Shown in pieces: positions 1-64,000 of a stretch of DNA of 64,000 nt. The translations under genes were made by a program, and so were the position numbers. How positions within the stretch are numbered: position 1 is the stretch's first letter; each line of letters opens with the position of its first letter. The notes under the pieces are model-generated. The model worked only from the letters and a program-made list of their open reading frames with translations, was not told where the DNA came from and searched no databases. Source of the stretch: a bacterium (GTDB lineage Bacteria > Hinthialibacterota > Hinthialibacteria > OLB16); the NCBI GenBank assembly GCA_022072055.1, contig JAJVIK010000017.1, positions 62,001 through 126,000 on the forward strand, given 5' to 3'.

Positions 1-513
1 GTGTGGGTGGCCACTCTCTTTTTCACCCACTGCGATGGAACCTGCCCGATGATGGCGAGCCAGATGGCGGGCCTCCAGAAGACCATTGAGGGGACCGAGG
101 CCGCCCTGGTCTCGATCTCGGTCGATCCCGCGCGGGACACGGTCGAACGGCTCAAGTGGTACTCCGACATGGTCGGGGCGAAACCCGGAGTGTGGCACTT
201 TGTCACCGGCGCCACAAAGACCGTGATCGACTTGGCGGAAAACCATTTCAAACTCGGAACGGGCCTCCGCAGGGAAGCCCCGAAGGCGGCTGATGAGGCT
301 CCAGCGGCCCAGGCGCCTTCAGGCGAGATCTGGGAATTCGAGGATGAGCAACCGGCCCCCGCCTCGCGCCAGGATGAAATTCCTCACAGCACCCGCTTCG
401 CACTGGTTGACGGACAGGGTACTATCCGCGGCTACTATGATGGGTTGGAGGAGTCCGGAGTCGCCCATCTGCGAGAGGATATCGCCAAACTCTTGAAGGA
501 ACAGAAACCGTGA
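1..513 (+). CDS. SCO1/SenC family protein, 5' end missing
   Basis: Thioredoxin-fold copper chaperone of the SCO1/SenC type, which in this family delivers copper to the CuA site of cytochrome oxidase or acts as a thiol reductase in the periplasm. The visible part holds the copper ligands of the family: the CxxxC motif CDGTCP (Cys11 and Cys15 of the fragment) and a distal histidine in PHSTRFALVD (His129). The strand-and-loop element SISVDPARDT between them is also typical. An acidic, Ala/Pro-rich insertion (about residues 92-126) precedes the histidine. The gene runs off the left edge, so the signal or membrane anchor is not seen and the first codon shown need not be the start. The next gene starts within its stop codon. 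Confidence 0.88.
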   Translation: MWVATLFFTHCDGTCPMMASQMAGLQKTIEGTEAALVSISVDPARDTVERLKWYSDMVGAKPGVWHFVTGATKTVIDLAENHFKLGTGLRREAPKAADEAPAAQAPSGEIWEFEDEQPAPASRQDEIPHSTRFALVDGQGTIRGYYDGLEESGVAHLREDIAKLLKEQKP

Positions 514-1058
514 AACCCACCCGCGCCTTCACCCTGATCGAACTCCTGATCGTTATCGCCATCATCCTGATCCTGATCGCCATCGCGCTCCCCAATTTCC
601 TCGAGGCTCAGGTCCGCGCCAAGGTCACTCGTGTCCGGGGAGACATGCGCACTCTCGCCCTGGCCGTGGAGGCTTACGGCATCGACCATTACAACAACTC
701 GCCGGACGCGCGCGGAAACAACCAGACCTATCCCCCCAGCCCGATCGCGCAGGCCTTTGGGGATCCCACCGCCATCGCCGAAACCTGGCGCGTCACCACT
801 CCGATCCAATACATCCGCGACATTCCCTCGGACACCTTTGTCCCGCCGCCGGGCGACCCGACCCAGGGCGGCCCCTTTGGAGTCGATGGGGCGTACCTCC
901 ACTATCTGAACGACGCCTTGCTCGGCGAGGTTTGGATCATCTTCAGCTATGGTCCCGACACCGACCGGGAACCGGGCGACCTCAAGTATTCCCCCACCAA
1001 CGGGACCATCAGCGATGGCGACCTCTATCAGGTCGGCGCGCCTCAACACACACCCTGA
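510..1058 (+). CDS. Type II secretion/type IV pilus-like prepilin (pseudopilin)
   Basis: Starts at a GTG overlapping the SCO1 stop (GTGA). The N-terminus carries a class III prepilin signal: a short basic leader (MKPTRA), then FTLIELL with Glu at +5, then one hydrophobic helix to about residue 28. The run FLEAQVRAKVTRVRGDMRTLALAVEAY after the helix is the alpha-1 core often seen in pseudopilins of PVC-like bacteria. The C-terminal 120 residues form a globular domain with aromatic and Gly/Pro-rich loops and no cysteines. The residue before the predicted cleavage site is Ala, not the usual Gly, which some prepilin peptidases accept. No secretion ATPase or peptidase is nearby, so its machine is encoded elsewhere. 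Confidence 0.85.
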   Translation: MKPTRAFTLIELLIVIAIILILIAIALPNFLEAQVRAKVTRVRGDMRTLALAVEAYGIDHYNNSPDARGNNQTYPPSPIAQAFGDPTAIAETWRVTTPIQYIRDIPSDTFVPPPGDPTQGGPFGVDGAYLHYLNDALLGEVWIIFSYGPDTDREPGDLKYSPTNGTISDGDLYQVGAPQHTP

Positions 1059-1071
1059 AGGAGTCCGATTC

Positions 1072-4000
1072 ATGACGTTTCGGTTTTCCTCGCCCGCTCC
1101 GGCCCTATTGGCCAACTTCGGCGCGCTTTGCCTTTGTTTTTGGGGTTCCGCCTGGGGGCAGGACTCCCCGCCCAAGACCGGGCTGGAGGCGATCACGGTC
1201 CCCGAGGGTTTTGTGGTGGAAAAGGTCGCCGGGAACGATCTCACCGAATACCCGATGGTGGTGACCTTCGATGATCACGGGCGGTTGTATATCGCGGAGT
1301 CCTCCGGCCTCAATGTCTCCGGGCTTGAGATGAGCGCCAACCCCAAGTGCCGGATTCGGGTGCTTGAGGACAGCGATGGGGATGGCGTGTTCGACAAGAG
1401 CCAGGTGTTCGCCGACAAGCTCACCCTTCCGATGGGTCTGCTGTGGCGCGAGGGAAGCCTGTATGTCGCTTCCCCACCCGATTTCCTCCGTTTTGACGAC
1501 ACCGATGGGGATGGGGTCGCGGACCGGGAGCATGTGGTCCTGACCCGCTGGAATGTGCTGAACACCGCCAGCCTGCATGGTCCCTATTTCGGCCCGGATG
1601 GGTGGATGTATCTCACGCATGGCCGTCACGGCTATAAAATCACCACCAAGGAAGGGGAGCTCCTCCAGGGTCAGGCGGCGCGAATCTGGCGTTGCCGACC
1701 GGATGGGTCCGGCCTTGAGCGGGTATGCGGGGGCGGCTTCGACAACCCGGTGGAGTTGGATTGGACCTCGGCGGGCGAGATGCTCGGGACCATGACCTAT
1801 TTCACCGATCCGCGTAATGGCCAGCGGGATGCGCTCAACCATTGGATCGAGGGGGGTGTCTACCCGAAACCGCATGAGGTGATTCAGGAGTTCACTCGAA
1901 CCGGGGAGCTGCTACCGTCCGTAACCCACTTCGCGCGGGTCGCCCCCTGCGGTTTCATCCGCTACCGGAGCGATTCCTTCGGTCCCGAATACAAGGGCAA
2001 CCTGTTTTCGGCGCACTTCAATCCCCACCGCATTCAGCGCCATGTCCTGTATCGCGAGGGGGGATCCTTCCGGACACGCGACAGCGATTTTCTGACCTCG
2101 AGCGACCCCGACTTTCATCCCAGTGATGTGGAGCAGGATGCGGATGGGAGCCTCTTGGTCGTGGACACGGGCGCGTGGTATGTCCACGCCTGCCCCTTGT
2201 CGCGGATCTCCAAGCCGGAGCTCAAGGGGGCCATCTACCGTGTGCGCCACACGGATGCTCCGCGCGTTGAGGACCCGCGCGGACTCCGCATCGACCTTGC
2301 CAAACAGACCCCCAAGCAGTTGGTGGGATTGATGGAGGACCCTCGTCCCGCGCTCCAGTGCCGTGTCCAAGAGGAACTTGTGGCGCGCGGGGAGTCGGCG
2401 ATTAGCGCCCTTGTGGCGGGATTGCAGATCGCGAAGGCCACCGACACCCGCTGCCGGGTGGTCTGGGCGCTTCATCGCATCGGAACCCCCAAGGCGCGCA
2501 AGGCGCTTCGACAAGCCCTTGGCGATTCCAGCCCGGATGTGGTTGTTGCCGCCTTGATGAGCCTGGGGCTGTCCCGGGATGTCTCCGCCCTCAAGGAGAT
2601 CCAGGCCCTTTCCGGACATGGAAGCCTGGCGGTGCGACGGCAGGTGGTGGAGGCGCTCGGAAGGCTCGGCAAGAAGCAAGCGATCCCCTCCATCCTCAAG
2701 TCACTGGAGGGGGTCCATGACCCCTTCCTCGAACATGCCGCGACTTACGCTCTGATCCGCTTGGGCGGCTCCCCGGCGGTCGCTTCGGCGCTCGCGCACT
2801 CGGATCCCACCGTGCGCAAGGCGGCGATGATCACACTGGACCAATTGGGGGGCGGACAGCTTTCCATGGAGTCCGCCACTTCGATGTTGGGGGACCCGGA
2901 CGCCAACCTCCGTAAGGCGTCGATGTGGGTCTGTTCGCGCCACCCGGATTCGGGCGATGGGGTCGCGGCGTTCCTGCGGGAGCGTCTCTCTGGGGAGGCT
3001 TGGTCCGAGACGGAAGGCGGATCGGTTCGAGAAGCGCTCCTCGCGTTTGCCGCCGATCCGGGGATTCAAGCGTTGGTGGCCGAATTGCTCGCGGACGCCT
3101 CAACCTCCGTGGAGCGGAAGAGCTTCCTGCTCGGCACGATCCAGGACTCGAAGCTGCCCTCGCTCCCTCCAACCTGGATCGAAGCCCTTCGCGCCTTACT
3201 CGCGGGAACGAACGCGGAGCTGCGCTGGGAGACTCTGGCTCTGATCCGCGCCCGCGGCCTCGCCGACTTTGATGCGGATCTGGCCGCCTTATCTGTCAGT
3301 CCGAACGAGTCCGATGCCCTGCGGGTGGCAGCTTATGGGGCGCTGATCAAGCGCGCTTCCGAGGTGGGCGAGGCCGGAATCGATCTGTTGATCCGCCAAC
3401 TGGATCCCTCGGTGGACCCCACGCTGCGCCTGGATGCCGCTCAAACTCTCGGTCGCGCGCGCATGACCCCCGCGCGATTGAAACGTCTCGCCGAAGAGGT
3501 GGTTCCCAAGGCGGATGGGGTCATCCTGCCTTCGATATTGGAGGCTTTCCGCAAAGGGAGCGATGAACAAGCCGGGCAGTCTTTGGTGGCGGCGCTCTTG
3601 GCTTCCTCCGAAAACCAGTCGCTACTCACCGAGGGGTCGCTGCGAGATTTGCTGTCCACTTATCCGGAGTCGGTCCGGGCGGCCTTGGAGCCGCTGTATG
3701 CCCGCATGCGCGAGCTGGAGGCGGAAACGGCGCGACGCATCCAGGAGCTCGAACCGTTGCTCGCGAAGGGGGATGTCACTCGCGGCCGTCAGGTTTTCTT
3801 CAATCAGAAAGCGGCCTGCTTCACCTGTCACGCGATCGGCAACGAGGGCGGAGATCTCGGTCCGGATCTCACCAGCATCGGGGCGATCCGCTCGGGGCGC
3901 GACCTTCTGGAGGCGGTCCTGTTCCCCAACGCGAGCTTCGTTCCGGACTACGAGCCGTTCCAGGTGGAGACCGATGAGGAGCTGCTTACCGGGGTCATCG

Positions 4001-4209
4001 GCCTGCAGACCGCCGAGGTGTTGGTGCTCAAGACCGGCGCGGACAGCCAGGTCCGGATTCCGCGCGATCAGGTCATCCGCATGACCCCTTCGACGGTCTC
4101 GGTGATGCCCTCGGGTCTGGATGGGGGCCTCACGCAGGAGGAGCTTCTGGATCTGATGGCGTTCCTCCGAGCGCAGAACGGGAACCAGTGGCTGCTCCCT
4201 AATCCATAA
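1072..4209 (+). CDS. PVC-type heme-binding CxxCH protein with HEAT repeats
   Basis: Large secreted or membrane-bound putative dehydrogenase of about 1045 residues. ATG 1072 is chosen because a GAAGGAG ribosome site lies just upstream and a signal peptide follows (hydrophobic to about residue 25, ending SAWGQ). Residues about 35-420 match the N-terminal propeller-like module of the PVC family (PEGFVVEKVAG, several DxDGDGV calcium-type loops). Residues 430-830 are HEAT-like helical repeats, and a C-terminal cytochrome c module has CFTCH (Cys916, Cys919, His920) in GRQVFFNQKAACFTCH followed by GDLGPDLT. The family is abundant in Planctomycetes and Verrucomicrobia; its substrate is unknown, with sugar or polysaccharide oxidation usually suggested. 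It follows SCO1 and the prepilin on the same strand. Confidence 0.9.
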   Translation: MTFRFSSPAPALLANFGALCLCFWGSAWGQDSPPKTGLEAITVPEGFVVEKVAGNDLTEYPMVVTFDDHGRLYIAESSGLNVSGLEMSANPKCRIRVLEDSDGDGVFDKSQVFADKLTLPMGLLWREGSLYVASPPDFLRFDDTDGDGVADREHVVLTRWNVLNTASLHGPYFGPDGWMYLTHGRHGYKITTKEGELLQGQAARIWRCRPDGSGLERVCGGGFDNPVELDWTSAGEMLGTMTYFTDPRNGQRDALNHWIEGGVYPKPHEVIQEFTRTGELLPSVTHFARVAPCGFIRYRSDSFGPEYKGNLFSAHFNPHRIQRHVLYREGGSFRTRDSDFLTSSDPDFHPSDVEQDADGSLLVVDTGAWYVHACPLSRISKPELKGAIYRVRHTDAPRVEDPRGLRIDLAKQTPKQLVGLMEDPRPALQCRVQEELVARGESAISALVAGLQIAKATDTRCRVVWALHRIGTPKARKALRQALGDSSPDVVVAALMSLGLSRDVSALKEIQALSGHGSLAVRRQVVEALGRLGKKQAIPSILKSLEGVHDPFLEHAATYALIRLGGSPAVASALAHSDPTVRKAAMITLDQLGGGQLSMESATSMLGDPDANLRKASMWVCSRHPDSGDGVAAFLRERLSGEAWSETEGGSVREALLAFAADPGIQALVAELLADASTSVERKSFLLGTIQDSKLPSLPPTWIEALRALLAGTNAELRWETLALIRARGLADFDADLAALSVSPNESDALRVAAYGALIKRASEVGEAGIDLLIRQLDPSVDPTLRLDAAQTLGRARMTPARLKRLAEEVVPKADGVILPSILEAFRKGSDEQAGQSLVAALLASSENQSLLTEGSLRDLLSTYPESVRAALEPLYARMRELEAETARRIQELEPLLAKGDVTRGRQVFFNQKAACFTCHAIGNEGGDLGPDLTSIGAIRSGRDLLEAVLFPNASFVPDYEPFQVETDEELLTGVIGLQTAEVLVLKTGADSQVRIPRDQVIRMTPSTVSVMPSGLDGGLTQEELLDLMAFLRAQNGNQWLLPNP

Positions 4210-4236
4210 GCCAATTCTCGTGCCAACTCGGTGGAT

Positions 4237-4251
4237 GGGGGTCCCACCCCC
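4237..4251 (+). terminator. Short GC hairpin after the PVC heme protein gene
   Basis: Perfect 6-bp stem (GGGGGT/ACCCCC) with a CCC loop, 28 bp after the stop codon. There is no T-run after it, so it could be a weak or factor-assisted terminator, or a 3' end stabiliser. Confidence 0.3.
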
Positions 4252-4253
4252 GA

Positions 4254-4283
4254 TTGACTAATTGTCACGTCTGAAGATTTATT
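4254..4283 (+). promoter_or_regulatory. Possible sigma-70 promoter upstream of the PEP-CTERM gene
   Basis: TTGACT (4254-4259), 18-bp spacer, TTTATT (4278-4283). Five of six and four of six consensus bases. It would leave a leader of roughly 190 bases. The sigma-54 site downstream is the better match. Confidence 0.35.
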
Positions 4284-4370
4284 GTCCTAGGCGAAATTTT
4301 AGATTCCCGCCGGTGGTGAGAAAGGGCCGAAAAAGGCAGGGATTCCACCGTCTTCTCCCCATACCTCAAG

Positions 4371-4387
4371 ATGGCACAAGCTCTGCT
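4371..4387 (+). promoter_or_regulatory. Sigma-54 (RpoN) promoter of the PEP-CTERM gene
   Basis: The sequence ATGGCACAAGCTCTGCT has the defining GG (4373-4374) and GC (4385-4386) separated by exactly ten bases. The -24 half TGGCAC is perfect and the -12 half is CTGCT against consensus TTGCW. The transcript would start near 4398, leaving a leader of about 87 bases that includes a 6-bp inverted repeat (GGTCGA...TCGACC). PEP-CTERM genes in several other bacteria are controlled by the PrsK/PrsR two-component system and RpoN, which fits. The activator gene is not in this window. Confidence 0.65.
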
Positions 4388-4484
4388 CTATGTGGGGCCA
4401 AGGTCGACAGACACCTGAAAGCGCGGCGCGGGTCTCGACCACAACGGTTCCCTCGAGGGGCGAACCAACCGAAAGGAAGCGATC

Positions 4485-5291
4485 ATGAGGAATCTAGTTG
4501 CGGCCATCACAATCTTTGCTTCGATGCTGTTCGCGGTTGAGGGGAATGCCCTTTCCATCAGCGACAGTGAGCTGTCGGGATTGAGCTTCACTTACACGAA
4601 CGATTCGCTCACCGACACAGCCGGAAGCCGAACCTTCCAGGTTTTCGGAATGGGGACAGCGATTGCGAACGGGTTCCTTTATGTTGTCATCCAGACCAAC
4701 TTCCCGCAGTCTGGGGCGATGGGTAACGACTCGTACACCGGCACCACCCACTTTTCGCCTGGGGATCTCTATCTGAATGTCGGCGGGACTTTCCAGAACG
4801 GCGGGGGATCGGTCTACGGTGTCGGCACGACCAACCACGCCAATGTGGTGCAGCAGGCGTACATGGGCGAGACCTGGATCAATGTGGTCGCGGGGAGCTT
4901 GTACAGCAACGCCGGCTTCGCGACCGGGACTTACGAGCAGTATCAGCGCAATAACCCGAGTTTCGACCCGAATGACGGCGATGGGAACAATCGTTTGAAC
5001 TCTTATCCGACCCTGCTTCGTTCGGGGAACTTGGTGGCGGGCGATGTGTCGGGGCTGCGCTTCCGGAACAACACGACGGACGCCTGGGATTTCGACATCT
5101 TCTACAAGGTGTCCCTGGCGGCGTTGGGTCTGATCGGCGGGGAGTCCATCCAGGCCTTCTGGACGATGGAGTGCGGCAATGACGGGGTCCAGCAGATCAT
5201 TGGCAACCCGGTGATCCCCGAGCCGACCACGATTGGCCTCTTGCTCGCGGGAGTTTCGGCCCTCGCCGTGCGTCGCCGCCGCACCGCGTAA
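4485..5291 (+). CDS. PEP-CTERM sorting-domain secreted protein
   Basis: Exported protein of 268 residues. A signal peptide (hydrophobic stretch ending about VEGNA) is followed by a beta-rich, Gly/Asn/Thr-rich ectodomain. The C-terminus is a textbook exosortase signal: PEPTT at about 245-249, a hydrophobic helix, then RRRRTA. By the family model an exosortase cleaves this and the protein is held in or released from the outer surface, often glycosylated. The ectodomain resembles other PEP-CTERM structural proteins only in composition; I see no catalytic motif. It stands alone with its own leader, sigma-54-type promoter and terminator. The ribosome site is AAAGGAAG before ATG 4485. No exosortase gene is in the window. 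Confidence 0.9.
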   Translation: MRNLVAAITIFASMLFAVEGNALSISDSELSGLSFTYTNDSLTDTAGSRTFQVFGMGTAIANGFLYVVIQTNFPQSGAMGNDSYTGTTHFSPGDLYLNVGGTFQNGGGSVYGVGTTNHANVVQQAYMGETWINVVAGSLYSNAGFATGTYEQYQRNNPSFDPNDGDGNNRLNSYPTLLRSGNLVAGDVSGLRFRNNTTDAWDFDIFYKVSLAALGLIGGESIQAFWTMECGNDGVQQIIGNPVIPEPTTIGLLLAGVSALAVRRRRTA

Positions 5292-5317
5292 GCGCTGAAA
5301 CCGAGAGCATTCACGAG

Positions 5318-5355
5318 GAGGGGGTTGGCGACGGCCAACCCCCTCAGGTTTTTTT
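5318..5355 (+). terminator. Strong intrinsic terminator after the PEP-CTERM gene
   Basis: Perfect 12-bp stem (5318-5329 with 5334-5345), 4-base loop GACG, then seven T at 5349-5355. Confidence 0.9.
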
Positions 5356-5410
5356 GCCCCACTCCTTCGCCCTGCACATTGACGCGAAATCCATTAGGAT
5401 CAACCTCAAC

Positions 5411-8260
5411 ATGGTTCCGCGATCTGCCTGGCAGCTTTCCTCGCTTTTCTTGATTGGGTTTGCGTTGGCGTTCGATTCGAGCGAGGCAGCCACCCGTCTC
5501 GAACAGGCCGAGCAGCTCTTCCACACCGGCAACGGGCATGCCGCCGAGAAGATCTACAGGTCCCTCATCCGCGAAATCACATCCGCGAGCACGGTTCCCG
5601 AAGCCTCAAGCGAAGTCCATGTCCGCGCCCTTTCCGGACTTCTCGGAGTGGCCCTGCGCTATGGCGACCACCCGCTCGCCGAGAAAACCATCGAGGCCGC
5701 GACAACGACCTTTCCCTCCAACCCCGGCCTGCTCACCCGCGCCGGGGAGTACATGCACTATCGCGGGAGGCTGAAGGATGCACGGTCCCTCTGGAGTCGC
5801 GCGCTGGAACTCGATTCCGAGGCCATGCAGGCCCGCTACCGTCTCGCGGAACTGGAGCGGTCCCAGGCCCAACGGGATCCCAAGGCCCCCTATCAGTGGT
5901 TTGAAAAGCGCTTCCGCTCCAAGCAGCCGATTGCGCCCAACGACTTGGAGTGGATCGGGCGCGCCTGCCTTCGTCTGGAAAAGTACGAATGGGACGGAGC
6001 CCAGAAAGCCTATCAGGATGCCCTGGATGCCTCCGCCGAGCGCGAGGCGATCCTGGTGGCCAAGGCCGACCTGTGGCTCGACCGCTATGATGAACCCGCC
6101 GCGATCCGGATCTACACCGAGGCCCACACCGCCAATCGCGAGTCTCTCCCCACCCTCTTGGGCTTGGCCTCCGCGCACCGTGAGCGCGGGGACTTGGCCG
6201 CCTGCAAGAAGACCCTTGACCAGGCGCTCTTTTTGAACCCCAGGCACCCGCTCGCGCTCGCGCTGCTCGCCGATATCTCCTTCTACGACCAGCAGTTTGA
6301 GGAGGGCCAACGCTGCCTGGATCGTGGGTATGCCACCAACCCCGTGCATCCCTCCCTGCTGGCCGCGGACCTCGCTTATGCGATCAAGAGGAAACTGACC
6401 GAGCGGGCGGATGAACTCCGCGCGCGGATCGAAACTCTCTACCCGAATCCCTCCGAGGTTTATCTGGAGCTGGCGGAATGCTTGGAGCGGAACTACCTCT
6501 TTGAGGACGCCGACCGCTTTCTCACCCGAGCGCTGAAAACAGAGCCGACCCACAAACGGGCCATCGCGGCGCGCGCCATGCTGGCGGGGCGAATCTCGGC
6601 CGCCTCGGCGGAAAACGCCCTGGAGTCCTTGGCCGACGCCTTCAAGGCCGATCCCTTTCACATCCGCCTTTACAACACTCGGAACCTGTTCGTCGAGCGC
6701 GCCGAGTTTGAGCTGCTCTCTTCCGAGAACTTCAATCTGCGCATGCCCAAAGGGGCCGCGCGGGTGTATGGAAAACTCGCGCTGGAGACCCTGGAGACCG
6801 CCTACGCCGAACTGAGCGAGAAATTCCAGCATCGCCACCCATCCAAAGTCCTGATCGAGCTCTATGATGACCCCGAGGATTTTTCGATCCGGATCGCGGG
6901 GTTGCCGGGGGCGGGGCTCGCGGGAGTTTGCTTTGGCGATACGGTCATCCTGCGCGCGCCGCATCGATCCCGACTCTCAGGGATCAACTGGGGCAATGTC
7001 CTCCGGCATGAGCTCACCCACACCTTCAGCCTCGCGCTTTCGGAGCATCGCCTGCCGCGTTGGTTCACCGAGGGGCTCTCCGTGCGCGAGGAATGGGACC
7101 CCGGAACCGCCGCCGATCCGCTCCTTGCGCAGCGCCTATCCGAGGGGGATCTGGTTTCCGTGGGGGATCTGGATCTCGCGTTCCATCGTCCTCGAACCCC
7201 CATGGACTTCGCCGCCGCTTATGCCCAGGCCGGAGAGGTCGTGCATGTTCTCACTGAGCGGTTGGGATTCGCCGTCAACCTGAAGCTCCTTGAGGGATTC
7301 GCCTCCGGGGCTCCGACAGGGGAGGTGGTCCCACAAGTCACCGGTCTTCCCCTCGGCGAGATTGACCGGGAGGTTCAGGCTCGGGTGGAGGCGCGGGTTT
7401 CCTCCGGGCAACCGCTTCAGACTTTCGAGGATTGGGTTCGAGACCCCACCCGAGCGGAAGACAGCGCCCGAGAAGCGGCCATCGAGGGCCTCAATCGGGC
7501 TGTCCAGTCGCATGCCTGGAAGATTCTATTGGCCAGCGCCGAGACATGGCTCTCGGCTCATCCAAACGACTGGCTGTTCCTTGAAGGGAAGGCGCTCGCC
7601 TCCTACCGAACCGAGGAGCGTCGCCAGGCGCGCAAGACCGCCGAGTCGATCCTCGCCGCGAGCCGCCCTTCGTTCGTCGCGCATCAGGTGCTCGGCTGGC
7701 TGGACCGTGACAATCGCAAGTGGGATCGCGCGGCGGAGCATTTCCTCGCGGCGTATCGTCTCCGTCCCCGTTACGTGGGGCCCGGCAGTCCGATCCTCGA
7801 GGCGGAAAAGATCTATCGCGAGCGCAGGCGCTCCGGCGAGCTGATCGAAACTCTTTCCACCCGTCTCGCGATGAACCCGACCGATGTGCAAGGATACCTG
7901 GAGCTCGCCGCCCTCGCCGAGCAGGCCGGGCGGGAGGATGCGCGGCGCGAGGCGGTGCGTCAGGCGGCGTTCATCGAGCCTTACATGCCGGAGGTTCAGA
8001 TCGCCTGGGGGAACCTGCTCCTGGATGAGGGAGATCCGAGCGAGGCGGCGGAGCGCTTCAAGGTGGCCGCCGAGCTCGATGAAAGGAACGGTCGCGCTCG
8101 ATATGGTCTCGCGCGGGCGTATCTCGAGTCCGGTTCCGAAGCGGGCGCGATCCGCTGTGCGAGCGAGGCGCTCCGCCTCGATCCGACGTTGGAGGAGGCG
8201 CGAGATTTGATGAAAATGATCCATGAAAAGGCGACGACAGGAGAGGTTCGATTTCCATGA
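5411..8260 (+). CDS. TPR-repeat protein with an embedded HExxH (peptidase MA-like) domain
   Basis: Exported protein of 949 residues. ATG 5411 is preferred because the signal peptide follows at once (hydrophobic AWQLSSLFLIGFALAF, then DSSEAA). Residues about 25-440 are tetratricopeptide repeats. A metalloprotease-like gluzincin domain at about 455-670 carries HELTH (533-537) and the third zinc ligand Glu554 in WFTEG. More TPRs fill about 690-940. The pattern matches peptidase MA-like proteins that pair TPR arrays with a zinc peptidase fold, presumably in the periplasm, with substrate unknown. All zinc ligands are intact, so activity is plausible. The stop overlaps the mtnP start by 4 bp, but a shared role with methionine salvage is not implied. 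Confidence 0.82.
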   Translation: MVPRSAWQLSSLFLIGFALAFDSSEAATRLEQAEQLFHTGNGHAAEKIYRSLIREITSASTVPEASSEVHVRALSGLLGVALRYGDHPLAEKTIEAATTTFPSNPGLLTRAGEYMHYRGRLKDARSLWSRALELDSEAMQARYRLAELERSQAQRDPKAPYQWFEKRFRSKQPIAPNDLEWIGRACLRLEKYEWDGAQKAYQDALDASAEREAILVAKADLWLDRYDEPAAIRIYTEAHTANRESLPTLLGLASAHRERGDLAACKKTLDQALFLNPRHPLALALLADISFYDQQFEEGQRCLDRGYATNPVHPSLLAADLAYAIKRKLTERADELRARIETLYPNPSEVYLELAECLERNYLFEDADRFLTRALKTEPTHKRAIAARAMLAGRISAASAENALESLADAFKADPFHIRLYNTRNLFVERAEFELLSSENFNLRMPKGAARVYGKLALETLETAYAELSEKFQHRHPSKVLIELYDDPEDFSIRIAGLPGAGLAGVCFGDTVILRAPHRSRLSGINWGNVLRHELTHTFSLALSEHRLPRWFTEGLSVREEWDPGTAADPLLAQRLSEGDLVSVGDLDLAFHRPRTPMDFAAAYAQAGEVVHVLTERLGFAVNLKLLEGFASGAPTGEVVPQVTGLPLGEIDREVQARVEARVSSGQPLQTFEDWVRDPTRAEDSAREAAIEGLNRAVQSHAWKILLASAETWLSAHPNDWLFLEGKALASYRTEERRQARKTAESILAASRPSFVAHQVLGWLDRDNRKWDRAAEHFLAAYRLRPRYVGPGSPILEAEKIYRERRRSGELIETLSTRLAMNPTDVQGYLELAALAEQAGREDARREAVRQAAFIEPYMPEVQIAWGNLLLDEGDPSEAAERFKVAAELDERNGRARYGLARAYLESGSEAGAIRCASEALRLDPTLEEARDLMKMIHEKATTGEVRFP

Positions 8261-9120
8261 CCTGCGAACTTGGCGTGCTCGGCGGTTCCGGTTTTTACCG
8301 GATGGAAGGGCTGGAGATTCTGGAGGAGCGGTTCATCGAAACCCCCTTTGGGGCGCCCTCCGACAAGGTGGTGATCGGCAGACTCGAGGGGCGCGAGGTC
8401 GCCTTCCTCGCGCGGCATGGACGATCCCATCAGTTTAACCCCACCCATGTGCCCTATCTCGCCAACCTCTGGGCGCTCAAGAGCCTGGGCGTGAAGTGGC
8501 TGGTTTCGGTGAGCGCGGTCGGGAGCCTCCGCGAGGAGATCGCGCCGAGGCATGTGGTCATCCCGGACCAGATCATCGATCGGACCAAACACCGCCCGAA
8601 CAGTTTCTTCGATCCGGTCGCGGTGCATGTGGGCTTCGCGGACCCCTACTGTCCGGTCCTTTCCGGACTGCTCGCGGAGGCCGCCGAAACTGCCGGGATC
8701 ACCACCCACCGAGGCGGGACCTATGTCTGCATGGAGGGGCCGCTGTTCAGCTCCCGCGCGGAATCCAACCTGTATCGCTCGTGGGGGGCCTCGGTGATCG
8801 GGATGACCGCGCTGCCGGAGGCCAAGCTCGCGCGCGAGGCGGAAATCGCCTATGCCGCCTTCTGTTTCGCCACCGATTACGATTGCTGGCACCACTCCGA
8901 GGAGGAGGTCACGGTCGAAATGGTGGTTGGGCACCTTCGCGCCAACGCCGAGGCGGGCGCCCGGGCGGTCCGACATGTCGCCGCCCGAGTCGGGCAGCTC
9001 GGACCCTCGTTCACGCACACCGCCCTCGACACCGCGCTGCTCACCGACACGCGGGACTACCCGCCGCACACACTCGACAAGGTCCGCCTCCTGCTCCAAA
9101 GGGTCCGCCCGGGTGTCTGA
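8257..9120 (+). CDS. mtnP: S-methyl-5'-thioadenosine phosphorylase (MTAP)
   Basis: Cytosolic enzyme of purine and methionine salvage that splits 5'-methylthioadenosine with phosphate into adenine and 5-methylthioribose-1-phosphate. The 287-residue length is usual for the family. Diagnostic segments are the N-terminal GVLGGSGFY phosphate loop, RHGRSHQFNPTHVPYLAN, the SAVGSL element, PDQIIDRTK, CMEGPLFSSRAES and GMTALPEAKLAREAEI, ending with the ATDYDCW segment. All substrate-binding loops look complete. It could act on related nucleosides such as S-methylinosine; the sequence alone does not decide. It starts in the ATGA overlap with the TPR gene and its end overlaps rsmB by 8 bp, suggesting translational coupling. 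Confidence 0.92.
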   Translation: MTCELGVLGGSGFYRMEGLEILEERFIETPFGAPSDKVVIGRLEGREVAFLARHGRSHQFNPTHVPYLANLWALKSLGVKWLVSVSAVGSLREEIAPRHVVIPDQIIDRTKHRPNSFFDPVAVHVGFADPYCPVLSGLLAEAAETAGITTHRGGTYVCMEGPLFSSRAESNLYRSWGASVIGMTALPEAKLAREAEIAYAAFCFATDYDCWHHSEEEVTVEMVVGHLRANAEAGARAVRHVAARVGQLGPSFTHTALDTALLTDTRDYPPHTLDKVRLLLQRVRPGV

Positions 9121-10495
9121 AGGAGTCTCCCCCGCGCGGCGAGTCGCTTACTCGACTCTCTCGAGTTGGCGCGAGGGGCAGGAATTCCTCGAGGACCTGC
9201 TTGAGGGGAAAGCCGAGCGCGCGGCGCTTTCCCGCGAGGACCGGAGACTCGCGCAAGCGCTGGCGTATGGCGTGACCCGCCGCTTGCGCCTCCTGGACTT
9301 CTGGATCGACTCCCTTTCCTCCAAGGGGCTGGCCTCCCTCCCGGCCCCGGTCGCGGACATCGAGCGAATCGCCCTCTTTCAACTCGCCTTCCTCGAACGA
9401 ATCCCCGCGCATGCCGTGGTCCATGAGGCGGTCGCTCAGTGCTCACAGGCGGGAGTGAGCGGTCTTAAGGGGGTGGTCAACGCGACCCTCCGGAATTTCT
9501 CGCGAAAGCGCGCGGAGCTCGAGAAGCACCTCGAGCTCCTGCCCAACCGGTTGGGAATTGAAACCTCCCATCCCGACTGGCTTGTGGACTGGGCCGCCGA
9601 CCGCTGGGGTTTGGTGAAGTCAGCTCTCTGGCTGAACGCCAACAATGAAATCCCCAGCAGCTTTCTGTGGCCGCTTTCCTCGCGCCTGCTCAAGTCCGAG
9701 GAGTTGGAGCGCGCTCCCGAGGAGAAGGGCCGATCGGCGGCCAAACGCCTTGTGGAACGACTCGGAATCGGAGAGCTCTCTCCGGAAGGCGAGGCGGTTG
9801 TGCTCCCGGCCGGAACGATCCCCGGCGACCTCCCCGCCTTCCGAGAGGGGCTGGCCGAAATCCAGGATCCCGCCGCGCGCGAGGCGGTCAAGCTGCTTGA
9901 CCCCCAACCGGGCGAAAAGGTCCTCGACCTGTGCTGCGCGCCGGGAGGCAAGACTCTTCAGATCGCCGACAAAATGCGCGGACTGGGGGAGCTCGTGGCG
10001 GTGGATTCCAGCGCCGACAGGCTTGTCCGAGTGAGAGAGAACCTGGAGCGCTGCGGGTTTCCGTCGGTCGAGGTGCTCCGCCGCGACCTCCTTGAGCCAT
10101 GGGGGGACTGGGAGGGCCGCGCGGACGCGCTCCTGCTGGATGCGCCCTGCTCCGGATTGGGGACCTTGAGGCGACGCGTGGATTTGCGCTACCGCATCAC
10201 GCCGAACGATTTCGCCGAACTCGCCGAGAGGGCCGCTCAGCTCCTTGGCAACGCCGCGCGACTGGTCCGCCCTGGGGGCCGACTGGTCTATTCCACCTGC
10301 ACCTTAAGCGCGCAAGAGAACGAAGCGGTGATTGCGGGTTTTCTCGAGGGTCACTCCCATGAGTGGCGCCTGATCCGCTCCGGATACTTTCCGCCCTGGC
10401 TCGCGCCGGGTGAGATCCCGGCGGTCCCTTCCGAAGCTCCGGGGAGCGATGCCTCCTATTCCGCGCTCCTGCTCAAGACCCCTATCCGCTCATGA
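9113..10495 (+). CDS. rsmB: 16S rRNA (cytosine-5)-methyltransferase RsmB/Sun family
   Basis: Methylates C967 of 16S rRNA at C5 using S-adenosylmethionine (family function). GTG 9113 is chosen because it lies within the mtnP end and starts the conserved N-terminal NusB-like domain (VAYSTLSSWREGQEFLEDLL, about residues 10-145). The C-terminal Rossmann domain shows motif I LDLCCAPGGKT, the DAPCSGLG motif IV cysteine, and YSTCTLSAQENE motif VI with the catalytic Cys. The length of 460 residues is standard. Its stop meets the stop of the convergent epimerase gene in the shared sequence TCATGA. Confidence 0.93.
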   Translation: MSEGVSPARRVAYSTLSSWREGQEFLEDLLEGKAERAALSREDRRLAQALAYGVTRRLRLLDFWIDSLSSKGLASLPAPVADIERIALFQLAFLERIPAHAVVHEAVAQCSQAGVSGLKGVVNATLRNFSRKRAELEKHLELLPNRLGIETSHPDWLVDWAADRWGLVKSALWLNANNEIPSSFLWPLSSRLLKSEELERAPEEKGRSAAKRLVERLGIGELSPEGEAVVLPAGTIPGDLPAFREGLAEIQDPAAREAVKLLDPQPGEKVLDLCCAPGGKTLQIADKMRGLGELVAVDSSADRLVRVRENLERCGFPSVEVLRRDLLEPWGDWEGRADALLLDAPCSGLGTLRRRVDLRYRITPNDFAELAERAAQLLGNAARLVRPGGRLVYSTCTLSAQENEAVIAGFLEGHSHEWRLIRSGYFPPWLAPGEIPAVPSEAPGSDASYSALLLKTPIRS

Positions 10496-11410
10496 GGCGA
10501 GCACATCCCTCAAGGCCGCTTCGAGCTCCGGAAACTGGAAGGCGAACCCGAGCTCCCGCGCGCGCTTGGGGACAATCCGCTGCCCGGTGAGGAGGATGTA
10601 AGCGCCATCCCCGAAAAGCAGCCTGAGGGCGAATGCCGGGACCGGGAAGAACGCCGGACGGCCAAGAACCCTCGCAAGAACTCGGGTGAACTCCCGGTTG
10701 GTGACTCCTTGCGGCGCCCCCGCATTGAAAACCCCGTTCACTTTGGGGCTGTCGAGCGACCAGAGGATCAGCTCGACCAGGTCGTGGAGATGAATCCAGG
10801 GGAACGGTTGCGCTCCGCTTCCGACCCTACCGCCGAGTCCGAGTTTGAACGGGGTGAGCATCTTGGCCAGCGCGCCGCCCTCGGCGGCGAGGACCACCGC
10901 GATCCGGAGGATCACCTTTCGGACCGTTCCCTGCGCGGGACCGAGGTCGGTTGCGGCTTCCCATTGCTTACAGACATCGGCGAGAAAATCAGTCCCCGGC
11001 CCGTGTGTCTCCTCGACCTCCGTGTTGAAATCCAGGGGACCGTAATAGCCGACCGCGGAAGAGGACACAAACACCCTCGCAGGAGGGCTCGAGTCTCGAA
11101 TGGCCTGGGCCAGGTTTCGCGTGGCGTCGACCCGGCTGGTTCGGATGGAATCTTTGAGAGCCTCATTCCAGCGCCGGCCCACAACCGGCTCACCGGCGAG
11201 GTTTACCACGGCCTCGCAGCCCTCGAGGCGCTTCCTCCACTCACCCAGCCGGCTCGGATCCCCCTCGACCCATTCCACGCGCGCGTCGGATCGTTTTCGG
11301 GCGCCCTCGGCGTTGCGTGAAAGCGCGATGGCGGTGTCTCCGCGTTCAATCAAGCGCCGGATGAGCGCGCGCCCGACCAGCCCTGTCGCTCCGGTGATGA
11401 ACACACGCAT
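10490..11410 (-). CDS. TIGR01777-type NAD(P)-dependent epimerase (YfcH-like)
   Basis: Atypical short-chain dehydrogenase/reductase of the nucleotide-sugar-epimerase-like TIGR01777 group, 306 residues. The dinucleotide loop is GATGLVGRALI at the N-terminus, followed by VNLAGEPVVGRRW and SSSAVGYYG with the active-site Ser and Tyr region. The C-terminal DUF1731-like tail (about 250-306, LRLLFGDGAYILLTGQR) is the marker of this group. Substrate is unknown for most members. It lies 21 bp downstream of the hemerythrin gene on the same strand, probably in one operon, and meets rsmB tail to tail. Confidence 0.88.
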   Translation of the reverse strand: MRVFITGATGLVGRALIRRLIERGDTAIALSRNAEGARKRSDARVEWVEGDPSRLGEWRKRLEGCEAVVNLAGEPVVGRRWNEALKDSIRTSRVDATRNLAQAIRDSSPPARVFVSSSAVGYYGPLDFNTEVEETHGPGTDFLADVCKQWEAATDLGPAQGTVRKVILRIAVVLAAEGGALAKMLTPFKLGLGGRVGSGAQPFPWIHLHDLVELILWSLDSPKVNGVFNAGAPQGVTNREFTRVLARVLGRPAFFPVPAFALRLLFGDGAYILLTGQRIVPKRARELGFAFQFPELEAALRDVLAS

Positions 11411-11431
11411 CCGCCACCCTCCTTTCCAGGT

Positions 11432-11884
11432 CTAGCCGGCCTGCTCCAGCCTCTCGCGCAAACGATCCATTTCGTCTTGAGGGAGGGTGGCCTCCACCAG
11501 TGGGAAGATCACCTGCTCCTCCAGGCGCACATGTCGCTCCAAGGATTCCCCCAGCTCGACGAGGAGAGAGACAGGGAGCGGCCCTTCTCCGTCCAGCGCC
11601 TCCGCGATTCGGTCAATCAGCGACCGGATCTCGGCGTGCTGAAAGAGCATCTCGGAGATCTCCTCGCGGCGGACCCGGGCGTGCCTCGCCAGCATCGGGA
11701 GCAGAATCTCCTCCTCCTCGCGGAAATGATCCGCTCCACGACTCTCCCAAAGGGCGAGAAACTCAGAGGCGATGGCGCTCGCCTTGTCAGGTTCTTCCCC
11801 TCGCGCTCGCCCCAGACGTTTGGCCTGAACCAGCACATGCTGGTGATGGTGGGAAAGGCGAAAGAGGGAAGGGTGACGTTTCAT
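11432..11884 (-). CDS. Hemerythrin HHE domain protein
   Basis: Small cytosolic four-helix protein of 150 residues with the diiron ligands of bacterial hemerythrin-like domains: LSHHHQHVL in helix 1, HFREEEEILLPML in helix 2, FQHAEIRSLID in helix 3 and RHVRLEEQVIFPLVE in helix 4. Members bind O2 or NO, or store and sense iron and oxygen. The role here is unproven; no regulator or nitric oxide reductase is adjacent. It is the first gene of a two-gene minus-strand unit with the epimerase. Confidence 0.88.
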   Translation of the reverse strand: MKRHPSLFRLSHHHQHVLVQAKRLGRARGEEPDKASAIASEFLALWESRGADHFREEEEILLPMLARHARVRREEISEMLFQHAEIRSLIDRIAEALDGEGPLPVSLLVELGESLERHVRLEEQVIFPLVEATLPQDEMDRLRERLEQAG

Positions 11885-11940
11885 GGCAAGACTAGGTTAG
11901 GAGGGAGAGCGCCCAAGGTCAAAGGGCGATCCTTCAAGCA

Positions 11941-11952
11941 TCTCGCGCGAGA
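11941..11952. promoter_or_regulatory. 12-bp perfect palindrome upstream of the PIN toxin-antitoxin pair
   Basis: TCTCGCGCGAGA is an uninterrupted palindrome in the 155-bp gap between the divergent hemerythrin and antitoxin genes. Toxin-antitoxin pairs usually repress themselves through such sites, so it may be an operator. I see no clear promoter around it. Confidence 0.35.
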
Positions 11953-12039
11953 ATGCGGAATTGTTGAACTTTGTTGGACGCTGAGGCATCATCCCTAGAA
12001 GGGCCTAAGGTTACATGGAGAGATCAGAGGACAAGGATC

Positions 12040-12252
12040 GTGATAGCCATAAAGAAGCAAGTGGTGATGGATGAGTCGAATCACCCCGTTGCCGTTCAGA
12101 TTCCTTACTCGGAATGGGTGGAAATCGAGCGCCTCCTGGACCTCGGCGACCGGGACCGAGATGCCGATTCCCTAGAGAGTCTCAAAGGGACGATCACCTT
12201 GACCGAAGACCCGGTGGAATTCCAGAAGAGAATGAGGGGAGAGTGGGACTAG
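12040..12252 (+). CDS. Putative antitoxin of a VapBC-like pair
   Basis: Short acidic protein of about 70 residues. GTG 12040 is chosen because AGAGGA sits nine bases upstream. The N-terminal half (KKQVVMDESNHPVAVQIPYSEWVEIERLL) resembles the DNA-binding part of PHD/RelB-like antitoxins, while the acidic C-terminal tail ending RMRGEWD would be the toxin-binding part. It overlaps the PIN-domain gene by 10 bp, the usual antitoxin-first order. The family cannot be fixed from sequence by eye. Confidence 0.65.
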   Translation: MIAIKKQVVMDESNHPVAVQIPYSEWVEIERLLDLGDRDRDADSLESLKGTITLTEDPVEFQKRMRGEWD

Positions 12253-12617
12253 AAATCATTCTGGATACCAACGTGGTCCTGTACCACTTGGCGGGCAGGA
12301 TCGCTGAAAATCCACCTGAGCGAGGTTCGGGGATTTCGGTTGTTACTGAAATGGAGCTCCTATCATACCCACTCCTTTCCGACGATGAAGGGGAGATCAT
12401 CCGAAAGTTCTTGTTTCGAGTACAGGTGGTTGGGCTTACCGAAGAAGTGAAACATGAGGCCATACGGATTAGAAGGCAAACTGGATTGAAGCTACCGGAT
12501 TCCATCATTCTCGCCACGGCCTTCACGGAAGGTGGGATGTTGTGGACCGCTGATGAAAGACTCTTGGGGAAAGTTGGAATCCCGGTCCGAAGAGTCCAGC
12601 CCCTACTCCCTCATTAG
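12243..12617 (+). CDS. PIN-domain toxin (VapC-like ribonuclease)
   Basis: Protein of 124 residues starting at GTG 12243 just after an AGGGGAG ribosome site. PIN-domain acidic residues are visible: LDTNVVLYHLAG (Asp near residue 8), TEMELLSYPL (Glu), LKLPDSIILATAF (Asp), and WTADERLLGK (Asp). VapC toxins cut tRNA or rRNA with Mg2+ at this acidic centre. The catalytic set is complete, so it is likely functional. The start overlaps the antitoxin, and the last 15 bp overlap the end of the convergent unknown gene. Confidence 0.85.
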   Translation: MGLEIILDTNVVLYHLAGRIAENPPERGSGISVVTEMELLSYPLLSDDEGEIIRKFLFRVQVVGLTEEVKHEAIRIRRQTGLKLPDSIILATAFTEGGMLWTADERLLGKVGIPVRRVQPLLPH

Positions 12618-13670
12618 TCCCACCCACCCTCTCACCGGACCCAGCCACGGCCATTCCAGTTCATGGGCAATCGGCTTCCACCCAGAGCAGTCCCTCCGTA
12701 AGATGGATCCGCTCGGCCTGATCTCGCCAAGCCTCACTCCCTTGAGAGCTCCCATCGAGACCAGCTGATCCGCCACGCCCTTCGCCAACTCGCGAGGCGG
12801 CTCCGAAGTGGGCGCGACGGTTCGCACAAATAGAACTCCGCTTTCTCCCTCCCCGCGCGCCAGCACCACTGCGCGCGACCCCAGCCCCGCAATCGTTTCC
12901 TCCAGAAAGACTTGGTGGACCGGAACGGGATCCGGGGCGAGGCCGCCACGCGTTTCAAGGGTGGCCGTCCACGCCGTGGTCGCGGGCGCGCCCTCCGGAG
13001 GAGCGGCAACTTCATTTGGAGGGAAGAGACGCCCCATGATTCGGTAAGACTCCGAGGGGGCATTCAGCGCGAGCGAAGCCATCCCCAAGGGGAGCTCCTC
13101 CAGTCCGCGACCGAACTGAAACCGGACCAGGGAATCCGCGAAGGAGATGAATTCGGACGACCCGTTTGCGTGTTCCCGAACGAAATCGAGAGCCGAGGAA
13201 AACAGCAGCCGATTCCATTTGAAGGGTCTCCACGCGCTTGGCGGCAGGAACGGATGGAAGGGGGATGGAGGTCTCCAGGGCTCTCCGCCGAGGGTGTCGA
13301 TCCAGTCCCATGTGGTCACCGCCAGATTCCAGATTCTCTCCCAGAAGTTCCGGCTCCCCACCCCTGGAAAAAGGCGTTCGCTCTCCACCAGCCACTTCTC
13401 CACCGAGGCAAACCGAGTGACCCGACAGCCCGCCCCCATATGGTAGATGACGGCGGGATCCCGGTATTGGATGGAAAGTCCCGGGGAGAAATGCCCGAGC
13501 GCGCGGCGAAAAGGCTGATTTCGGTCGAATCCCACGACCGGGAGCAGGTCCGTTGGAAACGATTCGGATACCCCGATGTCGCCCGGTTCGGAACTCACGC
13601 AGGGGCCGTGATTCCGAGAAAGCAAGGCGGTAAAAAGGGCTCCAGCTGGGTGGGGTGTGGGTTCAAGCAT
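12603..13670 (-). CDS. Conserved-looking hypothetical protein, 355 aa
   Basis: I do not recognise this gene. It has no signal peptide or transmembrane segment. It is rich in Trp and Pro, with an aromatic N-terminal half (YRDPAVIYHMGAGCRV, FWERIWNLAVTTWDWID, SAWRPFKWNRLLF). The C-terminal half (about 200-330) reads like an alpha/beta domain with PVHQVFLEETIAGLGSRAVVLARGEGESG followed by strands FVRTVAP. Coding use matches its neighbours. It is convergent with the PIN toxin and divergent from the ABC transporter. Confidence 0.6.
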   Translation of the reverse strand: MLEPTPHPAGALFTALLSRNHGPCVSSEPGDIGVSESFPTDLLPVVGFDRNQPFRRALGHFSPGLSIQYRDPAVIYHMGAGCRVTRFASVEKWLVESERLFPGVGSRNFWERIWNLAVTTWDWIDTLGGEPWRPPSPFHPFLPPSAWRPFKWNRLLFSSALDFVREHANGSSEFISFADSLVRFQFGRGLEELPLGMASLALNAPSESYRIMGRLFPPNEVAAPPEGAPATTAWTATLETRGGLAPDPVPVHQVFLEETIAGLGSRAVVLARGEGESGVLFVRTVAPTSEPPRELAKGVADQLVSMGALKGVRLGEIRPSGSILRRDCSGWKPIAHELEWPWLGPVRGWVGLMRE

Positions 13671-13705
13671 CCTACCGAGGCGGATCGCCGCCGGATGGGT
13701 TAACC

Positions 13706-13733
13706 TTGACAGACTTTCCCCGTTTTCTAAAGA
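13706..13733 (+). promoter_or_regulatory. Sigma-70-type promoter of the ABC transporter operon
   Basis: Perfect -35 TTGACA (13706-13711), 16-bp spacer and TAAAGA (13728-13733), which matches three of six -10 bases. It lies 57 bp before the ATPase start. Confidence 0.45.
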
Positions 13734-13790
13734 TACAGCGGGCTGTTTGGGCTCCGCCGTTGTCGATACCCCTTATTCGCCAGGTGAAAA

Positions 13791-14729
13791 ATGGCCGTTC
13801 TCAAGACCGAAAACCTGACCAAGGTCTTCCGGCGCAGCTGGAGGCGTGGGAAGTTCACAGCCCTCGATAACCTCTCGATCGAGGTTCACGAGGGTGAAAT
13901 CTTCGGATTTCTCGGACCGAATGGGGCCGGGAAAACCACCACCATCAAGATTCTCCTGCGGTTGCTCTCCCCCACGGCGGGAAACGCCTTTGTATTGGGG
14001 GCAGATCTCCAAGCCGATCCGACCCGCTTCCATGTGGGCTACATGCCGGAGAACCCGTATTTCTATCGGTTCCTGACCGGCGAGGAGTTCCTCAAATTCT
14101 ACGCCCGCCTGAACCGGGTCCCCTCCAAGGACCGTCAACGACGAATCGACCACCTGCTTGAAATGGTTGGGATGACCCATGCCCGTCATGTGCCCCTTAA
14201 GGAGTATTCCAAGGGGATGACCCAGCGCATCGGGCTTGCTCAGGCCTTGATGCATGATCCCAAGCTCGTGCTCCTCGATGAGCCCATGTCCGGCTTGGAC
14301 CCGATCGGGCGCAAGGAGATCCGCGACCTGATTTACTCGATGAAGGACCAGGGACGGACCATCTTCTTCTGCAGCCACATTCTTTCCGATGTCCAGGACA
14401 TCTGCAGCCGGGTGGCGATTCTGCATCGCGGCAAGCTCCTCAAGCTCGGGAGCCTTGATGACCTGCTCGGCTCCGAGAAATCCAAGGTCCGCGTGCAACT
14501 GCGCGTGCCGGAGCAAGGCAAACCCGCCGATTATGGGCTTTCGGGCGACTTCCACGACGGGGTCCTGAGGACTGTTTTCTCCAACACGGAGGAGACCAAC
14601 CAGCGGCTCTTCGACCTGCGCGGCAAGGGGGTCCAGATCCTTTCGGTGGTTCCCGAGCGGCGCAGCCTCGAGGACCTTTTCGTTGAGACCATCCGGGCGA
14701 CCGATCCGAAGTTCGCCCTTGAAACTTGA
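13791..14729 (+). CDS. ABC transporter ATP-binding protein (ABC-2 type)
   Basis: Nucleotide-binding subunit of an ABC exporter, 312 residues. It shows Walker A GPNGAGKT (42-49), the Q-loop region, a variant signature EYSKGMTQRI in place of LSGGQ-type, Walker B LVLLDEP and the H-loop SHILSDVQ. The C-terminal extra domain (about 220-312) is the usual DrrA/NatA-like extension. The substrate is unknown. The permease follows 30 bp later. Confidence 0.92.
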   Translation: MAVLKTENLTKVFRRSWRRGKFTALDNLSIEVHEGEIFGFLGPNGAGKTTTIKILLRLLSPTAGNAFVLGADLQADPTRFHVGYMPENPYFYRFLTGEEFLKFYARLNRVPSKDRQRRIDHLLEMVGMTHARHVPLKEYSKGMTQRIGLAQALMHDPKLVLLDEPMSGLDPIGRKEIRDLIYSMKDQGRTIFFCSHILSDVQDICSRVAILHRGKLLKLGSLDDLLGSEKSKVRVQLRVPEQGKPADYGLSGDFHDGVLRTVFSNTEETNQRLFDLRGKGVQILSVVPERRSLEDLFVETIRATDPKFALET

Positions 14730-14759
14730 TCCTAATCGGCGAGGTGTTCCAGGCCCATC

Positions 14760-15581
14760 ATGATTGAAATCATCGCAATCGGACTGAACACGTTCCGCGA
14801 GGCCATTCGCAACCGTGTTCTGTATCTGATCCTGTTGTTCGCGGTTCTCCTGATCGGGAGCTCGCTATTCCTGTCGACCTTGGCGCTGGACGCCGGGCTT
14901 CGAGTGATCAAGAACCTGGGTTTGACCTCAATCAATGTCTTCGGACTGCTTGTGGCCATGTTCATCGGGGTCAATCTGATCCCCCAGGAGGTCGAGAGCA
15001 AGACCATCTACACGATCATTTCTCAGGGCGTGCGACGCTGGCAGTTTGTCCTCGGCAAGTTCCTCGGCTTGGTGCTCACCGTGTACGCCAACATGTTGCT
15101 GATGGCGGTGCTGCTGCTGATCATCCTGTTCTCGATCATGGGCGGATTCGCGCACCCGATCATGACCCTTTCGGACGCCACCTTTTTCTGGATTCCGGCG
15201 GCGATCTTCATGCAGCTCTTCGAGATGCTGATCATTGTGAGCGTGGCGATTCTCTTCTCCTCCTTTTCCACCCCGATTCTATCCGCGGTAATGACCCTGA
15301 TGGTCTATGTGATCGGGAACATGACCAACGATTTCTGGGATTACATCCGCCTGGAGTCCGAGAAGCACGGCAACACGATCTTCACCGGGTTCCTCACCTT
15401 CATCTGGTACCTGTGCCCGCACCTGGACTTGCTGAACCTCAAGAAGCTCGCGGTTCACTTCGAGCTGCTCCCGCTCGACCAAACCGCGTTCCCGTTCGCG
15501 GTGGCCATGTTCCATGGGTTTTCCTACTCGGCCATCGTGCTGTTCATCGCCTGCCTGGCGTTTTCCAAGAGGGACTTCTGA
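14760..15581 (+). CDS. ABC-2 family transporter permease
   Basis: Integral membrane partner of the ATPase just upstream, 273 residues with about six transmembrane segments: residues 15-40, 55-75, 100-135, 145-170, 175-200 and 245-270. NTFREAIRNRVLYLILL at the N-terminus and LIPQEVESKTIYTIISQGVRRWQFVLGKFLG before the third helix are typical of ABC-2 permeases such as NatB-like and GldF-like proteins. Substrate is unknown. The next gene starts 9 bp after its stop, suggesting that it belongs to the same exporter. Confidence 0.88.
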   Translation: MIEIIAIGLNTFREAIRNRVLYLILLFAVLLIGSSLFLSTLALDAGLRVIKNLGLTSINVFGLLVAMFIGVNLIPQEVESKTIYTIISQGVRRWQFVLGKFLGLVLTVYANMLLMAVLLLIILFSIMGGFAHPIMTLSDATFFWIPAAIFMQLFEMLIIVSVAILFSSFSTPILSAVMTLMVYVIGNMTNDFWDYIRLESEKHGNTIFTGFLTFIWYLCPHLDLLNLKKLAVHFELLPLDQTAFPFAVAMFHGFSYSAIVLFIACLAFSKRDF

Positions 15582-15590
15582 GGAAGGCGC

Positions 15591-16925
15591 GTGAAGATGA
15601 GACCGGGTTTCATTCTCTCGGGCATTCTGGTCGTGGTTCTTTACCTCGCCGGACAATACATGTCCTGGCAGGAGCAGAAGTACGACTATGTTTACAATTA
15701 CATGTACGAGTACACCTCGCCGAAGCTCCGCGCGCTTCTGGCGTGTGGTCATGACGCCCTGCTCGCGGACCTCGCGTTGATTCGCGGGATTCAGTTTTAC
15801 GGCATGAACTACCCGCTGTTCGACAAGCACCCGGTGCAATACGAGCAATTCGTGTCGCTCGGGAACACTATGGAGCAGCTCGACCCTCGTCACACCGAGG
15901 GGTACAAGTTCTGGGGTTTCGCGCTGACCTCGGCCAAGCGCGGCAAGGTCGACTCGTACCGCTTCCTGATGCGTGGGGCCGAAAACCAGACCGCAACGGA
16001 TGAGTACTTCCACGCCATCCTTCCCACGGTCTGGAAGCTCGCCAAGGAGGCCGGGTATGTGGCCCACTATGAGCTCCACAGCGAGACCCCGGAATGGGGC
16101 TGCAAGGCTTACCGTCTCGCGCTGCGCTCGGAGGATTGCCCCGAATTCATCAATCGCTTGGTCTATTTCGCGTGCAAGGAGATCGAACCCGATCCGATGC
16201 CGCACCTGATGGAGCTCGCCCATCAGGCGGTCTCGGTCAAGAATCCCGCGCTCCGCGCGCTCAATATCGAACACATCCGGCGGATCGTGGCCGAACAGCA
16301 CAAGGCATACTGGGATGGCGCGCAGGCCTACTACCGCGAGATCAACGGCGCGACCCCCACGCGCTTGAGCGAGTTGATGACTGTTCCGATCCTGAAGGAG
16401 GCCGCGTTCCGATACCGGGAAATGAGCCGCAAATGGTTCCCCGGCGGGACCGCGACCCGCCTCTTCCCCAACCTGATGAACGTGAACCTGCAACCCGAGG
16501 AGCCCCCGGAGATTGTGGAGGCGGTGGAGCCGCAGCAACCGATTGACCCCTTCGGCGGAAAGTATGTCATTCTGCCGATCAAGGATTACAAGAATGATCA
16601 ATTGGTGACCGAGCACCGCCTGATGGGGACCGGGGTTGTCGAGACGGAGCGGGAGGCGTTGCTTGACACCGTTCGAGGAGACCTTGAAGCTTACAAGAAG
16701 GACCACAACGGGCAGTGTCCGCCGGATGCCGCCGCGTTCACCGCCGACCGGGGAATCGAGCCGCCCAAGGCCGACTCGCTCGGCTATGAGGTGGTCTATG
16801 ACGCCACGGCCTGCGAGTTCCGCTTCCCTCCGATCTCCGAGGATAACCCTCCCACCACCACGCCGTATGGGAGGACTCTCGAGCAGATGAAGGAGATGGA
16901 GTTCAAGGAAAAGAACACCTACTGA
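15591..16925 (+). CDS. Unknown membrane-anchored protein encoded with the ABC transporter
   Basis: Protein of 444 residues (GTG 15591, or ATG 15597) behind an AGGAAGG ribosome site. It has one N-terminal membrane helix (about 6-22, FILSGILVVVLYLAGQYM) and a large outside domain. Residues about 45-300 look helical and TPR-like: LADLALIRGIQFYG, PRHTEGYKFWGFAL, and repeated Tyr-rich helices with EYFHAILPTVWKLAKEAGYV. A Pro/Glu-rich linker (about 300-330) follows, then a smaller C-terminal domain. I recognise no named family. The 9-bp spacing from the permease and 7 bp to the next gene make it an accessory part of this operon. Confidence 0.7.
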   Translation: MKMRPGFILSGILVVVLYLAGQYMSWQEQKYDYVYNYMYEYTSPKLRALLACGHDALLADLALIRGIQFYGMNYPLFDKHPVQYEQFVSLGNTMEQLDPRHTEGYKFWGFALTSAKRGKVDSYRFLMRGAENQTATDEYFHAILPTVWKLAKEAGYVAHYELHSETPEWGCKAYRLALRSEDCPEFINRLVYFACKEIEPDPMPHLMELAHQAVSVKNPALRALNIEHIRRIVAEQHKAYWDGAQAYYREINGATPTRLSELMTVPILKEAAFRYREMSRKWFPGGTATRLFPNLMNVNLQPEEPPEIVEAVEPQQPIDPFGGKYVILPIKDYKNDQLVTEHRLMGTGVVETEREALLDTVRGDLEAYKKDHNGQCPPDAAAFTADRGIEPPKADSLGYEVVYDATACEFRFPPISEDNPPTTTPYGRTLEQMKEMEFKEKNTY

Positions 16926-16932
16926 ACGCGAA

Positions 16933-17364
16933 ATGGGACTGAAGGCCCTTTCGGTCGGCGTGGTTCTCCTGATCCTCTACGGCTACGCGAGGCGTCGCGA
17001 GCCTCGTGTCCACATCCCGGTGATGCTCTCCGCGTTTGTCATCGACATGAGCATCGTGGCCTACATCGAGGGGAGCCGGGAGGCGGTCCGGCAGGCGATG
17101 GGGCCCACCTCGCCCCTGATGAAAGTCCATCTCGCCTGCTCGATTCTCACCCTCGCGCTTTATCTGGTGCAGATCGGGTCGGGGATCCTTAAGGCTCGCG
17201 GCGTTGCGGTTCCCTTCCACAGACAGACCGGACTGGCGTTTCTCCTGTTCCGCGTGGGGAATCTGGTCACTTCCTTCCTGATCCCCACGCATAATCTGAG
17301 CTATCGACTTGTTGACTTGGGGGTGACCATCCGGCCCCCTCGCGGGATTGAGCAGGCGCCCTGA
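16933..17364 (+). CDS. Small polytopic membrane protein (possibly DUF420-like)
   Basis: Protein of 143 residues with four predicted membrane helices (about 3-20, 27-45, 66-86 and 95-117). Charged residues sit in or near helices: HIPVMLSAFVIDMSIVAYIE, MKVHLACSILTLALY and PFHRQTGLAFLLFR. The in-membrane histidines recall small heme-associated families such as DUF420, but the match is by general pattern only. It follows the unknown anchored protein by 7 bp and ends the operon; the next gene is 115 bp away. Confidence 0.65.
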   Translation: MGLKALSVGVVLLILYGYARRREPRVHIPVMLSAFVIDMSIVAYIEGSREAVRQAMGPTSPLMKVHLACSILTLALYLVQIGSGILKARGVAVPFHRQTGLAFLLFRVGNLVTSFLIPTHNLSYRLVDLGVTIRPPRGIEQAP

Positions 17365-17479
17365 GCCGCCTGAGGGGATGGCGCATAGGGTTGGAAACAA
17401 ATTTTGATCCCCGTATTTTCTCCCCAGCTTGCTTTGCGCTACACTCATTGTCACAAACCGGAAAGGAGCACCCAAGGCG

Positions 17480-18124
17480 ATGATCAGAGGGCGCGCTCAT
17501 CGGAGTATCCGCTTCTTGTCCATGATCCTGATCCCGGCCCTCCTGCTCGCGGGCTGTTCCCCCAACGTCGCCTCCCCGGATGAGCAGCCTTCCGCCAAGG
17601 GGGATTCCAAGTCCACGAGCGCGGTTCCCCAAGAGGGATCCTCGTTTGTCAGCGGGGGAGCCAACCCCGGGGACCTGATGGGGGCCGAGAATATCGAACA
17701 GACACTCAATGAAATGCCCCCGGACGAGCGCACCACGGTCATCCTTCGGTTTGTGTCCTTCGCGCTCTTGTATTTCTACACTGTCTACAAGCGTTACCCG
17801 ACCGCGGAGGAGGGGCTTGCCATCCTTCTCAATCCGCCACCCGCGCCGGATGGAACCAAGAAGGAGCCCTTCGCCCGCGACATCTTGCTGCTCGATCAGT
17901 GGGGCCGAAAGGTCCACTATGTTCCCACGCCTTTCCCCAACGGCCTGCCCGGTTTCAAGCTCTCCTCGCTGGGTCCGGATGGGGTGGTGAGCGGAGATGA
18001 CCTCGTGCCGGATGTGGAACAGGTGACCATGGAAACCAGCGCGATTATCGCCCAAGGCGGACTCGACAGTTACAAGGGCGCCGAGGAGGCGGGGGGCGCT
18101 TTGATCAAACCGCCCACCCCCTGA
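17480..18124 (+). CDS. Lipoprotein with a GspG-like C-terminal domain
   Basis: Exported lipoprotein of 214 residues. ATG 17480 follows AAAGGAG. A signal helix ends in the lipobox LLLAGC (Cys26). A low-complexity Ser/Gly linker runs to about 75. Residues about 95-195 follow the layout of the type II secretion major pseudopilin GspG: a helix (FVSFALLYFYTVYK), YPTAEEGLAILLNPPPAP, DQWGRKVHYVPTPFPNGLPGFKLSSLGPDGVVSGDD. The prepilin leader and alpha-1 spine are missing, so it cannot enter a pilus in the normal way. The acyl anchor replaces them. It is separated from the transporter operon by 115 bp. Confidence 0.72.
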   Translation: MIRGRAHRSIRFLSMILIPALLLAGCSPNVASPDEQPSAKGDSKSTSAVPQEGSSFVSGGANPGDLMGAENIEQTLNEMPPDERTTVILRFVSFALLYFYTVYKRYPTAEEGLAILLNPPPAPDGTKKEPFARDILLLDQWGRKVHYVPTPFPNGLPGFKLSSLGPDGVVSGDDLVPDVEQVTMETSAIIAQGGLDSYKGAEEAGGALIKPPTP

Positions 18125-18141
18125 GCGGCGCGTCGGAGCCC

Positions 18142-18528
18142 ATGCGCTTCTCCGACCTTCTCCCCGGTTTCACCCCGAAAGTGGTGGGTCGAGTCATTGA
18201 GGCCGAGTGGGATGCGGCCGAGGGAGGGATTCGTTTCATCATTCGATTTGACCCCTCGGGCCGACTCTTGCACGGAGTCTGTCGCGCGGGAAGCGATCCG
18301 CGCACCGGGAGCTTCCTCTCCGAATCCGAGCTGCGCTCCAAACTCCCCCGGTTCCGGGACCTTGTCCTCCATGAACACCCTACGGGGGGTGACCCGAACA
18401 CCCTCTCCACCGAGGAGTTTCGGAAGCTTTCCATCGAATTCTCCCTCTCCACCTTCTCGCTCGGTTACCGCCCCACGCAGCCCCCGGTGAGTGTCAACTC
18501 GCTGCTGTCGCGAGCCCTACGGGATTGA
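18142..18528 (+). CDS. Hypothetical protein, 128 aa
   Basis: I do not recognise this small soluble protein. It has no signal or membrane helix. N-terminal strands (VVGRVIEAEWDAAEGGIRFIIRFDPSGRLLHGV) suggest a small beta sheet, and the C-terminus is Ser/Leu-rich. It sits 17 bp after the lipoprotein and its end overlaps the flippase start, so it is probably co-transcribed with both. Confidence 0.6.
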   Translation: MRFSDLLPGFTPKVVGRVIEAEWDAAEGGIRFIIRFDPSGRLLHGVCRAGSDPRTGSFLSESELRSKLPRFRDLVLHEHPTGGDPNTLSTEEFRKLSIEFSLSTFSLGYRPTQPPVSVNSLLSRALRD

Positions 18529-20054
18529 GTGCCTCGACCGTGCAGCCGATGTCCGAATCCACCGCTTCGACAGATTCGTCGCTGGGGCGGGTGGCCCGAG
18601 GCGCGGCGACCCTCACCCTGTTCCAATTCGCGAGCAAGGCGCTGCTGGCGGTCTTTTTCATCCTGATAGGCAACCGGGCCCTGTTTGAGGAGCGCGCCTA
18701 TGGCGCTCTCGAAGCCCTGTTCGCGCTCGTGAATGTGTTCCTGCTGTTCGCGGACCTGGGTCTTGAAACCCACACGATCCGGAAGCTGTCGCGGGACCCT
18801 GACACGGCCTCACAGTGGCTGCCGCGCGAGGCGGCTGTCAAGGTCGCCCTCACTCTGGCGGCGTGCGCGTTGCTGTTGATCTGGCAGGGACTTCTCGGCG
18901 AGCGAGCGTGGACCGTGATGCTCGGCTCCGCCGTGCTGCTCTCGTCGCTTTCCGCGCAGTCTTACCTGCGTGGGATCGCGCGGGCGCGCCATCGAATGGA
19001 AGTCGAGGGGTTGATGGGGGTGGTGGAGAAGGCCGCAACACTTGGCCTTGGCGTGGCCGCGCTTTTCCTCGGAGGGGCGCTCGCGGGGGTCCTGGGGGCC
19101 TTTGCCGCCGGGAGCGCATTGGGCGCGGCCTATGCGCTTGCCGCCGTGAGAAAGACCGAGCCCGCGCTCCGTGTGGGGCTACCGCCGCGAGAAACGCCTT
19201 CGTGGGCGGTTCTCCGCGCGGCCCTTCCCTTCGCCCTGAACGCGGTCTGTGTTTCGCTGGCGTTCAACCTGGATCGGATCATGCTTTCCTTTTGGAGCGA
19301 GACCTGGGTGGCGAGCTACTCGCGCGGCCTGCGCCTGGTGCTCGCTGCGCTCCTCTTCCCGCAGATGGTGAGCATCGCGCTCTACCCGATCCTTTGCAGG
19401 CTGCGAGACCATCGCGAGGAGCGTCTCCATGTCTCCAGGCGTTCCCTGCAGGCCCTCATGCTGATCGCGTTGCCGATTGTGACCGGCGGGATGGCGCTCG
19501 CGGGACCGTTGATGGACTTTCTGTTCGGAGCCAACCTCGCGCCGCCGGGTCCCTTGACCCTGGATTCTCTTCTTGGAGGGGATTCCCGCGCGGGGAACCT
19601 CGCCGAAAGCGCGAGCCTTCGTCTGTTGCTTCTGGGATTGCCGTTCATTTGTGGAAACTATCTGTTTGGAACCGCGTTGAACGCCCTGGACCGCGAACAC
19701 TGGAACCTCCGCTCGGGAGTGGTTTTTCTGGTCGTGTCCATTGCCCTGAATCTGGCGTTCATTCCCCCGTTCGGACCGGCCGGCGCCGCGTTGGCCACCA
19801 CTCTCTCGCAGGGGGTCTACTGCGCCCTGCTGTATATTCACTTGCGGCGTGTGGACTCCGGCTGGATCCGAGAAAACCGCATGGGGATGATTCTCGCGCT
19901 GTCCGTGTTGATGGCGGTCCTACTCGCGCCGCTTGGGATGGCGCCGGTGCTTGCGCGGGCGCTTATCGGCGCGTTGATTTACACGGGACTTTTGTGGGCC
20001 TTTGGGTTCCGGGGAGCGCTGCTCGCCCTTTGGAGCCGTCGGCTAATGTCTTAG
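18525..20054 (+). CDS. Oligosaccharide flippase family membrane protein (Wzx/MOP-like)
   Basis: Polytopic inner-membrane protein of 509 residues with 12-14 hydrophobic segments. It matches the layout of polysaccharide transporters of the MATE/MOP superfamily, which flip lipid-linked sugars. The N-terminal helix TLFQFASKALLAVFFILIGNRAL and the LRAALPFALNAVCVSLAFNLDRIMLSF segment at about 230-260 are typical. The first codon is uncertain: TTG 18525 overlaps the previous gene, while ATG 18549 in the same frame is eight codons in; neither has a clear ribosome site. It ends 6 bp before the convergent ferredoxin gene. No glycosyltransferase is directly adjacent. Confidence 0.85.
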   Translation: MSASTVQPMSESTASTDSSLGRVARGAATLTLFQFASKALLAVFFILIGNRALFEERAYGALEALFALVNVFLLFADLGLETHTIRKLSRDPDTASQWLPREAAVKVALTLAACALLLIWQGLLGERAWTVMLGSAVLLSSLSAQSYLRGIARARHRMEVEGLMGVVEKAATLGLGVAALFLGGALAGVLGAFAAGSALGAAYALAAVRKTEPALRVGLPPRETPSWAVLRAALPFALNAVCVSLAFNLDRIMLSFWSETWVASYSRGLRLVLAALLFPQMVSIALYPILCRLRDHREERLHVSRRSLQALMLIALPIVTGGMALAGPLMDFLFGANLAPPGPLTLDSLLGGDSRAGNLAESASLRLLLLGLPFICGNYLFGTALNALDREHWNLRSGVVFLVVSIALNLAFIPPFGPAGAALATTLSQGVYCALLYIHLRRVDSGWIRENRMGMILALSVLMAVLLAPLGMAPVLARALIGALIYTGLLWAFGFRGALLALWSRRLMS

Positions 20055-20060
20055 ATGAAG

Positions 20061-20459
20061 CTAATCGGGGGCGGGGATGAATTCGAGGGGGTGAACCTCG
20101 ATGAGGTTTTCCTCCACCACGCGCCCGCCGATGAGATGCTCTTGGATGATGCGTTCCAACACCTCCGGGGTGCACCCGCGGTACCAGGTCCCCTCGGGAT
20201 AGACCACCGCAATCGGTCCCCCCTCACAAATCCGCAAACAGTTGGCCTTGCTTCGCAGAATCCCGCCCTGTTCGGAAAGACCAAGCTCCTTGAGACGCTT
20301 CTTGAGGTGCTCCCATGCGAGCAGCGACTCTTCTTTCCCCGAGCACTTGGGGTTGGTCTGTTCACAGCAGAGGAAGATGTGGCGCCGGGCTTGAGGGACA
20401 CCGATGGAATCGGCGATCCGCCGGAGTCTCTCGGTTTCCGTGGAAGGCGGCGCGGTCAT
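20061..20459 (-). CDS. (2Fe-2S) thioredoxin-like ferredoxin
   Basis: Soluble electron carrier of 132 residues. ATG 20459 is set by the ATGA overlap with the DM13 gene upstream. Four cysteines in the family pattern bind the cluster: [15 protein letters not shown] near residues 29-39, and [10 protein letters not shown] near 80-84, followed by [11 protein letters not shown]. This is the fold of Aquifex 2Fe-2S ferredoxin and the NuoE C-terminal domain. The C-terminal [20 protein letters not shown] is characteristic of stand-alone members. Its translational coupling to a DM13 protein is unusual and may hint at a shared redox role. Confidence 0.88.
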
Positions 20460-21094
20460 GGGACCTTTGGGGGAATCGGCCTGGCCTTGGCTGGCTGGAA
20501 CCGTCCGGAGGCGAAGTCCACGCTGAACGCGGCGCACCAGATTGAGACATGGGTGAAATCCTGAAAGGCGACCCCTTCCGGGAGGTGGATGTCGAGAGTG
20601 GCGTTGCTAAACGGTTCGCCGGGGTTGTTGGAGAACTGGTGGATGGAGGTTCCGGCGTCTCCCTCCGCCCCGGTGAAGCCTCCGGGACCGGCGGCGTGGA
20701 TCAGATAGACATGCACATCCGGGCCGTTGTTCTTGTAAGAGAAATTCCGGAGTTGGAGGGTGTCGGTTGCGGTGATGACCGCGGTGCCGGTGGCGCCGTA
20801 GGTCTGGAACCTTGCCGGGAGCGCGACCAAATCCGCCGACCATCCGACTTGCGGACCGGGCGGTTGGGTCGGTGTGGCGGTTGGAGTGGGTGGCGGCGGG
20901 GTTTCGGTGGGGCTGGCGGTGAAAGTGGGGATCGGAGTCGGCCCTTGGGATTGATCCCACTGGCGCATGAACAGATAGAGGTCGTCCCTGTCGATATCTC
21001 CATCGCCATCCAAGTCCGCGCTCCCCTCGGCGTGGCACGGGGCGCTTGAAAGGAGCACGGTGAGGAGAAACACGGCGAGTGGGCTGGCGCGCAT
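20456..21094 (-). CDS. Secreted DM13-domain protein with an EF-hand-like loop
   Basis: Exported protein of 212 residues starting at ATG 21094, with a signal peptide ending about APCHA. A single canonical 12-residue calcium loop follows ([12 protein letters not shown], about 28-39), like half of a dockerin. A Pro/Thr linker covers about 48-78. The rest is a DM13 domain (about 90-205): [29 protein letters not shown] and the signature [15 protein letters not shown] with the conserved Cys. DM13 has been proposed to act in redox reactions. The gene runs into the 2Fe-2S ferredoxin gene with a 4-bp overlap. Confidence 0.8.
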
Positions 21095-21152
21095 GACCTT
21101 CAGCCTAAGGCAAGGGGGGCGAGGAATCAATTCCACGATGTACATGACAAGG

Positions 21153-21222
21153 TGGAGGATTGAACCTCCATGCAGATGGTCAACGGGACCGTGCTCGCCC
21201 ATGAGTTGCATTCATGGTCCCG
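21153..21222. other. Two hairpins in the gap before the DM13 gene
   Basis: The 220-bp gap 21095-21314 holds two inverted repeats. One is TGGAGG-ATTGAA-CCTCCA (21153-21170). The other has 7-bp arms CGGGACC (21184-21190) and GGTCCCG (21216-21222), with a smaller repeat inside. No promoter is obvious. They may be leader structures of the DM13 transcript or end signals of the antitoxin transcript. A 24-codon reading frame (21240-21314, minus) begins directly after the antitoxin stop. Confidence 0.4.
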
Positions 21223-21314
21223 CTGGCGCGAGAAGGGATTCACGCGCCGGTGGTGTGGGCAATCGGGACCCCCAGCGGCCGGATCGCAACGGGGGTCTTT
21301 GGGGGGGCGGACAT

Positions 21315-21602
21315 CTACGGACCCATGACCTTGCGATAGCGGCGCACGGCGGCGCGCAGACGCGGTCCGGGTTTGGGTGGGTTGAGCAACGCCTTTACAA
21401 AACCCTCCTGCTCCCCAGCGGCGAGGGTGATGATCTGGTGCTGCTCCACCACACGGGTTGCGGCATCGGAAGCGGCCTGGACGATGAAGTCGGAAAGAGT
21501 TCTCCCTTGCAGGTCCGCGGCGTGTTTGAAAAGGGCTTTCTGAGAGCGGGTGGTGCGGGCTTCGAGGCGCTCGGATCGTTCCCGGCTACTTGTCGTCGGC
21601 AT
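21315..21602 (-). CDS. TacA-like (DUF1778) antitoxin without a visible toxin
   Basis: Protein of 95 residues in the DUF1778 family, the antitoxin of GNAT-toxin (TacT-type) modules. The N-terminal RERSERLEARTTRSQKALFKHAADLQGRTLSDFIVQAA is the ribbon-helix-helix DNA-binding part; the tail EQEGFVKALLNPPKP is the conserved toxin-wrapping motif. An AGGGAG ribosome site precedes ATG 21602. Normally an acetyltransferase toxin follows directly, but here only a 24-codon frame follows before the DM13 gene, so the antitoxin is orphaned or its toxin was lost. Confidence 0.85.
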   Translation of the reverse strand: MPTTSSRERSERLEARTTRSQKALFKHAADLQGRTLSDFIVQAASDAATRVVEQHQIITLAAGEQEGFVKALLNPPKPGPRLRAAVRRYRKVMGP

Positions 21603-21635
21603 GAGGCGAAATCTCCCTGCTGAGTGTTCGCCTCA

Positions 21636-21668
21636 CTTGTAGGGCATATTGCCGGTGATTTCAATCAC
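21636..21668 (-). promoter_or_regulatory. Promoter and palindromic operator of the TacA-like gene
   Basis: On the minus strand TTGAAA (21664-21659), 17-bp spacer, TACAAG (21641-21636). The palindrome GTGATT-TC-AATCAC (21655-21668) covers the -35 box, where an antitoxin dimer would block RNA polymerase. This fits autorepression by the ribbon-helix-helix antitoxin. Confidence 0.55.
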
Positions 21669-21746
21669 ATATTCAATCGGCCCTTCTTTTTCGCACCGGG
21701 AAGGGGAATACTCCCGCTCTATCCGGGACTCGCTGAAAGGAGAAAC

Positions 21747-22646
21747 ATGATGGGGGTGGGCATGGCGCGACGCAGCTGGCTGAAAGGGGCCGCGCTGGCG
21801 GGCATTGGAATGATCGGAGGGGCCGCGGCCATGGAACCGGTGAAACGGACCGGAGGCAAGCAGATCAAACTCAGCCTCGCGGCTTATTCGTTTCGAGATG
21901 AACTCAAGGCCACTCCCCCCACCATGACTCTCCTTGAGGGCTTCGTGGACTTCGCCGCCGAACAGGGGATCGAGGCCATCGAGCCGACCTCCTATTACTT
22001 CCCCGAACCGGTGACCCCGGAGTATCTGCTGGCCCTCAAGCGGCGCGCCTTTCTGCATGGGCTCGATATCTCCGGAACCGCCATTGGGAATGTTTTCACC
22101 CACCCGCGCGGTCCGGCGCGTGAGGCCGAATTGGCCAAGGCCCGTCAGTGGATCGATTACGCCGCCCTGCTCACCGCCCCCTCGATCCGTGTCTTCGCCG
22201 GGAAGATTCAAGAGGGGAGCACCCTGGAGGAAGCCCGCAAGAATTGCATCGAATGCCTGGAAGAGGCCTGCGATTACGCCGGATCCAAGGGGGTGTTCCT
22301 CGCCCTGGAAAACCACGGCGGGATTGTGGACACCGCCGACAACATGATGCCGATTGTGAAGGCGGTGAAATCGGATTGGTTTGGGGTCAACCTCGACACC
22401 GGCAACTTCACCTCCGAGGACCCCTACGCGGACCTGGAAAAGATGGCCCCGTATTCGGTCACGGTGCAACTCAAGGTGGAGATCAATCCGGGCGGCAAGG
22501 GAAAGGTTCCGGCGGACATCCCGCGCGTGATGGAGATCATCAAAAGGTCAGGCTATCGGGGTTATGTGGCCCTTGAGTATGAGGCCAAGGAGAACCCCCG
22601 CGAGGCGGTCCCGAAATACTTGGAGATCATGAAGGGGTTGGTTTAG
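21747..22646 (+). CDS. Sugar phosphate isomerase/epimerase-like TIM barrel, Tat-type leader
   Basis: Protein of 299 residues of the xylose-isomerase-like AP endonuclease 2 superfamily. ATG 21747 follows AAAGGAG. The N-terminus has a twin-arginine-like leader (ARRSWLKGAALAGIGMIGG). The barrel begins at about 35 (LSLAAYSFRDEL), with EGFVDFAAEQGIEAIEPTSYY, FLALENHGGIVDTADN, FGVNLDTGNF and YVALEYEA carrying the Glu, His and Asp metal ligands of the fold. Such exported isomerases are common in Planctomycetes-like genomes and probably act on unusual sugars. Its last 4 bp overlap the convergent dehydrogenase gene. Confidence 0.85.
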   Translation: MMGVGMARRSWLKGAALAGIGMIGGAAAMEPVKRTGGKQIKLSLAAYSFRDELKATPPTMTLLEGFVDFAAEQGIEAIEPTSYYFPEPVTPEYLLALKRRAFLHGLDISGTAIGNVFTHPRGPAREAELAKARQWIDYAALLTAPSIRVFAGKIQEGSTLEEARKNCIECLEEACDYAGSKGVFLALENHGGIVDTADNMMPIVKAVKSDWFGVNLDTGNFTSEDPYADLEKMAPYSVTVQLKVEINPGGKGKVPADIPRVMEIIKRSGYRGYVALEYEAKENPREAVPKYLEIMKGLV

Positions 22647-23938
22647 ACCCCGGATTCCCCAAGCACCTCTTCCGCCGAGTATGGCAGGACCCCGAGTTCG
22701 TAGGCGAGATCGAGGACTGTGTAGCGACTGCGGATGTCGCGGGCATTGAGGAGAGTCTGTCTCGCCTCCTCGCGCGAGACCCCGAGCTCGGCCAGGGTGT
22801 GCGGCGCGCCCGCCTCGAGCAGCGGCTTGCGCAGCCGGTCGGGGCTGGGGATCCCGAAGGAAACCAACCTCTCGCGGATACCCGCCCATTCCCTTCTTAA
22901 GAACTCCAGGCGTTTTGCGGCGAGCCTGTGTTTCTGTTCCGCCTCCGGGAGGACTGTCGCGGCTAGCGGCCCATGCTCGGCGCCGATCCGCTCCGCCTCC
23001 GCTTCCCACAGCCGCGGCGGAACGAATTCAGGAGACCGGATCGAAAGCACCCGCTGATACAGCGCCGAGGTGATCAAAGTGGCGACCCCCACCTGCGCGC
23101 CATGCAGGCGCAGCGGTCTTCCCGCCGCGAGCGCTTGCATGTCCCAGAGATGGCTAATCAGGTGCTCCCCTCCGCTTGCGGGGCCGCTGCTCCCGGCCAC
23201 CACCATCGAAACTCCGCTGAGGACCACCGCGCGCGCGAGGGTCTCCAGCGCCGAGGGGGACCGCGCGGGAATCCCCGCCGCCTCCGCCAGGATCGAGTCG
23301 ATCGCCTCGCTCACAATCCTTCCGGGGAGCTCGGAATAAGCCGCGCCCTCCACCTGGTGGCTGAGCCACCAATCGGCCAGACTCACCGGCTTGCTCAGAA
23401 GGTCCCCGAGTCCCGCCTGGGTCAGTTCCAGCGGCGCCGCACAAAGGATTTCGGTGTCGAGGAGGATCGCGCGCGGGGGAGTGGCGGCAAGGGTGGTCTT
23501 GAGGCCATTGCTGGTGACCGCCACGATCCCGCTGGCATAACCGTTCATGCTGGCGGCGGTCCCGAGCGCGAGGTAGGGAACCCCAAGCCGAGTGGCGGCG
23601 GCCTTGGCGATGTCGTTGATGGTGCCGCTTCCCACGGCGAGGATGCCACCGATCCCCCGGCCCTCGGTCATCACCTCGGCAATGGTCGGATCATCGGTGT
23701 GGGCATGGCCGGAGAGGACCATCTCGCGCCACTGTCCTGAAAAAGCTCGGCTGAACTTCTCCATCGGACCGAGCGCGGCCTTGCGGGTGTTTTCATCCGA
23801 GAGGACCAGCAGCGGCGGATTCAGGTAGCGCGACGCGACCTCACCAAGCCTGTCTCCCGCGCCGGGATGGATAAACACTTCCTCCGGCAGCGAGAACCCC
23901 GGCGGGATGGGCGCAACGCAAAGGTCCTGTAAACGCAT
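22643..23938 (-). CDS. sn-Glycerol-1-phosphate dehydrogenase homologue (AraM/EgsA family)
   Basis: NAD(P)- and metal-dependent dehydrogenase of 431 residues that in its family reduces dihydroxyacetone phosphate to sn-glycerol-1-phosphate, the archaeal-type lipid backbone. Visible signatures are GGILAVGSGTINDIAK (nucleotide binding), PYLALGTAASMNGYAS, SKPVSLADWWLS with the metal Asp, GGEHLISHLWDM and LHGAQVGVAT with metal histidines. Bacterial members include Bacillus AraM, which makes heptaprenylglyceryl phosphate precursors. The 80-residue C-terminal extension is also usual. It ends a minus-strand run from the amidase gene onward. Confidence 0.87.
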   Translation of the reverse strand: MRLQDLCVAPIPPGFSLPEEVFIHPGAGDRLGEVASRYLNPPLLVLSDENTRKAALGPMEKFSRAFSGQWREMVLSGHAHTDDPTIAEVMTEGRGIGGILAVGSGTINDIAKAAATRLGVPYLALGTAASMNGYASGIVAVTSNGLKTTLAATPPRAILLDTEILCAAPLELTQAGLGDLLSKPVSLADWWLSHQVEGAAYSELPGRIVSEAIDSILAEAAGIPARSPSALETLARAVVLSGVSMVVAGSSGPASGGEHLISHLWDMQALAAGRPLRLHGAQVGVATLITSALYQRVLSIRSPEFVPPRLWEAEAERIGAEHGPLAATVLPEAEQKHRLAAKRLEFLRREWAGIRERLVSFGIPSPDRLRKPLLEAGAPHTLAELGVSREEARQTLLNARDIRSRYTVLDLAYELGVLPYSAEEVLGESGV

Positions 23939-23961
23939 GATGGGGAAGGTCCTCCCGGTTC

Positions 23962-24876
23962 CTAGGATTCGCGCCTTCTATAGAAGGTCCAGCGAAAAAG
24001 CGAAAGCCCTCCCCAAATCAGGAGCGCGGCGAAGTTGGCCAAACGAAGCAGTCCCGCCGCCGCGAGACTCACCGGGAAGGAATGCCCCACACCACTCCCC
24101 GCCGCGGCCAGGACCCCTTCCACCACCCCGAGGTTTCCGGGGGTGAGGGTTACCAGGATGGTCAACACCCGCATCGAGTTCATCAGGAACACGGTCTCGA
24201 AGGGCACGGGATGCCCCAGCGCGCGGTAGGCCACCCAAAGCTCCGAGGTCAGGATCAGGCTATTGAAAAACAGGAACATCGCGATCAGCCCGAGCGACCG
24301 TGGGGCCCGCCGGAGCCCGCGAAACCCGAAGAACACGCGCTCCAGCGGGGTTGTGGCCTCGCCCTCCCCCTTTCCTCTCGCAAGGATCAAGACAAGCGCC
24401 CCCCCGAGCGCCGCGAGCGCGAGGACCCCCAGCATCGAAACGGGAGCCTGCTGACCGGTGACCGCCAGGCAGATCAATCCCGCGCTCCCCAAGATCACCA
24501 GGTTCATCAGCACCGCCACCGCCGAGATCGCGGCGAAGGTGACCATCGGGAAAGCGTGAACATCCCGAAGATAGTAAGCACGAACCGCCAGGCCTGCCTG
24601 AAGCGGCGCGACATAGTTCACCAACCCCGAAGCGGCGGTGAGGGCAAAGGCGTTCGCCAAGGGCAGCCTGGTTCCGCACGCATTCAAGAGCAACCGCAAG
24701 ATGATCGCGTTTGAGAGAATGAACAGGGTCTCCCCGATCCAAATCACCCCGACATGGACCGGGGAAACTTGAGCGAGTCGCGGGAAATCTTCCCGATGCT
24801 CCCAAGCATACCGGCCGAGGAGAGCGATCAGGACTAGGAGGAGCAGCCATCTCGCGGGGGCGGGGAATCCGCGCAT
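23962..24876 (-). CDS. Lysylphosphatidylglycerol synthase TM-like (flippase-like) membrane protein
   Basis: Polytopic membrane protein of 304 residues with about eight hydrophobic helices. It matches the membrane domain of MprF-type proteins (UPF0104/AglD-like): LSNAIILRLLLNACG, ANAFALTAASGLVNYVAPLQAGLAVRAYYLRD and, near the end, TLTPGNLGVVEGVLAAAGS. The soluble aminoacyl-transferase domain of full MprF is absent. Stand-alone members are thought to move lipids or lipid-linked sugars. It sits between murI and the glycerol-1-phosphate dehydrogenase gene, with short spacers, so an envelope lipid role is reasonable. Confidence 0.85.
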   Translation of the reverse strand: MRGFPAPARWLLLLVLIALLGRYAWEHREDFPRLAQVSPVHVGVIWIGETLFILSNAIILRLLLNACGTRLPLANAFALTAASGLVNYVAPLQAGLAVRAYYLRDVHAFPMVTFAAISAVAVLMNLVILGSAGLICLAVTGQQAPVSMLGVLALAALGGALVLILARGKGEGEATTPLERVFFGFRGLRRAPRSLGLIAMFLFFNSLILTSELWVAYRALGHPVPFETVFLMNSMRVLTILVTLTPGNLGVVEGVLAAAGSGVGHSFPVSLAAAGLLRLANFAALLIWGGLSLFRWTFYRRRES

Positions 24877-24887
24877 CGTTACGGCGC

Positions 24888-25751
24888 TCAGCCGCGAAGG
24901 ACCGGCTCATCGACCTCATCGGGTCGAGCGGTGCCGATCCAGCGCGGGTCGCCCGGCATGAGCCGCTGGAAAAAACGTTCGAGTCCCCCCGGATCATCTG
25001 AAACGAAGTAGCGGAAGGAGGCGGACTCGCCCTCGGGCGCGGCCAGGTCGAGTTCCGAGAGCCGGCGCGCCGCACGCTCGGCGGTCGCCTCCGCGCTGTC
25101 CACCACGGTCACCTTGTTTCCGACAGTGGCTTGGATGGCATCGCGGAGGAGCGGGTAGTGGGTGCAGCCCAGGATCAGGGTGTCGATGTCCTGCTCCAGC
25201 AAGGGCTTCAAGTAATCCTCGGCGATCAGGCGGGTGGCGGGGTGATTTTCAAGACGCTCCTCGGCGAGGGGGACAAACAGCGGGCAGGCGGTGCTGTAAA
25301 CCTTGGAGTCGGGGAGACGCTCGCGAAGAAAACGCTCGTAGGCCCCGCTGTGGATGGTGGCCTGGGTCCCGATCACTCCAATTCGACGATTGCGGGTCGC
25401 GGCAGCCGCCGCCTCGACTCCCGGCTCGATCACACCCAGCACCGGTCCCTCAAACTCCATCTGAACACAATCCAAAGAGGTCGCGCTGCAGGTGTTGCAG
25501 GCCGCCACGATCATCTTGACCCCTTGGCGGGTGAGGAAGCGTGTGATTTCGCGGGTGAACCTGCGGATGGTCTCGGGTGACTTCGGTCCATAGGGAACGC
25601 GCGCGGTGTCTCCGAAATACAGGATCGACTCACTCGGGAGCCTTCGCCGCAAGGCGCGCACCACGGTCAGCCCGCCCAGACCGGAATCGAAGACCCCCAG
25701 CGGGCGACAGGGATCGAGTGGAACAAGCGGGGAGCTCCGAGAGGCGCTCAC
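24888..25751 (-). CDS. murI: Glutamate racemase
   Basis: Cytosolic enzyme that makes D-glutamate for peptidoglycan; 287 residues from GTG 25751. That start overlaps the GerMN gene stop as GTGA; an upstream ATG at 25784 is in frame but would overlap further. Catalytic cysteines are present in ACNTCSA and LGCTHYPLL. The conserved N-terminal GVFDSGLGGLTVVRAL, YFGDTARVPYGPKS and IGVIGTQATIHSGAY are all intact. It is embedded with a GerMN protein and an amidase-like protein, a cell-wall context. Confidence 0.93.
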   Translation of the reverse strand: MSASRSSPLVPLDPCRPLGVFDSGLGGLTVVRALRRRLPSESILYFGDTARVPYGPKSPETIRRFTREITRFLTRQGVKMIVAACNTCSATSLDCVQMEFEGPVLGVIEPGVEAAAAATRNRRIGVIGTQATIHSGAYERFLRERLPDSKVYSTACPLFVPLAEERLENHPATRLIAEDYLKPLLEQDIDTLILGCTHYPLLRDAIQATVGNKVTVVDSAEATAERAARRLSELDLAAPEGESASFRYFVSDDPGGLERFFQRLMPGDPRWIGTARPDEVDEPVLRG

Positions 25752-26404
25752 GGAGCTCTCTCCGCCTTCCCAGACCCAAGCCACTCCTCAAGCGGGGCGT
25801 AGGGCTCGGAGAGCAAGTACCCCCCCGGGGCCTCCTCCGATTCCTTCCCATCCACCAGAAAGCGGACTGTTTGAAAGTCGGGGCGCAGTCCCGCCACGGT
25901 GTGGGTGACGGCAAACAGGGAGAGTCCGATCTGGAGCGGATCTCCATCCCGCCAGGACTCCGCGACCTTGACCAAGTCCACATAAACCACCTTCTCCTCG
26001 GGGTCGAAGAACACGGAGCGAAACTGAATCTCCGGCGGAACCGCGGGGCGAAGGGCCGGGTTGGTGGGGGTTTGACGAAGCGCTTCCAGCGCGGCGCGGA
26101 TCATCGCGGTGAGGCTGAGCGAGCCTTCGATCGTGCGCTCTTCAGGGACCAGGTACCCGGAGGAGGCATCCACGCAGAAGACCTTGGCGGGAACCGGGTT
26201 GAAGAATCGTGTGGGTTCCACTCCGGGCGAGGCGGAGGGGTCTCCGACGACAGGCGCGGCGGTCTCACCCGTTGTCTCCACCAGGGGGGCGCCTCCGGAA
26301 AGCAGGCCGGACTTCCACACAAAGGCGACTGTCACCCCCATGATCAGGATGAGCAGGAGGGTCACCACCACCAGCCAAGCGAGAATGAAGTCGTTGCGTT
26401 CCAC
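25748..26404 (-). CDS. GerMN-domain membrane-anchored protein
   Basis: Protein of 218 residues with one N-terminal membrane helix (about 8-31, FILAWLVVVTLLLILIMGV) and a linker. A GerMN domain follows at about 72-200: KVFCVDASSGYLVPEERTI, LTAMIRAALEAL, VYVDLVKVAESW, and GLSLFAVTHTVAGLRPDFQTVRFLVDGKE. GerMN domains occur in spore germination protein GerM and in cell-wall associated proteins, often beside amidases. The start lies 1 bp after the amidase-like gene stop, and its stop overlaps murI, so the three are probably made together. Confidence 0.85.
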   Translation of the reverse strand: MERNDFILAWLVVVTLLLILIMGVTVAFVWKSGLLSGGAPLVETTGETAAPVVGDPSASPGVEPTRFFNPVPAKVFCVDASSGYLVPEERTIEGSLSLTAMIRAALEALRQTPTNPALRPAVPPEIQFRSVFFDPEEKVVYVDLVKVAESWRDGDPLQIGLSLFAVTHTVAGLRPDFQTVRFLVDGKESEEAPGGYLLSEPYAPLEEWLGSGKAERAP

Positions 26405-26405
26405 T

Positions 26406-27440
26406 CTATTCCTTCCGAACCTGAGCCAGGGAAGCCCCCACGACCTCGGTCATCTTCTTGATTTCCTTGGTGAGGTCCTCGACCGAGACGCCGAATTGAA
26501 CCAACACCGAGGGGAGCTTGCGCCCCTGGAGAACCTGGAGCGGCCCGCCGCGGAGGCCCGTGGCCCTCGCGGACCCGAACGCGCTCACGAAATTCCGGTA
26601 AAGAAGCTCGGCGATGGCGCGACTATCGCGCTTGTAGGACTGGCTGACCCGGCTCCATTCGACCAGGCTGGCCTCATCCCTCCCTCCCGGCGAGGGGCTG
26701 GAATCATAGAAAAAGAATGAGGACCTTGGGGGTGGATCTCCGACCCGGAGTTGGATCGCGATCATCGCATCGGCCTCCAGGTAGGAGGAATCGGGCGAGG
26801 CGGGATTCCAGGAGGCGGAGACCACCCGGATGCCATTCTCCTTGAGCGTCTTGGTCCATTCCGAAAGGAGGGATTCCACCGCGGTGGCTCCCTCGGGCAG
26901 GCCGGATGCGGGCAAGGTGACCACCAAGAGGGTTCGGAGGTTCAATTCACCGGCCTCGGGTGGCGCGGGCGGCTCTTCCGGTTCGCCTTCGGCAATCTCC
27001 CCGCTCTCGAAAGGGGTGGGGGAGGCGGTTTCCTCGGGTTGGTCCGGTAGCTGGTAGTCGGGGTAATGGGAAAAGACGGTTTCGAGCAGGGCGCGCGAGA
27101 CATAGATCTCCCCGCGTCGGAAGGATGGAGGTTCGGGCCACTCGACCAGGTCGGAGCCGCACCGCCCCAAGTTGGACCCGACAATCAGGGAGACATTGAC
27201 CCCTCCCCTGGAATCGATCAGGACCGCGCGGCGTAGCAGAGCGTTCCACTTGAGGTCGGCGCCCAGGGCGGTCTGGATGTCGGTCAGGGAGTAAATGTTG
27301 GAATCATCGGCTCGGTTGTCCGCCGGAACGCGCACGAGCAGGCCCTCCAAGGCCCCTGCGCCCCAGGATTCCACGCCGAGAAGAACCAGGAACAATCCCC
27401 CCAAGAAAACCCTCGCGCCGAGGGACTTCGACACACCCAT
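26406..27440 (-). CDS. N-acetylmuramoyl-L-alanine amidase-like protein with a degenerate active site
   Basis: Exported protein of 344 residues; ATG 27440 gives a normal signal peptide (ARVFLGGLFLVLLGVESWGA). An alternative ATG lies at 27452. An N-terminal domain with AmiC/copper-amine-oxidase-like features (about 25-120, NIYSLTDIQTALGADLKWN) and an acidic Pro-rich linker precede a C-terminal domain of amidase-3 layout (about 160-344). In place of the zinc-binding DPGHGG the strand reads TLPASGLPEG, and the strand that normally ends in SIHxN reads ADAMIAIQLRV. The late strand PSVLVQFGVSV is kept, but the catalytic Glu is Gln. It probably binds rather than cuts peptidoglycan. Assignment of the fold is by pattern only. 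Confidence 0.68.
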   Translation of the reverse strand: MGVSKSLGARVFLGGLFLVLLGVESWGAGALEGLLVRVPADNRADDSNIYSLTDIQTALGADLKWNALLRRAVLIDSRGGVNVSLIVGSNLGRCGSDLVEWPEPPSFRRGEIYVSRALLETVFSHYPDYQLPDQPEETASPTPFESGEIAEGEPEEPPAPPEAGELNLRTLLVVTLPASGLPEGATAVESLLSEWTKTLKENGIRVVSASWNPASPDSSYLEADAMIAIQLRVGDPPPRSSFFFYDSSPSPGGRDEASLVEWSRVSQSYKRDSRAIAELLYRNFVSAFGSARATGLRGGPLQVLQGRKLPSVLVQFGVSVEDLTKEIKKMTEVVGASLAQVRKE

Positions 27441-27510
27441 ATCGGCGATCATAGCAGGCCGGGGAAACGCCCGGCAACCGGCTGGGGCGGACAAAGAGCG
27501 AAACCTCTGC

Positions 27511-27538
27511 TTGACAGGCCTGCCCCCTCTGGTAGTTT
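27511..27538 (+). promoter_or_regulatory. Sigma-70-type promoter of hemL
   Basis: Perfect TTGACA (27511-27516), 16-bp spacer, TAGTTT (27533-27538, weak -10). The transcript would begin about 9 bases before ATG 27554, so almost leaderless. Confidence 0.5.
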
Positions 27539-27553
27539 CGGGTCCGGAACACC

Positions 27554-28843
27554 ATGAAGTATTCGATCCGAACCTCCCTGGACCTGTACCGCGCGAGCCG
27601 CGAAGTCATCCCCGGAGGGGTGAACAGCCCTGTCCGCTCCTTCCAGTCGGTTGGAAAGTCCCCGATTTATATTTCCCACGCCAAGGGTTGCCAGGTTTTT
27701 GATGTCGAGGGCAAGGCGTATATCGATTATCTCGGCTCGTGGGGGCCGATGATCCTGGGCCACGCCAACAACGAGGTGGTTCAGGTCTTGATGGAGCAGG
27801 TCAAGCTGGGCACCTCGTATGGGTTGCCGACCGGAGCGGAGTGCGAGCTCGCCGAGGCGGTCCGCGAGCTGTTCCCCTCGGTGGAAATGCTGCGCTTGGT
27901 GAACTCCGGAACCGAGGCGACCATGACCGCGCTGCGCCTCGCGCGCGGCGCCACCGGCCGCGACCGGATCATCAAGTTCGCGGGTTGCTATCATGGGCAT
28001 GTGGATTCGCTTCTGGTGGAGGCCGGATCCGGCGCGGCCACCTTTGGAGTCCCCAACAGCCCCGGGGTGCCGGAGCGTCTCGCCAACCTCACCGAGGTGG
28101 CGCGTTTCAACGACCTCCGGTCCGTGGAGCGCATCTTCGAGGAATTTCCCAACGAAGTCGCGGCGTTGATCGTGGAGCCGGTGGCCGGCAACATGGGAGT
28201 GGCGCCACCGGCTCCCGGGTTCCTTGAGGGCTTAAAGGCCCTGTGCGCTGAGAATGGCGCGCTGCTGATCTTCGATGAGGTCATGACCGGTTTTCGAGTG
28301 TCACGCGGAGGCGCGCAAGAGAAGTATGGGGTCAAGCCGGACCTCACGACTCTGGGAAAGATTCTTGGGGGTGGGTTACCGGTCGGAGCGGTGGGGGGAC
28401 GTCGCGACTTGATGGAGCAGCTTGCCCCTTCGGGTCCTATCTATCAGGCGGGGACCCTATCCGGGAACCCGATGGCCACCGCCGCCGGGCTGAAGACCCT
28501 GCAGATGCTTCGAGTCAGCGGGATCTACGAAACCCTGGAGAATTTGGGCGCAGAGCTGGAGACGGGACTCAATGAGCGCGCCGCCAAGGCCGGAGTCCCC
28601 TGCCGGATCAACCGGGTGGGGAGCATGCTGACCGCGTTCTTCACCGATCAGGAGGTCGTGGATTTCGACACCGCCAAGACCTCGGACACGGAGGCATTCG
28701 GGCGTTTCTTCGGCGCGATGCTGAACGGCGGAGTGCTGATTCCCCCTTCTCAATTCGAAGCCTGGTTCATCTCCGGAGCGCATGCCGACATGCATATCCG
28801 AAAGACCCTGGAGGCCGCCGAGCGCGCGTTTCGAGAGGTCTAG
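27554..28843 (+). CDS. hemL: Glutamate-1-semialdehyde 2,1-aminomutase
   Basis: Pyridoxal-phosphate enzyme of the C5 pathway to tetrapyrroles; it turns glutamate-1-semialdehyde into 5-aminolevulinate in the cytosol. The protein is 429 residues, the usual length. Conserved parts are PGGVNSPVRSF, LGHANNEVV, NSGTEATMTALRLARG, YHGHVDSLLV, PVAGNMGVAPP, IFDEVMTGFRVS and the catalytic lysine in TLGKILGGGLPVG (Lys269). No other heme gene lies nearby. Confidence 0.96.
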   Translation: MKYSIRTSLDLYRASREVIPGGVNSPVRSFQSVGKSPIYISHAKGCQVFDVEGKAYIDYLGSWGPMILGHANNEVVQVLMEQVKLGTSYGLPTGAECELAEAVRELFPSVEMLRLVNSGTEATMTALRLARGATGRDRIIKFAGCYHGHVDSLLVEAGSGAATFGVPNSPGVPERLANLTEVARFNDLRSVERIFEEFPNEVAALIVEPVAGNMGVAPPAPGFLEGLKALCAENGALLIFDEVMTGFRVSRGGAQEKYGVKPDLTTLGKILGGGLPVGAVGGRRDLMEQLAPSGPIYQAGTLSGNPMATAAGLKTLQMLRVSGIYETLENLGAELETGLNERAAKAGVPCRINRVGSMLTAFFTDQEVVDFDTAKTSDTEAFGRFFGAMLNGGVLIPPSQFEAWFISGAHADMHIRKTLEAAERAFREV

Positions 28844-28848
28844 CGCGC

Positions 28849-28876
28849 TTGACTCAGAGCCCCCTCAAGGTAGACT
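28849..28876 (+). promoter_or_regulatory. Candidate distal promoter of ftsH
   Basis: TTGACT (28849-28854), 16-bp spacer, TAGACT (28871-28876), directly after the hemL stop. Confidence 0.45.
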
Positions 28877-28970
28877 GGGACAAAGATCGCGCCAGACCGA
28901 CCGGAAACAGGAGTTCCCGCCCCGCCCGGCCCGCCCACCGCAAGGGTTACGGGACTTCGGCTCGTTTCGT

Positions 28971-28979
28971 TGCTATACT
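28971..28979 (+). promoter_or_regulatory. Extended -10 promoter of ftsH
   Basis: TGCTATACT: an extended -10 (TGn) with TATACT at 28974-28979, matching five of six bases. No good -35 is needed for this class. Transcription would start near 28986, about 35 bases before the start codon. Confidence 0.55.
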
Positions 28980-29020
28980 GATACGGTCTGAGATACGCGG
29001 ACCCCGCAAGGAGCGCTTGA

Positions 29021-31039
29021 TTGAGCTCGGTACTACGCACAAGCCTTTTCTGGATCATCCTCCTGGTCGTGCTGATGTTGGTGGTGGTCGGTTTTCGCCG
29101 CCAGCAGACCATCCAGCTCTCCACGACTGATTTTGTAACGCTGCTGGAGGCCGACAAGATCCGCGAGGTCCGTCTTTCGGAAACTCAAGCCAAGGGGTCG
29201 CTGGAGCTGGACCAGCTCGACTCCGTGGCGGCGCTTCTTTCCCCAAAGACTCGCAATGAGCTCAAGCGCACCACGGGCGCGCTCAACCAGTCCCCCGAGT
29301 TTGTTTGCCCGAACCTCACGGTCACCGCCAAGGATGTGGCCACGCGCATCAATGAGATGAACAAGAGCCGTCGCGAGGGCGGCAAACCCCTGATCCAGCT
29401 CGAGGAGAACCCGCAGAGCGGGTGGATCCTCACCGCGCTTTCGACCGTGTTTCCGATCCTTCTGATCGTGGGCTTGTGGGTCTTTTTCCTGCGCCAGATG
29501 CAGGCCGGGGGGCGGAACGCGATGTCCTTCGGGAAGAGCCGCGCGCGTCTCAACAGCGAAGGGGAAAACAAAGTCACCTTCGAGAACGTGGCGGGCTGCG
29601 ATGAGGCCAAGGAGGAGCTCAAGGAAGTGGTCGAGTTCCTCAAGGACCCGCAGAAGTTCCAGCGCCTCGGGGCCAAGATCCCCAAGGGGGTGCTGCTGTT
29701 CGGCGCTCCGGGAACGGGCAAGACCCTTCTCGCCAAGGCGGTCGCTGGCGAGGCCAATGTGCCCTTCTTCAGCATCAGCGGCTCTGATTTCGTGGAGATG
29801 TTCGTGGGCGTGGGCGCCGCGCGGGTGCGCGATCTTTTCGAGCAGGGCAAGAAGAACGCGCCGTGCATCATCTTCATCGATGAAATCGACGCGGTCGGCA
29901 GGCAGCGATTCGCGGGGTTGGGCGGTGGCCATGATGAGCGCGAGCAGACCCTCAACCAGTTGCTGGTGGAGATGGATGGGTTCACCGCCACCGAGGAGGT
30001 GATCCTGATCGCGGCCACCAACCGACCGGATGTGCTCGATCCCGCCTTGCTTCGTCCGGGCCGTTTTGACCGGCAGATTTCGGTCGATCCCCCCGATGTC
30101 AAGGGACGCGAGGAGATCCTGCGAGTCCACACCCGCAATGTGGTGCTCGACAAGTCGGTGGACCTCAAGGTCTTGGCCCGTCGCACGCCCGGTTTTTCCG
30201 GCGCCGATCTCGCCAACTCGGTGAACGAGGCCGCCCTGCTGGCCGCGCGACGCAACAAGGATCGCGTGGATCACAAGGATTTCGAGGACGCCATCGACCG
30301 GGTGATGGCCGGACCCGAGAAGAAGTCCAAGGCGATGTCCGAGAAGGAAAAACGGATTGTCGCGTTCCATGAGGCCGGGCACGCCCTGATGTACCATCAC
30401 CTGGATGAGCTCGATCCGCTTCACAAGGTTTCGATCCTGCCGCGCGGGCGCGCGCTCGGCTACACCATGCACTTGCCGACAGACGACAAATTCCTCACCA
30501 GCAAAGGGGAACTTCTCGGAACCATCACCGCGCTCTTGGGGGGACGCGTGGCCGAGGAGATCGCGCTCGGCGAGATCACCACGGGGGCGAGCAACGACTT
30601 GGAGCGCGCCACCGAGCTCGCCCACCGGATCGTGTGCGAGTGGGGCATGAGCCATCGCCTCGGACCGCTGACCTTCGGCAAGGGCGAAACGAATGTGTTT
30701 CTTGGGCGCGACATCGCCAAGGACCGAGGTTACAGCGAGGAAATCGCGTTCGAGATCGACAAGGAAATCCGCCGGATTGTGGACGAGTGCTACGCCCGCT
30801 CGCGCAACCTGCTGGAGACTCACCGGGATCAGCTCGACAAGCTCGCCGAGGCGCTCTTGGAGCGCGAGGTCCTGGATAAACAGCAGGTGGAGATGCTCTT
30901 CGAGGGCACTCTTCCGCCCTTCGGGAGCGAGCCGGAAACGGTCAAGGCTTCCGAGGAATCCCCGCCCCCGAAGCTCGAGGAGAAGCGGCAGGAATCCGAC
31001 CTTCCGGGCCTGGGCGCCCCTGCTCCCTCGCCCGCCTGA
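29021..31039 (+). CDS. ftsH: ATP-dependent zinc metalloprotease FtsH
   Basis: Membrane-bound AAA+ protease that removes misassembled membrane proteins and some regulators; 672 residues. It starts at TTG 29021 behind AAGGAG. Two membrane helices (about 8-24 and 138-158) flank a periplasmic domain. The AAA module has Walker A GAPGTGKT (228-235), Walker [12 protein letters not shown], and the SRH with [19 protein letters not shown]. The zinc protease motif HEAGH is at 450-454 and the third ligand lies in [13 protein letters not shown]. The last 45 residues are a poorly conserved acidic tail. Confidence 0.96.
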
Positions 31040-31089
31040 TCGAGGCCGCGACGCCCGCTGGAGCGGTTAAGGTCACCGTGTCGCTCCCT

Positions 31090-31185
31090 TGGAGGGCCGC
31101 GCTCCGTCGTGGCTGGACTTGCGGGGCCGCGGGACGCGACGAAGCGCGTCCCGCCAGCGTGGCATTCGAGTGAGAAATGCTCTAG
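31090..31185. repeat. Modular hairpin repeat, copy 1
   Basis: Made of one 30-bp unit (31095-31124) with a GGCC...GGC(T/C) stem, a perfect 8-bp hairpin GGGACGCG/CGCGTCCC (31131-31152, loop ACGAAG), and a 23-bp end (31163-31185) beginning CATTCGAGTGAG. Copy 2 is at 63163-63290, with the same order and an identical end. It fills most of the gap between ftsH and the next gene. Confidence 0.85.
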
Positions 31186-31221
31186 CAACACCGAGGGGCG
31201 CGAGCGGAGCTTCCATTTGCC

Positions 31222-31722
31222 ATGAAGATCCTCGGGGACCCGCCGAGTCCTCCCAAGGCGCTGATTTTCCTCCTGCTCGTGGTCTGGATGGTCCTTTCCG
31301 GAACGCACCTCTTGGAGACCGCCTACCATGTCTCGACCTTCCGCGCGGTTGGCGATTCGAGCGCGGCGCGTGACGCGGTCCCGTGGCTGCGCGGCTCGCC
31401 GAGCGGAGCTCCGGGGGTGGTGTACTTGGTTTACCGCCACGCGATCGCCTTGGCCTTTCTAATCCTCTCCTATCATGGCCTTGCGTTCCGGGAGTGGGCG
31501 CGAAAGGCGCTTGTGGGGCTGCTCGCGTTTGATCTGTGCGCCTGGCTTGTCCACTCGCTCGCCTTTCTGGCGTTTCCAAGCGCCATCCAGATGTCGCGCG
31601 AGGAAATCCTCCTCCAGGTGGGAGTCGCGGTCTTCGAGGGCATCCTGGTGTGGCTGCTGACCTTGCCCGCCACGGTGGGGCATTTCGCAACCGGAGGGAA
31701 AAAGAGTAAGATGCCCGCATGA
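31222..31722 (+). CDS. Small membrane protein, 166 aa
   Basis: I do not recognise a family. There are four likely membrane helices (about 13-31, 68-86, 90-112 and 130-150), and a short outside loop after the first. It is the first gene of a tight trio: its stop overlaps the coiled-coil gene start as ATGA. The start lies 36 bp after the hairpin repeat. The ribosome site is weak. Confidence 0.65.
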   Translation: MKILGDPPSPPKALIFLLLVVWMVLSGTHLLETAYHVSTFRAVGDSSAARDAVPWLRGSPSGAPGVVYLVYRHAIALAFLILSYHGLAFREWARKALVGLLAFDLCAWLVHSLAFLAFPSAIQMSREEILLQVGVAVFEGILVWLLTLPATVGHFATGGKKSKMPA

Positions 31723-34139
31723 GCGAGCAGCCCGGTCCACGCTCCGATCTCAAGCAAGTCATCGATGAATGTCGCGAGCTCTTCTCGAAGCTCTCGGATA
31801 AGAATCGCGCGCTTTCGGAGGAGTGGAACGCCATCGCGGAGCGACTCTACCCCCCCGCCCCGGAGAGTGAGGCTCTCCCTTCCGAGGTTGATGTCCCGCC
31901 GGCGAAGCATTTCGGGGATTCCCTGCTCACCCTTCACGCCCAGTTTTTTGAGACCTGCCGCAGCCTCTTGGAGGCGAGGTTGGAGATCGACTCGCTGCGT
32001 TCGGAGCGAACGGCCCGGGAGACCGAACTGGCTCGATTCTCCGAACAAGTGATGTTGCTGGGCCGGGCGCAGGGCGAGGCCAACGAGCGTTTCGGATACT
32101 TCGAGCGCGAACTCGCGGCCGCGGCGAACGCGCGAAGGGCGGCCGAGGAGCAGCTCGCGCGCCTGGAGGGCCGTCTCCAGGAGGCCGACCGCGCCCAAGC
32201 CGCGCTGGAGGAGAAACTCCGCGCGGCTCAGTCGCTTTCGCTCACCCTGGAACAGCGCGTGGGCGAGCGCGAGCGGGACCTGGATCGCCTGGCCGCCGAA
32301 CTCGCGCGAGCCAAGGAAGAAAAGGAAACCGCGCTCGCGGCGCGGTCGGTGGTGGAATCCGGCCTTTCCGAGGCCGAGTCCCGTCACCGGCTGGTGGCCG
32401 AGCGTCTCGCCTCGGTGGAAAACCAGCAGGAAAACCTTCACCGCCAACTCGAATCGCTCGAACGCGAGCTCAACTCCTGGAAGACGCGCGCGGAAGCTTT
32501 GGAGAGCGATCTCCAAGCCGCGCGCTCCAAGGGGGTTGAGATGGAGGCGGTGGCCGCCGCCGCGCGCAAGCGCAATGTCGAGCTGGATGGCGAGCTTTCC
32601 GCCCTGCGGGGAGCCTTGTCCGACCGCGAGGCGGAGCTCGACCGAGCTCGAAGTCGCACCGAGGAGCTGGTCTCGGAGGGACGGGAGCTGCGCGAGCGGA
32701 TCGGCGCGCTGGAGGTGGAGCTCGGGTCTTTGAGCCAAGGCGCCGACGGCTGGCGGCATGAAAAGGGAGAACTGGAGCGGAGCCTTGAAGAGAAAGAGGC
32801 CGCGCTCCATGCGGCCCGTGGTCGAGTCCAAGCGCTCGAGACCGAGCTCCAAGGCTTTCGGGCGCGCGCCGCGGAGTTTCAGGCCGCGCTCCAAGCAGCG
32901 GAGCTGCGTTCCCGGGACCTGGAGCGACTGGCCGGGATTGCCCTGGAGACGAGTGTGCCCGTGGGAGATCACGAAGACCTGCGCAAGCGCATGGACGCCA
33001 TCGAGGAGGAGCGTCGGGTCCAGGCGGTTCAGGAAGGCTACCACATCGAAACCATCGGTCGTCTGGAGGCGGAAATGGAAGCCGCCAGAAGGGACCTTTC
33101 CGAGGCTCAGGACCTGCTCTCCGCGGCCCAATCGCGCGAGCGCGAGATCGAAGAGCCGCTGCGCCTTTCCGAGGCGCGGAACCGGGAGCTGGAGGAGCGC
33201 CTGGAACAGGCCCTTGCCGAGCTTCAGGCAGCGCGCGCGGAGCTCGCGGCTCGTCCTGTCTCCCCGGAGCTTCCCTGCATTCGTGTAGACGCGCCACTAG
33301 AGGAAGAAGTCTCTCCAGGAATCCCCGTGGAGAGCGGGCCCGCGGAAGACCTTCCGGTCGAGGCGGACGCGATCTCGGAAGCCCCTTGGCCCGAGACCCT
33401 GCGGGATGAGTCCTCGCGCGCGCTCGAATCCGAGCTCCTCGGATCCGTGGACCCTCGGAGATTCGATGAGCTGGAGGCCTTCCAAACCCCCAGCGCACCA
33501 CCCGCGATTGACTCCCTGGCCCTGCGCGAGGATGACTTGCTGTTCGAGAGTTTTACCAAGGGCGCGGAGTTTGGCGAGTTGGAGGCCAGCGGTTTGGTCA
33601 CTGAGCCTTCGCTCGAACCGGCGGACATGGAGCCGCTGGAGGCCCCCCGGAGTCTCGCCGAGACCGGAGAGGTTTCCCCGGATCCACTTCCGGAGATCGC
33701 CGCTCCAATCGAGGCGCTCCTCCCCGCGACCTTTCCCTCGGATGCCGCGCGGACCGAGCCGCCGGCGGAGGCCCCCTCCAAGACTCTCGATTTCCCCTAT
33801 CCGGAAATCACCGGGGCGCGCATGGATCACTTCCGTGCCAAGACCGTGCTGCTGGTGGGCGGCGATGAACGTTTCCTTTCCGATTACCAGCATCTGTTCG
33901 GCATGGTCGAGGCCGACCTGTTTTACTACCCCAGCGTGATTCATTTGGAGAAGCAGGGGCTCAAGCGGAATGTGAAGGATTGCCATGTGGTGGTCGTGTT
34001 CGGGCGCGCGACTCATGAGCCGGGGGTGCTGCGGTTGCGCCAGGTGGCCGAGGAGTTCGGGCGCCCGATGTTGGAGCATCACTCCTCGGGGTTGGTTTCA
34101 CTCTATCACCGCTTGCAGCGCATGAATTCGGAGCTGTGA
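31719..34139 (+). CDS. Long coiled-coil protein with a DUF2325-like C-terminal domain
   Basis: Cytoplasmic-looking protein of 806 residues without signal or membrane helix. Residues about 80-515 are a nearly continuous heptad-type coiled coil rich in Glu, Arg, Ala and Leu. An acidic, Pro-rich disordered stretch covers about 520-690. The C-terminal 105 residues begin TVLLVGGDERFLSDYQHLFGM and continue with DCHVVVVFGRATHEPGVLRLRQVAEEFGRPML, which has the strand-GG-loop pattern of DUF2325. Its function is unknown; length and coil suggest a scaffold. It is coupled by 4-bp overlaps to the membrane protein before it and the YfhO-like gene after it. Confidence 0.72.
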   Translation: MSEQPGPRSDLKQVIDECRELFSKLSDKNRALSEEWNAIAERLYPPAPESEALPSEVDVPPAKHFGDSLLTLHAQFFETCRSLLEARLEIDSLRSERTARETELARFSEQVMLLGRAQGEANERFGYFERELAAAANARRAAEEQLARLEGRLQEADRAQAALEEKLRAAQSLSLTLEQRVGERERDLDRLAAELARAKEEKETALAARSVVESGLSEAESRHRLVAERLASVENQQENLHRQLESLERELNSWKTRAEALESDLQAARSKGVEMEAVAAAARKRNVELDGELSALRGALSDREAELDRARSRTEELVSEGRELRERIGALEVELGSLSQGADGWRHEKGELERSLEEKEAALHAARGRVQALETELQGFRARAAEFQAALQAAELRSRDLERLAGIALETSVPVGDHEDLRKRMDAIEEERRVQAVQEGYHIETIGRLEAEMEAARRDLSEAQDLLSAAQSREREIEEPLRLSEARNRELEERLEQALAELQAARAELAARPVSPELPCIRVDAPLEEEVSPGIPVESGPAEDLPVEADAISEAPWPETLRDESSRALESELLGSVDPRRFDELEAFQTPSAPPAIDSLALREDDLLFESFTKGAEFGELEASGLVTEPSLEPADMEPLEAPRSLAETGEVSPDPLPEIAAPIEALLPATFPSDAARTEPPAEAPSKTLDFPYPEITGARMDHFRAKTVLLVGGDERFLSDYQHLFGMVEADLFYYPSVIHLEKQGLKRNVKDCHVVVVFGRATHEPGVLRLRQVAEEFGRPMLEHHSSGLVSLYHRLQRMNSEL

Positions 34140-36556
34140 GCGAAGGGCGCCATCCCATGGCTCGTGTCCGGAAGGCCCTGATCGGCGCTTGGGGTCCGTT
34201 GCTCTTCCTGCTGTCTTTCTGCGTGATCCTTTTCCGGGATGTTCTCTTCCGAGGGATGCTGCTCGCGGGAGGGGATCTGAACTACCAGTACTACATCTGG
34301 AAGGATTTCTTTGTTCGTTCGATTCGAGAAGGGGTGTTCCCCTTCTGGAACCCGTATCCCTTCTGTGGGACCCCCTTTTTTCACGATCCGCAGACCGCCA
34401 CCCTTTATCCTCCCGACCTGATCCACTTCGCGCTTCCCATGCCCTGGTCGTTTGGGTTTTCGTTCTGCCTGCACGTCTTCTGGTCGGGCGTGGGCTTCTA
34501 CTGGCTGGCGGGAAGATTCTGCACGGAGCGTCCGGCGCGGCTCTATTCGGCTTTGCTCTACATGGGATCCGGTTTCATCCTCTCGCGTCTGTTCGAGGGG
34601 GAGCCGACTGTCACCCAGGCTTACTCCTGGATCCCGGTCTGCTTCCATTTCGGGATCCGCCTGTACGAGCAACCCTCGCCGCGACGGATGGGGCTGTTGG
34701 CCTTGGGGGTGGCCATGCTGGTCCTCTCCGGCCACCCGCATCTTCCGTTCCTGGCCGCGCATCTGTTCGTCGGCTGGCTGGTCTTTGAGGCGGCTCACCG
34801 GGTTCGCGCCGGGGCCAAATGGACAAGCGCGCTTGCCCCGGTTGCCTGGCTTGTCGCCGGCGGGGCGCTGGGACTGCTCGCGGTGGCGGTTCAGGTGGGG
34901 CCGTTTGTGGAGTTCGCGGGTTTTTCAGCCACGCGCGCCGGGGGGGCCTCCTATGATTTCGCGGCGGAGGGGAGTCTTTCGCCGAGGTTGCTGCTGTTGT
35001 TGGCCTTCCCTTACCTCTTTCGCGGCCCCTCGAAGGATACGTTCTGGGCCTCTCCGAGTCCTTTCATGGAGGCGGCCTCGTATCTCTCCACCTTCGGCCT
35101 CTTGCTGGCCCTTTGTGCGCTGCTCCTTCCAAGGAAGCGCTTTGTCTGGTTGTGGAGCTCGGCGGCGGCGCTGGGGTTGCTGCTCGCGCTCGGCTCGCAC
35201 ACCCCGTTGCACCGTCTCTTTTACGAGCTCGTTCCGGGCTGGGACCGGTTTCGGAACCCGGGACGAGCGCTGCTCCTCACGACCATGGGGCTGGCGCTGC
35301 TTGCGGGCGGCGCGGTCGATCAATTGCTTCGTTTGGACACAACCCAGGCGGCCCGCGCCCTCCGACGGATGGCGTTCCCGGTGGTGGTTTATCTGGTCGC
35401 GCTGATCTTCACCGCGATCCTGGTTCAAGCCTACCAGGATCGGATCCTCAATCTGTTCGCCAAATCGGCGTCCGAGCGAGCCTTTCTTGAGATCGGCGAA
35501 TCCGCCCCCGGCTTCACCCCCGACCAGTTCCTGGGAAGGTTTGAGGGGATCACCCGCGCGCTGTGGATCGGCGCGGGACTGGTCGGCCTCTTTACGGTCA
35601 CTTTGGGTCTATGGGCGCGATTCCCACGGCAGGGGCGTGGCTTCGCGCAGGGGATCCTCCTGGTCACCGCGGCGGACTTGCTGATCGCCGCGCACCCATT
35701 TCTCCGCATCCGGACCGCGGACGAGTGGCGCAAGGAGTACTGTCCCGAATCCCCCGCGATCCGCGCGGTTCAACGGGAGGAATTCCAGGGTGGACGGCTC
35801 CTGGTAACCGACATGGGACTTCATTGGATGCGTCAGGAACTTCACCGCGAGCTCTTTCCCAACGCCCCGATGCTCTTTGGGGTGCGGACAGTCCGCGGCT
35901 ACAGCCCCTCGATCCTCAAGCACTTCAACGAATTCATCAACCTCGCGCAGAACCGACCCCCGGAAACCCCGCCGGGCGGATTCCTGTTCCTGGGTGACCC
36001 TTCCCAGTTCGACCGCTTGGCGCTCCGAGTGATGGGGGTCCGCGCGCTGCTCCACTACGAACCCGCGCCGCCACCCTTCAAGCCGGTGGAGCGCTTCGAC
36101 ACGGGGATCATCCTGTACGAGAACCCCGAGGCGCTCCCGCGCTGTTTTCCGGCCCGCAAGGCGGAGAACCGCTGGGGTCTTGAGCCGGTGGAGGGACCGC
36201 ACGGCGCGACACGAGTTCTTTCCTCGAGCCCCAATCGAATCGAGGTGGAGACCGAATGGGAGTCGGCGGCTCTTCTGGTTTTTTCCGAGACCTGGTTTCC
36301 CGGATGGACCGCCACTCTCGCCGGGCAACGCCTGACACCCGAGCGCGCCTTTCACGCCTTCCAGGCGATCCCGGTTCCGGCGGGGAGAAATCGGGTCACC
36401 TGGGAGTTCCAACCCACGAACTGGACTCTCTTCCAGGCTCTATCCGCTATGGGGCTGGCGGGGATCCTGCTGTGTCTTTGGATGGGGGAGCGGAAGGGCC
36501 CCCGACCGGAAATGGGTCCGAGGGTGGAGGCAGACTCCGAACAAACTCTTCCGTGA
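34136..36556 (+). CDS. YfhO family polytopic membrane protein
   Basis: Protein of 806 residues with about 12 membrane helices and a C-terminal soluble domain. It starts at GTG 34136 in a GTGA overlap; ATG 34157 is an alternative. The GT-C-like N-terminus has GGDLNYQYYIWKDFFVRSIREGVFPFWNPYPFCGTPF followed by DPQTATLYPP, the loop typical of YfhO proteins. YfhO of Gram-positive bacteria is involved in glycosylating lipoteichoic acid. The outside C-terminal part ends with a beta domain (WFPGWTATLAGQRL). It is the last gene of a three-gene operon, and its final 110 bp overlap the convergent glycosyltransferase gene. Confidence 0.85.
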   Translation: MSEGRHPMARVRKALIGAWGPLLFLLSFCVILFRDVLFRGMLLAGGDLNYQYYIWKDFFVRSIREGVFPFWNPYPFCGTPFFHDPQTATLYPPDLIHFALPMPWSFGFSFCLHVFWSGVGFYWLAGRFCTERPARLYSALLYMGSGFILSRLFEGEPTVTQAYSWIPVCFHFGIRLYEQPSPRRMGLLALGVAMLVLSGHPHLPFLAAHLFVGWLVFEAAHRVRAGAKWTSALAPVAWLVAGGALGLLAVAVQVGPFVEFAGFSATRAGGASYDFAAEGSLSPRLLLLLAFPYLFRGPSKDTFWASPSPFMEAASYLSTFGLLLALCALLLPRKRFVWLWSSAAALGLLLALGSHTPLHRLFYELVPGWDRFRNPGRALLLTTMGLALLAGGAVDQLLRLDTTQAARALRRMAFPVVVYLVALIFTAILVQAYQDRILNLFAKSASERAFLEIGESAPGFTPDQFLGRFEGITRALWIGAGLVGLFTVTLGLWARFPRQGRGFAQGILLVTAADLLIAAHPFLRIRTADEWRKEYCPESPAIRAVQREEFQGGRLLVTDMGLHWMRQELHRELFPNAPMLFGVRTVRGYSPSILKHFNEFINLAQNRPPETPPGGFLFLGDPSQFDRLALRVMGVRALLHYEPAPPPFKPVERFDTGIILYENPEALPRCFPARKAENRWGLEPVEGPHGATRVLSSSPNRIEVETEWESAALLVFSETWFPGWTATLAGQRLTPERAFHAFQAIPVPAGRNRVTWEFQPTNWTLFQALSAMGLAGILLCLWMGERKGPRPEMGPRVEADSEQTLP

Positions 36557-38174
36557 TCCGATGCAGAGAGAACAACCGTTCGCCGCGATAGGTCACCGTG
36601 GCGAGGGGCGGGACCTTTTCCAAAACAAGCCATGCCTCCGGGGTCAGATCCCCGTAGCGACTGCTGAGTATCGCGAACACCGAACGCCCCTTGTAGGGAA
36701 CCTCCCGGACCAGTTTGAAATCGATGCTCCGAATTCCGCGCGGAACAGCGGGCCAACCCTCCGGTCCGCTCTCCGCCACCAGGGCGTTGCAGCCCGCGAG
36801 CAGGAGGATGTCGCCTGCGCGCGCCACCTCCTGGAGCTTGGGGTTGAGTTGGTGCATGGAGACTCCGAGGAAATCGAGCTCGAATCCGAGCTTTCGGGCG
36901 CCGGTGACCCCTCCCACCAGGGGGGAATAGTACACCAGGTTGTACGGGTAGATGCGCACGGTTGGGAGCGCGAGCAGCAGCCCGACAGTCGCCGGCAGGG
37001 CCTTCCGCAAGCCCGAAGAGATGCGCTGAAGCCCCCTGGCCTCGATGGCTTTCCACCAGGCTGCGACCTCCAGGGTTGAGAGGATGGCCATGGGGGCATA
37101 CGCCGGAAGCAGCAGGCGGACCCCATCATACTTGGGCGCTTGCGGCATCGAACTCACCAAGAGCGGGAAGAGCATCCCGACCCACAAGAGGGCTTCATCA
37201 GCGCCTTGAAAGTTGCCTGGACGAAACCCCCGTCCCACTAGGATTCGGATCCCTCGAACAAGACTCGGGACCCAGAACGCGAGCGGGAGCGCGATGGCGG
37301 TGAAGACCCAGGGGTAGTGCCAAGGCGGAACCGAGTCGCCCTTGTAGAGGGTTCCGAAATAGAGCACGGGCACATTGCTGTGACGGGTGATGAAGCGCAG
37401 GTATCGGAGCAGGTCGCTGGGGAAGTCGATCCACATCGCGGGCCAGATCAGGAAGACACCGGCCAATGCGGCAATCGCGACCGAGCAGGCCATTCCGGCT
37501 TGCCGGATCCTTGGTCCGGCGCCAACCCCGCGCGAAGCGGCCCAGGCGAACAGGATCGGGATCAGGAAAAGTCCCTGGAGTTTGGTAAGCAGCGCGAGGA
37601 CCAGGGCGCCAAAAACAAGGAGCTTGCCCCGCGCGCCCTTGTCCCACTTGAGGAACGCCAGGAGCGCGAGGCCATACGTCGCCGCCATGAGACCATCGAT
37701 GTTGAGGATGACCGCGTCCACCCAAAAGCGCGGGCTACCGGCGAGCAGGGCAAGTCCGAGTAGGGCCGCTCCCTTTCCGACTCTCGGCGCGGTGAAGAGA
37801 TACATCGCGGCGCACCACAGCGCGGCGAAGATCGAGATAAAGAGGCGGCACGACCCCAGATCTCCAAGTTCCCGCTTGAAGAGGGCGTGACAGAGCGCCG
37901 CGCCCCACTCCATCAGCGGCGGATGTCTCGGCTCCTCGGGGAAGTAGTGGCGCCACTCGGTGATCGGAGGGGCGGGATTGCCATCCCACCAGGAGGAAAT
38001 CCAGAGGCTGAATTTCTCGGTCGGGAAGAAGAAGTTCCACGAATCCCAGTACGGGCCGAAGCCGCGTCCCAGACAAACGAGGAGCGCCAAGGCGACGACA
38101 AAGACGAAGGCGGCTTGAAGGAACACGCTCTCCCGAACGAGGCGCGCGAAACGAGGCGAATGCCCTGAGTTCAC
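36447..38174 (-). CDS. GT39/ArnT-like membrane glycosyltransferase
   Basis: GT-C fold protein of 575 residues with about 11 membrane helices. The first outside loop holds the acidic motif FGPYWDSWNFFF and then PPITEWRHYFPEEPRHPPLMEWGAALC, like the DE/HPP loop of dolichyl- or polyprenyl-phosphate mannosyl- and aminoarabinose-type transferases. LVSSMPQAPKYDGVRLLLPAYAPMAIL is the late conserved loop. It would transfer a sugar from a polyprenyl-phosphate donor outside the inner membrane; acceptor unknown. It lies opposite the YfhO gene with a 110-bp tail-to-tail overlap. Confidence 0.8.
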   Translation of the reverse strand: MNSGHSPRFARLVRESVFLQAAFVFVVALALLVCLGRGFGPYWDSWNFFFPTEKFSLWISSWWDGNPAPPITEWRHYFPEEPRHPPLMEWGAALCHALFKRELGDLGSCRLFISIFAALWCAAMYLFTAPRVGKGAALLGLALLAGSPRFWVDAVILNIDGLMAATYGLALLAFLKWDKGARGKLLVFGALVLALLTKLQGLFLIPILFAWAASRGVGAGPRIRQAGMACSVAIAALAGVFLIWPAMWIDFPSDLLRYLRFITRHSNVPVLYFGTLYKGDSVPPWHYPWVFTAIALPLAFWVPSLVRGIRILVGRGFRPGNFQGADEALLWVGMLFPLLVSSMPQAPKYDGVRLLLPAYAPMAILSTLEVAAWWKAIEARGLQRISSGLRKALPATVGLLLALPTVRIYPYNLVYYSPLVGGVTGARKLGFELDFLGVSMHQLNPKLQEVARAGDILLLAGCNALVAESGPEGWPAVPRGIRSIDFKLVREVPYKGRSVFAILSSRYGDLTPEAWLVLEKVPPLATVTYRGERLFSLHRITEEFVRSLPPPSDPFPVGGPSAPPSKDTAGSPPAP

Positions 38175-38190
38175 GGTGTGGAGCTGATGA

Positions 38191-38223
38191 GCCGGGGACC
38201 GCGAACGGCGCGCGGTCCCCGGC
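38191..38223 (-). terminator. Long GC hairpin after the MFS transporter gene
   Basis: Perfect 13-bp stem (38191-38203 with 38211-38223) and 7-base loop, located 8 bp after the MFS stop on the minus strand. There is no T-run, so it may need factor help or act mainly as an mRNA end. Confidence 0.5.
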
Positions 38224-38231
38224 GAAACCTC

Positions 38232-39608
38232 TCAGTTATCCTCCGGCAACGGCTGCCCCTTGGTTTCCGGGGCCCAGATCAAGGTCAGCATGCCAAGGAA
38301 GAATATCGAACAGAAGATCACGGCCCCCACCCGGAACGGCTGATCCACTCCCGATTCCGCCAGCCAGATGGTGAAGTAGCCCGAAACCAGGAGGAAGGCG
38401 GCGGTGGCGTAGCGTCCCACGTTGTAACAGAAGCCGATCCCCACTCCCCGAAGGCGTGTGGGATAGAGCTCGGGGAAGTAGATCGAATACCCCCCGAACG
38501 GCATCAGCGTGCCGAACCCGACGAGCGGCAGCATCCAGTAGGCGTCCGACACCGAGTTCAGGAAGAAGAAGGTGTAGCTCACCGTGAAGAGCGGGATGAT
38601 GAAGGCGCATAAGAACGCCCATCGCCTGCCCCAATAGGTGGCCAGGACAGTGAACACGCACATCCCAAGAAATGCCCCGACATCTTGGAGCGCGGTGCAG
38701 AGGGACTTGGTTTCGGCCACCTGCTCCTTGGGGAGGTCGGCGAGCGCGCGGTCGATCAGCTCGGGAGTGAAAAACCCGATTCCCCAAAGCCCGATCATGC
38801 CTGATACGCCAAGCCCCAGGCCGACCAGGGTGTTGTGCCGCCAGCGTGGGTGTCGGAAAAGGTCGGGTATGGTTCCCAACTGTTTGCCGACATCACCCCG
38901 ATCGGCGGCTTCCTTGGCGTGCTTCCAGGCGTCCGGTTCGCGCAAGAAGAGGACAATCGGGATCACCAGAAGCGAGGGGAGGATTCCGACCAGGAAGAGC
39001 GCCCTCCATCCGTCGATTTCCCAGCCCAGGAGGGTCGCCGGCAGGCCCGGCGCGATCCAGTAGCTGATCAGCGAGCCTGTGATATTCCCCACCGCCGAAA
39101 GCGCCTGAAGGGAGCCAAGCGCGAGGGACCGAACCCGACCCGGCACGCTCTCGGCCACCAGCGCGGCGGCGGCCCCGAACATTCCCCCCACACCAAGCCC
39201 CACCAGGAAGCGATAGAGGAGGAAATCCCAGTACGATACGGACACCGCCGAAAGGCCGGTGAAACCCGAATAAACCAGCAGGGTGGCGACCATGGTTTTG
39301 ACCCGCCCCACCTTGTCGCTCATCATCCCGAAGAAGATGCCCCCAGTGGCCCAACCGAGAATCATCGCCATGGTCGCCCAGCGCCCGTAGGCGTCCAGCA
39401 CCTCCTTGGATGCGCCATCGGATCCATCCAGCAATTCCTTGATCGCGGAGCCGCGAGCCAGGATGAAGATCCGCTGGTCCATGCAGTCGAACATCCAGCC
39501 CATGGTGGCAATGATAAGGACGAGCCAGTGATAGGTGGTGACCCCCTCGAAAAGGCCGCCTTGACCCGAGCTCGGCTGGTCCGAGGACCCGCTTGTGATA
39601 AACGCCAT
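38232..39608 (-). CDS. Major facilitator superfamily transporter
   Basis: Twelve-helix carrier of 458 residues. ATG 39608 has AGGGGG upstream; GTG 39617 is also in frame. The first loop motif GMMSDKVGRVKTMV after helix 2 is the MFS A-motif, and RFLVGLGVGGMFGAAAALVAESVPGRVRS lies before helix 5. PELYPTRLRGVGIGFCYNVGR near the end is a pattern of the sugar/metabolite:H+ symporter group. The substrate is unknown. It is separated by a long hairpin from the glycosyltransferase. Confidence 0.9.
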   Translation of the reverse strand: MAFITSGSSDQPSSGQGGLFEGVTTYHWLVLIIATMGWMFDCMDQRIFILARGSAIKELLDGSDGASKEVLDAYGRWATMAMILGWATGGIFFGMMSDKVGRVKTMVATLLVYSGFTGLSAVSVSYWDFLLYRFLVGLGVGGMFGAAAALVAESVPGRVRSLALGSLQALSAVGNITGSLISYWIAPGLPATLLGWEIDGWRALFLVGILPSLLVIPIVLFLREPDAWKHAKEAADRGDVGKQLGTIPDLFRHPRWRHNTLVGLGLGVSGMIGLWGIGFFTPELIDRALADLPKEQVAETKSLCTALQDVGAFLGMCVFTVLATYWGRRWAFLCAFIIPLFTVSYTFFFLNSVSDAYWMLPLVGFGTLMPFGGYSIYFPELYPTRLRGVGIGFCYNVGRYATAAFLLVSGYFTIWLAESGVDQPFRVGAVIFCSIFFLGMLTLIWAPETKGQPLPEDN

Positions 39609-39703
39609 GAAAGACACCCCCTAGGATCGGGATCGAAGAGATGAACGGGGCATTGTTCGGGGAGAGTGTTCCCCGTGTCAAGCTTGAGATACGGACAACC
39701 GTT

Positions 39704-40498
39704 TCACTTCAACATCCAGCCTGAGAACGGGCCGGGCAGCGCGGCGTATTCGATCTCAAGCCTGGGTCTCCGCGCTCCCGGATCGGAGTTCTCTGAGGAG
39801 GTATACCGTTTGGCGCGTTGTCCCACATCCTCCTCGCCGCGCAGCAGCCAACCGTGATTGGACTCCGGCGAGTCGAGCCACAATGCGATGTCCTCCGCGA
39901 GTCGCGGCCCGGACCAGACCGCGAGCGTGTCGAGCCTCCCCACCTCGGCGGTCGCGCTGGCCACCGCCTCATAGTCTCCCCCGGGTTGGTTCCAAAGGGA
40001 GGTTCCGAAGAGATTGGATCTCCAGGTGGCGTCACCCGGCGCGGCGGGGGCGCCCGCGCCCCCTGGACTTTCGTTGGGCGGAGGCCGTTCCGCCACCACC
40101 TCCCCTTCGCCCCAAGACATGCGCAGGCGATGCAAGGTGTGAGTCACATTTCCGAAATTCCCGGCGTTGAGGGAGACGTAGAGCGAAAGCGTGGCCCGCT
40201 GCACGGCGCCATTGGCCGGGAACCCAGAGAGGTCAAAGCGAATGAGAGCGCGCCGGTCACGAAGCTGCGCGGTGCGATCGGAGAAGAGGTATTTGCCGCC
40301 ACCGTTGGAGTTCTCGCTCTCAGAATATAGGGTTGTGTCTTCGGTCCCCGTGTAGCCATCGAGACCCTCTTCCAAGACCACAATCTCAGCCGTGGTCGGA
40401 ACCTTGGACTGGAGCAAGAAAACCATGACAGTGGCGAGAATCGCGCGATAACCTCTTGCATGAGAGGTCGAAACCAGGGCGGAAAGACGGCGTTTCAT
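39704..40498 (-). CDS. Secreted DNRLRE-domain protein
   Basis: Exported protein of 264 residues with a signal peptide (GYRAILATVMVFLLQSKVPTTA, about 17-38). The remainder is a DNRLRE/CBM96-like beta domain: TLYSESENSNGGGKYLFSDRTAQLRDRRALIRFDLSGFP, RATLSLYVSL and W-rich later strands. Such domains bind polysaccharide or serve as adhesive surface modules in bacteria rich in sulfatases. It is divergently placed from the DUF1800 gene. Confidence 0.8.
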   Translation of the reverse strand: MKRRLSALVSTSHARGYRAILATVMVFLLQSKVPTTAEIVVLEEGLDGYTGTEDTTLYSESENSNGGGKYLFSDRTAQLRDRRALIRFDLSGFPANGAVQRATLSLYVSLNAGNFGNVTHTLHRLRMSWGEGEVVAERPPPNESPGGAGAPAAPGDATWRSNLFGTSLWNQPGGDYEAVASATAEVGRLDTLAVWSGPRLAEDIALWLDSPESNHGWLLRGEEDVGQRAKRYTSSENSDPGARRPRLEIEYAALPGPFSGWMLK

Positions 40499-40649
40499 CT
40501 CGGTTTCAAGTCCCTTCAGGCACGGTTCAGGGGTGCGCCGGGCGAAGGGTCACGGTATGTGACGGTAGCCGTGTCTCCACGGACAGTCCAGTCGATGGGA
40601 GGCTCGCGCGAACCGAAGCGACAAAGTCTGACACCATTGCAAGGAGGAC

Positions 40650-42251
40650 ATGCGCCCCATGCCCCTGCTCGACCCGTACACGGGCCCCTGGACCGAGTCC
40701 GAGGCCGCCCACTTGGCGCGCCGCGCCGGCTTTGGCGCCTCTCCCTCCGAGATCACCGCCCTTGTGGGTGGAGGAGCCGCCACCGACATGGAGGCGGCGG
40801 TCGATTCGCTGATCGATTACGATCCGGTCGATGCCGCGCTTGAGGCCGAAATCCTCGCGCTCCCCTCCACCACCGATTTCAACAACATCAAGAACCCGAC
40901 TCGAATCAGCCACCTTGGGGGCTGGTGGCTGTACCGGATGGTGCATTCCACCCAACCGCTTCAGGAACAGTTCACCCTGTTCCTTCACAACATGCTGGTC
41001 TCCGAATACACCAAGGTTCAGTCCGGAATCACCAACAATGTCAACGCCGGAAACGACGGCAGCGACCCGGCCAACCAGGTCTGCGCCACCGGAACTCTTC
41101 CCCCGGATCCCAATCGCAAGCGCGCGATCCTGGTCCGGATGATGCGTGACCAGAACAACCTCTTCCGGACCGGCGGGCACCTCCGCTACCGCGACACGCT
41201 CCGCTCCATCACCCGCGATCCGGCGATGCTGATCTATTTGGACAACCGCCAGAATGTCAAGAACCGTCCACAAGAGAACTATGCCCGTGAGATCATGGAG
41301 CTCTTCTCCATGGGGGTGGGGAACTACAGCGAGGATGATGTGCGCGAGGTCGCCCGCGCCTTCACCGGGGAGGGTCTCGACCAGGATTGCGCCGATGATT
41401 GGCCTTACGCCTATGAGTTCCAGGGCAACCGTCACGACACAAACGCGAAGACTGTTTTCGCGGATGTCTTCAACCTCCCCGGACCGGGCCAGGACACCGA
41501 CCATGTGATCGACCTGATCCTCTCGAAGGTCAGCGTGAATCCGCCGCACGCCTCCCTGCCCGCCGCCTCGATCTTCCTGGCGTGGAAGCTGGTCACCTGG
41601 TTTGTGAACGAGGACATTTCCATCACCGACCCCGCGGTCCTGGAGCTCGCCGACTTCCTCGCCAACGATAGTTCGACAAACGGCTACAACTATGATTTCC
41701 GAGAAGCGATGCGGAAGCTCCTCAAGTCCTCTTTCTTCTTTGACCCCGCGCACCGTTACACGATGTACAAGCATCCCGCCGACTATGTGGCGATGGCCCT
41801 GCGGACACTCGGGGCGAACGACAGCGATTACACGCGCGAAAGCAGCAACAATCCCGGCGGCGCGCAGCGCGTGGCGGGGATGGGCATGACCCTCTTCAAT
41901 CCCCCCAATGTCGCGGGTTGGAACCACGGGACCGCGTGGATCACCTCCGGCAACCTGATCAACCGTTTCAATTACGCCGACCGGGTCTCGAAATCATCCA
42001 TCCTCACCGACGCCTACTGTGACGGCCTGATCCCCTCGCTTGTGGCCGATGAGCAGGACCACGCGGGGATGATCGAATACTTCCGCGCGCGCTTGATCCA
42101 GACCGCGCTCCGACCGGAGGAGGTCACGATCCTTCAGGATTTCCTTACGGGGGTTGAGAACTCCGCCGGAACAGCCACGCAAAAATACCGAAGAAAAATT
42201 CGCGGCCTCGCGCACCTGTTCATGACCCTGCCGCAATACCAACTCAAGTAA
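40650..42251 (+). CDS. DUF1800 domain protein
   Basis: Protein of 533 residues with the DUF1800 pattern: HLARRAGFGASPSEI near the N-terminus, LQEQFTLFLHNMLVSE, MLIYLDNRQNVKNRPQENYAREIMELFSMGVGNYSE and FNPPNVAGWN near the end. AAGGAGG precedes ATG 40650. DUF1800 proteins are almost always encoded just before a DUF1501 partner, as here (11 bp). Their function is unknown, but they are abundant in PVC-type and related bacteria. No signal peptide is obvious. Confidence 0.93.
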   Translation: MRPMPLLDPYTGPWTESEAAHLARRAGFGASPSEITALVGGGAATDMEAAVDSLIDYDPVDAALEAEILALPSTTDFNNIKNPTRISHLGGWWLYRMVHSTQPLQEQFTLFLHNMLVSEYTKVQSGITNNVNAGNDGSDPANQVCATGTLPPDPNRKRAILVRMMRDQNNLFRTGGHLRYRDTLRSITRDPAMLIYLDNRQNVKNRPQENYAREIMELFSMGVGNYSEDDVREVARAFTGEGLDQDCADDWPYAYEFQGNRHDTNAKTVFADVFNLPGPGQDTDHVIDLILSKVSVNPPHASLPAASIFLAWKLVTWFVNEDISITDPAVLELADFLANDSSTNGYNYDFREAMRKLLKSSFFFDPAHRYTMYKHPADYVAMALRTLGANDSDYTRESSNNPGGAQRVAGMGMTLFNPPNVAGWNHGTAWITSGNLINRFNYADRVSKSSILTDAYCDGLIPSLVADEQDHAGMIEYFRARLIQTALRPEEVTILQDFLTGVENSAGTATQKYRRKIRGLAHLFMTLPQYQLK

Positions 42252-42262
42252 GGAGCGCTCCC

Positions 42263-43558
42263 ATGAAACGCCGCGATATGATCCAACTGGGGCTCGGAAG
42301 CTTGGCCTATTTCACCACGGAGCGGACCACGCCGAACTGGATCATCCGCTCCGCCGAGGCGATTCCCAATCCGGGCGGGGAGAATCGGATTCTGGTCATT
42401 GTGCAGCAGGCCGGGGGAAACGACGGCCTCAACACGGTGATCCCGCGGACCGATCCGGTCTATTATGACCCCAACACGCGCGGCAGTCTGATCATTCCAG
42501 CCGGGATGGAAATCAACCTGGATGGGCTGAATGGGTTCCACCCGAAACTCGCGAGACTCGCTAACTGGTATCAGAACGGGCATCTCGCGATCGTGCAAAA
42601 CGTGGGATACCCCAACCCGAACCTGTCACATTTCACCTCGACCGACTATTGGGAGCGCGGCTCGGTTCCGGGGGTTCCGCTCCCCACACAAGGGTGGGTG
42701 GCGCGCTTTTATGACAACACCTGCGCGGGGATGCCGGACCCGTACGCGCTTCAGATGATGGCCTCGGGGCTCTCGGATGTGCCGGACTCGCTTGAGGGAA
42801 CCACGGGTTACACCACGCCCGCGATCCTGCAAGCCTCGACCTACGCGCTGACCACTGATTCCGACGCCGCCTTGCGCCGCGACGCCATCGCGGCGCTGAA
42901 CTCCATCGCCACGACCGACCCACGGATCGACTTCCTCCAACGCAGCGAAAGCACCGCCGAGGCCTCGGCGGAGGATATCGCCGCGGCCGCCTCGGTGGCG
43001 GTCTTGGGAAACTACCCGGCGGGGACCTTCGGAGAGGGTCTCAAGCTCGCCTCCCAGGTAATCCGCGCCGGGTTTCCCACTCGGATCTTCTATGTCAGCC
43101 AGAACGGTTACGACACCCACGCCAACCAGGTCGGACCCGACCCTGTGAACACCGGGGATCACCAGGAATTGCTGGATGCCTTCGATCAGGCGCTGGACGC
43201 TTTCCTGTTTGAGATGCAGACCTCGGGGAACCTGGACCGCGTGCTGATGCTCACCTTCAGCGAATTCGGTCGACGCGTTGCGGGAAACGGAAGCCTCGGG
43301 TGCGACCACGGCGCGGGCAATTGCCTGATGGCTCTGGGCGGAAGGGTGGCGGGGGGAGTCTATGGCGGCCAACCGGATTTGACAGACTTGATCAAGGGTA
43401 ACCTGAAATACACGGTCGATTTCCGCGCGGTCTATTCGGAGGTGTTGGAGGCGTGGTTCGAGGCCGATCCGACCCCGGTCTTTGGGGAGAGCTATGATCT
43501 TTCCGGCATCCAATTCATCCAGGGGGTATCCTCGGTCTCGGGCTGGCGGTTGTATTGA
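42263..43558 (+). CDS. DUF1501 domain protein
   Basis: Exported protein of 431 residues; the leader KRRDMIQLGLGSLAYF is twin-arginine-like. Family hallmarks are LVIVQQAGGNDGLNTVIP, NVGYPNPNLSHF, and LTFSEFGRRVAGNGSLGCDHGAGN, which has the Asp/His set shared with the sulfatase/alkaline phosphatase superfamily. It is the constant partner of DUF1800. The pair may act on an exported substrate; chemistry is not established. Confidence 0.93.
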   Translation: MKRRDMIQLGLGSLAYFTTERTTPNWIIRSAEAIPNPGGENRILVIVQQAGGNDGLNTVIPRTDPVYYDPNTRGSLIIPAGMEINLDGLNGFHPKLARLANWYQNGHLAIVQNVGYPNPNLSHFTSTDYWERGSVPGVPLPTQGWVARFYDNTCAGMPDPYALQMMASGLSDVPDSLEGTTGYTTPAILQASTYALTTDSDAALRRDAIAALNSIATTDPRIDFLQRSESTAEASAEDIAAAASVAVLGNYPAGTFGEGLKLASQVIRAGFPTRIFYVSQNGYDTHANQVGPDPVNTGDHQELLDAFDQALDAFLFEMQTSGNLDRVLMLTFSEFGRRVAGNGSLGCDHGAGNCLMALGGRVAGGVYGGQPDLTDLIKGNLKYTVDFRAVYSEVLEAWFEADPTPVFGESYDLSGIQFIQGVSSVSGWRLY

Positions 43559-43658
43559 GCGCTCTTTCCCCTTTCCCAGTTCCACTCCTTCGCCTTACCA
43601 TCGCCCTCCAAGCGTTCTAGTTTCGCTCTTTCCGCGCGCAAGGAGGTGGGCTGTCTCA

Positions 43659-45083
43659 ATGGGCTTGATCAAATTCGGAACCGATGGATGGCGTGGAGTG
43701 ATCGCGCGCGATTTCACCTTCGACCGGGTCGCGGTCGCCGCCGCCGCGGCGGGACAAGTCGCCCTCGAAAAGGATGCGAAACCCACCGCGATGGTGGGCT
43801 ATGACCGTCGCTTCCTCTCGCGCGAGTTCGGGGTCGAGGTCGCCAAGGTTCTCGCGGCTCAGGGCATCCGAGTGCTGCTCTCGAAACAGTTCTGCTCCAC
43901 CCCCTGCACTTCCTTCGTGGCGCGCCGCGAAAAGACTCCGCTTTCGCCGATGCTCACCGCCTCGCACAACCCGGCGATCTGGAACGGCTTCAAGCTCAAA
44001 GGCCCGCACGGCGGCCCGGCCACCCCCGAACAAACCAAACCGGTCCAGGCTCGCGCCACCGAACTGGAGGAGAGCGGCTTCAACCCGTCGCGCATGGATT
44101 GGGAGGAGGCGCTTGGCACGGGAGCGATCACCGAGATTGACGCCACCTCCGATTACCTCGCCGAGGTGAAGAATCATGTCGACAAGAATGTGATCGCCTC
44201 CGCCAAGTTCAAGGTGGTCCTTGATTGCATGTATGGCTCCGGCGCCGGATACCTCAAGGCGCTCCTGGCCGACATGGGGATCGAGGCGGTGGAGATCCGC
44301 TCCGATTTCAATCCGGGATTCGGGGGAGTGAACCCGGAGCCGATCACCGCCAACCTCCGTCCCCTCATCGATCTGGTCCGGAGCTCCGGGGCCGGGCTGG
44401 GACTCGCCACCGATGGGGATGCCGACCGTTTGGGGGTTGTGGACGAAACCGGTCGGTTTGTCACCACGCAGGAGGTCTTCCCCCTGCTCCTCCAGCATCT
44501 TTATGAGGACCGGAAAATGACCGGGGATGTGGTCGCGGCCTGCTCCTCCAGCATCATGCTCCCGCTGCTCTGTTCGCAATACGGGCTCAAGTTCGTGGAG
44601 ACCCCGGTGGGCTTCAAGGATGTCTGCGCCTACATGATCGAGCACGACTCCCTGATCGGCGGGGAGGAAAGCGGCGGGTATGGGATCAAGGGGCACCTCC
44701 CGGAGCGGGATGGGGTGCTGTGCGCGCTGCTCCTGATCGAGATGATGGTCCAGCGCGGGAAGAAGATGAGCGAATTGGTGAACGACCTGATGGAGCAGGT
44801 GGGCTATCACGCCTTCCGGCGCGAGGATGTCCACACCACCCAGGAGAAGAAGGAGGAGGCGCTGCGCCGCGCCCGCGAGACCCCGCCCGACAGCTTCGGG
44901 GGCATCCGAGTCCGGGAGGTTTCGCGCCTGGATGGCTATAAGGCGCACCTCCAGGATGGAAGCTGGCTGTTGGTGCGCGCCTCCGGCACCGAACCGTTGC
45001 TCCGAATCTATTGCGAGGCGACCTCCGACAGGGCGCTGGATGACATTCTGGCCTCGGCGAGAAAGCAACTGCTGGATGAATAA
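43659..45083 (+). CDS. Phosphoglucomutase/phosphomannomutase family protein
   Basis: Alpha-D-phosphohexomutase of 474 residues starting at ATG 43659 behind AAGGAGGT. The active-site serine is Ser102 in TASHNP, the metal loop is DGDADR, the sugar-binding loop is GGEESGG, and the phosphate loop is RASGTEPLLRIY. FGTDGWRG opens the protein. It interconverts hexose 6- and 1-phosphates for glycogen, nucleotide-sugar or cell-wall sugar supply; glucose, mannose and glucosamine forms cannot be told apart by eye. It precedes the sulfatase by 18 bp. Confidence 0.9.
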   Translation: MGLIKFGTDGWRGVIARDFTFDRVAVAAAAAGQVALEKDAKPTAMVGYDRRFLSREFGVEVAKVLAAQGIRVLLSKQFCSTPCTSFVARREKTPLSPMLTASHNPAIWNGFKLKGPHGGPATPEQTKPVQARATELEESGFNPSRMDWEEALGTGAITEIDATSDYLAEVKNHVDKNVIASAKFKVVLDCMYGSGAGYLKALLADMGIEAVEIRSDFNPGFGGVNPEPITANLRPLIDLVRSSGAGLGLATDGDADRLGVVDETGRFVTTQEVFPLLLQHLYEDRKMTGDVVAACSSSIMLPLLCSQYGLKFVETPVGFKDVCAYMIEHDSLIGGEESGGYGIKGHLPERDGVLCALLLIEMMVQRGKKMSELVNDLMEQVGYHAFRREDVHTTQEKKEEALRRARETPPDSFGGIRVREVSRLDGYKAHLQDGSWLLVRASGTEPLLRIYCEATSDRALDDILASARKQLLDE

Positions 45084-45101
45084 GACATTCAAGGAGTACT
45101 G

Positions 45102-46457
45102 ATGACAGGCAAGATTTCCCGGCGCGCGGCCACTGCCGCGATTCTCGGCGCGGCAGCATTTCCCTCGGTGATCCGTCGCGCTTCAGCCGCGCCGGAGCCT
45201 CCCAACATCCTCTTCATCCTCGCGGATGACATGGTCTTTCGCGCCATGGGCTGCGCCGGAAACAGCGAGATCGAGACCCCTAATCTGGACCGACTCGCGC
45301 GCGAGGGAACTCGTTTCACCCGCTGCCATGTCTCCAACCCGATCTGCACCCCCAGCCGCGCCACCATCCTCACCGGGCAGTATGGCTGCCGGAACGGGGT
45401 GACCTTTTTCGGGATGCCGATCCGCGAAGACTCGCCGCGCCTGCCGAGACTCCTCAACGAAGCCGGATACCACACCGGATACACCGGCAAATGGCACAAC
45501 AATTCGCGCCCGAATCAGCACGGTTTTCAGCATATGCGTCATGTGTTCCTCGGCGGCATGCATGGCTATGACGATATCCCGGTGGTCGAGCACGCGGACG
45601 ACAAACCGAGCATCCTCACGGGGCAGCCCTCCACGGTCTTCACGGATGCCGCGCTGGAACTCCTGCAAGGCTCCCTCCAGGAACCCTACTGCCTGTTTGT
45701 GTGCCACAAGGCGCCGCATGACCCGCGAAACCCCCCTCCCGAGTATGAGGCCATGTATCCCCCGGAGAAGATCACCCTCCCGCCAAACTTCATGCGCGAG
45801 CCGCGCTTCGACCCGCTCACTCTTCACATTCGCGACGAACTGCTCCACCCACGCCCCTTCGACCCCGAGCTCATCCGCCGCGAGACCGGCAAGTATTACG
45901 GTCTGATCTCCCATTTGGATTCCCAGGTGGGACGGCTGCTCGACCACCTGGAGAAGTCCGGGCAGTTGGAGAGGTCCGTGATTGTGTTCGCCTCGGACAA
46001 CGGGCTGACCCTGGGCGCGCACGGATTGCTCGGGAAACAGACCCTTTATGAGGAGGGGGTGCGGGTTCCGCTGATTATGCGCGGGCCGGGAATCCCGGCG
46101 GGGAGGGTTTGTGACGCGCTCGTGGACCTGATGGACCTTTTCCCGACCTTTCTCGATTTCGCCGGAGCGCCGATTCCCGCCGAGGTTCAAGGGCATTCCC
46201 TACGGCCGCTCCTGGCCGGAGAGAAGGAGGAGGTTCGAGACTCGATCTTTTGCCACTATGAGGATTACTTCCGGATGGTCCGCACCCCAAGCCACAAGCT
46301 TGTCCGTCACTTGAAGACCGGGCGCGAGGAACTCTTTGAGTTGGAGGCGGATCCCTTCGAGCTTCAGGACCTCAGCGGATCACCCGAACACACGCGCCTG
46401 CGAAAGGCGCTCGGCGAACGATTGGATCGTTGGCGGAAGGAGATTGAGGCGGTTTGA
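45102..46457 (+). CDS. Sulfatase (type I, formylglycine dependent), Tat-exported
   Basis: Protein of 451 residues with a twin-arginine leader (SRRAATAAILGAAAF, cleavage near ASAA). The sulfatase signature is CTPSR at 82-86, where Cys82 is oxidised to formylglycine by a maturation enzyme that is not in this window. Metal ligands are in ILADDM and ASDNGLTLGAHGLLGKQ. GKWHNN supplies the conserved Lys and His, and the C-terminal section DALVDLMDLFPTFLDFAG is usual. The target is probably a sulfated polysaccharide. Its last 78 bp overlap a convergent gene. Confidence 0.93.
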   Translation: MTGKISRRAATAAILGAAAFPSVIRRASAAPEPPNILFILADDMVFRAMGCAGNSEIETPNLDRLAREGTRFTRCHVSNPICTPSRATILTGQYGCRNGVTFFGMPIREDSPRLPRLLNEAGYHTGYTGKWHNNSRPNQHGFQHMRHVFLGGMHGYDDIPVVEHADDKPSILTGQPSTVFTDAALELLQGSLQEPYCLFVCHKAPHDPRNPPPEYEAMYPPEKITLPPNFMREPRFDPLTLHIRDELLHPRPFDPELIRRETGKYYGLISHLDSQVGRLLDHLEKSGQLERSVIVFASDNGLTLGAHGLLGKQTLYEEGVRVPLIMRGPGIPAGRVCDALVDLMDLFPTFLDFAGAPIPAEVQGHSLRPLLAGEKEEVRDSIFCHYEDYFRMVRTPSHKLVRHLKTGREELFELEADPFELQDLSGSPEHTRLRKALGERLDRWRKEIEAV

Positions 46458-47009
46458 GTTCGCGGCGCGCCTGGCCTCGCGGTTTCCGCCTTCCCGAATC
46501 TTTTGGAACTCGGCGACCACCGTGTCTTCAAACCAGGTCTGCGCGCCGAGTTGGGTTCCGCGTTGAATGAGGATCAGAAACGGTCCCATGCGATCAAAGG
46601 CCACCTCAGTGGGAACGGTGTCCCTCAAACACTCGGCTCGGTCCCGCGCGGCCTGGGCCTCCTCCTCGGTTCGAAACTCGATGTAGGTCACGAAGCCCAT
46701 CTCTCCGAGGATCGCTATTTGCTGCTGGTGTCCCCAGATATGGAAGCCATCCGAAAAGCGGTCAAACAGCGGGCTGTCGAATAGGGTCCCGCGGGTGAAA
46801 TTCACCTCTCGCAGGACCTTCACATCCCCCGTGGTGCGCAACCGGATGCGCTCGTATTCCTCGTGGATCGCGGGCTGTCCCTCGATGCTGTCCGGATCGA
46901 TCATCAGGTTCAGGCACACCGCCAGTCCCACCAGGAGCATGATCACTTTGAGCCCCTGTGAGTCCCCGCGTGATGCTCCAACCGCTCGACCGGTGAATGG
47001 AATTCGCAT
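46380..47009 (-). CDS. Hypothetical single-helix membrane protein, 209 aa
   Basis: I do not recognise this gene. One membrane helix near the N-terminus (LKVIMLLVGLAVCLNLMI) is followed by an outside domain with mixed strands and helices (ILGEMGFVTYIEFRTEEEAQAARDRAECL). It contains no recognisable motif. ATG 47009 is preferred over ATG 47021 as it leaves the basic leader before the helix. It overlaps the end of the convergent sulfatase gene by 78 bp, so one of the two tails may be misjudged. Confidence 0.6.
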   Translation of the reverse strand: MRIPFTGRAVGASRGDSQGLKVIMLLVGLAVCLNLMIDPDSIEGQPAIHEEYERIRLRTTGDVKVLREVNFTRGTLFDSPLFDRFSDGFHIWGHQQQIAILGEMGFVTYIEFRTEEEAQAARDRAECLRDTVPTEVAFDRMGPFLILIQRGTQLGAQTWFEDTVVAEFQKIREGGNREARRAANSNRLNLLPPTIQSFAERLSQARVFG

Positions 47010-47087
47010 GGCGTTATCCAACTCTTTCGCTCGTGTCCTGAGATCTTCGGTTCGTTCAAATAAGAAGACGCTTGAATCCGATCTTTG

Positions 47088-47543
47088 TTACAGGCTCGAG
47101 GAACGGTAGTCGCGAGACGGTCCCTCGATGTCGCTCAGATCATCCGGGTCCCAGCGATCCCAGGGACGCTCGAACAGACGCGCGGTTTCCTCCTTGAGCA
47201 GCGCCCACAGGGTGTAGATCCCGAGCAGGGTTCCCAGCGGGAAATGGATCAAGCTCAAGGCCCCGGCGACAATCCCAAGCACGCGCGCCCAGCGCTTGCG
47301 CTGCAGAAGCCCATACCCCGCGACGGCAAGGAACAGGGCCAGCAAGGCGGAATAGAGCACCAGGAAGAACCCGATCACCGAGAGCACGGTCCCGGCGCCG
47401 ATCCCCCCCAGCGGTCCCGCCACGAGGAAACCGGGGATGAAACCCACCCCCGCCAGCGCGAGAAGAAACAGCAGCGCGAAAAACCCCTTGTACAGGCCAT
47501 ACGCGAGGAACAGGACTCCAAGAAGCTTCACATGCGTCCCCAT
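47088..47543 (-). CDS. Membrane protein at the end of the psp operon
   Basis: Protein of 151 residues with four hydrophobic helices (about 6-30, 35-60, 60-82 and 92-116). The RKRWARVLGIVAGALSLIHFPLGTLLGIYTLWALL stretch is widespread in small bacterial membrane proteins of unknown function, often beside psp-like genes. It ends with a short acidic tail. A hairpin repeat lies in the 46 bp between it and pspC. Confidence 0.68.
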   Translation of the reverse strand: MGTHVKLLGVLFLAYGLYKGFFALLFLLALAGVGFIPGFLVAGPLGGIGAGTVLSVIGFFLVLYSALLALFLAVAGYGLLQRKRWARVLGIVAGALSLIHFPLGTLLGIYTLWALLKEETARLFERPWDRWDPDDLSDIEGPSRDYRSSSL

Positions 47544-47569
47544 GAGCGTGTTCTCCTTTCGCCGACTTG

Positions 47570-47590
47570 GGACAGGCGGGACGCCTGTCC
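47570..47590. repeat. Short palindromic repeat in the psp operon
   Basis: Perfect 9-bp hairpin GGACAGGCG/CGCCTGTCC with a GGA loop. The pspC stop codon (TAG, 47592-47590) overlaps its end by one base. Palindromes of this type recur in many GC-rich genomes; I see only this one in the window. Confidence 0.6.
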
Positions 47591-47973
47591 TACTCGTGCA
47601 ACCGGCTCTCCCAGTCGTAATCGCGGGCGGTGACAATGTCCTCCATCCGGCGGATGCGCCGGTCGAGGCTGTCGAAGGTCCGCTTGAGGCGATGCAGGGC
47701 CATGCTGCGCGAGGAGACGTACGAGTTGTAAAACTCGCGGTCATCCTCGCTCTCGAACGGGATTACCGGTTCGGGTTTCATCACCAGCGCGCCGACAATG
47801 TAGGCGATCAGGAGCGGCCAGATTCCGGTCATGATGCAGGCGATCACCGTGATCACGCGCATCCAGAACACCGGGAAGTCGAGGTATTCCGCAATCCCCT
47901 TGCAGACCCCGAAGATGGCCCCATCCCGCGCGCGGTAAAGGGTCTTGGTTTCTTCATGGTAGTGACGGTTCAT
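47590..47973 (-). CDS. pspC: PspC-domain protein
   Basis: Inner-membrane protein of 127 residues of the phage-shock family. The conserved opening is TKTLYRARDGAIFGVCKGIAEYLDFPVFWMRVITVIACIM, followed by the second helix (WPLLIAYIVGALVM). The C-terminal part (about 85-125) is a charged coil with RLKRTFDSLDRRIRRMED. In E. coli PspC with PspB signals membrane stress and releases PspA from PspF. ATG 47973 has AAGGTG seven bases upstream; ATG 47979 is possible. The PspB-like genes lie upstream in the same operon. Confidence 0.9.
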   Translation of the reverse strand: MNRHYHEETKTLYRARDGAIFGVCKGIAEYLDFPVFWMRVITVIACIMTGIWPLLIAYIVGALVMKPEPVIPFESEDDREFYNSYVSSRSMALHRLKRTFDSLDRRIRRMEDIVTARDYDWESRLHE

Positions 47974-48013
47974 GGTCATTCACCTTTCCACTTTCTGTAT
48001 CACCCTCCCCCAG

Positions 48014-48065
48014 CCCCTCCCGCGTGCGGGAGGGGAGCCGTTTCCTCCCCCTTGAAAGGGGGAGG
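48014..48065. repeat. Pair of perfect hairpins between pspC and the upstream gene
   Basis: Two 10-bp perfect stems stand side by side: CCCCTCCCGC/GCGGGAGGGG (48014-48035) and CCTCCCCCTT/AAGGGGGAGG (48044-48065). The second belongs to a type of palindrome seen in many GC-rich bacterial genomes. In the operon they could reduce read-through into pspC. Confidence 0.6.
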
Positions 48066-48079
48066 TTAGGTGGGGGTCG

Positions 48080-48283
48080 TCAAAGCGCCTTCACCACAAT
48101 GATCCCACTTAACAAGCAAAGCGGGGCTCCGATCAGGATCAACGGCGGAACCAGACACATCAGCGCTCCGATCCCGAAGAATATCAATCCCAAGACCAGC
48201 GCCACGGTCCGCCCCAAGAGCTCGATCAGAAGCAGCGCGAGCTTAAATGGAAGCAACAAGATGGAACCCAGCACATGCAACAT
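48080..48283 (-). CDS. Tiny hydrophobic protein of the psp operon
   Basis: A 67-residue protein that is almost entirely hydrophobic, with two helices (about 5-35 and 38-62; IGALMCLVPPLILIGAPLCLL between). Its place between the PspB-like and PspC genes, and its 13-bp spacing from the former, argue that it is real. No family is recognised; PspG is a functional analogue to consider, without sequence proof. Confidence 0.6.
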   Translation of the reverse strand: MLHVLGSILLLPFKLALLLIELLGRTVALVLGLIFFGIGALMCLVPPLILIGAPLCLLSGIIVVKAL

Positions 48284-48296
48284 CGGCGGCGCCTCC

Positions 48297-48566
48297 TTAT
48301 TCCCGATCCCCGACTGTCCGATCCGCTTCGCGGACCCGATCCAGCAGCAGGGTCTCCAGGGCTTCGATTCGTTTCTCCATCCGGACGGCGATGCGGTTGA
48401 GCTCCTGGATGGTTTGCACATCCTCCTTGCTCGCGCCCGCTCCGCCGACCGAGCCGGAGCCATCCTTGCCCTTGAGAATCTTGAGGGCGGTGATCCCAAA
48501 GCCGCATAGAATCGCGACCAGGGGGATGCTGAACACCATGATGACCGCGAGTATGTCCACTCCCAT
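48297..48566 (-). CDS. PspB-like protein, fourth tandem copy
   Basis: Protein of 89 residues, closest in size to PspB. One membrane helix (about 4-28, ILAVIMVFSIPLVAILCGF) is followed by a Gly/Ser linker and the PspB-type coil VQTIQELNRIAVRMEKRIEALETLLLDR. The same coil ends the three genes upstream. It begins 14 bp after the third copy. By analogy it would partner PspC in stress sensing. Confidence 0.78.
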   Translation of the reverse strand: MGVDILAVIMVFSIPLVAILCGFGITALKILKGKDGSGSVGGAGASKEDVQTIQELNRIAVRMEKRIEALETLLLDRVREADRTVGDRE

Positions 48567-48580
48567 CGAGGCAGCTCCTT

Positions 48581-48973
48581 TCAGTTCGCCGAATCCGGTC
48601 GGGATTCCTCACCGCTCAGGTTTCGCGTGTTGTACATCAGCAGGGTCTCCAGCGACTCCACCCGGCGCTCCAGGCCGGACAACCCCTGGTGGACCTCCTG
48701 AAGAATCCGACTCTCCTCTTCCCCGCCCCGATCAGCTCGCTTGTCCCCCCTGATCAGGAGGAACAAGCCGATCAGGAAGGTTGATCCCAGCAAGAGCAGA
48801 GTCGGCGTCATCGCCAATCGTATCGTCCTGGATGCCCCCTGCGGGGTCCCTCCCTCCAGCATCGCTGTCGGCGCCGAAAGGTCCTGGTAGGCGACAAGTC
48901 TCACTCCCCAATACCCCAGCGGAAGCGCCAGGAAGAGGACAAATCCGATCAGAATGCAACCCAGTGCGCGCAT
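48581..48973 (-). CDS. PspB-like protein, third tandem copy
   Basis: Protein of 130 residues with two membrane helices (about 6-28 and 55-74) and a C-terminal coil ILQEVHQGLSGLERRVESLETLLM that aligns with the other copies. The outside loop between the helices is about 25 residues. It ends 14 bp before the next copy. Classic PspB has one helix, so this form is extended. Confidence 0.72.
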   Translation of the reverse strand: MRALGCILIGFVLFLALPLGYWGVRLVAYQDLSAPTAMLEGGTPQGASRTIRLAMTPTLLLLGSTFLIGLFLLIRGDKRADRGGEEESRILQEVHQGLSGLERRVESLETLLMYNTRNLSGEESRPDSAN

Positions 48974-48992
48974 AATCGCCTGCTCCTCGGTC

Positions 48993-49388
48993 CTAAAGTT
49001 TGTGGAGGAACGAATCCTCGCGAGACTTTTCCATCCAGAGGGTTTCCAGCGCCTCGATCCGCTCCTCCATGCGAGTCATCGAGCGGTGGATTTCCTGAAT
49101 AAGCTGGGTCTCCTCCAGATTCCGATCTTGGGAATCCTTCCCGGCACGGATTTCATAGGCCTTGAGGGCGCCTTTAACGAGCAAGCTGATCGTGATCACC
49201 GTGGCCACGCAGACAATGGCCACTGTATCCGCGTCGATTCCGGGACCGGTGGAGAGACCTTGAACCAGGTCCCCGCCTTGCAGACGGGCGCGGGCGAGGG
49301 AGGGCAGGAAGATCGCGACCCCGACCAACCCGATCTGGATCAACAGGATGACCACCACCACGCCAACTAGGATTCCGACGAGCCTCAT
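48993..49388 (-). CDS. PspB-like protein, second tandem copy
   Basis: Protein of 131 residues. ATG 49388 is chosen to start at the first helix (VGILVGVVVVILLIQIGLVG); an in-frame start at 49403 would overlap the previous gene. A second helix is at about 60-80 and the PspB coil is TQLIQEIHRSMTRMEERIEALETLW. It ends 19 bp before the third copy. Confidence 0.73.
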   Translation of the reverse strand: MRLVGILVGVVVVILLIQIGLVGVAIFLPSLARARLQGGDLVQGLSTGPGIDADTVAIVCVATVITISLLVKGALKAYEIRAGKDSQDRNLEETQLIQEIHRSMTRMEERIEALETLWMEKSREDSFLHKL

Positions 49389-49399
49389 GGACTTCCTCC

Positions 49400-49732
49400 T
49401 CACGGTTCTTCGTAGGTCGAGGCGCGGTCCAGAAGAATGGTCTCGAGCGTCTCGATCCGCCGTTCCATCCCGGCGAGACTGTTGTGAATCTCCTGGATAA
49501 GCCGGGTCTCATCCCGGCTCCAATCCTCGCCCCGCTTGCGCACGGGTCGCCCGGAGGCGCCCCGCAGGAGGGCGTAAAGCCCCCAACACACCACCCCCAG
49601 CACCGCCACCGGCGCGAGCACCACCAGGAGCACCACCGCAAGGGCGGTGAGCAGTCCGACCCCCGCCAGCACAATCGGCAGGGCGAGCATGACCGCCGCC
49701 GCCAACAAGATCAGCTTGAGGATCAACCGCAT
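49400..49732 (-). CDS. PspB-like protein, first tandem copy
   Basis: Protein of 110 residues: a long hydrophobic region (about 3-58) that may cross twice, a basic stretch, then the coil TRLIQEIHNSLAGMERRIETLETILL. It starts 103 bp after pspA and ends 11 bp before the second copy. ATG 49732 begins the hydrophobic segment; upstream in-frame codons run into low-complexity Arg-rich shadow. Confidence 0.72.
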   Translation of the reverse strand: MRLILKLILLAAAVMLALPIVLAGVGLLTALAVVLLVVLAPVAVLGVVCWGLYALLRGASGRPVRKRGEDWSRDETRLIQEIHNSLAGMERRIETLETILLDRASTYEEP

Positions 49733-49835
49733 CGCATTGCCCCCTCCCGCTCGGAGCCACGCTCGCCGCCTGGGTTGCACCCGACTCGTGCCGGACTGAT
49801 CTGCCTGTCGGGGTGATTCTACCACCCGGCCCGGG

Positions 49836-50519
49836 CTATGTCGTTTGCGAAGTTCCGGCCTTCTGGCGCACGCTGTCCTTAAGGGCAACCAGCTCCTTCT
49901 CGATCTCCTCGTCCTCCTGGAGCTTGGCGAATTCATCCTCAAGGGTCGGCTTGCGGGCGAAGTTCACCAGGTCGGCCTCGGCCTCCATGCGCTCGATTCG
50001 GTTCTCGAACTTCTCGAAGCGCACAAAGGCATCCGAGGTGTCCACCTTGCGGATCCGCTCCTGGGCCTCCTTCTTGCTGCGGGCGCGAATGTGGCGCTGG
50101 ACCAGGAGTCGCTGACGCTCGCGAGCCGAGGAGAGCTTATCCTCCAGCTGGCGCATGTCTTCCTGGTACTGCTCCACGATTTGGTCGCAGTGACGCATCT
50201 CCTCCTCCAGGGAGGCCGCGCGGTCGCGGTAGCGCTTCTTCTCGTGAAGCGCCTCGCGCGCCAACTCGTCGCGCCCCTTGGCCACCGCGAGCTGGGCTTT
50301 CTCCTCCCAACGGGCCGCGCGGGTCTTGCACTCATCCAGCTGACGCTGGGTTTTCTTCCGGGCCGCCATCGCCCCGGCGCAGGAGGCGCGGACCTCGACC
50401 AGCGTGTCCTCCATCTCCTGGATCATCAGACGAACCATTTTCTCGGGGTCCTCGGCCTTGTCCAACATCGCGTTGATGTTGGAGCTGATGATGTCTCGCA
50501 CTCGTGTGAAGATTCCCAT
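49836..50519 (-). CDS. pspA: Phage shock protein A (PspA/IM30 family)
   Basis: Peripheral membrane protein of 227 residues starting at ATG 50519 behind AAGGAGG. The family start GIFTRVRDIISSNINAMLDKAEDPEKMVRLMIQEMEDTLVEVR is unmistakable, followed by a long coiled coil (to about 190). PspA is an ESCRT-III-like protein that binds damaged membranes and restrains PspF. The C-terminal 35 residues hold the last helix. It is the second gene of the operon. Confidence 0.95.
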   Translation of the reverse strand: MGIFTRVRDIISSNINAMLDKAEDPEKMVRLMIQEMEDTLVEVRASCAGAMAARKKTQRQLDECKTRAARWEEKAQLAVAKGRDELAREALHEKKRYRDRAASLEEEMRHCDQIVEQYQEDMRQLEDKLSSARERQRLLVQRHIRARSKKEAQERIRKVDTSDAFVRFEKFENRIERMEAEADLVNFARKPTLEDEFAKLQEDEEIEKELVALKDSVRQKAGTSQTT

Positions 50520-50574
50520 TTTCCTGTTCCTCCTTAATTCCCACGGGGAGGGGTTCTCCCCCACCCCACGATTC

Positions 50575-50865
50575 TCAGTTCGGTTGATACGGGCGAATCG
50601 GCGAATAAACCGGGGTGATTGCGAGACGCTCCAGCGCGGCATAGAGACGGAGGAAAACCTCGCGCTCCAGCACCAACACCTCGGATTCCCGCTCCTTGCT
50701 CTTTGGGACCGCTCCCTCACGGTCGCGGTTCGGATGCTCGCGGTTCTGCTTGGCGGAGCTCGGGAAGGCCAAGGCGCTGATCGGACGGCTCAGGGTCACT
50801 TCGCTCGCGCCCCCATCCCGCAGGATGCCCCACTCCCCACTCGATGCATTCAGCCAGTACCTCAT
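50575..50865 (-). CDS. Unknown first gene of the psp operon
   Basis: Protein of 96 residues. ATG 50865 has an AGAGG ribosome site about ten bases upstream; ATG 50874 sits right on it. It has no signal, membrane helix or known motif. The N-terminal part has short strands (WGILRDGGASEVTLSRPI) and the C-terminal part a helix with EREVFLRLYAALERL. It occupies the first place of the operon, 55 bp before pspA, so a role in Psp control is possible, but the coding status is less sure than that of its neighbours. Confidence 0.5.
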   Translation of the reverse strand: MRYWLNASSGEWGILRDGGASEVTLSRPISALAFPSSAKQNREHPNRDREGAVPKSKERESEVLVLEREVFLRLYAALERLAITPVYSPIRPYQPN

Positions 50866-50932
50866 CGGACCCATCCTCTCTCTCTTTCAGGATCCGGGAG
50901 ATGCGCCCCGATCCCTCATCTGCCTGGGTCCT

Positions 50933-50951
50933 AAAACAGGAACAATGCCAG
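50933..50951 (-). promoter_or_regulatory. Candidate sigma-54 promoter of the psp operon
   Basis: On the minus strand CTGGCATTGTTCCTGTTTT has a good -24 half (TGGCAT) and, ten bases after GG, GT in place of GC at -12. Transcription would begin near 50921. PspF is a sigma-54 activator encoded divergently, so such a site is expected here; this is the best one I find by eye. Confidence 0.45.
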
Positions 50952-50996
50952 CCCCGCAATCTCAGATTAAGGGCAGCAATTTCAAGGGGTTATGGA

Positions 50997-51024
50997 TTGA
51001 CCCACGGGCTGGGAGTGCTAAACT
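50997..51024 (+). promoter_or_regulatory. Sigma-70-type promoter of pspF
   Basis: TTGACC (50997-51002), 16-bp spacer, TAAACT (51019-51024) with an upstream TGC extended -10. The start point would be about five bases before ATG 51036, so a leaderless or nearly leaderless message. Confidence 0.5.
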
Positions 51025-51035
51025 ACGCCTCACGA

Positions 51036-52097
51036 ATGAGAGAGATCACGCCACGTGGTGGTGGAGAACACCATCTTTTCCTTCCCGAGGCGCTGGGAGA
51101 ATCCGAGGCCTTCCTGGAGTTTCAGGAGCGCTTGTCGCGGGTGGCCCGTGTGGAGCGTCCGGTGCTCTTGATCGGTGAGAGAGGGACGGGGAAGGAACTC
51201 GCCGCGGCGCGTTTGCACGCCCTCTCGGCGCGCTGGCAGGGCCCGATGGTGGAGCTCAACTGCGCCGCGCTTTCGCCCACTCTGATCGAGTCCGAGCTCT
51301 TCGGGCATGAGGAGGGAGCTTTCACCGGCGCTTCGCGGCGACGTCAGGGGCGCTTCGAGATGGCGCATCAGGGAACCCTGTTCCTGGATGAGATCGGAAA
51401 CATCCCGATGGAGGCGCAGGAGAAGATTCTGCGCGTGGTGGAGTATGGTCGTTTCGAGCGAGTGGGCGGAACCCGCCAGGTGCAAGTGGATGTTCGCATC
51501 CTCGGGGCCACGAACGTGGATCTCACGCGCCTGTGCGAGGAGGGTCGCTTCAAGAGGGATCTTCTGGATCGTCTGTCGTTCGAGGTTCTGACCCTGCCCC
51601 CGTTGCGAGAGCGGGGAGGCGACATTCTTCTGCTCGCCGCGCACTTCGCAAACCGGATGGCGTTTGAGCTCGGGAGGAGCGAGATGCCCACGTTCGCTGC
51701 GAGCGCGCAACGCGCGTTGATGACTTACTCATGGCCGGGCAATGTGCGCGAGCTCAAGAACGTGGCCGAGCGCGCGGTGTATCGCTCGGACTCCAACGTG
51801 ATTGGAGAGATTGTGTTCAATCCCTTCGCGACCCTTGAGGAGCGTCCCTTGCCGGATGCGCGCGTGCAGGTTTCGGAGGAGCCTGTGGATAAGCGCGCGC
51901 GCAAACCGATTCGGTTTGAGGAGGCGTTGATGGAGTTGGAGATGGAGTTGCTGCAAAGGGCCCTTGCCGAAACTGGACAGAATCAGCGCAAGGCGGCGGA
52001 GGCGCTGGGGTTGTCGTATCACCAGTTCCGCTGGGTGTATCGTCGCCACAGGAAGGCCCTGGAATCGGCGCTAACCCTTGAAGAATCCAAGACTTAG
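51036..52097 (+). CDS. pspF: PspF-like sigma-54 transcription activator
   Basis: AAA+ enhancer-binding protein of 353 residues. The order and motifs match E. coli PspF: LGESEAFLEFQERLSRVA, Walker A GERGTGKE, the sigma-54-contact loop GAFTGA, Walker B GTLFLDEIGN, PLRERGGDILLLA, and SWPGNVRELKNVAERAVYR. There is no N-terminal sensory domain, as in PspF, so PspA can act as the direct inhibitor. The C-terminal helix-turn-helix is NQRKAAEALGLSYHQFRWVYRRH. It is transcribed away from the psp operon. Confidence 0.93.
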   Translation: MREITPRGGGEHHLFLPEALGESEAFLEFQERLSRVARVERPVLLIGERGTGKELAAARLHALSARWQGPMVELNCAALSPTLIESELFGHEEGAFTGASRRRQGRFEMAHQGTLFLDEIGNIPMEAQEKILRVVEYGRFERVGGTRQVQVDVRILGATNVDLTRLCEEGRFKRDLLDRLSFEVLTLPPLRERGGDILLLAAHFANRMAFELGRSEMPTFAASAQRALMTYSWPGNVRELKNVAERAVYRSDSNVIGEIVFNPFATLEERPLPDARVQVSEEPVDKRARKPIRFEEALMELEMELLQRALAETGQNQRKAAEALGLSYHQFRWVYRRHRKALESALTLEESKT

Positions 52098-52114
52098 AAC
52101 TGTGAGAGAAAGCC

Positions 52115-52144
52115 TTGACAAAATTGTGGGAAAAATGCTAGAAA
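52115..52144 (+). promoter_or_regulatory. Distal promoter of the cysteine-rich gene pair
   Basis: Perfect TTGACA (52115-52120), 18-bp spacer and TAGAAA (52139-52144) with a TGC extended -10. It lies 175 bp before the first cysteine-rich gene. Confidence 0.55.
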
Positions 52145-52176
52145 TACCCAACCGGTCGATGGGGTAGTTGCCACGA

Positions 52177-52215
52177 CCTTCAGTCGAATGGTGCCGAGCC
52201 AGAGTTGACTGAAGG
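52177..52215. promoter_or_regulatory. 9-bp inverted repeat between two promoters
   Basis: CCTTCAGTC (52177-52185) and GACTGAAGG (52207-52215) are perfect inverted copies 21 bp apart, lying between the distal and proximal promoters of the cysteine-rich genes. It could be an operator pair or an mRNA hairpin in the distal transcript. Confidence 0.4.
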
Positions 52216-52221
52216 GGTGGA

Positions 52222-52250
52222 TTGTAATCCCTCCGAAGACTGGGTATAGT
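52222..52250 (+). promoter_or_regulatory. Proximal promoter of the first cysteine-rich gene
   Basis: TTGTAA (52222-52227), 17-bp spacer, TATAGT (52245-52250; five of six). Start would be near 52257, leaving a leader of about 63 bases with AGGAGG at 52309-52314. Confidence 0.5.
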
Positions 52251-52319
52251 CCCTGCGTGCTCACTGAAGCGGAGGGATGGTCCCGCGCAGCGGGCTTGAA
52301 AATTCAATAGGAGGATTTG

Positions 52320-52817
52320 ATGAGCATGAAACGGGTAGTTGTGGGTCTTGTTGTGGTTCTTGCTTTGGGTGTCGTTGCGACCCCGGGTCACGCGTTCCTG
52401 TTTGGGAACTGCTGCTGCAATACTTCGTGCTGCGCGGTTGCGCCGTATGAGGTGAAAGTGACCTATACTCCGATCGAGCCGCAGCCGGGCGAGTGCACTT
52501 ACTGCACTTGCTTGCCGTATGGCTGCCCCGATGGCGCTCCGTGCGTCAGCGGTTGTCCGCCGTGTGGTCCTGGGTGTGGCGTTGGTGTTGGTTGCGCCGC
52601 CCCCGCGGCTTGCGGCCCCTGTGGCATCAACCTGTGCGGGATTCTTAGCACCCCGTGCTGCGTTGTCGGCCCCGTTGTGAGTGGCGCTTGCGGTCTGGTT
52701 GGCGGCGTCCTCGATTGCGCCTGTGGTATCGTTTCGGGCGTTCTCGGCTGCCTCGGCTGCTGCAACCCCTGTGGCGCCGGCTGCGGCGCTCCGGCGGGCG
52801 CGGCGATGGCCCAGTAA
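52320..52817 (+). CDS. Secreted cysteine-rich protein, copy 1
   Basis: Protein of 165 residues with a signal peptide (hydrophobic helix, ending ATPGHA). The mature part opens FLFGNCCCNTSCCAVAPYEVKVTYTPIEPQPGECTYCTC and has 27 cysteines. A central Gly/Pro/Cys-rich region (about 80-105) leads to a glycine-zipper-like segment with GLVGGVLDCACGIVSGVLGCLGCC, then ends AMAQ. I know no family with this layout. Cys spacing is not that of ferredoxins. It may form a disulfide-linked surface or envelope structure; that is inference. Coding is certain: two promoters, AGGAGG, and a strong terminator frame it, and copy 2 shares conserved sections. Confidence 0.85.
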   Translation: MSMKRVVVGLVVVLALGVVATPGHAFLFGNCCCNTSCCAVAPYEVKVTYTPIEPQPGECTYCTCLPYGCPDGAPCVSGCPPCGPGCGVGVGCAAPAACGPCGINLCGILSTPCCVVGPVVSGACGLVGGVLDCACGIVSGVLGCLGCCNPCGAGCGAPAGAAMAQ

Positions 52818-52847
52818 GCACTGTCGCACTTCTGAACATTGCTCTCT

Positions 52848-52884
52848 AAGGGGAGGATCGCTCGGTCCTCCCCTTTTTATTTTT
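52848..52884 (+). terminator. Intrinsic terminator after cysteine-rich copy 1
   Basis: 10-bp perfect stem AAGGGGAGGA/TCCTCCCCTT (52848-52857 with 52866-52875), 8-base loop, then a T-rich run at 52874-52884. Confidence 0.88.
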
Positions 52885-53008
52885 GCCCTTCCGCCTGGTC
52901 CCCCTACCCGGCCAAATTTTCCCGTAAGGTTCATTCTTGCCCAGGCCGATAACCTCCATGAAATGCCCGAGTGTGGGCTCGTATCACCGATAGGAGGACT
53001 GAAGGAGC

Positions 53009-53506
53009 ATGAAACGGGTCGTTCTGGTAGTTCTTGGCGTTCTTGCTTTGGGTCTGATCGCGCCTCCCGGGCATGCGTTTCTGTTCGGGAACTGTTGCTG
53101 TAACACCTCGTGTTGCGCGGTGGCGCCTTATGAAGTCAAGGTGACTTACACCCCGATTGAGCCGCAGCCGGGCGAGTGCACTTACTGCACTTGTCTGCCG
53201 TACGGTTGTCCGGATGGGGCCCCTGTCTGCCCGCCCTGCGGGCCGGTGGGTTGTGGTCCCTGCGGAACCGCGGTCGGCGCCGGTTGTGGCGCGCCTTGCG
53301 GCGGCGGGATTTGCGGTCTGGCCTGCAACCCCTGCTGCTTTGTGACCCCGATTGTATCGGGCGCTCTCGGCATGGTCGGCGGGGTTCTGGACTGCGCTTG
53401 CGGCATGGTTGCCGGGGTTCTTTCCTGCCTGGGGTGCTGCACCCCCTGCTGCGCGCCCTCGCCGTGCTGTGGCGGCATGGGCGGTGGCGTGGCGATGGCT
53501 CAGTAA
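53009..53506 (+). CDS. Secreted cysteine-rich protein, copy 2
   Basis: Protein of 165 residues, a tandem paralogue of the preceding gene, with 28 cysteines. The signal peptide ends APPGHA. The first 45 mature residues are almost identical to copy 1 (FLFGNCCCNTSCC, EVKVTYTPIEPQPGECTYC, LPYGCPDGAP). The middle differs and is Gly/Cys/Pro-rich, and the zipper GMVGGVLDCACGMVAGVLSCLGCC is kept, ending in two CC pairs and AMAQ. AAGGAG precedes ATG 53009. No promoter is clear in the 124 bp between the terminator and this gene. Confidence 0.85.
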   Translation: MKRVVLVVLGVLALGLIAPPGHAFLFGNCCCNTSCCAVAPYEVKVTYTPIEPQPGECTYCTCLPYGCPDGAPVCPPCGPVGCGPCGTAVGAGCGAPCGGGICGLACNPCCFVTPIVSGALGMVGGVLDCACGMVAGVLSCLGCCTPCCAPSPCCGGMGGGVAMAQ

Positions 53507-53540
53507 CGCGCGCGCACACCCAATCTTGAGCAAAGCCAAG

Positions 53541-53577
53541 GCGGGGGAGACTGAAACTCTCCCCCGCTTTCGTTTTT
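53541..53577 (+). terminator. Intrinsic terminator after cysteine-rich copy 2
   Basis: 10-bp perfect stem GCGGGGGAGA/TCTCCCCCGC (53541-53550 with 53558-53567), 7-base loop, T-run 53568-53577 with a CG interruption. Confidence 0.85.
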
Positions 53578-53619
53578 GCCCCCGAGCTCCTGGGGCATGA
53601 ATCCCCGGACTCCCCTGGT

Positions 53620-53625
53620 TATACT
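53620..53625 (+). promoter_or_regulatory. Possible -10 box for a leaderless larC message
   Basis: TATACT lies seven bases before ATG 53633, so transcription would start on or next to the start codon. No good -35 is visible and no ribosome site precedes the ATG, which fits a leaderless message. Confidence 0.35.
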
Positions 53626-53632
53626 GCCGCTC

Positions 53633-54802
53633 ATGAGCGTTTCGGACCGTCTGCTCTATATCGATGCCTTCGCGGGGCTTTCCGGAGACATGTTCCTCGG
53701 GGCGCTGGCCGATCTGGGCCTCCCGCGAGAGCTTTTCGAGGGCTTGCCGAAACGTCTTGGGTTCCCCAAGGCGACCCTGTCGATCCGGACCCTGGTTTGC
53801 TCCGGCATCGCCGCCAGGCAAGTGGCCATCGGCGCGCCGCGCGAGCACAGCCACCGTCACCTGCCGGACATCGAGGCCATCCTGGCCGCCTCCGATCTCC
53901 CCAAGGGGGTGATTGAAGGATCGATGCGAACCTTCCGGCTGATCGCGGAGGCCGAGGGACGGATTCATGGGATCGCGCCGGAGCAGGTCCATTTCCATGA
54001 GGTTGGCGCGGTGGACTCGATCCTCGACATCGTGGGGACTCACTTGGGGGTGTTTGAGCTCGGCGTTTCCCAAGTGATCAGCTCGCCGATCCCGCTCGCG
54101 CGCGGGAAAGCCGCGATGGCCCATGGGGTCCTGCCGATCCCCGCCCCCGCCACGGTCGAGATCCTCTCCGGCGCGCCGACTTATGGAATCGAGGTCCCGT
54201 TCGAGAATGTGACTCCGACCGGGGCGGCGCTCGCGGTGAGTCTCGCCTCGGAGTTTGGCGATTGGCCCGCGATGACCCTTGAGCGGAGCGGCTGGGGCGC
54301 CGGAACCAAGGAGGGGGGCGAGCTCCCCAATGTCCTTCGACTCATCCTGGGGCATGTCGCCGAGGGGCTGTCAGGCGACCGGGTATGGGTGCTGGAGTGC
54401 GAGGTGGATGACATGCTCCCCGAGTTTTTCGAGCCGCTCTGGACTCTCGCCTTTGAGCGGGGCGCGCTTGACCTGTATCTCACTCCGGTCCAGATGAAAA
54501 AAGGGCGACCGGGGACCCTGGTCACTCTTCTGGCGCGCGACCCTCAACGTTTTGAATGCGAGCGTCTCCTCCTTGAACACACCACCACCTTGGGGGTGCG
54601 ACGGGTCTTGTGCGACCGAACGGTTCTGGAGCGCGAGGTCTTGATCGTCGAGACCGAGTACGGGCCCATCCCGGTCAAGGTGGGCAAGGGAATCGCGGGA
54701 AAGGCGGCGCCGGAGGCGGCGGCGGTCAAGGTCGCCGCTGAAAGGGCGGGGGCCCCGATGAGCGTAGTGTACGTTGCAGCGTTGCGCGCCGCGAGTTCCT
54801 GA
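53633..54802 (+). CDS. larC: Nickel pincer cofactor biosynthesis protein LarC
   Basis: Protein of 389 residues that in Lactobacillus inserts nickel into the pyridinium dithiocarboxylate cofactor of lactate racemase. Family hallmarks are YIDAFAGLSGDMFLGALADLG, HSHRHLPDIEAILA, HFHEVGAVDSILDIVG, and VLECEVDDMLPEFFEPL. The C-terminal half carries KKGRPGTLVTLLA and TTTLGVRR. In some species larC is read as two pieces by frameshift; here it is one frame. The partner genes larA, larB and larE are not in the window, and the many related racemase-like enzymes mean the target need not be lactate racemase. Confidence 0.9.
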   Translation: MSVSDRLLYIDAFAGLSGDMFLGALADLGLPRELFEGLPKRLGFPKATLSIRTLVCSGIAARQVAIGAPREHSHRHLPDIEAILAASDLPKGVIEGSMRTFRLIAEAEGRIHGIAPEQVHFHEVGAVDSILDIVGTHLGVFELGVSQVISSPIPLARGKAAMAHGVLPIPAPATVEILSGAPTYGIEVPFENVTPTGAALAVSLASEFGDWPAMTLERSGWGAGTKEGGELPNVLRLILGHVAEGLSGDRVWVLECEVDDMLPEFFEPLWTLAFERGALDLYLTPVQMKKGRPGTLVTLLARDPQRFECERLLLEHTTTLGVRRVLCDRTVLEREVLIVETEYGPIPVKVGKGIAGKAAPEAAAVKVAAERAGAPMSVVYVAALRAASS

Positions 54803-54863
54803 GTCAAACCCGGATGCGTGGTCTGCGGAATCGGAGCGCGCGGAGAGACCCTTTAAGGAAAGT

Positions 54864-54896
54864 GGGCCCGACCCCCGAGGGGAGGAGGCCGGGCCC
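54864..54896. terminator. Bidirectional-type hairpin between larC and the convergent gene
   Basis: GGGCCCG (54864-54870) pairs with CGGGCCC (54890-54896), with an inner CCCC/GGGG. It stands in the 155-bp gap between two genes that end toward each other. No strong T-run on either side. Confidence 0.4.
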
Positions 54897-54957
54897 GGTG
54901 TGAGGAGAAGTCGACTCGCATCGAGCGGCCCATCTGGGCCGACCGAGTCGAAGTTTC

Positions 54958-55725
54958 TTAGCGGGACTCGCCCCCCTGTCCCAGGATTTCGGCGATTTCG
55001 TACCGGGCGATTTCCCGTCCATACTCGCGCACCAGAAACGCCCCCTGCTTCTTGCCGACATCGATCCAATCATCAAAGGCCTCAAAGCGCGCCCCTTCGA
55101 TGTTGTCCTTGTTGACCTTGGCGTCGAGGGTTCGCGCCGCGTCCTGATGGAGCAGTCGCGCCCCATCCGAGACCCGGTGGTAGTCGATGGTCATCTTCAT
55201 GGTGATCAGGAGGTCATGCAGAGGGATGTATTGCGCGCCCAGTCCCGCGCGTTCGCCCCGATAGATCGCCGCCTCGGCCAGGGTCACCGGAAAGAGAACC
55301 ACATCCACGATTTTGGCGACCGGATCGAGTCCGTTCTTCCCCGCGGGATCGATGGTGAACTGCTCGATGGTCGGGACGAGCAGGAGCTGGGCCCCCTTCT
55401 CCCGCGCAAGTTGCAGGGCGCGGTCCACTCCACGCCCACCGACACGAGTCAGCGAGGCGCCGCGGTGAATCTCGGAGATCCCCTCGGCCAGTTCCCGCTG
55501 GATGTCCTCGGGAGTGAGCGCGACACGGCGATTGACAATCTCATCCGGGGAGACCTTGCGGGCATCCACCACCGTTCCGACCGCAATCCGCGCGCTGATC
55601 AGGTCGCTGGTGTAATAGTCCCCGCCGCGACGCTTACCCTCCGCCGCGCACAGGAAAGGAATCAACAAGAGGGCTGCCGAAATAGCGATCCGGACAGTCG
55701 GAAAGGACATCAGAGTCGGTGACAT
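54958..55725 (-). CDS. Secreted hypothetical protein, 255 aa
   Basis: I do not recognise a family. A signal peptide (AISAALLLIPFLCAAEG) precedes an alpha/beta domain: VGTVVDARKVS, LTPEDIQRELAEGISEI, DRALQLAREKGAQLLLVPTIEQF, and MKMTIDYHRVSDGARLLHQDAART. The order resembles peptidoglycan- or lipoprotein-associated CsgG/TolB-like N-terminal domains in a general way only. The cysteine in the signal region is not a lipobox. A promoter with a perfect -35 precedes it. Isolated by divergent and convergent neighbours. Confidence 0.7.
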   Translation of the reverse strand: MSPTLMSFPTVRIAISAALLLIPFLCAAEGKRRGGDYYTSDLISARIAVGTVVDARKVSPDEIVNRRVALTPEDIQRELAEGISEIHRGASLTRVGGRGVDRALQLAREKGAQLLLVPTIEQFTIDPAGKNGLDPVAKIVDVVLFPVTLAEAAIYRGERAGLGAQYIPLHDLLITMKMTIDYHRVSDGARLLHQDAARTLDAKVNKDNIEGARFEAFDDWIDVGKKQGAFLVREYGREIARYEIAEILGQGGESR

Positions 55726-55810
55726 GGCGCCGACCCCCTTTCTTTTTTGTCCGCAACCGGGAAGACCGTGGCTCCATCACATGAACTGCACGGGTAAGGT
55801 ATCGGCCCAC

Positions 55811-55839
55811 ACCTTAGAGAACTTGAGACACTCTGTCAA
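55811..55839 (-). promoter_or_regulatory. Promoter of the secreted hypothetical gene
   Basis: On the minus strand a perfect TTGACA (55839-55834), 17-bp spacer and TAAGGT (55816-55811). The leader would be about 80 bases. Confidence 0.5.
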
Positions 55840-55940
55840 CTGACAGACTCTATCTCTACTGAAACGAGTTGGTTGAGATCTATTCGGGCGGACCGTCGGA
55901 CGCGAGGGACCGGGCCCCTGCGAGGCGAGCTCTTCAGGCC

Positions 55941-57251
55941 CTAGAAGGCCACCTTGAAGGGCTCTTCCGGGGCTTTGGCGGCGCGCTGGACCGCACCGAC
56001 CAAGCCGAGCGCCACAAAATTGGCCAGAAGAGAACTCCCGCCGTAGGAAAAGAACGGGAGCGGAATCCCCGTGATCGGCATCAGCCCCATCGTCATGCCC
56101 AAGTTGACAAAGATGTGGACCCCCCACATCCCCACCACCCCAAAGACCAGGCTGCTTTCCCTCCAGGTTGACGCCCCCCCCGCGGCGCCGACCGACGCGA
56201 GCAGCAGCAACGCCAGAAGCAGAAACAAGAGGCTTGACCCAAGGAAGCCGAGTTCCTCCGCCAAAACCGCGAAGATGAAGTCGGTTCGCATCATCGGGAT
56301 GAAACCATGACTGCTCTGCAGCCCCTGCCCCAGCCCCTGTCCGGCCAGCCCTCCCGATGAGATCGCAATCAGCGATTGCCTCAGGTGATAGGCGGCGGGG
56401 GAAAGCTCGCGCACATCTCCCTCGACCCCTTGAACAAAGCCCGCTATGCGGTCCCGCTGGTGGGGTTTGAGAACCTCGGTCCACAACGGTTTGATCCCCT
56501 GGACCACCACCACGACCGAAAGGGCATGAGCCAGGCCAAACAGCGCAAGTCGCCCGGCGCGCTCGCCCTTCCAGGAAAGCAGCAGCAACCAAAGCCCGAC
56601 TCCGGACCCCCACACCATCCAGGGCAAGACCTCATTGGGGAGCGCGACCACCGCCCAGATCGGGATGGCAATCAGGCTGAGGTAGCGCCGCTGAATCCGT
56701 GATCCATACAACATGGCCACAAGGATGCCGGGGAAAACCAACGCGGTTCCAAGGTCCGGTTGAAGCGCAATCAGGGCTGAGGGGACCGCGGCAAGCAGAG
56801 TGGCCAGGAGAAACTGGCGGAAACCCGGCACGGCCCCCTTGGGAGGATTGAGCGCCCTCGCCAGGGCGAGGATCGAAACAATCTTCATGGTCTCGGCGGG
56901 CTGGAAGCGCATCGGTCCCAGGTCGAACCAGGAGACCGCGCCCCCTTTTTCGGTTCCGGCGAAGCGTAGTGCTAGGAGCGCCAGCAGGTTGAGGGCATAC
57001 AGGAATGGCGCCAGGGCGAACAGAAACCGGGTGGGAACCAGGGAAGCCCCCAGCGCCGCCGCGACCCCGAGGCAAGCCCAGAGCGCCTGTTTCTGCCACA
57101 AACGAAGCCCCCCCAAGTAATCCGGCTCGGACCCGGACAGGAGAAACACCCCCAGGGTGACAACCCCCACCGCCGGGAGAAAAAGCACAAATTCCTTCCG
57201 CCAGCGGATCGGTAAGCCGATCCGCGCCGGGCGCTCAGCCAATTCGGTCAC
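55941..57251 (-). CDS. rodA: Rod-shape SEDS glycosyltransferase RodA
   Basis: Inner-membrane peptidoglycan polymerase of the SEDS family (436 residues, about ten helices), working with a class B PBP in the elongasome. Typical segments are GGAVSWFDLGPMRFQPAETMKI, ALQPDLGTALVF, and the large extracellular loop with AYHLRQSLIAISSGGLAGQGLGQGLQSSHGFIPMMRTDFIFAVLAEELGF. ITGIPLPFFSYGGSSLLANF is the C-terminal family signature. The start is GTG 57251, abutting the stop of the DUF4139 gene. RodA is preferred over FtsW because of the RodA-type loop sequence; no partner PBP lies here. Confidence 0.92.
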   Translation of the reverse strand: MTELAERPARIGLPIRWRKEFVLFLPAVGVVTLGVFLLSGSEPDYLGGLRLWQKQALWACLGVAAALGASLVPTRFLFALAPFLYALNLLALLALRFAGTEKGGAVSWFDLGPMRFQPAETMKIVSILALARALNPPKGAVPGFRQFLLATLLAAVPSALIALQPDLGTALVFPGILVAMLYGSRIQRRYLSLIAIPIWAVVALPNEVLPWMVWGSGVGLWLLLLSWKGERAGRLALFGLAHALSVVVVVQGIKPLWTEVLKPHQRDRIAGFVQGVEGDVRELSPAAYHLRQSLIAISSGGLAGQGLGQGLQSSHGFIPMMRTDFIFAVLAEELGFLGSSLLFLLLALLLLASVGAAGGASTWRESSLVFGVVGMWGVHIFVNLGMTMGLMPITGIPLPFFSYGGSSLLANFVALGLVGAVQRAAKAPEEPFKVAF

Positions 57252-58646
57252 TCAGAAGAACCTCGTTTGCACGGTGAAGGTCACCACTTGCTCCTGGTCC
57301 GGCGCGACCTCCACATCGAACTCCAGGGTTTGCGCGTCCTTTTTGCGCGACTCCTGACTGCTCCGGATGACCTTCCAATCCCCCCAACGATGTTCGACCA
57401 CGGTCACCAGGACCGCCGCCTCCTTGTGGTTGCGGAGCTTGATCTGCCAGGTCTCCTCCCGCACCGCGCGAGAGACCTCGCGGGCCTCGAGCTGGGTTCG
57501 CTCGCCCACAATGTCGAAGGCGTTTCCGAGGAGGATGCGCAGGTCCTCATCCTTGGGGGTGTGATCGATCTGATCCTCGCCCACAAACTCCAGCGAGCCA
57601 TCCGTGTCGGCCTTGAAGGCGCGGACAGTGCCCTTGGGGAGCGGCATGCCCATGCGGTTCTCCTTGGAGTTGCGGAACTCCATCTTCACTTCCACCTTCT
57701 TGCCGCTCTTTTGACCGTCATAGAGGTAGATTTTCTTGGCCGGAGCATCCTGGGCGGCGAGAAGCTCGACCTGCTTGGTCTGGGCGTTCTTGATCGTGGT
57801 GGGGCGCTGGAGGGTATAGAGGTGATACTCGAAAAAGGCTTTCTCCTCAAATCCTCCGGGGGCATCCGCCGCGAGCATCGCCGCCTCGGGGACCATCGCG
57901 CGCTTGCCATACACCTCCTGGGGCGGCTGGACCCGATTCACATCCCCGGCGATCAGCTTGAGGCGGGCATCCCTGTAGGTGGCCCCGGACTGGTTGTCGA
58001 GAGTGACCCAGCCCGTGAGATCGACCGTCTTTTCGTCCGGGGCGACCACCATCACATAATCCGCCTTCCAGTTGATTCCGCCGGTCATGTAGGTCACCTG
58101 CGCGAGCTGTTCGCCTCCGGTCTTGGACCAGGTTTGCCACACCAAGGTCGGGCGGGTGATCAGTCCTTCGGGGAGGTTCGGGAGCTCCACCCGCAGGAGG
58201 TTCTCGCCGCCGGAGACCACCTGGATCTGCCCGGAATCATCCTTCAGGATGACTCGCCCCTCCGCTTGGGAAAGGAGCATGCCCTCGTGAACCTCGCCTT
58301 CCTGGACATACAGGCGGACACGTTGGTCGAGATACTTGTCCAGGAGCTTGGTGGGGTTGACCAGGTCATATTCATAGTTCTGCTCCAGCACGGTCGTTCC
58401 CTCGGGGTCCGAGAGGCTCTCGAAGTGGACCGAGGTGGGGTCAATCCGAGTGGCCACATCGGTGAACTTGAGCTCCCCCACCCCGGTGGGGACCGCCATT
58501 TTGCGGCGGTCTTTCACCACCGCGAGATCGCTGTTGTAGACCGTGATCTGGAGCCCTTCGGTGGCATCCTTCACTTGCGCGGGGGTTTCCAGGGCAAGGA
58601 TGAGTGAAATCGCCAAGAGGGGCACTGCTCGAAGAATGGCCGTCAT
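57252..58646 (-). CDS. DUF4139 domain secreted protein
   Basis: Exported protein of 464 residues with a signal peptide (LRAVPLLAISLILALETPAQ). The N-terminal part (LQITVYNSDLAVVKDRRKMAVPTGVGELKFTDVATRIDPTSVHFE) and the core TYMTGGINWKADYVMVV, followed by LTGWVTLDNQSGATYRDARLKLIAGDVN, match the DUF4139 family. Such proteins are widespread and of unknown function. It lies directly before rodA, separated by no bases, so co-transcription is very likely; a cell-envelope role is inferred. Confidence 0.85.
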   Translation of the reverse strand: MTAILRAVPLLAISLILALETPAQVKDATEGLQITVYNSDLAVVKDRRKMAVPTGVGELKFTDVATRIDPTSVHFESLSDPEGTTVLEQNYEYDLVNPTKLLDKYLDQRVRLYVQEGEVHEGMLLSQAEGRVILKDDSGQIQVVSGGENLLRVELPNLPEGLITRPTLVWQTWSKTGGEQLAQVTYMTGGINWKADYVMVVAPDEKTVDLTGWVTLDNQSGATYRDARLKLIAGDVNRVQPPQEVYGKRAMVPEAAMLAADAPGGFEEKAFFEYHLYTLQRPTTIKNAQTKQVELLAAQDAPAKKIYLYDGQKSGKKVEVKMEFRNSKENRMGMPLPKGTVRAFKADTDGSLEFVGEDQIDHTPKDEDLRILLGNAFDIVGERTQLEAREVSRAVREETWQIKLRNHKEAAVLVTVVEHRWGDWKVIRSSQESRKKDAQTLEFDVEVAPDQEQVVTFTVQTRFF

Positions 58647-58724
58647 GATGGGATTCTCCTTCCGTCAAAAGGGGGTTGGCCTTCAATCCAATAACGCGGC
58701 TCCAGTGAAAACCTTAGTCCGGTC

Positions 58725-59483
58725 CTACTCGGACCGCGAGACCCATTGACCGATGTCTCGCAGGAGCAGCGGGGAATCGGTGACAAAAGCCTCCGCGGCG
58801 CGCGCCCGACCTGAGAGCGCCCCCCAGGTCTCCGCGAGAGCGCGGACATTCTTCAGGTAATCCGAAAGCCCGGCATAACGATACCCCTCCGGGACCACGG
58901 GGTCCACGAATTGGCTCCCGTAGGCCCGGAGGACTTCCAGCTTGGCCTCCAGGGTCGCGCTGATATCGACCAGAAAGGAGGGTTGCGCCGATTCATGGAT
59001 CAGGTAGAAGGCAAGCAGCGCGGGGGAATGGGCGCGATGTTCCGGGAGGTGCTTGGGGAGCCGCGAGAGGAAGAACGCGGAGCGGACAAGCCGGGCCGCG
59101 GCGGCATGGTCGGGATGGCGCGAATCCTCGAGATTGCACAGGACCCATTCCGGTCGGCATTCGCGCAGGATCGGAACCAGGCGGCCTCTGGCGGCCGGGC
59201 TGTCCTCGACCCCGCCATCCGGGAGACCGAGGTTGAGCCGGAACAACGCCCCCATGCGTTCGGCGGCCTCCGCGGCTTCGGCTCGTCGAGTCTCCGCGTT
59301 CCCCTTGGTGCCGAGTTCGCCGCGCGTGAGGTCCAACAGCCCCACCCGATAGCCGGTTTCGATCCAGCGGATCAGCGAGCCGCCCACGCCGATCTCAATG
59401 TCATCCGGGTGCGGCCCGATGGCCAGGATGTCCACCGGCGAAAGCGCGCCGTGGGTGAGGTTGTATTCATGCCCACTGGACAT
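58725..59483 (-). CDS. PIG-L family deacetylase, BshB1-like
   Basis: Zinc-dependent N-acetyl-glucosamine deacetylase-like protein of 252 residues. The motif PHPDDIEIGVGG has the His-Asp-Asp metal set, and HPDHAAAARLVRSAFFLSRL holds the third His. DLTRGELGTKGNAETR and GLPDGGVED fit BshB1, which deacetylates the GlcNAc-malate intermediate of bacillithiol. No bshA or bshC is in the window, so the product may differ. ATG 59483 begins the domain; upstream in-frame codons are less likely. Confidence 0.83.
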   Translation of the reverse strand: MSSGHEYNLTHGALSPVDILAIGPHPDDIEIGVGGSLIRWIETGYRVGLLDLTRGELGTKGNAETRRAEAAEAAERMGALFRLNLGLPDGGVEDSPAARGRLVPILRECRPEWVLCNLEDSRHPDHAAAARLVRSAFFLSRLPKHLPEHRAHSPALLAFYLIHESAQPSFLVDISATLEAKLEVLRAYGSQFVDPVVPEGYRYAGLSDYLKNVRALAETWGALSGRARAAEAFVTDSPLLLRDIGQWVSRSE

Positions 59484-59568
59484 AAATCGGCGTTGCGGAC
59501 TCGAGTATCGCTCTTCGTCGAATCCAGTTTGGGCTTCGTTCGATGGATCGGCGGATGATCCTCCACTT

Positions 59569-59597
59569 TTGACAGAAAGACTCCAAGAGCCTAGGAT
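59569..59597 (+). promoter_or_regulatory. Promoter of the DinB gene
   Basis: Perfect TTGACA (59569-59574), 17-bp spacer, TAGGAT (59592-59597; four of six). Leader would be about 105 bases. Confidence 0.55.
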
Positions 59598-59617
59598 CCA
59601 TCTCAAGCTTGCAGGGC

Positions 59618-59633
59618 ATGATCAAATGATCAT
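59618..59633. promoter_or_regulatory. Palindromic operator candidate in the DinB leader
   Basis: ATGATCA-AA-TGATCAT: perfect 7-bp arms two bases apart, 21 bp after the -10 box, in the 225-bp gap between the divergent deacetylase and DinB genes. Confidence 0.45.
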
Positions 59634-59708
59634 ACCAGCTCGGATGCCCTTGCGCCACGCCGGATCATCTCGGCGCGATGGTCGCCGGCCGGAATGGAGG
59701 ACCTGGAA

Positions 59709-60191
59709 ATGTCACCGAGTGAAAAGGACCAAATCCTGAAACGGATCGAGGAAGGCTCGGCGCGACTCGCCGAGTACGCCGGCCTTGCCCCGGAAACCCT
59801 CTCGAAACCCTACGCGCCGGGGAAGTGGACCGGTGTGCAAGTCCTTTTCCACCTCGCGCAAACCGACACAGTCCTCCTGTACCGTTTCTTCAAGACCGTG
59901 GCGGAGCCGGGCAGCCCGATTGTTCCCTTCGATCAGGACCGCTGGGTGGCCGAACCGGATGCCGCAAGCCGGCCCGTGAGGCTCTCAGTCGAGCTCAGTC
60001 TTGGCGCGCGACAGGTCCTGGCGCACTGCTTGAGGAGTCTCTCGGATGAGGTCCTCGCGCGCAGCGGTCGCCACCCTGAACGCGGGGAGCTCAGCGCGCT
60101 CGGGATCGCGAAGATCGCCGCCGACCACACACTCCACCACTTGAAGCAACTGGAAGCGATCCGCGCGGGGCAACCCTGGAAGCCGAAGTAA
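59709..60191 (+). CDS. DinB family protein (four-helix metal-dependent)
   Basis: Protein of 160 residues of the DinB/YfiT superfamily. ATG 59709 has GGAGG eight bases upstream; ATG 59694 lies ahead of it. The metal histidines are in KWTGVQVLFHLAQTD (first), and ADHTLHHLKQLE (others). In related bacteria, members are thiol transferases using bacillithiol or mycothiol. It is divergent from a BshB1-like deacetylase, which makes a thiol-related role attractive but unproven. Confidence 0.85.
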   Translation: MSPSEKDQILKRIEEGSARLAEYAGLAPETLSKPYAPGKWTGVQVLFHLAQTDTVLLYRFFKTVAEPGSPIVPFDQDRWVAEPDAASRPVRLSVELSLGARQVLAHCLRSLSDEVLARSGRHPERGELSALGIAKIAADHTLHHLKQLEAIRAGQPWKPK

Positions 60192-60220
60192 GCTCCCCGC
60201 GAAAGGGGCGCTTGCCCCAG

Positions 60221-63100
60221 CTAGTTCCCCAAGAACGGCCAGGTGATCCCCCATAGGGCCGAGTCCACCACGCCCGGGCGACGACCGGTCACATAGGGCT
60301 GAAAGGGCGCGCTGTGTCGCGAATGGGCGAGGAGATTCTCCCGCCAGGCCCCCATCAGGTCCCCCCTCGAATACTCATCCTGCGCGAGAAGATGCCGAGT
60401 GAGAACTCGGGTCACCACATCCGTGGTGGCCCCATCGAGCGCCAGCACGGAACTCCGCCACTCCCCGAAATCGGTTCCCGGCGGGGCGAAGCGCTGCATA
60501 TCCGAAAGAAACAACGCGCTCATCAGCGGCGAGACGGTCGGGTCGCCCATCGCCTCGGTCAGATGCATCTTGAGGAGCCGGCTGAAATCGGCGTTGTCCT
60601 TGGGCGGAGTGAGCAGTCGAAACCTCCAGAAGACCGGCGGCACGGGCTGCTTCGAGAAGGTGTCGAGCGCCTCCGCGTACAGCTTCGCCACATCGGTGGC
60701 CTTGCCGCGGTCAAGCAACGGCAGGGCCTCGATGATCAGGCGCATGTTCTTGGCGGTGAGATGCGGGAAGAGGACTCGGAAGAACTCCTTCGTGCGCGGA
60801 TCGAGCGCCCCGCGCCCGGGGATGACCCGCTTCTGCGGAATCAGCGGCAGATACTGGTTGATCAGATAATCCTCGGAGGTGTCAAGAAGCAGTTTGACCA
60901 GCTTGGAGGTTTCCTCGGGGTCCCCCACGCGCTGCCCACCGACCGTGGTGAGACGGGTTTCGATTTCGAACATCAGACGGTCGGGCATGAAGTAAATCCG
61001 TCGCGCGGTCTCCAGGTCCTTGAGCATGGACTGAATCCTGGGGAGCACCTCCTCGGGTTTGACCGGCATGGAGGTGAGCAGATCCCACTGCGCGAGTCCG
61101 AGAAGCCAGTGCAGGGAGTGGTAGCGGTAGTTGCGTTCGGTGAGGCGGTAGAGCTGTTCGGCGGTGACCAGAATCTCCGGGGCCTTGGCGTATTCCTCGC
61201 CGATCGCCTTGGAAGGCGCGCCGCCCGCCTGCGCGAGCATCCCGGTGACATGGTCCCGAGTCGATTTGTAGTAGCGGTAGATGTCGTAATGGGCATCGGC
61301 GGCATCAAAGACCGCCTCTCCGAAGTAAGGGATCAAGCGGGCGAAACGAAGGCTGCGCTCGCGGAAGGCCTGGGTGTTGCGGGTCACCTCGGTGATTTCC
61401 TCGGGGGGAACATGGATTCCCCTTGCGACCCGTTCGCGCAGAGCATCCAGCTGGCGGGTGAATTCCAGGCGGATCGAGTGCAGGCGCGCGTGCCAGGTGT
61501 GGCCGATGAGGCGCGCGCCGAGGGGCGACCAGACCCCCGCGCGGGTGAGGAGCGGAACCCCATCCTTCGCGGTTCCATAAGGGATCTCCACCAACACCCA
61601 GAGCGCCAGCGCCAGCGCCAGCCGAGGTTTCGGACCGAGTCGGACCGGGAGGGACGGATCCAGGCGCCTGGTCTTCCCGGAATACACGCACCCCATCCAG
61701 AGCATCAGCAGTCCCGGTAGAAAGACCGCGATGGGCGCGATGTGCGCCGGGAAGCTGAAGAGAGCGTCCATGAACAGCGCCACGCAGGCCACCAGGATCG
61801 CGGATTCGGACAGTCGTCGCGCGCCGCTCTTGGCGCGCTCCGCGCGAAGCCAGATCAGCGCGGTCCTGAGGAAGACCCCCGCGCACCAGAGCAGCAGCAA
61901 CAGACCGATCATCCCCCCCTCGATGGCGAACTGGAGGTAATCGTTGTGCGACCCTTCGGTGTGGTTCAGGGTCGGGCGCGATGGGAAGTCCGGGTGATAC
62001 TCGTAAAAGGCCGCCTGGTAATAGGGGTAGTTCATGTGCGCGGAGCAGAATCCCAGCCCGAGGAGCGGATGGTGTTTCATCATCACCAGGCCCAGGGTCC
62101 AAAGGCGCGCGCGGGTGTCCACCATCAGGAATTGGGGGTTGAAGGTGCGCAGTCGGTCCACGATGTTGCGCGCCAGGTTGGGGTTGTATTCCCCCGCGAT
62201 GGAGCCGCCGCGCAGGGCCATCACCGAACCCGCCACCACCAATCCGACCAGGGCGGCAAGCCCCAAGGCCAGCGCCCATTTCGCGCTCGCGCGCAAGGCC
62301 CGCTCGGCGGCCTGTCTCCGGCGCGAAAGCAGCGGCCAGAGATTGAGCAGGATCAGGGTCATCCCCCCGAAGATCAGCCCCAGCATGGTGGAGCGGGTGA
62401 GGAAGAAGAACAGGATCAGCACCCACATCGCCACCGCGAAGGCGGCATATGCGAGGCGCATCGAGCGAACCTTCGAGGCCGCCAGGGCCGATAGCGCGAG
62501 AAACGAGGTGACCAGCACGGTCGGCGCGACCCCGTTGTTGTGCCCGATGGTGAGGCTCAGCCGTGTGCGCGGGTTGCCTCCGCGAACGCGCAGCAGGCCA
62601 TCCAGCGAAACCCCATTGATTTGAAAGGCGGCGAGCGCCAGCAGGATCGTGGCCACCACGAGCGCCATGTTGCGGTAAGCGGCGCGGAAATGGGCGGCCT
62701 TGCCGAAATCGAACAGCGGCGGGAAGAACAGCAGCAACGAGAGCAACACCACCCAGTTCTGAAAGGCCAGCTCCTTCCCGAGTGTCCACAGGATCGACAG
62801 CAGGCAGTACAGGCAGAGGTAGAACAGCGGGCGTGCGAGTGGGTTTGGCAAGCTCCGGTCCGGTTGCCCCGGGCGCGCGACGACCCCGCGCGAGGCCCAC
62901 CAGCACAGGAAGGCGAGCAGCCCGGTGGCCTCGATGAACATCTCCTTGATGACCAGCGGGAAGAAGTAAGCGTCATAGAAGGCGAACACCGCCATGGGTG
63001 GCGCGGCGAGGCATAGGACGCGGGAAGCCAGACGGAGCAGACGGGCGAGGGCCACGCTTGTGGGGTCCTTGTGGGCGAGATTGCCGATGGATGGTAGCAC
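60221..63100 (-). CDS. O-antigen ligase family (Wzy_C) membrane protein with a long C-terminal domain
   Basis: Protein of 959 residues. About twelve membrane helices cover residues 25-500, including WVLILFFFLTRSTMLGLIFGG and the outside loop with the segment MMKHHPLLGLGFCSAHMNYPYY and HTEGSHNDYLQFAIEGG, which is the ligase/polymerase signature with conserved Arg and His. The last 430 or so residues are soluble and helical, with no recognised motif. Members join O-antigen or other glycans to lipid A or proteins. The long extension may bind acceptor. No lipopolysaccharide operon is visible here. Confidence 0.87.
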   Translation of the reverse strand: MLPSIGNLAHKDPTSVALARLLRLASRVLCLAAPPMAVFAFYDAYFFPLVIKEMFIEATGLLAFLCWWASRGVVARPGQPDRSLPNPLARPLFYLCLYCLLSILWTLGKELAFQNWVVLLSLLLFFPPLFDFGKAAHFRAAYRNMALVVATILLALAAFQINGVSLDGLLRVRGGNPRTRLSLTIGHNNGVAPTVLVTSFLALSALAASKVRSMRLAYAAFAVAMWVLILFFFLTRSTMLGLIFGGMTLILLNLWPLLSRRRQAAERALRASAKWALALGLAALVGLVVAGSVMALRGGSIAGEYNPNLARNIVDRLRTFNPQFLMVDTRARLWTLGLVMMKHHPLLGLGFCSAHMNYPYYQAAFYEYHPDFPSRPTLNHTEGSHNDYLQFAIEGGMIGLLLLLWCAGVFLRTALIWLRAERAKSGARRLSESAILVACVALFMDALFSFPAHIAPIAVFLPGLLMLWMGCVYSGKTRRLDPSLPVRLGPKPRLALALALWVLVEIPYGTAKDGVPLLTRAGVWSPLGARLIGHTWHARLHSIRLEFTRQLDALRERVARGIHVPPEEITEVTRNTQAFRERSLRFARLIPYFGEAVFDAADAHYDIYRYYKSTRDHVTGMLAQAGGAPSKAIGEEYAKAPEILVTAEQLYRLTERNYRYHSLHWLLGLAQWDLLTSMPVKPEEVLPRIQSMLKDLETARRIYFMPDRLMFEIETRLTTVGGQRVGDPEETSKLVKLLLDTSEDYLINQYLPLIPQKRVIPGRGALDPRTKEFFRVLFPHLTAKNMRLIIEALPLLDRGKATDVAKLYAEALDTFSKQPVPPVFWRFRLLTPPKDNADFSRLLKMHLTEAMGDPTVSPLMSALFLSDMQRFAPPGTDFGEWRSSVLALDGATTDVVTRVLTRHLLAQDEYSRGDLMGAWRENLLAHSRHSAPFQPYVTGRRPGVVDSALWGITWPFLGN

Positions 63101-63162
63101 TGCGGAGTGAAGCGGCGGAAGCTCCGAAAGGCTAGAGGGATTAACGTGGTCGCGAAGCGCGC

Positions 63163-63290
63163 TGGAGGGCCACGCTCAGTCGTGGCCGGGTCGGCGGGGC
63201 CACGCTCAGTCGTGGCCGGGTCGGCGGGGCCACGGGACGCGACGAAGCGCGTCCCTCCAACGCTACTCATTCGAGTGAGAAATGCTCTAG
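63163..63290. repeat. Modular hairpin repeat, copy 2
   Basis: Same order as copy 1 (31090-31185), but with the 30-bp unit doubled head to tail (63168-63197 and 63198-63227, identical), each with a GGCCACG/CGTGGCC hairpin. Then come the 8-bp hairpin at 63234-63255 and the identical 23-bp end at 63268-63290. The TAG stop of the synthetase gene is inside that end. Confidence 0.88.
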
Positions 63291-64000
63291 TGGTCGCGCT
63301 TGAGGATCAGGTCCGCCACGCCGCGCAGCGCCTCCGCCGAAGGGCCGAAGAGCCCCAAGCTGGCCTCGGCGCGCTCGGTGAGCTCCATCGCCTTGCGGCG
63401 CGACTCCTCGATTCCGAAGGCCGCCGGGTAGGTCATCTTGTTCTGCTCGGCATCCTTATGCGAGCGCTTGCCGAGCTGCTCGGTGGTTTGTTCGAGGTCG
63501 AGGAGGTCATCCACGATCTGGAAGGCCAACCCCATATCGGCGCCGAAGGAGGACAGCGCGCGCTCCTGTTCTTGGTCCGCGTCGGCGGCCAAGCCCCCGG
63601 CCAGGACACAGGCGCGTAGAAAGGCCCCGGTCTTGTTGCGGTGGATGGTTTCGACCCGCTCGGGCGTGGGGTCCCGGGAGACCGACTCAAGGTCGAGCAC
63701 TTGCCCGGTAACCATCCCGCCCAGACCCGTGGCATCCCCGATCACCCGCGCGGCGCGAGCGCTGGGGAGGCCATGCAGCTCGATATTCTCGATCAGGATC
63801 TGGAAGCCCAGGTTGAGGAGCGCATCCCCGGCCAGGATCGCCGTGGCCTCATCGAACGCTTTGTGACAGGTTGGTTTGCCGCGACGCAGGTCATCGTTAT
63901 CCATGGCGGGCAGGTCATCATGGACCAGGGAGTAGGTGTGGATGCACTCGACCGCCGCGGCGACCAGGGTTTCGGGGGCGGGCAGTAGCGTGGGCGCGGG
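63287..64000 (-). CDS. Polyprenyl synthetase (IspA/GGPP synthase-like), 5' end beyond the window
   Basis: Isoprenyl diphosphate synthase that condenses IPP with an allylic diphosphate. The visible part runs from the window edge and includes the first Asp-rich motif HDDLPAMDNDDLRRG, KPTCHKAFDEATAILAGDALL, the GGMVTGQVLDLE loop and the second motif FQIVDDLLD. The sequence suits a short-chain FPP/GGPP synthase (IspA type). The first ATG inside the window (63904) is within the family core, so the true start lies outside. The stop codon is supplied by the hairpin repeat. Confidence 0.9.
   Translation of the reverse strand, partial: PAPTLLPAPETLVAAAVECIHTYSLVHDDLPAMDNDDLRRGKPTCHKAFDEATAILAGDALLNLGFQILIENIELHGLPSARAARVIGDATGLGGMVTGQVLDLESVSRDPTPERVETIHRNKTGAFLRACVLAGGLAADADQEQERALSSFGADMGLAFQIVDDLLDLEQTTEQLGKRSHKDAEQNKMTYPAAFGIEESRRKAMELTERAEASLGLFGPSAEALRGVADLILKRDH

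Follow-up and report, generated by a model that had tools for sequence, protein, structure and literature searches.

The window, by which we mean the whole 64,000-nucleotide stretch of a Hinthialibacterota genome analysed here, carries a phage-shock (psp) operon in which four consecutive genes, PspB1 to PspB4, are, judging from their sequences, divergent homologues of PspB that have a last transmembrane (TM) helix and a coil in common and differ in their N-terminal additions, or heads (Table 1). We consider it about an even bet (probability roughly 0.5) that these proteins, with their different heads, join PspC in a mixed membrane complex that takes different inputs and delivers its output through PspC, PspA and PspF. 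Of this reading, the homology, the common unit, the different heads, the operon context and the retention in relatives can each be read from sequence comparison.

On the minus strand the gene order is pspA, PspB1–PspB4, orf5, pspC and orf7, with pspF divergent on the plus strand. PspF, PspA and PspC exceed their NCBIfam equivalog cut-offs in the window, and the PspB-like genes sit in the pspA–pspC interval, next to pspF. The arrangement is like that of the enterobacterial pspABC(DE)/pspF system (E. coli, Yersinia), in which pspF is likewise divergent from pspA, the pspB slot lies between pspA and pspC, and the PspB protein has the same TM and coil unit; it is unlike that system in having four pspB-like genes versus one, in the extra N-terminal helices or loops of three of the PspBs, and in a 67-aa membrane gene before pspC. 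The gaps between PspB1/2, PspB2/3, PspB3/4 and PspB4/orf5 (-4, 19, 14 and 13 bp) are short, as in an operon, and about 100 bp lie ahead of PspB1 and again ahead of pspC. Hairpin-like repeats at 48005–48075 (orf5/pspC gap) and 47571–47594 (pspC/orf7) are possibly mobile intergenic repeats or transcription dampers.

Table 1 Features of the psp locus in the window (positions of the window, strand, and description)
Feature	Position	Strand	Description
pspF	51036..52097	+	sigma-54 enhancer-binding activator; TIGR02974 462.5 bits (cut-off 443.55)
candidate sigma-54 promoter	50935..50950	-	TGGCATTGTTCCTGTT; -24/-12 type, upstream of pspA
pspA	49836..50519	-	227 aa; TIGR02977 256.8 bits (cut-off 242.95)
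PspB1	49400..49732	-	110 aa; hydrophobic hairpin (2 TM) followed by coil; TIGR02976 E 9e-8
PspB2	48993..49403	-	136 aa; TM, loop, TM, coil; TIGR02976 E 1.8e-8
PspB3	48581..48973	-	130 aa; TM, loop, TM, coil; TIGR02976 E 2.8e-4
PspB4	48297..48566	-	89 aa; one TM and coil, the canonical PspB layout; TIGR02976 E 9.8e-10
orf5	48080..48283	-	67 aa; three hydrophobic stretches; between last pspB and pspC
pspC	47590..47979	-	129 aa; own C-terminal coil; TIGR02978 117.5 bits (cut-off 104)
orf7	47088..47543	-	151 aa; membrane protein; weak DUF2127 likeness (PF09900 E 8e-4, under cut-off)

The start of pspF at 51036 is inferred, being read from the sequence (the open reading frame, or ORF, itself opens at 50844), and that of pspA was chosen by a ribosome-site-like AGGAGG together with the alignment. 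In the 700-bp region ahead of the pspA ORF, no site scores higher than the candidate promoter (10.2 of 13.9); its -12 element is off consensus, and a similar TGGCAy...CTGTT is found in G001, a genome of the same family. A sigma-54 pattern scan of the window, with one mismatch allowed, returned no more sites than shuffled sequence, and the promoter site, approximate in the window, is near consensus in L045, L062, L069 and L118. Directly upstream of pspA there is a small ORF (50575–50874, minus strand) that by eye resembles one at the equivalent place in G002 (L030:4325–4636), and orf7 has a gene similar by eye at the equivalent place in G001 (L029:4003–4407).

The initial annotation had described four genes with a PspB-like coil downstream of pspA and a differing number of helices; its coordinates were right, and both descriptions were borne out, as was the link with pspA, pspC and pspF. 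An independent PspB profile of 18 rows from 17 loci (L102–L118; 16 gammaproteobacterial and Desulfomicrobium L103), from which the window's own group was absent, matched all four among the 523 ORFs of the window, with E-values of 1.2e-9, 1.6e-9, 1.5e-7 and 1.5e-6, the last being that of PspB3; the next ORF stood at 0.68 and the best value after shuffling the ORF set ten times was 0.38, with the small circularity that the rows had been aligned via a profile including the window's genes. A 145-row profile without the window's group gave E-values of 1.3e-19 to 4.2e-16 for the four genes, 0.45 for the next ORF and 0.024 at best for shuffled ORFs. Alignment with PspBs from several phyla, Erwinia included, showed that the coil residues R, L and E are invariant in 33 of 33 proteins (alignment A2), and a TM helix followed by a coil of the form M..R[IV]..LE[TS] was present in PspB1–4 in the alignment and with the independent profile alike. 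An unguided search for DNA repeats also picked out the coil: its sequence forms a 38-nt direct repeat that occurs four times, at spacings of 293, 397 and 398 nt.

Curated models rank the four genes lower. TIGR02976 scores PspB1–4 at 32.3, 34.5, 21.1 and 38.6 bits (cut-off 51.7) and PF06667 at 23.8, 20.3, 15.8 and 23.2 bits (cut-off 25.6); none reaches either cut-off, and we therefore term them divergent PspB homologues. Across the whole 5.86 Mb genome, TIGR02976 gave E < 0.01 only for PspB1–4, with two other proteins at 0.96. Its cut-off is reached by 0 of 61 genomes (own and relatives), indicating that the complexity of psp operons outside Proteobacteria exceeds what curated PspB models show. 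For PspB4 and PspC, sequence searches against solved structures gave nothing useful.

Judging from hydropathy, PspB1 to PspB4 have 2, 2, 2 and 1 transmembrane stretches, respectively: PspB1 has a double hairpin of hydrophobic sequence, two stretches with a loop of about 25–35 residues between them are present in PspB2 and PspB3, and PspB4 has one. Only PspB4 (89 aa, 1 TM) has the PspB form of one TM in about 75 aa, PspB1–3 being 110–136 aa with 2 TM. An AlphaFold2 model of PspB2 (25 sequences, mean pLDDT 84.6, pTM 0.45) consists of a helix (2–42), a low-confidence loop and a long helix (58–135) in which the coil has a pLDDT of about 98. In terms of topology, the coil would lie inside and the loops outside. 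Head types recur in two phyla: hairpin heads are seen on the first PspB, and heads of two helices joined by a loop are seen as well. A hairpin-head PspB directly follows pspA in L040 and L032 and is the first PspB in L138 and L140 (Hydrogenedentota).

Whether four pspB genes are unusual depends on the comparison. We surveyed 80 named loci, counting pspB from pspA to the first pspC; groups follow the record names, except that L040 and L051, named Omnitrophota, were placed by genome kinship. A single pspB was found in all 16 gammaproteobacterial intervals and in all 27 deltaproteobacterial-type intervals reaching pspC (2 others stop short of it), in agreement with the expectation that known operons carry one. 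Verrucomicrobiota loci had one pspB in 9/11 and two in 2/11 (1 other stops short of pspC), and Spirochaetes loci one in 2/4 and none in 2/4. Two or three were present in 4/6 Hydrogenedentota loci and none in 2/6, where pspC comes first; 4 other loci of this phylum stop short of pspC, one of them showing three pspB. One Sumerlaeota locus had three, both Hinthialibacterota loci reaching pspC had two (2/2), Planctomycetota/Kuenenia-labelled loci had two in 1/4 and none in 3/4, and one unlabelled locus had none. In L035, whose operon has one PspB, we observed a PspC with two tandem PspC domains (4312–4941, minus strand).

Genome counts extend this picture. Full-length PspA occurs in 5 of the 14 same-class genomes, and all 5 have at least two pspB-like genes. 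At E ≤ 0.01, PspB matches in the class number 4 in G000, 3 in G002 (two in the cluster) and 2 each in G001, G005 and G004 (the last at a contig edge), with 1 weak match in G006. PspA exceeds its cut-off in the same five genomes (G000, G001, G002, G004 and G005) and not in G006, so that all psp operons in the class (5/5) have more than one pspB; the remaining 9 of the 14 genomes have neither PspA over the cut-off nor a strong PspB match. Two extra PspB-like genes of G005 (99 aa and 151 aa) were assigned by their position in the slot and their layout; the 99-aa gene is unlisted by the PspB profile, yet matches the hairpin PspB of L140 at 6e-12, and the 151-aa gene has an E-value of 2.

Beyond the class, where phylum-wide counts are matches per genome and not strictly per operon, 45 of 68 Hydrogenedentota genomes match PspB, with at least two matches in 33/45, at least three in 20, four in 4 and five in 1; the corresponding figures for Sumerlaeota are 15 of 40 genomes and at least two in 9/15, including one genome (G314) whose two matches, one weak, are on different contigs and another (G284) with 1 of 5 matches on another contig. 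PspB is matched in 5 of 194 genomes of the Verrucomicrobiota sample, each once, and, within the phylum to which G075 (labelled Desulfobacteraceae) belongs, in 7 of 148 genomes, one of them with two matches. The suggestion that the same expansion exists in related phyla was therefore upheld, the cluster being present in the window's own class (5/5), in Hydrogenedentota (33/45) and in Sumerlaeota (9/15). The claim that a multi-pspB operon is unusual stands against the well-studied operons, which have a single pspB, but not against the phylogenetic neighbourhood, where the window is not exceptional because multi-pspB is the rule in the class and in Hydrogenedentota and is common in Sumerlaeota. 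What emerges appears to be an ancient expansion of a membrane-damage alarm that has been retained.

Operons like that of the window, with 2–6 pspB-like genes after pspA and a mixture of one- and two-helix heads, some hairpin-first, are found in Hydrogenedentota and Sumerlaeota (L045, L050, L062, L069, L081 and L138–L159). Unlike in the window, the pspB-like genes of these operons often alternate with a second pspC, and no clear orf5 separates their last pspB from pspC. In the maps of these operons, made with a PspC N-terminal profile, several 'C' rows are other-frame ORFs running into the real pspC. L144, L145, L146, L149 and L152 (Hydrogenedentota), for example, read pspA-pspB(s)-pspC-pspB-pspC, that is, with a second PspB-PspC pair per operon. 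The largest array seen, on a contig of the five-match Hydrogenedentota genome (L141, 1–2555), has six consecutive PspB-like ORFs before pspC.

Work on E. coli bears on how several PspBs might act together. In the accessible parts of these studies, PspB self-associates and binds PspC through its membrane part (PMC3068692), PspA-PspC and PspB-PspC contacts were detected and a PspB-PspA contact was not (PMC3068692, PMC2764110), and PspBC relieve the inhibition of PspF by PspA (PMC3068692). The connection that the initial annotation implied, between the PspB coil and PspA, runs counter to this lack of direct PspA binding; it is not the known route, because PspB binds PspC via the membrane and L10, L15 and L18, the 'leucine zipper' residues that were mutated, lie outside the C-terminal coil (PMC3068692, PMC2764110). 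On the basis of the E. coli and Yersinia PspBC findings, as far as these sources describe them, we therefore propose mixed PspB-PspC complexes. PspB1–4 would be produced from one sigma-54/PspF-controlled operon, and several PspBs would assemble with the single PspC in the membrane; the common TM-coil would connect to PspC, the heads would differ in what they meet and hence respond to different membrane disturbances, and PspC would remove PspA from PspF, switching the operon on. Detection of different faults by the heads is plausible, and we infer the mixed complex, the different inputs and the output through PspC. In favour of this explanation, the 18-row profile matches no window ORF beyond PspB1–4; against it, the four proteins fall under the curated cut-offs, a tree of 57 columns does not reject their origin from one another, and G001 and G002 have just two copies in the cluster.

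Secretins are a known input of PspBC, and we counted them by PF00263 in the 14 class genomes and the 68 Hydrogenedentota genomes. The idea of one PspB head per secretin is unsupported, as pspB number does not follow secretin number: in Hydrogenedentota the correlation had a rho of 0.19 (p 0.20) among the 45 genomes with pspB and of 0.24 (p 0.049) among all 68, and secretin number tracks genome size (rho 0.45). In the class, genomes with a psp operon have 4, 4, 5, 7 and 4 secretins versus 4–9 in those without, that is, more, not fewer, without the operon.

This misfit with one sensor per secretin sits well with what is the main rival, a structural-effector reading. On this view each PspB would hold a set place in a hetero-oligomer whose task is to plug or brace the membrane, and the heads would differ by position, not by signal. 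The six consecutive genes of L141 would also suit it, as would the observation, in the accessible text of a Yersinia study, that PspBC alone prevent the toxicity of mislocalised secretins, apart from their regulatory role (PMC5596341). Copy number, which in a single phylum can be anything between one and six, is a poor fit to fixed positions in a particle. We regard this explanation as unlikely, though a serious one.

The descent of the genes bears on another alternative, namely that these are tandem copies with little functional difference, retained or lost at random through dosage or drift. Copy number does differ between genera, and some tandem copies are recent (e.g., L155_4569 and L155_4905, SH-aLRT 98). 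The window copies, by contrast, differ in head layout, and the best match of each lies in another genome and not in a sister copy, in a search without composition correction whose scores are inflated for hydrophobic heads. PspB4 groups with the first PspB of G001 (SH-aLRT 96). Both PspB trees (146 rows × 56 columns, and a hand-picked subset of 44 rows × 57 columns) are mostly unresolved, and in the 44-row tree a single clade of the four window genes is not rejected (p-AU 0.485, 0.81 log units). The case for old paralogy is thus built on best matches and head layout and not on the tree. Whole-operon lateral transfer is possible.

Selection, too, argues against drift. Between G118 and G119, three paralogues have pN of 0.21–0.29 versus pS of 0.59–0.74, and each is under purifying selection overall. 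The coil changes least in all three, with identities of 77, 87 and 100% in the coil and 64, 43 and 42% in the head; the contrast is weaker in window pairs (PspB4/G001, coil 60% and head 49%; PspB1/G002, 39% and 34%). With heads of one type also recurring in two phyla, we hold dosage or drift to be quite improbable. Hardly credible is the idea that these are small membrane proteins unrelated to PspB whose coiled coils resemble its coil by chance, an idea for which the cut-offs missed by all four could be cited, given the independent-profile E-values of 1e-9 to 1e-6 (next ORF 0.68, shuffled best 0.38), the invariant R..LE positions and the PspB-like genes in the matching operon slot of relatives.

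The inputs of PspB and PspC are a long-standing question, and most work has dealt with a single PspB. Naturally occurring PspBs that combine one connector with various heads would offer a way in, as head swaps could separate the sensing from the signalling part. We tentatively extend the mixed-complex reading, at something short of even odds, to a modular phage-shock system with multiple inputs, retained in Hinthialibacterota, Hydrogenedentota and Sumerlaeota. In it, 2–6 PspBs with a common TM-coil connector and exchangeable membrane heads, each tuned to a different membrane fault, would feed one PspC-PspA-PspF switch.

PspB has been recorded in 26% of phyla, according to the accessible part of Popp et al. 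2022 (PMC9239133). Operons with more than one PspB domain, like that of the window, are mentioned in Ravi et al. 2024 (PMC11237479), who note 'PspB duplicates' or a PspC-PspB fusion in psp operons (e.g., AOL22920.1); in the accessible text of that paper the duplicates occupy one clause, without four- to six-copy arrays, head diversity or a phylum-wide distribution. Our literature search, which covered a minority of subscription papers and supplements, found no report of multi-pspB arrays like these.

Between the last pspB and pspC, orf5 is conserved in 4/4 of the group's loci that reach pspC (E ≤ 2.6e-31, with a profile seeded from those same four genes). It has no Pfam or NCBIfam match, and weak look-alikes (E 0.002–0.3) follow pspC in several Hydrogenedentota; orf5 is possibly a new Psp component. 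Downstream of pspF, two adjacent and very similar cysteine-rich genes (52317–52817 and 53009–53506, plus strand) have signal-peptide-like starts and the stretch FLFGNCCCNTSCC in common.

Follow-up and report, generated by a model that had tools for sequence, protein, structure and literature searches.

The window (the whole stretch of DNA analysed, 64,000 nucleotides) contains, at 52320–53506, two tandem genes for predicted exported, cysteine-rich proteins of 163 (counted from the Met at 52326) and 165 residues, here called copy 1 and copy 2, which share 74% sequence identity (Table 1). The initial annotation had described tandem genes for proteins with 27 and 28 cysteines, and quoted the segments GNCCCNTSCC, EVKVTYTPIEPQPGECTYC, and GGVLDCACG; both open reading frames are found there, the counts are exact, and all three segments are present. 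Its estimate of one Cys in six residues captures the richness, but the share is nearer one in five of the mature chain (19.3% in copy 1 and 19.7% in copy 2, after residue 23), because all 27 and 28 Cys, respectively, fall in the mature part. The corresponding per-gene value for the same genome is 1.3% on average, with a 99th percentile of 5.3% and a maximum of 7.9%, among 722 putative genes chosen as greedy longest open reading frames in 784 kb of the 5.86 Mb genome. Both Cys-rich genes are missing from this background set, since an overlapping open antisense frame displaced them from the greedy selection.

Table 1. Coordinates of the tandem genes and associated features in the window.
Feature	Position	Strand	Basis
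Possible sigma-70-type promoter of gene 1	52222..52250	+	TTGTAA-17-TATAGT, 9/12; consensus match only
Gene 1 (copy 1), exported Cys-rich protein, 27 Cys	52320..52817	+	Start at ATG 52320 or 52326; homologues known
Signal peptide, copy 1 (MKRVV...GHA), signal peptidase I type	52326..52394	+	Sequence reading; kept in four homologues; cleavage site inferred
Conserved core, copy 1, SCCAVAPYEVKVTYTPIEPQPGECTYCTCLPYGCPDGAP	52425..52541	+	37/39 residues identical across four homologues
Gly/Cys hydrophobic segment, copy 1, ACGLVGGVLDCACGIVSGVLGCLGC	52686..52760	+	Two similar 11-residue units
Intrinsic terminator after gene 1	52848..52875	+	12-bp stem, T-run; homologous stretch upstream of G013 gene
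Gene 2 (copy 2), exported Cys-rich protein, 28 Cys	53009..53506	+	ORF reading
Signal peptide, copy 2	53009..53077	+	Sequence reading; homologue alignment
Conserved core, copy 2	53108..53224	+	Homologue alignment, pN/pS
Gly/Cys hydrophobic segment, copy 2, ALGMVGGVLDCACGMVAGVLSCLGC	53363..53437	+	Alignment; low-confidence predicted helix 121–138
Intrinsic terminator after gene 2	53538..53570	+	13-bp stem, T-run

Long open antisense frames cover both genes (52071–52934 and 52931–54355, reverse strand), and an open antisense frame would be compatible with the two reading frames being no genes at all, only a composition artefact of GC-rich DNA. This explanation is next to impossible, and is refuted by the pattern of change in the conserved core, which is purely synonymous between the copies (pN 0, pS 0.69) and nearly so between genera (pN 0.04–0.06 versus pS 0.65–0.88). 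The ribosome-binding site and start region are conserved in all four homologous genes, and the remaining frames of the same DNA contain 0–10 Cys, which leaves the coding frame as the sole Cys-rich one. As the core pN is 0 despite a pS of 0.69, and as each copy is equipped with a separate ribosome-binding site and terminator, both are real genes. Purifying selection acts on the encoded protein of both, and their Cys richness is therefore not due to chance; the antisense frames are most likely artefacts of codon use. The duplication is old, since dS between the copies (1.24) is comparable to that between genera (1.1–1.7). With a strong terminator of its own, each gene constitutes a single-gene unit, as far as the 3′ end shows. 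An Rfam search of the window returned no RNA element. Codon adaptation of both genes is at the 29th–35th percentile, below the genome median, and very high expression of the pair is not supported by codon use.

Neither protein matches a family in Pfam, NCBIfam, PHROGs, or PDB sequences, in line with the initial annotation, which could place them nowhere. When contigs of GTDB genomes were scanned with six peptide patterns, two loci were confirmed, one in a Candidatus Hinthialibacteria genome (G013) and one in a metagenome-assembled genome labelled Omnitrophota (G012). These are the other two genomes of the family to which the window belongs, each representing a separate genus, so that homologues are present in all three family genomes (Hinthialibacteria; three genera), and absence from relatives does not apply. 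The Omnitrophota label of the G012 contig (L002) is probably older, as the genome set assigns G012 and the Hinthialibacteria genome to one family. A profile search of 386 genomes gave no homologue in the 383 others, including all 11 other members of the class, and when the core alone was used against the 386, the next match beyond the family dropped from an E-value of 1e-30 to 0.005 (19 bits), i.e., noise. A weak match in G011 was discarded because the profile search did not confirm it, and viral contigs, phages, and plasmids gave no homologue. Judged by these searches, the two proteins represent a previously unnamed family, to date observed in just three related genera within a little-known phylum, which illustrates that well-conserved small exported proteins of Hinthialibacterota can lack any family model. 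The G013 gene begins 150 bases into its contig. Ahead of it lies a 39-base match to the terminator of copy 1, comprising a hairpin and a T-run (local score 38; maximum 24 in 1000 shuffles), which suggests that a copy-1 gene is located just past the contig end; the tandem pair is thus probably common to G013 as well.

The secretion proposed in the initial annotation is supported by a predicted Sec-type signal peptide that is kept in the four homologues. By inspection, the signal peptide does not end in a lipobox (L-x-[GAS]-C) but reads GHA-FLFGNC there, and both proteins differ from bacterial lipoproteins in this respect. The nearly invariant core of about 39–40 residues has the consensus SCCAVAPYEVKVxYTPIxPQPGECTYCTCLPYGCPDGAP. 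It is followed by a divergent middle part rich in Cys, Gly, and Pro, which varies in length and Cys number among homologues. Sixteen Cys are invariant in the four homologues, while the totals are 18 (G012), 27, 27, and 28, and such variation outside the invariant set is as expected if Cys density there outweighs exact position. The C-terminal part contains two similar 11-residue units with the pattern G-x-V-x-G-[VI]-L-x-C-x-[CG]. If this segment is helical, we hypothesize that Gly121, Gly125, Cys129, Gly132, Gly136, Cys140, and Cys144 (copy 2 numbering; spacing 4-4-3-4-4-4) would line up as one stripe, which is conserved with the single exceptions of Asn at position 132 in G012 and Ala at position 144 in G013. 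The earlier designation of this segment as a glycine zipper holds with respect to the GxxxG spacing within a hydrophobic Gly/Cys segment, as in glycine-zipper proteins, but no Pfam glycine-zipper model is matched, and here Cys residues are interleaved in the stripe. Besides the profile search, structure prediction had been proposed as a check, and yielded no usable model: the AlphaFold pLDDT is 34 for the whole protein (full alignment) and 47 for the core alone. A helix is predicted at residues 121–138 of copy 2, but with a pLDDT of about 30, and is hypothetical for that reason. A PDB fold search with the whole-protein model gave no match, which carries little weight given the poor model.

The start of gene 1 is located 222 bp past pspF on the same strand; this neighbour matches the PspF equivalog, and PspA is encoded divergently. 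The arrangement could suggest that the proteins are effectors or a shield of the Psp envelope-stress response, turned on by the adjacent PspF. We regard this role as quite improbable, because pspA and pspF occur together in all three family genomes, but are adjoined by a Cys gene only in the window's own. Orthologues beside psp genes had been suggested as a test, and neither G013 nor G012 shows such adjacency: the 3′ neighbour of pspF is a response regulator in the former and a prepilin-like gene in the latter. In addition, no −24/−12 sigma-54 site (TGGCAC-N5-TTGCW, at most two mismatches) is present on the coding strand upstream of either gene, and the sole nearby sigma-54-like match lies within gene 1, in the antisense direction; this negative is weak, since the pspA–pspF interval likewise gave no site. 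Membership of the Psp regulon was rejected on the basis of the linkage in one of three genomes and the missing sigma-54 promoter. The proximity to the Psp genes noted in the initial annotation is thus real, but the functional link is most likely a coincidence of place. The psp locus itself shows an apparent expansion of PspB-like genes, in that four adjacent small membrane proteins (48297–49942, reverse strand) share a terminal RIEALETLLLDR-like helix and each give a sub-threshold match to PspB (PF06667; E-values 7e-5 to 0.015); a PspC gene at 47590–47979 follows them.

The neighbours of the Cys gene in G013 are truA, a DUF4139-type gene, and rodA (the first and last identified by sequence), and in the window rodA and the DUF4139 gene are found 2.4–5 kb away from the gene pair, which could be a faint trace of shared gene order. 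No partner gene of the Cys genes is conserved across the three genomes. Because of this, and the terminator behind each gene, the description of the locus as an undescribed system is too strong.

The suggestion that the proteins are cross-linked structural or metal-binding proteins appears plausible for both alternatives. As the main rival to the structural role, secreted metallothionein-like proteins could hold soft metals (Cu, Zn, Cd) through CxxC and CxC clusters. The homologues contain 4–7 CxxC, 2–5 CxC, and 3–7 CC motifs, among them an invariant ECTYCTC, and resemble metallothioneins in their high Cys content and in the CxC and CxxC motifs, but differ by the signal peptide and the hydrophobic Gly-rich half, and have no metallothionein match in Pfam or NCBIfam. 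The mature chain also lacks His, and an exported Cys-rich chain would encounter an oxidising enzyme. In G012, a Cu/Zn efflux transporter (NF033936) is encoded on the same strand as the Cys gene, which lies about 0.24 kb further downstream, but this neighbour is not conserved: in the window's own genome (G000) the transporter gene resides on a different contig (C25), and it is absent from G013. Linkage to a metal transporter was rejected, as it adjoins a Cys gene in G012 alone, where this transporter, of the SO_0444 type (L002:5945-7159), is encoded directly upstream of the homologue. Similarly, gene 2 in the window is followed by LarC, a nickel-insertion protein, but in G013 LarC is on the psp contig, away from the contig with the Cys gene. 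Taken together, metal binding is unlikely, but deserves serious consideration.

A core that is almost constant across genera, while the rest drifts, would fit the binding surface of a secreted disulfide-rich protein, soluble or at the surface (adhesin, inhibitor, or signalling protein), with the invariant core as the active binding domain. We find such a function rather unlikely, since sequence and profile searches reveal no likeness to a known fold or binding family, and the hydrophobic nature of the C-terminal half points to assembly or contact with a membrane. Small, Cys-rich, tandem products would also be compatible with precursors that are processed to a small peptide (a RiPP or an antimicrobial), but the Sec-type signal is ordinary, conservation runs along the chain, and no obvious modification or peptide-export gene lies nearby, which makes this highly improbable.

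We tentatively favour, as a quite possible if not yet probable explanation, a lineage-specific exported structural protein that is oxidised by a VKOR-DsbA enzyme, assembles through the Gly/Cys helix stripe and disulfides, and is kept as a tandem pair. The chain would be exported by Sec and oxidised by the VKOR-DsbA fusion; the stripe of small residues in the zipper segment would allow helices to pack and Cys of neighbouring chains to link, and the invariant CxxCxC core would be the folded part, docking to a partner or to itself. Assembly would yield an insoluble layer, held together by disulfides and positioned on or beneath the outer membrane, in which the two copies could provide two slightly different building blocks. 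A VKOR domain is present in all three family genomes, and in the window's genome it is part of a 410-residue VKOR-thioredoxin/DsbA fusion encoded on the same contig as the gene pair. Two of the homologues have odd Cys counts, so that with full oxidation one Cys or more would be free to pair between molecules. The structural role is supported by the signal peptide, the 16 invariant Cys, purifying selection on the core, the conserved stripe, VKOR in all three genomes, and other Cys-rich exported proteins. Against it are the low pLDDT values, the codon adaptation below the median, the absence of a conserved partner, and the fact that VKOR serves general housekeeping and is unspecific as evidence. 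The more ambitious proposal of a new envelope material, in which glycine-zipper helices form a lattice, are disulfide-locked in register with the zipper, and come from paired paralogues of a family unique to one Hinthialibacterota lineage, is distinctly unlikely.

Cys-rich exported proteins are also encoded elsewhere in the sampled genome, namely a TIGR04073 (exosortase-system-associated) protein with Cys-rich flanks (L064:11907-12578) and a 67-residue lipoprotein-like protein (L058:11306-11509; 16% Cys, MTGCC ending the signal, no family match above threshold). The TIGR04073 protein resembles the tandem copies in being exported and Cys-rich, with Gly/hydrophobic segments, but neither copy matches TIGR04073, and a profile comparison aligns the signal peptide only. 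Envelope armour made of exported Cys-rich proteins is familiar chiefly from Chlamydiae. As for the two proteins described here, the chlamydial OmcA and OmcB are exported and Cys-rich, and they have a proposed role in disulfide-linked envelope assembly (PMC2811131, PMC6752827), to which a crosslinked role of the tandem copies would be analogous. Unlike OmcA and OmcB, the copies have no Pfam or NCBIfam match of this kind (E-values up to 10), they differ in size and architecture, and they belong to an unrelated phylum, where the window's lineage shows no sign of missing peptidoglycan (a RodA-like gene, named from sequence, is present at 55941–57251). We infer that both proteins could work like the chlamydial Omc proteins, without being related to their families. 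If true, this unrelated family, with its almost frozen core and Gly/Cys zipper, would represent a crosslinked envelope of independent origin, in a phylum represented here by assembled genomes alone.
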